Shown: piece by piece, positions 1 to 6,808 of the stretch
Layout of the letters: every line of letters begins with the position of its first letter
Position numbering within the stretch: the stretch's first letter is position 1
Assembly (NCBI GenBank): GCA_016932965.1
Contig: JAFGBW010000279.1
Location: 1-6,808, forward strand
Direction of reading: 5' to 3'
DNA from: Candidatus Auribacterota bacterium
Lineage (GTDB): Bacteria; Auribacterota; JAFGBW01
DNA: 6,808 bases
Made by a program: the position numbers and the translations under genes
The notes under the pieces: generated by a model
What the model saw: only the letters and a program-made list of their open reading frames with translations
Databases searched by the model: none
What the model was told of the DNA's origin: nothing

Positions 1-767
1 AAATAACCTGCTGTGATTCCGCTCAGAGAGGTCGTGTTTAATTTATTGTACTGGTCATGATTGGTCCCCCGGGTTTCCACTTCCCCCTGGGACCCGTTCA
101 ATTTCATGGCATCAAAGAAACCCGTGTTATCGGACCCCAGAACAATATTATAACTGGAGCCGATTTCATTATGTTCAAGAATGATTTTATCCGTATCCTC
201 GTCATAATAGGCATTGATATTGGCTGATGAGTTGTTGATTTTCGTTAAAATGGTATTCACGGTATCCGCGGAAATGACCTGGATGTTCACTCCGTTGATA
301 GTGAAGGTGCCTGCAGTGAGGGTTTTTCCCGCGTCCAGATTCAACCCCCCGTCCTGAATCCTGGCATTGGGGTCCAGGCTCTGGCCTCCTGTTGTATTGA
401 CCTCCCCTCCTGTCAGATTGGTTTTGGTTCCTTCATTTAAACCCAGAACCGATTTTGATGTGACACGCGCTGCAGTCGCCAGTGTGGTCACGTCAATGTC
501 GTATTGGATTTCAGCAGCTCCTACGTCGGCAGAAGCGGAAACAACGGCCGTATCACTCACGGCTGTTTTCTTGGAATCAAAAGTGGCATTGAGTTTTAAT
601 GCGTCCATGGAGCTGATGAAAGAAGATAATTTGGTTTTAACTTTGGATAATCCGTCGATTTCTTCCTGACGGTTTTGATTTTTCTGAATCTGATAATCCA
701 GCGAAGCTCTTTCAGCAGAAATGATCTGCTCAACAGTGGAAGTGATGTCAAAAATCGTTGTGACCAT
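1..767 (-). CDS. fliD: Flagellar hook-associated protein 2 (filament cap) FliD, C-terminus cut by window edge
   Basis: FliD caps the growing flagellar filament outside the cell and helps exported flagellin fold into place. The first 255 residues are visible; the rest lies beyond the left edge. The N-terminal region (about 1-100) matches the FliD_N pattern: a short start, then TVEQIISAERASLDYQIQ and a heptad-like helix ending near SSFISSMDAL. Around residues 155-205 there is a flagellin hook IN-type segment (TINGVNIQV, then KINNSSANINAYYD and ILEHNEIGSSYNIVLGS), which is typical of FliD and other axial proteins. The usual GLASGLDT signature near the N-terminus is replaced by TTIFDITST. ATG 767 is chosen because an in-frame TGA sits at 780-782 and GAGG lies upstream at suitable spacing. 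It is the third gene of the fliC-flaG-fliD set, 90 nt after flaG. The family call is firm; orthology rests on N-terminal pattern and neighbours. Confidence 0.93.
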   Translation of the reverse strand, partial: MVTTIFDITSTVEQIISAERASLDYQIQKNQNRQEEIDGLSKVKTKLSSFISSMDALKLNATFDSKKTAVSDTAVVSASADVGAAEIQYDIDVTTLATAARVTSKSVLGLNEGTKTNLTGGEVNTTGGQSLDPNARIQDGGLNLDAGKTLTAGTFTINGVNIQVISADTVNTILTKINNSSANINAYYDEDTDKIILEHNEIGSSYNIVLGSDNTGFFDAMKLNGSQGEVETRGTNHDQYNKLNTTSLSGITAGY

Positions 768-857
768 TTCATGCCTCGTTCACATACTGTCTTTCAGCTT
801 CAATCCGTTTTCAAATCAACTGGCTTGCATCATGCCCGCCAATTCATTAATCACAAT

Positions 858-1178
858 TCATCCCTTTTTGTCCACCATGATTCCCATAAAATTTGCTTTA
901 TGGGTTATTTCCTCAGGAGGGATTCGACGTATGACTTTTCCTGTTTGCTCGTCAATTACGGTGACGATCAGTTTTTTTTCCGTATGTCCTTTATGATCAG
1001 TGACTTTCTCCACATTATACCGGAGGCTCGTTTGATCAAATCCTTTGATATTATTATCGGCATTTTTTGCCGTTTCTGAAGCTTTCTTTTCAGGTAATTT
1101 CTTGGTATCGGATTTATGAACAACAGGCGTCTCCCCCTTTAAGCCTTTCTCTAGTCGGGGTTCAATTTTTATATCCAT
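858..1178 (-). CDS. flaG: FlaG family protein
   Basis: A 106-residue FlaG-family protein. In bacteria where it has been studied, FlaG affects flagellar filament length; its biochemistry is poorly known. The first 47 residues are charged, lysine-rich and probably disordered. The FlaG core follows at about 52-106: LRYNV (52-56), then LIVTVIDEQTGKVIRRIPPEE (about 70-90), the family hallmark, and a short end MVDKKG. It lies between flagellin and fliD on the same strand, the usual place for this gene. ATG 1178 has a strong AAGGAG ribosome binding site at 1188-1193. The C-terminus after PPEE is a little shorter than usual. The 12 sense codons that follow the TGA in the same frame include NELAGMM, which resembles the normal FlaG tail (see findings). 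Confidence 0.9.
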   Translation of the reverse strand: MDIKIEPRLEKGLKGETPVVHKSDTKKLPEKKASETAKNADNNIKGFDQTSLRYNVEKVTDHKGHTEKKLIVTVIDEQTGKVIRRIPPEEITHKANFMGIMVDKKG

Positions 1179-1203
1179 GGCCCGTTACTCCTTCAGTATG
1201 AAA

Positions 1204-1240
1204 TAATCAGGCTGCAGCCATAAAGACTGCAGCCTGATTA
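1204..1240 (-). terminator. Perfect 14-bp inverted repeat between flagellin and flaG
   Basis: TAATCAGGCTGCAG at 1204-1217 and its exact complement at 1227-1240 flank a 9-nt loop. The structure begins 10 nt after the flagellin stop. Read on the minus strand, the stem is followed by TTTCATACTG, a poor U-tract, so a fully efficient intrinsic terminator is unlikely. I infer a partial terminator or a 3' stabilising hairpin that lets flagellin mRNA outnumber flaG-fliD mRNA. Such an arrangement is common after flagellin genes. Confidence 0.7.
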
Positions 1241-1249
1241 TGAAACAGA

Positions 1250-2095
1250 TTAGCCTCCGAACAACACCAGAATAGACTGGGGCGCCGTATTGGCTTGAGC
1301 CAACATGGCTAACGCTGTTTGCTGCAGAATCTGGGCTTTGGTCAGGTTCAGCTGAACCTCGGCAATATCAGCATCCTGCAAGGTGGCCAGAGAAGCCTTC
1401 AAATCCACCACGGTGGAATTGGCATCAGATAACTCGAACTGTAATCTGCGGACATACGAACCAACCTGTTCGTTTTCCTTTAGTATGCTTGTCAGCGCGT
1501 TGGTGGCGTTTGTGATAGCGGTTTGAGCATTTAACACCTGAGTTCCGGCAACATACCCGGTCACCATCAGATTGTTTGCATTGATGGTTAAGGTTGCCGT
1601 TGTCGTGACTCCGCGGGTTCCGGCGGATGTGCCTGAACCGGAAACAGCGACGTTGCTTAGACCGCCGACGCTGAATCCAAGATACAGATTGCTGGAGATT
1701 CCGGACTGCAGAAGGGCATTGACTTCCGCAATCAGTCCGTTGATGTCAGCCTGCATGGCGGATCTTTCTGCCGAGCTCACTGCACCGGAGTTCGCGGCAG
1801 AAGCAATTCCAACGATTTCAATCAGGATGTCGGCAATCGTGTTCAGTTTGGTGGAATTGTTCTGCAGGAAGTTAACGCCGCGTTCGATTTGCAGAATCGC
1901 CTTGTCCTTTATCTGGATATCGCGGGTCATGGCTTTTGCAGCAAAATAACCGGACGGGCTGTCTGACGCCTGGTTGATTACTTTACCGGTAGAAATTTGA
2001 CGCTGGAATCTCAGAATGTCTGAGTTAATCGTGTTGAGTGTCAAAAAAGCGCGTAGCGCAGCTACGTTTGTATTTACTCTTGATAGATCACCCAT
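1250..2095 (-). CDS. fliC: Flagellin, short form
   Basis: The filament subunit, exported through the flagellar type III system and polymerised under the FliD cap. The 281-residue product has both conserved ends. The N-terminal D0/D1 helices run over about 1-130 (RVNTNVAAL, then RQISTGKVINQASDSPSGY). The C-terminal D1/D0 helices run over about 200-281 (DADIAEVQLNLTKAQILQQ, then AMLAQANTAPQSILVLFGG). The middle (about 140-195) is only a Gly/Ser/Thr-rich linker, so the outer D2/D3 domains are lacking. The N-terminus GDLSRVNTN differs from the common MRINTN form. ATG 2095 is preferred over in-frame ATG 2128 because AAGGAGG (2104-2110) lies 8 nt before it and family similarity starts just inside it. 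Transcription is probably sigma-28 dependent from a promoter near 2268-2295, through a structured leader. fliC, hag or flaA are equally valid names. Confidence 0.95.
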   Translation of the reverse strand: MGDLSRVNTNVAALRAFLTLNTINSDILRFQRQISTGKVINQASDSPSGYFAAKAMTRDIQIKDKAILQIERGVNFLQNNSTKLNTIADILIEIVGIASAANSGAVSSAERSAMQADINGLIAEVNALLQSGISSNLYLGFSVGGLSNVAVSGSGTSAGTRGVTTTATLTINANNLMVTGYVAGTQVLNAQTAITNATNALTSILKENEQVGSYVRRLQFELSDANSTVVDLKASLATLQDADIAEVQLNLTKAQILQQTALAMLAQANTAPQSILVLFGG

Positions 2096-2099
2096 TGTT

Positions 2100-2115
2100 G
2101 TATCCTCCTTGATAC
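2100..2115 (-). promoter_or_regulatory. Flagellin ribosome binding site within a small hairpin
   Basis: On the minus strand GTATC (2111-2115) and GATAC (2100-2104) are exact inverted repeats flanking AAGGAG (2105-2110). Most of the Shine-Dalgarno sequence of the flagellin gene would therefore sit in a 6-nt loop closed by a 5-bp stem. This site also decides the flagellin start at 2095. Whether the hairpin forms in vivo is inference; the stem is short. Confidence 0.6.
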
Positions 2116-2121
2116 GGTTTA

Positions 2122-2137
2122 GTAACATCCATGTTAC
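2122..2137 (-). repeat. Inverted repeat GTAACAT-CC-ATGTTAC in the flagellin leader
   Basis: Two perfect 7-bp arms (2122-2128 and 2131-2137) are separated by 2 nt; as RNA this gives about 6 bp with a 4-nt loop. It contains the TAA stop of the short leader ORF (2134-2136) and the alternative in-frame ATG at 2128. It could be an RNA hairpin or a DNA operator; the sequence alone cannot separate these. Confidence 0.5.
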
Positions 2138-2199
2138 ACACTAAAATAAAGAACACTGTGTTCTTTATCATTGCCGTCATGAAGACGGCTGCCATCCAT
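2134..2199 (-). CDS. Putative 21-codon leader ORF upstream of flagellin
   Basis: ATG at 2197-2199, 21 sense codons, TAA at 2134-2136. The peptide begins MDGSRLHDG and ends VLYFSV; I recognise no family, and it shows no signal peptide or membrane segment. The reason to call it is its ribosome binding site, AAAGGAGGG at 2206-2214, placed 6 nt before the ATG, as good as that of flagellin itself. It lies between the sigma-28-type promoter and flagellin and ends 38 nt before the flagellin ATG. Its codons span two strong inverted repeats (2146-2168 and 2173-2189), so ribosomes on it would prevent those hairpins from folding. It may be a regulatory leader peptide, a translated coupling ORF, or a chance ORF behind a decoy ribosome binding site. 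It lacks any amino-acid run of the type seen in classical attenuators. Confidence 0.4.
   Translation of the reverse strand: MDGSRLHDGNDKEHSVLYFSV
2146..2168 (-). repeat. Perfect 23-nt palindrome in the flagellin leader
   Basis: Two 11-nt arms (2146-2156 and 2158-2168) are exact inverted repeats around a single central base; the core is AAAGAACAC-T-GTGTTCTTT on the plus strand. As RNA it gives about 10 bp with a 3-nt loop. On the minus strand it is followed by TTTAGTG, a weak U-tract, so an attenuator is conceivable. As DNA it is also a plausible two-fold symmetric operator for a dimeric regulator. It lies inside the leader ORF. Confidence 0.65.
2173..2189 (-). repeat. GC-rich stem-loop GCCGTC-ATGAA-GACGGC in the flagellin leader
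   Basis: Six-bp perfect arms (2173-2178 and 2184-2189) flank a 5-nt loop. This is the most GC-rich and probably most stable hairpin of the leader. It begins 8 nt inside the short leader ORF. Confidence 0.55.
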
Positions 2200-2226
2200 A
2201 TTCTACCCTCCTTTCTTTTTTTTAAT

Positions 2227-2256
2227 TTGTTTATAAAAATAGAATATAAGTATTAT
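2227..2256 (+). promoter_or_regulatory. Candidate housekeeping promoter for purL
   Basis: TTGTTT (2227-2232) and TATTAT (2251-2256) on the plus strand are 18 nt apart, which would give a 5' leader of about 160 nt before purL. The stretch is very AT-rich, so chance matches are likely. It overlaps the transcribed leader of flagellin on the opposite strand. Confidence 0.25.
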
Positions 2257-2267
2257 ACCACTTCATT

Positions 2268-2295
2268 ATATCGGCAATTTTTCAGCTAAGCTTTA
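2268..2295 (-). promoter_or_regulatory. Sigma-28 (FliA-type) promoter for flagellin
   Basis: On the minus strand a -35 element TAAA (2292-2295), with the next base G matching the TAAAG start of the consensus, is followed after 16 nt by a -10 element GCCGATAT (2268-2275). This is close to the enterobacterial sigma-28 consensus TAAA-N15-GCCGATAA, with one base more in the spacer and one mismatch. Transcription should begin near 2260, giving a leader of about 165 nt. Two TATAAT boxes on the same strand (2265-2270 and 2252-2257) lack well-spaced -35 partners. Control by sigma-28 fits a late gene encoding flagellin. Confidence 0.75.
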
Positions 2296-2424
2296 ATGAC
2301 TTTCTCATATGCCGTCGTTCAGGATCATTTTTTTCGTGTATTTAGTGTGTTTCATTGTTACAAATGGATCTTTGGACAAGAATGGATTACTGATATTGTT
2401 ATATCCTTCCAGAGAACATCTGCC
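2296..2424 (+). other. Untranslated region upstream of purL
   Basis: This stretch is open in the purL frame from an ATG at 2296, but the encoded 43 residues are rich in F, Y, H and V and do not look like a PurL N-terminus. I see no purine-riboswitch core, no tRNA-like fold and no clear terminator here. It most likely serves as the purL 5' leader; its left end touches the -35 of the divergent flagellin promoter. Confidence 0.5.
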
Positions 2425-5385
2425 ATGAACCACCGCATCGAGATAAAACGCAAACCGGCTTTCAAGGATGGCCGTGAAAATAAGGTCTTAGATGTCATCA
2501 GGGAAGACACCGGCATCAAACCCTTATCCGTCAGACTCATTCAAGTCTATCATTTATTCGGAGAGTATACCGGGCACGACTTAAACCGGCTGATCCTGGA
2601 ATTGTTTTGCGATCCGGTTTGTCAGGAAGCTTCTGCCTCGTTTCATTTTGCCAGGAACATGGATCATGATTTTGTGATCGAGGTGGCTTATTTACCCGGA
2701 GTCACGGACAATGTCGGAAGAACGGCCGCCAAGGGGATCGGGCACATTCTGGGCCGGGAGATCAAAGACTCCCATGTGCGGAGCGCCTGGTTATATTTAT
2801 TCAAGGGATTGCGTTCAAAAAAAGAGGCGGAACATATAGCTAAAAAAGTATTATGCAATACCCTTATTGAGCAGTACTCCATTTTATCGAAAAATGAGGT
2901 GGACTCCGGTAAAATCATTTCCTATTCCCTGCCCCGGGAGGCTCATATCAAGCCCCCTTATTTTTTTGAAATGGATCTTCAAAGGACCGATCAGGGGCTG
3001 AAGGCGCTTTCCGACCAATACGTTCTATCCCTTTCGCTCGAAGAAATGCATGCGATCAGGAATCATTACCGGAAGTCATCGGTGAGAAAAGACAGGAAGA
3101 CCCACAACCTGCCGGAAAATCCAACCGATATGGAGCTCGAAATCCTGGCCCAGACCTGGTCTGAACATTGCAAGCACAAAATATTCGCCGCCTCTATCGA
3201 TTATCGTGAAGGCCGTAAAAGAAAAAAAATTGATTCCCTGTTTAAAACCTACATCAAAGGTTCCACCGAAAAAATCAAGAAAACAAGAAAAGATCTGCTC
3301 TCTGTATTTGTTGATAATTCAGGCATTGTCCGGTTCAATGAGGAATACGCTTACTGCGTGAAGGTGGAAACACACAATTCCCCCTCGGCGCTCGATCCTT
3401 ATGGCGGGGCCATGACTGGAATTGTGGGCGTCAACCGGGATATATTGGGAACCGGCATGGGGGCATACCCTATTTTCAATACCGATATTTTTTGTTTCGG
3501 GTCCCCCTTCACTTCGGAGAAGGCCCTTCCGGAAGGACTCCTGCATCCCAGAAGGATTTTCCGCGGCGTCCACCGGGGAATCAAAGACGGAGGCAATGAG
3601 TCAGGCATTCCGACAGTGAACGGGTCCATTATTTTTGATCCGTCCTTTCTAGGAAAGCCGCTGGTATTTTGCGGAACCGGCGGTTTGATACCCGTCACTA
3701 TAAATGGCCGCCTGTCCTGCAGAAAATACACCCGGCCGGGCGATATCGTGGTCATGTGCGGAGGCCGGATCGGAAAAGACGGCATCCACGGGGCGACTTT
3801 TTCCAGCGCTCATCTCACTGAAACCAGCCCGACCAGCGCTGTTCAGATCGGGGACCCCATCACGCAGAAAAAAATGCTGGATTTTCTCATGGAAGCGAGG
3901 GATCAAGGCTTATATTCCGGCATCACCGACAACGGAGCAGGAGGATTGTCCAGTTCAGTAGGCGAAATGGCCCAGGCCACGGACGGGGCCGTTCTCTATC
4001 TGGAAAAATGTCCGTTGAAATATGACGGACTGCGTCCTTGGGAGATTCTTCTTTCCGAAGCGCAGGAGCGTATGAGCCTGGCGGTCCCCAAGGACAAGCT
4101 GGAAGCGTTTTTAACTCTTTCCAAAAAACGGGACGTAGAATCCACCCCTATCGGAGAATTCAGTGATACAGGATATTTTGAATGTTATTACAAGGGCACC
4201 CTCGTTTGCCGCCTGGAGATGAAAATGCTTCACGAGGGGGTTCCTAAGATGGAATTGGAAGCGGTGTTTGAGACCGCACGCGAGGAACGGTTAAAGATAC
4301 AAAGTACGGATTACGGCCAAAATCTTCTTTATCTGTTGTCACGACCGAACGTGGCCTCAAAGGAATCCTGGGTGAGAATGTATGACCACGAAGTGCAGGC
4401 CCGGACTGTGTTAAAACCCTTTTGCGGGAAAGACAATGACGGTCCTTCAGACGGAGCTGTGCTGAAAATGTTTCCGGACAGTTGCGAGGGGCTGGTTATC
4501 ACGCATGGGCTGGTTCCGAGATATTCGAAGATCGACACGTACCAGATGGCGGCGAACGCCGTTGATGAAGCGGTCCGTTCTGCCGTAGGTTTGGGCGCCA
4601 ATCCTTTAAAATTAACGGGATTGGACAATTTTTGCTGGCCGGACCCTGTTCAGTCAAAGCATACACCGGATGGAAAACAAAAACTGGGGCAATTGGTGCG
4701 CGCCTGCCAGGCTGTGCATGACGTGACGATCGCGTATCAATGTCCCTGCATTTCAGGCAAAGACAGCATGAAAAACGACTACCGAGGCAAGCGAGGTAAA
4801 ATATCCGTTCTTCCGACTTTGCTTTTTACGGTGGCAGGGAAAATCGATGACATCAGGAAAGCGGTCTCTTTTTATTTTAAAAGACCCGGCTCCGCTATTT
4901 ATCTTTTGGGTCAGACTCATCCGGAATTGGGCGCCAGTGAATATTATGACATGCAGGAAATCAAAGGAGGATGTGTCCCCAAAGTGCATCCGGAAAAAGC
5001 AAGAATTTTATACAGGAAAATCCATCAGGCCATCGGGGAAAGACTTTTGGAATCCGTTCATGATTTGTCCGACGGCGGACTGGCTGTCGCTCTGGCAGAA
5101 GCTGCTTTCAGCGGAAACCTGGGAGCCATTGTGCAGCTGGAGACAATGGGAAATACTCTCACATCCGAAGAAAAGCTGTTTTCCGAAAGTCCTTCAAGGT
5201 TATTAGTCAGCGTTTCCCCGGATAACGAAAGGGAATTCAAAAGAATTTTCAAGGGAGAGTCCTGTTGTTATCTGGGAAAGACAGTTTTAGGAACGGACAT
5301 CATCTTCCGGGACAAAGATGCCATCTTGATTCACGAAGACAGAAACATACTGAAAAGCACCTGGAAGGAAGCGTTGAATTTTTAA
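2425..5385 (+). CDS. purL: Phosphoribosylformylglycinamidine synthase, PurL subunit (large type without glutaminase domain)
   Basis: Cytosolic enzyme of purine synthesis: FGAR + ATP + ammonia give FGAM, the ammonia coming from PurQ. The 986 residues comprise a PurS-like N-terminal region (about 1-130, with PGVTDN at 91-96), a linker with WSEHCKHK (catalytic-type His248), and two AIR-synthase-like halves. Half one has VETHNSPSALDPYGG from 314, GGNESGIPTVNG around 389-400, DNGAGGLSS at 502-510 and SEAQERM at 544-550. Half two has SGKDSM at 777-782 and VHDLSDGGL at 878-886. The motifs follow the large E. coli-type enzyme, but the C-terminal glutaminase domain is absent and encoded separately as purQ, 507 nt downstream. 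The PurS-like region is built in, so a separate purS should not be needed. ATG 2425 is chosen because MNHRIEIKRKP matches the usual start; no strong ribosome binding site is seen. An in-frame ATG at 2296 would add 43 unlike residues. Confidence 0.96.
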   Translation: MNHRIEIKRKPAFKDGRENKVLDVIREDTGIKPLSVRLIQVYHLFGEYTGHDLNRLILELFCDPVCQEASASFHFARNMDHDFVIEVAYLPGVTDNVGRTAAKGIGHILGREIKDSHVRSAWLYLFKGLRSKKEAEHIAKKVLCNTLIEQYSILSKNEVDSGKIISYSLPREAHIKPPYFFEMDLQRTDQGLKALSDQYVLSLSLEEMHAIRNHYRKSSVRKDRKTHNLPENPTDMELEILAQTWSEHCKHKIFAASIDYREGRKRKKIDSLFKTYIKGSTEKIKKTRKDLLSVFVDNSGIVRFNEEYAYCVKVETHNSPSALDPYGGAMTGIVGVNRDILGTGMGAYPIFNTDIFCFGSPFTSEKALPEGLLHPRRIFRGVHRGIKDGGNESGIPTVNGSIIFDPSFLGKPLVFCGTGGLIPVTINGRLSCRKYTRPGDIVVMCGGRIGKDGIHGATFSSAHLTETSPTSAVQIGDPITQKKMLDFLMEARDQGLYSGITDNGAGGLSSSVGEMAQATDGAVLYLEKCPLKYDGLRPWEILLSEAQERMSLAVPKDKLEAFLTLSKKRDVESTPIGEFSDTGYFECYYKGTLVCRLEMKMLHEGVPKMELEAVFETAREERLKIQSTDYGQNLLYLLSRPNVASKESWVRMYDHEVQARTVLKPFCGKDNDGPSDGAVLKMFPDSCEGLVITHGLVPRYSKIDTYQMAANAVDEAVRSAVGLGANPLKLTGLDNFCWPDPVQSKHTPDGKQKLGQLVRACQAVHDVTIAYQCPCISGKDSMKNDYRGKRGKISVLPTLLFTVAGKIDDIRKAVSFYFKRPGSAIYLLGQTHPELGASEYYDMQEIKGGCVPKVHPEKARILYRKIHQAIGERLLESVHDLSDGGLAVALAEAAFSGNLGAIVQLETMGNTLTSEEKLFSESPSRLLVSVSPDNEREFKRIFKGESCCYLGKTVLGTDIIFRDKDAILIHEDRNILKSTWKEALNF

Positions 5386-5398
5386 AAAATAGTGAAGA

Positions 5399-5433
5399 AG
5401 GCACAAAGCAATTGAGGCACAAAGGCACAGAGG
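5399..5433 (+). repeat. Left terminal repeat of the purL-purQ insert
   Basis: Three GGCACARAG units: 5400-5408 (AAAG form), a 7-nt spacer, 5416-5424 (AAAG form) and 5424-5432 (AGAG form, sharing one base with the previous unit). AGGCACAAAG occurs exactly at 5399-5408 and 5415-5424. The segment 5421-5433 is the exact inverse of 5845-5857, and 5399-5408 of 5862-5871. It begins 14 nt after the purL stop. Confidence 0.85.
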
Positions 5434-5870
5434 AGAAGAGGCTGGAAGATATGGGAGAAAAAATAATAACGTTTAGGAATTTAGTCGTTTGGCAAAAATC
5501 GATGACTTTAGTAACAAATGTTTATCAGGTATCCAGGGCATTTCCTAAAGATGAGTTTTATGGCTTGACTTCACAAATAAGACGTTGTGCTGTTTCTATT
5601 CCCAGTAATATTGCTGAAGGATATGGCAGAAAATCAACAAACGATCACATACGTTTTCTTCAAATATCAACAGGTTCTGTCTATGAACTTCAGACACAGT
5701 TGGAAATTTCTTTTAATCTTAACTATATCACTCAACCTGTTTTTCATGAAGTTTATGAATCAAGCAGGGAAATTGAAAGAATGCTCAGTAGTTTGATTAT
5801 TGAATTAGGAAAAAAATAAATGACACATTTTCCAACACTTTGTGCCTCTGTGCCTTTGCCACTTTGTGCC
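5400..5870 (+). mobile_element. Putative repeat-bounded four-helix-bundle cassette between purL and purQ
   Basis: A 471-bp unit consists of one small AT-rich gene and two inverted repeat-rich ends of identical architecture. It separates purL from purQ, whose products act together, yet harms neither reading frame. The gene belongs to the family found in intervening sequences of 23S rRNA genes, which are known insertions. No transposase, recombinase or convincing target-site duplication is visible, so mobility is inferred from the shape and location, not shown. A resident operon gene surrounded by locally amplified repeats is the alternative. Confidence 0.5.
5451..5819 (+). CDS. Four-helix-bundle protein (S23 / 23S rRNA intervening-sequence family)
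   Basis: A 122-residue protein with the family's signature order: FRNLVVWQKS (8-17), FPKDEFYGLTSQIRR (31-45), SIPSNIAEGYGRKS (49-62), RFLQISTGSVYELQTQLEIS (68-87), and a last amphipathic helix to residue 120. The fold is a four-helix bundle that forms oligomers in solved relatives; its role is unknown for most members, while related Avd proteins assist diversity-generating retroelements. No reverse transcriptase or variable repeat is seen here. The gene is clearly more AT-rich than purL and purQ, which suggests separate origin. ATG 5451 is chosen because similarity begins at once (GEKIITFRN); the frame stays open upstream into purL, but that part has no family similarity. Flanked by inverted GGCACARAG repeats. 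Confidence 0.9.
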   Translation: MGEKIITFRNLVVWQKSMTLVTNVYQVSRAFPKDEFYGLTSQIRRCAVSIPSNIAEGYGRKSTNDHIRFLQISTGSVYELQTQLEISFNLNYITQPVFHEVYESSREIERMLSSLIIELGKK

Positions 5871-5871
5871 T
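5836..5871 (+). repeat. Right terminal repeat of the purL-purQ insert
   Basis: Read on the minus strand it has the same plan as the left end: a GGCACAAAG unit (5862-5870), a 7-nt spacer (5855-5861), then GGCACAGAG (5846-5854) and GGCACAAAG (5838-5846) sharing one base. On the plus strand CACTTTGTGCCT is repeated exactly at 5836-5847 and 5860-5871, with a 24-nt period. It lies 16 nt after the four-helix-bundle stop and 21 nt before purQ. Confidence 0.85.
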
Positions 5872-5892
5872 ATTTATAAAGAGTAACACCAA

Positions 5893-6660
5893 ATGAAAGT
5901 CAAAGTCTTGATTTTAACCGGCTACGGGATCAATGCGGAGAAGGAGCTCGCCTGGGCTTTCAAAATGGCTGGCGGGAAGCCTCATATTCTCCACATGGAG
6001 GACGTGATAGAAAACAAGAGCCTGATGCGGCAGTATCAGATTCTGGCTTTCCCGGGCGGATTTTCCTTTGGGGATCATATTGCCAGCGGCAAAGTATACG
6101 GCAATTTGGTCCGTCATCATTTTCTGGATGAGGTGAGGGCATTTGTCTCATCCGAAAAACTGGTGATTGGGATCTGCAACGGATTTCAAATCATCACGAA
6201 AATGGGGCTTGTTCCGGATCTGGACGGGAACCAGACACAGACAGTCAGTCTCATTGAAAATACCAGCGGCAGATTCGAGGACCGATGGGTTCATCTGAAG
6301 GTGCAGCCGAACAATTCTCCCTGGCTGCGGAACCTGGATGAGCTTTACCTGCCTGTCAGGCACGGGGAGGGGAATTTTGTCGTTCAATCACCGGAACTAT
6401 TATATTTATTGAATCAACAGCATCAAATCGGTTTGCGTTATTCCCATCCGCAGGGTAAAGAGGTGGAATACCCGTATAATCCCAACGGTTCGGTGGAAAA
6501 TATAGCAGGTATTTTAAACCGGAAGGGCAATGTGTTCGGATTGATGCCCCATCCGGAGGCATTCATTTTTCCTGAAAATCATCCTAATTGGACAGAAAGA
6601 ATGAAACCAGGGCCTCTGGGTTTGGAAATATTTGAAAACGGGATTGAATATTTCAGGTGA
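5893..6660 (+). CDS. purQ: Phosphoribosylformylglycinamidine synthase, glutaminase subunit PurQ
   Basis: Class I glutamine amidotransferase that hydrolyses glutamine and passes ammonia to PurL. The 255 residues show the full catalytic apparatus: nucleophile Cys95 in GICNGFQ, and His220 and Glu222 in MPHPEA. Other family motifs are AFPGGFSFGD (52-61), NTSGRFEDRW (123-132), RHGEG (156-160) and YPYNPNGS (193-200). The last two and the overall spacing resemble the glutaminase domain of the large fused PurL of E. coli more than the short Bacillus-type PurQ, which agrees with the partner upstream. The N-terminal motif reads GYGINAE, where many PurQ proteins have a Cys after Asn; E. coli also lacks it, so this is probably harmless. 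The ribosome binding site is weak (AAAGAG, 5878-5883) and lies just past the insert's right end. Confidence 0.96.
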   Translation: MKVKVLILTGYGINAEKELAWAFKMAGGKPHILHMEDVIENKSLMRQYQILAFPGGFSFGDHIASGKVYGNLVRHHFLDEVRAFVSSEKLVIGICNGFQIITKMGLVPDLDGNQTQTVSLIENTSGRFEDRWVHLKVQPNNSPWLRNLDELYLPVRHGEGNFVVQSPELLYLLNQQHQIGLRYSHPQGKEVEYPYNPNGSVENIAGILNRKGNVFGLMPHPEAFIFPENHPNWTERMKPGPLGLEIFENGIEYFR

Positions 6661-6808
6661 AGATCAGCGTCATCATCCCTACTCATAATCGTTTTGACAT
6701 CCTGCAGAAATGTCTTCTGGCTCTTGAAAAACAAACCCTTGATCACTCTTTTTTTGAGGTGCTGATCGGGGATGACGGCTCGACGGATGAAACAGAAAAG
6801 GCCCTGCC
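6657..6808 (+). CDS. Family 2 glycosyltransferase, N-terminus only
   Basis: The first 50 codons of a GT-A-fold glycosyltransferase are visible. KISVIIPTHNR (2-12) is the first nucleotide-binding strand and loop, and GDDGSTDET (38-46) holds the sugar-nucleotide/metal-site aspartates typical of GT2 enzymes. These transfer sugars from nucleotide donors to polysaccharide, lipid or protein acceptors; donor and acceptor cannot be told from this fragment. The GTG start at 6657 overlaps the purQ stop in GTGA, and no independent ribosome binding site is evident, so translation is probably coupled to purQ. The link to purine synthesis is likely operonic only. The reading frame runs off the right edge. 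Confidence 0.87.
   Translation, partial: MKISVIIPTHNRFDILQKCLLALEKQTLDHSFFEVLIGDDGSTDETEKAL

Follow-up and report, generated by a model that had tools for sequence, protein, structure and literature searches.

An intervening-sequence protein gene framed by inverted arrays of 8-nt units between purL and purQ in an Auribacterota genome, probably a small mobile element

We analysed a stretch of 6,808 nucleotides from a Candidatus Auribacterota bacterium (contig JAFGBW010000279.1 of assembly GCA_016932965.1), hereafter the window, in which a gene for a 122-aa intervening-sequence protein (IVP) lies between purL and purQ, all three on the + strand (Table 1). The window PurL is 1029 aa long and matches PurS weakly over residues 127-196. 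The pur pair is of a different type from that in the order's other genomes, and the closest relatives of PurQ belong to other phyla, at no more than 49% identity.

Table 1 Features of the purL–purQ region of the window, in order along the + strand.
Feature	Coordinates	Strand	Evidence
purL, left neighbour (PurS-like N-terminal part fused to PurL)	2296..5385	+	TIGR01736, E 1.1e-159; PF02769, PF00586, FGAR-AT linker
Left end array, four 8-nt units: GGCACAAA, GCAATTGA (degenerate), GGCACAAA, GGCACAGA, then G	5400..5432	+	Sequence; shuffle expectation; same frame in other copies
IVP gene (23S rRNA intervening-sequence protein / four helix bundle protein), 122 aa	5451..5819	+	PF05635, E 1.6e-40; TIGR02436, E 7e-39; AlphaFold2 pLDDT 97, Z 21.5 to 2gsc
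Right end array, inverted, units from outside in: GGCACAAA, GTGGCAAA, GGCACAGA, GGCACAAA, then G	5838..5870	-	Sequence; shuffle expectation; 94% identity over 34 nt to arrays on C57, C150 and C213
purQ, right neighbour	5893..6660	+	TIGR01737, E 4.4e-54; GATase_5, E 3.7e-75

The insert spans ~471 bp (~0.47 kb) between the outer array edges and has the IVP gene as its sole cargo; this is the only ORF within the unit, where Pfam and NCBIfam detected no transposase domain. The symmetric-array insert is real. A position check recovered all six GGCACARAG units listed by the first-pass annotation (starting at 5400, 5416 and 5424 on the + strand, and at 5838-5846, 5846-5854 and 5862-5870 on the - strand), and the AAAG and AGAG variants are exchanged at the inner positions, as it had described. 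Dinucleotide shuffles of the window contained a mean of 0.07 such matches and a maximum of 1 (n=200). The same annotation had read each end as a unit, a 7-nt spacer and two further units with an 8-nt step; this spacing is correct, and each end is more precisely a four-unit array with an 8-nt period, in which the ‘spacer’ is a degenerate second unit. The array unit is GGCACARA, and the second unit from the outside is degenerate in both arms. In the predicted fold of the window RNA, the inverted arrays pair to give a closed structure (-129.9 kcal/mol, z -3.7).

Besides the pentameric IVP 2gsc (Table 1), the structural model of the window IVP matched 2rld (Z 18.2) and, with Z ~15, the protein Avd of diversity-generating retroelements (4dwl, 8ub7). 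Residues E56 and E79 were invariant in 192/192 IVP domains, and Q42, R45, S49, N53, R60 and S76 were kept in at least 90% of them. That polar positions never vary in so small a helical bundle suggests a specific role for the protein, not simply scaffolding. We know of no activity of the IVP protein and, to our knowledge, IVP/S23p proteins have been on record for 30 years without an assigned function.

In other phyla with this PurL–PurQ pair (L036-L039 and L041), purL and purQ abut, with a spacing of ~5-60 nt; from this gene order alone, we infer that the window carries an insertion relative to those genomes. No target duplication was visible when the edges of the insert were inspected. An unrelated genome (L257, G059:C38:71492-71794; also L045) has a distant IVP gene, with 29% identity, immediately upstream of purQ; this is a second, probably independent, case.

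When the host genome was searched for the ends with and without the gene, arrays were found around a deleted IVP gene, around no gene and on their own. The 17-mer GGCACARAGGCACARAG had 14 matches in this genome, compared with 0 for the reversed pattern, and the four-unit frame was kept in the other copies. In one copy (C23; L016 1089-1304), both ends are present and the IVP gene has lost its middle ~85 codons, so that only its first and last parts remain; the C-terminal side is 87% identical to the window right end over 86 nt. Another (C18; L015 1715-1846) consists of the two ends, ~75 nt apart, without a gene. Solo four-unit arrays occur on C3 and C90, and on C57, C150 and C213 the array stands at the margin of a longer repeated block. 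The arrays of the window are therefore dispersed both with and without the gene. The host genome also contains a second IVP lineage (C205 and C211) with heptamer end units AGAATTC and AGGAGTC, like those of cyanobacterial plasmid elements; copies of this lineage at L025:979-1410 and L023:1134-1511 are 94% identical and share an in-frame TGA. A separate host repeat family consists of near-perfect 45-nt palindromes, TCTGAAGGGAACCTGTTCTTTGGCACAAAGAACAGGTTCCCTTCAGA (L022:993-1039 and 1984-2030; L031:957-1001), which contain GGCACAAAG, by chance or by relation.

Clean empty sites were found for heptamer-family elements on Nostocales plasmids, the window element being of the 8-nt family. An IVP unit lies upstream of a virB10-like gene on Trichormus variabilis plasmid C (L261) and in Scytonema NIES-4073 (L264), and is missing from the L261 site on ~97% identical plasmids of Aulosira, Nostoc linckia, Microchaete and Nostoc carneum (L266-L269). 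When 423 bp together with one GTAAT are taken out of L261, what remains aligns to the L266 site over 111 nt without indels, differing at 2 positions. Because L270, a plasmid of greater divergence, has a truncated copy at almost this position, the L266-L269 sites may have lost the unit precisely instead of never having been filled. In Aulosira laxa NIES-50, the L261-type site is empty on plasmid3, and a copy of the L261-type unit, 84% identical, is present elsewhere on plasmid2. At a second junction, with the direct repeat TTCTA, L278, L284 and L285 carry a unit and L275, L282 and L283 lack it; filled and empty versions are found on different plasmids of one strain. Presence and absence are thus accompanied by 5-bp direct repeats, GTAAT and TTCTA, at two sites of these heptamer-family relatives. 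A gene-less unit with inverted arrays (L281) occupies a junction that is empty in L280 and holds a full unit in L276. At the C-D junction (L275) and the TraM junction (L276 versus L280 and L281), presence and absence are clear and the repeat is not clean; we rejected both as clean duplications. The cas6-cas4 junction (L259 versus L273) was rejected as a clean empty site because L273 lacks the IVP unit but has a different insert in its place. This junction holds two unrelated inserts: the IVP unit in Anabaena sp. 90 and a palindromic one (AGTAGGTTGGGTT... ...AACCCAACCTAC) in Dolichospermum UHCC 0315A (L273:1020-1300). Operon genes separated by IVP units include purL-purQ, cas10-cmr3, cas6-cas4 and the ribonucleotide reductase alpha and beta genes. 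The first-pass annotation had proposed a minimal mobile unit with regular ends, and this idea is supported by the recurrence of the arrays with and without the gene, the abutting purL and purQ elsewhere, and the empty sites and short target duplication in plasmid relatives.

Our collection of IVP loci covers many phyla, drawing on 191 related and unrelated genomes, IMG/VR and GTDB representatives. In an initial comparison of 36 loci, 32 had flanks whose match to each other as inverted repeats exceeded the 95% level of mismatched pairs; the matching stretches are tandem arrays, with a unit that varies from locus to locus. A blind periodicity test (joint z>6) found periodic flanks on both sides of 134/192 IVP loci, compared with 24/200 control ORFs taken from among the other ORFs of the same loci. 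Steps were 7 nt (65 loci), 8 nt (62) or 9 nt (7), with none other in the range of 4-13. Positive control ORFs mostly had steps of 7 or 8 too, which probably reflects the dispersal of such arrays across these genomes. The array step follows the IVP protein tree, with 19 step changes compared with 49.5 after shuffling (minimum 42, n=300 shuffles), or 17 compared with 23.1 (minimum 17) when the genome_contigs loci were left out. About nine of ten IVPs at least 55% identical to that of the window use the 8-nt step, and most below 55% use 7. No IVP match was found in phage records at E<=1e-3.

In the window subfamily, the array unit is C-W-R-A-G-N-N-N (8 nt, core CWRAG), with a modal span of four units per side. 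Agreement within arrays was 0.89-0.98 at core positions, 0.77 at the A/G position and 0.69-0.79 at spacer positions. Orientation is fixed: upstream arrays were in sense in 54 loci versus 3, and downstream arrays inverted in 47 versus 3. Agreement of spacer bases between the two arms was 0.52 within a locus and 0.39 between loci, and we rejected conserved arm-to-arm pairing on this basis. With a conserved core, a fixed orientation and arm spacers that are little matched, the units look as if they are read by something, rather than maintained by mutual pairing or by slippage. In the Flavobacteriaceae, the IVP gene has been retained at one locus across species (dN/dS ~0.095) and its arrays are kept while their three spacer bases drift; this retention at a single locus indicates that not all members are currently mobile. 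In F. columnare, a four-helix-bundle gene has been described with a guanylate kinase gene on one side and a nadD-type gene on the other (PMC5524665).

Intervening sequences (IVSs) of rRNA genes share several of these features. One copy, on an Azospirillum lipoferum plasmid (L277), is located within a 23S rRNA gene (Rfam RF02541) and has inverted heptamers at its borders. In the Coxiella IVS, tandem GACAGAT heptamers directly precede S23p; this IVS has a terminal stem of 28 bp and is excised by RNase III (PMC4990558). In CPR bacteria, IVP genes are found in 16S and 23S rRNA insertions (PMC11270868). We therefore regard operon elements and rRNA IVSs as a single kind of element found at different addresses. 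Like the rRNA IVSs with an S23p gene in Leptospira, Coxiella and Brucella, the window unit encodes a protein of this family (PF05635, 138 bits against a cut-off of 33.8), is a single-gene unit of ~0.4-0.5 kb and has inverted complementary ends. It differs in its 8-nt step and in lying between the protein-coding genes purL and purQ rather than in a 23S rRNA gene, so that the window copy is not itself an rRNA IVS, and its stem-capable ends are predicted from sequence. This kind of element is very widespread and poorly studied, and its related members jump between operons and break up rRNA genes.

We consider it probable (about 0.7) that the window insert belongs to the IVP/IVS kind of small mobile element and has the inverted arrays of tandem units as its cis-acting ends; on this reading, its insertion between purL and purQ disrupted neither gene. 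Under the mechanism that we propose, an IVP oligomer, pentameric in solved members, would bind the array units one after another and bring both ends together in the nucleic acid being moved, and insertion would make a 5-bp staggered target duplication. In the RNA form, the two arrays could pair into a hairpin cuttable by host RNase III, by analogy with what others have shown for rRNA IVSs; such cutting would make insertion inside operons and rRNA genes tolerable. Gene-less arrays would be substrates moved in trans. Most likely, it is the IVP that recognises the array and joins the two ends, with the IVP itself, a host nuclease or a trans-acting transposase as candidates for the chemistry.

The unit might instead be non-autonomous, with the IVP as cargo or accessory and the arrays recognised by an enzyme acting in trans (Y1 or other transposase, or a reverse transcriptase), a reading that we regard as rather unlikely. 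It would account for gene-less and solo arrays, and the protein Avd, which shares the IVP fold, works with a reverse transcriptase. It also suits one 1.0-Mb genome (G108), which has 97 matches to the GGCACARA double-unit pattern, six Y1_Tnp genes and no IVP gene even at E<=1, so that arrays can outlive, spread or do without a resident IVP. The arrays in the stretch of this genome that we inspected are solo, at least one of them beside arrays of other units; at L324:18350-18650 (G108:C1), an array is followed by other heptamer runs (GAAACTC, TGGTAAT, ATTGGAA, GCTGAGA), as if array kinds pile up intergenically. Y1_Tnp was present in 7/9 array-bearing genomes, compared with 8/19 genomes without a window-type array. 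Against a foreign enzyme, array step and IVP lineage go together, which such an enzyme does not predict, and the window genome (G000, 92.6% complete) has neither a Y1_Tnp nor an RVT_1 match. The suggestion in the first-pass annotation that the unit was retro-inserted, or served by a shared reverse transcriptase or transposase, fared poorly. We rejected a reverse transcriptase as the shared enzyme because RVT_1 had no match in G000 or in the array-bearing genomes G108, G134, G156, G017 and G011. The Y1/RAYT transposase, absent from G000 and G162 and present in most other array-bearing genomes, was set aside as suggestive at best. As the protein that cuts and joins, we favour the IVP itself or a general host nuclease over a reverse transcriptase or a Y1 transposase.

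Regulatory or processing sites of the IVP mRNA, through autoregulation or an RNase III hairpin, acquired and then kept in place, would explain the fixed orientation of the arrays relative to the gene, the G-rich and purine-rich upstream arms (G>C in 115 loci versus 12), the long retention of arrays at the orthologous Flavobacteriaceae locus despite spacer drift, and the closed predicted fold of the window RNA. This account leaves unexplained the empty sites with 5-bp repeats, the copies at new sites and the gene-less inverted pairs; as a replacement for mobility we find it improbable, and such a role may hold alongside mobility, not instead of it. We give hardly any credence to the arrays being ordinary heptamer or octamer microsatellites, produced by replication slippage and lying beside IVP genes by chance. 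Unit number does differ between close copies (L261 versus L264), as it does between Coxiella strains (PMC4990558), and heptamers are over-represented in cyanobacteria for reasons unknown (PMC4692102); however, slippage would not produce inverted symmetry with a fixed orientation or steps restricted to 7-9 nt, and it would homogenise all positions alike, contrary to the stronger agreement of core than spacer positions.

The mobile-element reading touches several known systems. The window IVP and Avd of diversity-generating retroelements have the same fold, and the window protein gives weak matches to the bAvd and DivGenRetAVD families; the two differ in sequence (~12% identity), in the lack of a reverse transcriptase match in the host genome and in the tandem arrays at the window ends. 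Homology of Avd to PF05635 has been noted before (PMC10053308). MITEs and REPIN/RAYT systems likewise comprise short, non-coding dispersed units with inverted ends, as in the gene-less copies C18 and L281, whereas the ends of IVP elements are tandem arrays of 7-9 nt units and the host has no Y1 match. Unlike a DDE-type insertion sequence, the window unit encodes no transposase. The cyanobacterial STRR heptamers and the GGGAATC and GGGGA(C/T)T repeats of Xanthomonas and Nostoc resemble IVP arrays in being tandem heptamers of many sequences, mostly intergenic; the step is 8 nt in the window and 7 nt in 65 other IVP loci. Paired inverted repeats have been noticed in Xanthomonas (PMC4692102). We found no published link between STRR heptamers and IVP genes or mobility, and that article makes no mention of four-helix, 23S rRNA or S23. 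Prior knowledge thus covers the protein family and its occurrence in rRNA genes, its resemblance to Avd, and heptamers in one IVS and in cyanobacteria. In the open-access literature we found no description of the general rule of inverted 7-9 nt arrays around IVP genes, of the coupling between step and lineage or of 5-bp repeats at empty sites; this literature includes no preprints and few subscription papers, so an earlier description is possible.

A broader proposal, which we put forward tentatively, is that IVP/S23p proteins could be the recognition, perhaps catalytic, proteins of a large and separate class of mobile elements with ends made of 7-, 8- or 9-nt arrays. Each lineage would read its own unit, present in a few copies per arm, possibly one per subunit; many short tandem repeats of bacteria would be traces of such elements, and rRNA IVSs would be their rRNA-resident members. 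If true, this would link three things that have been described separately and without a mechanism: the S23p/IVP family, the fragmentation of 23S rRNA in several bacteria, and the tandem repeats of 7-9 nt that abound in cyanobacteria and environmental genomes. The coupling between protein and repeat, together with the 5-bp empty sites, makes the idea directly testable.
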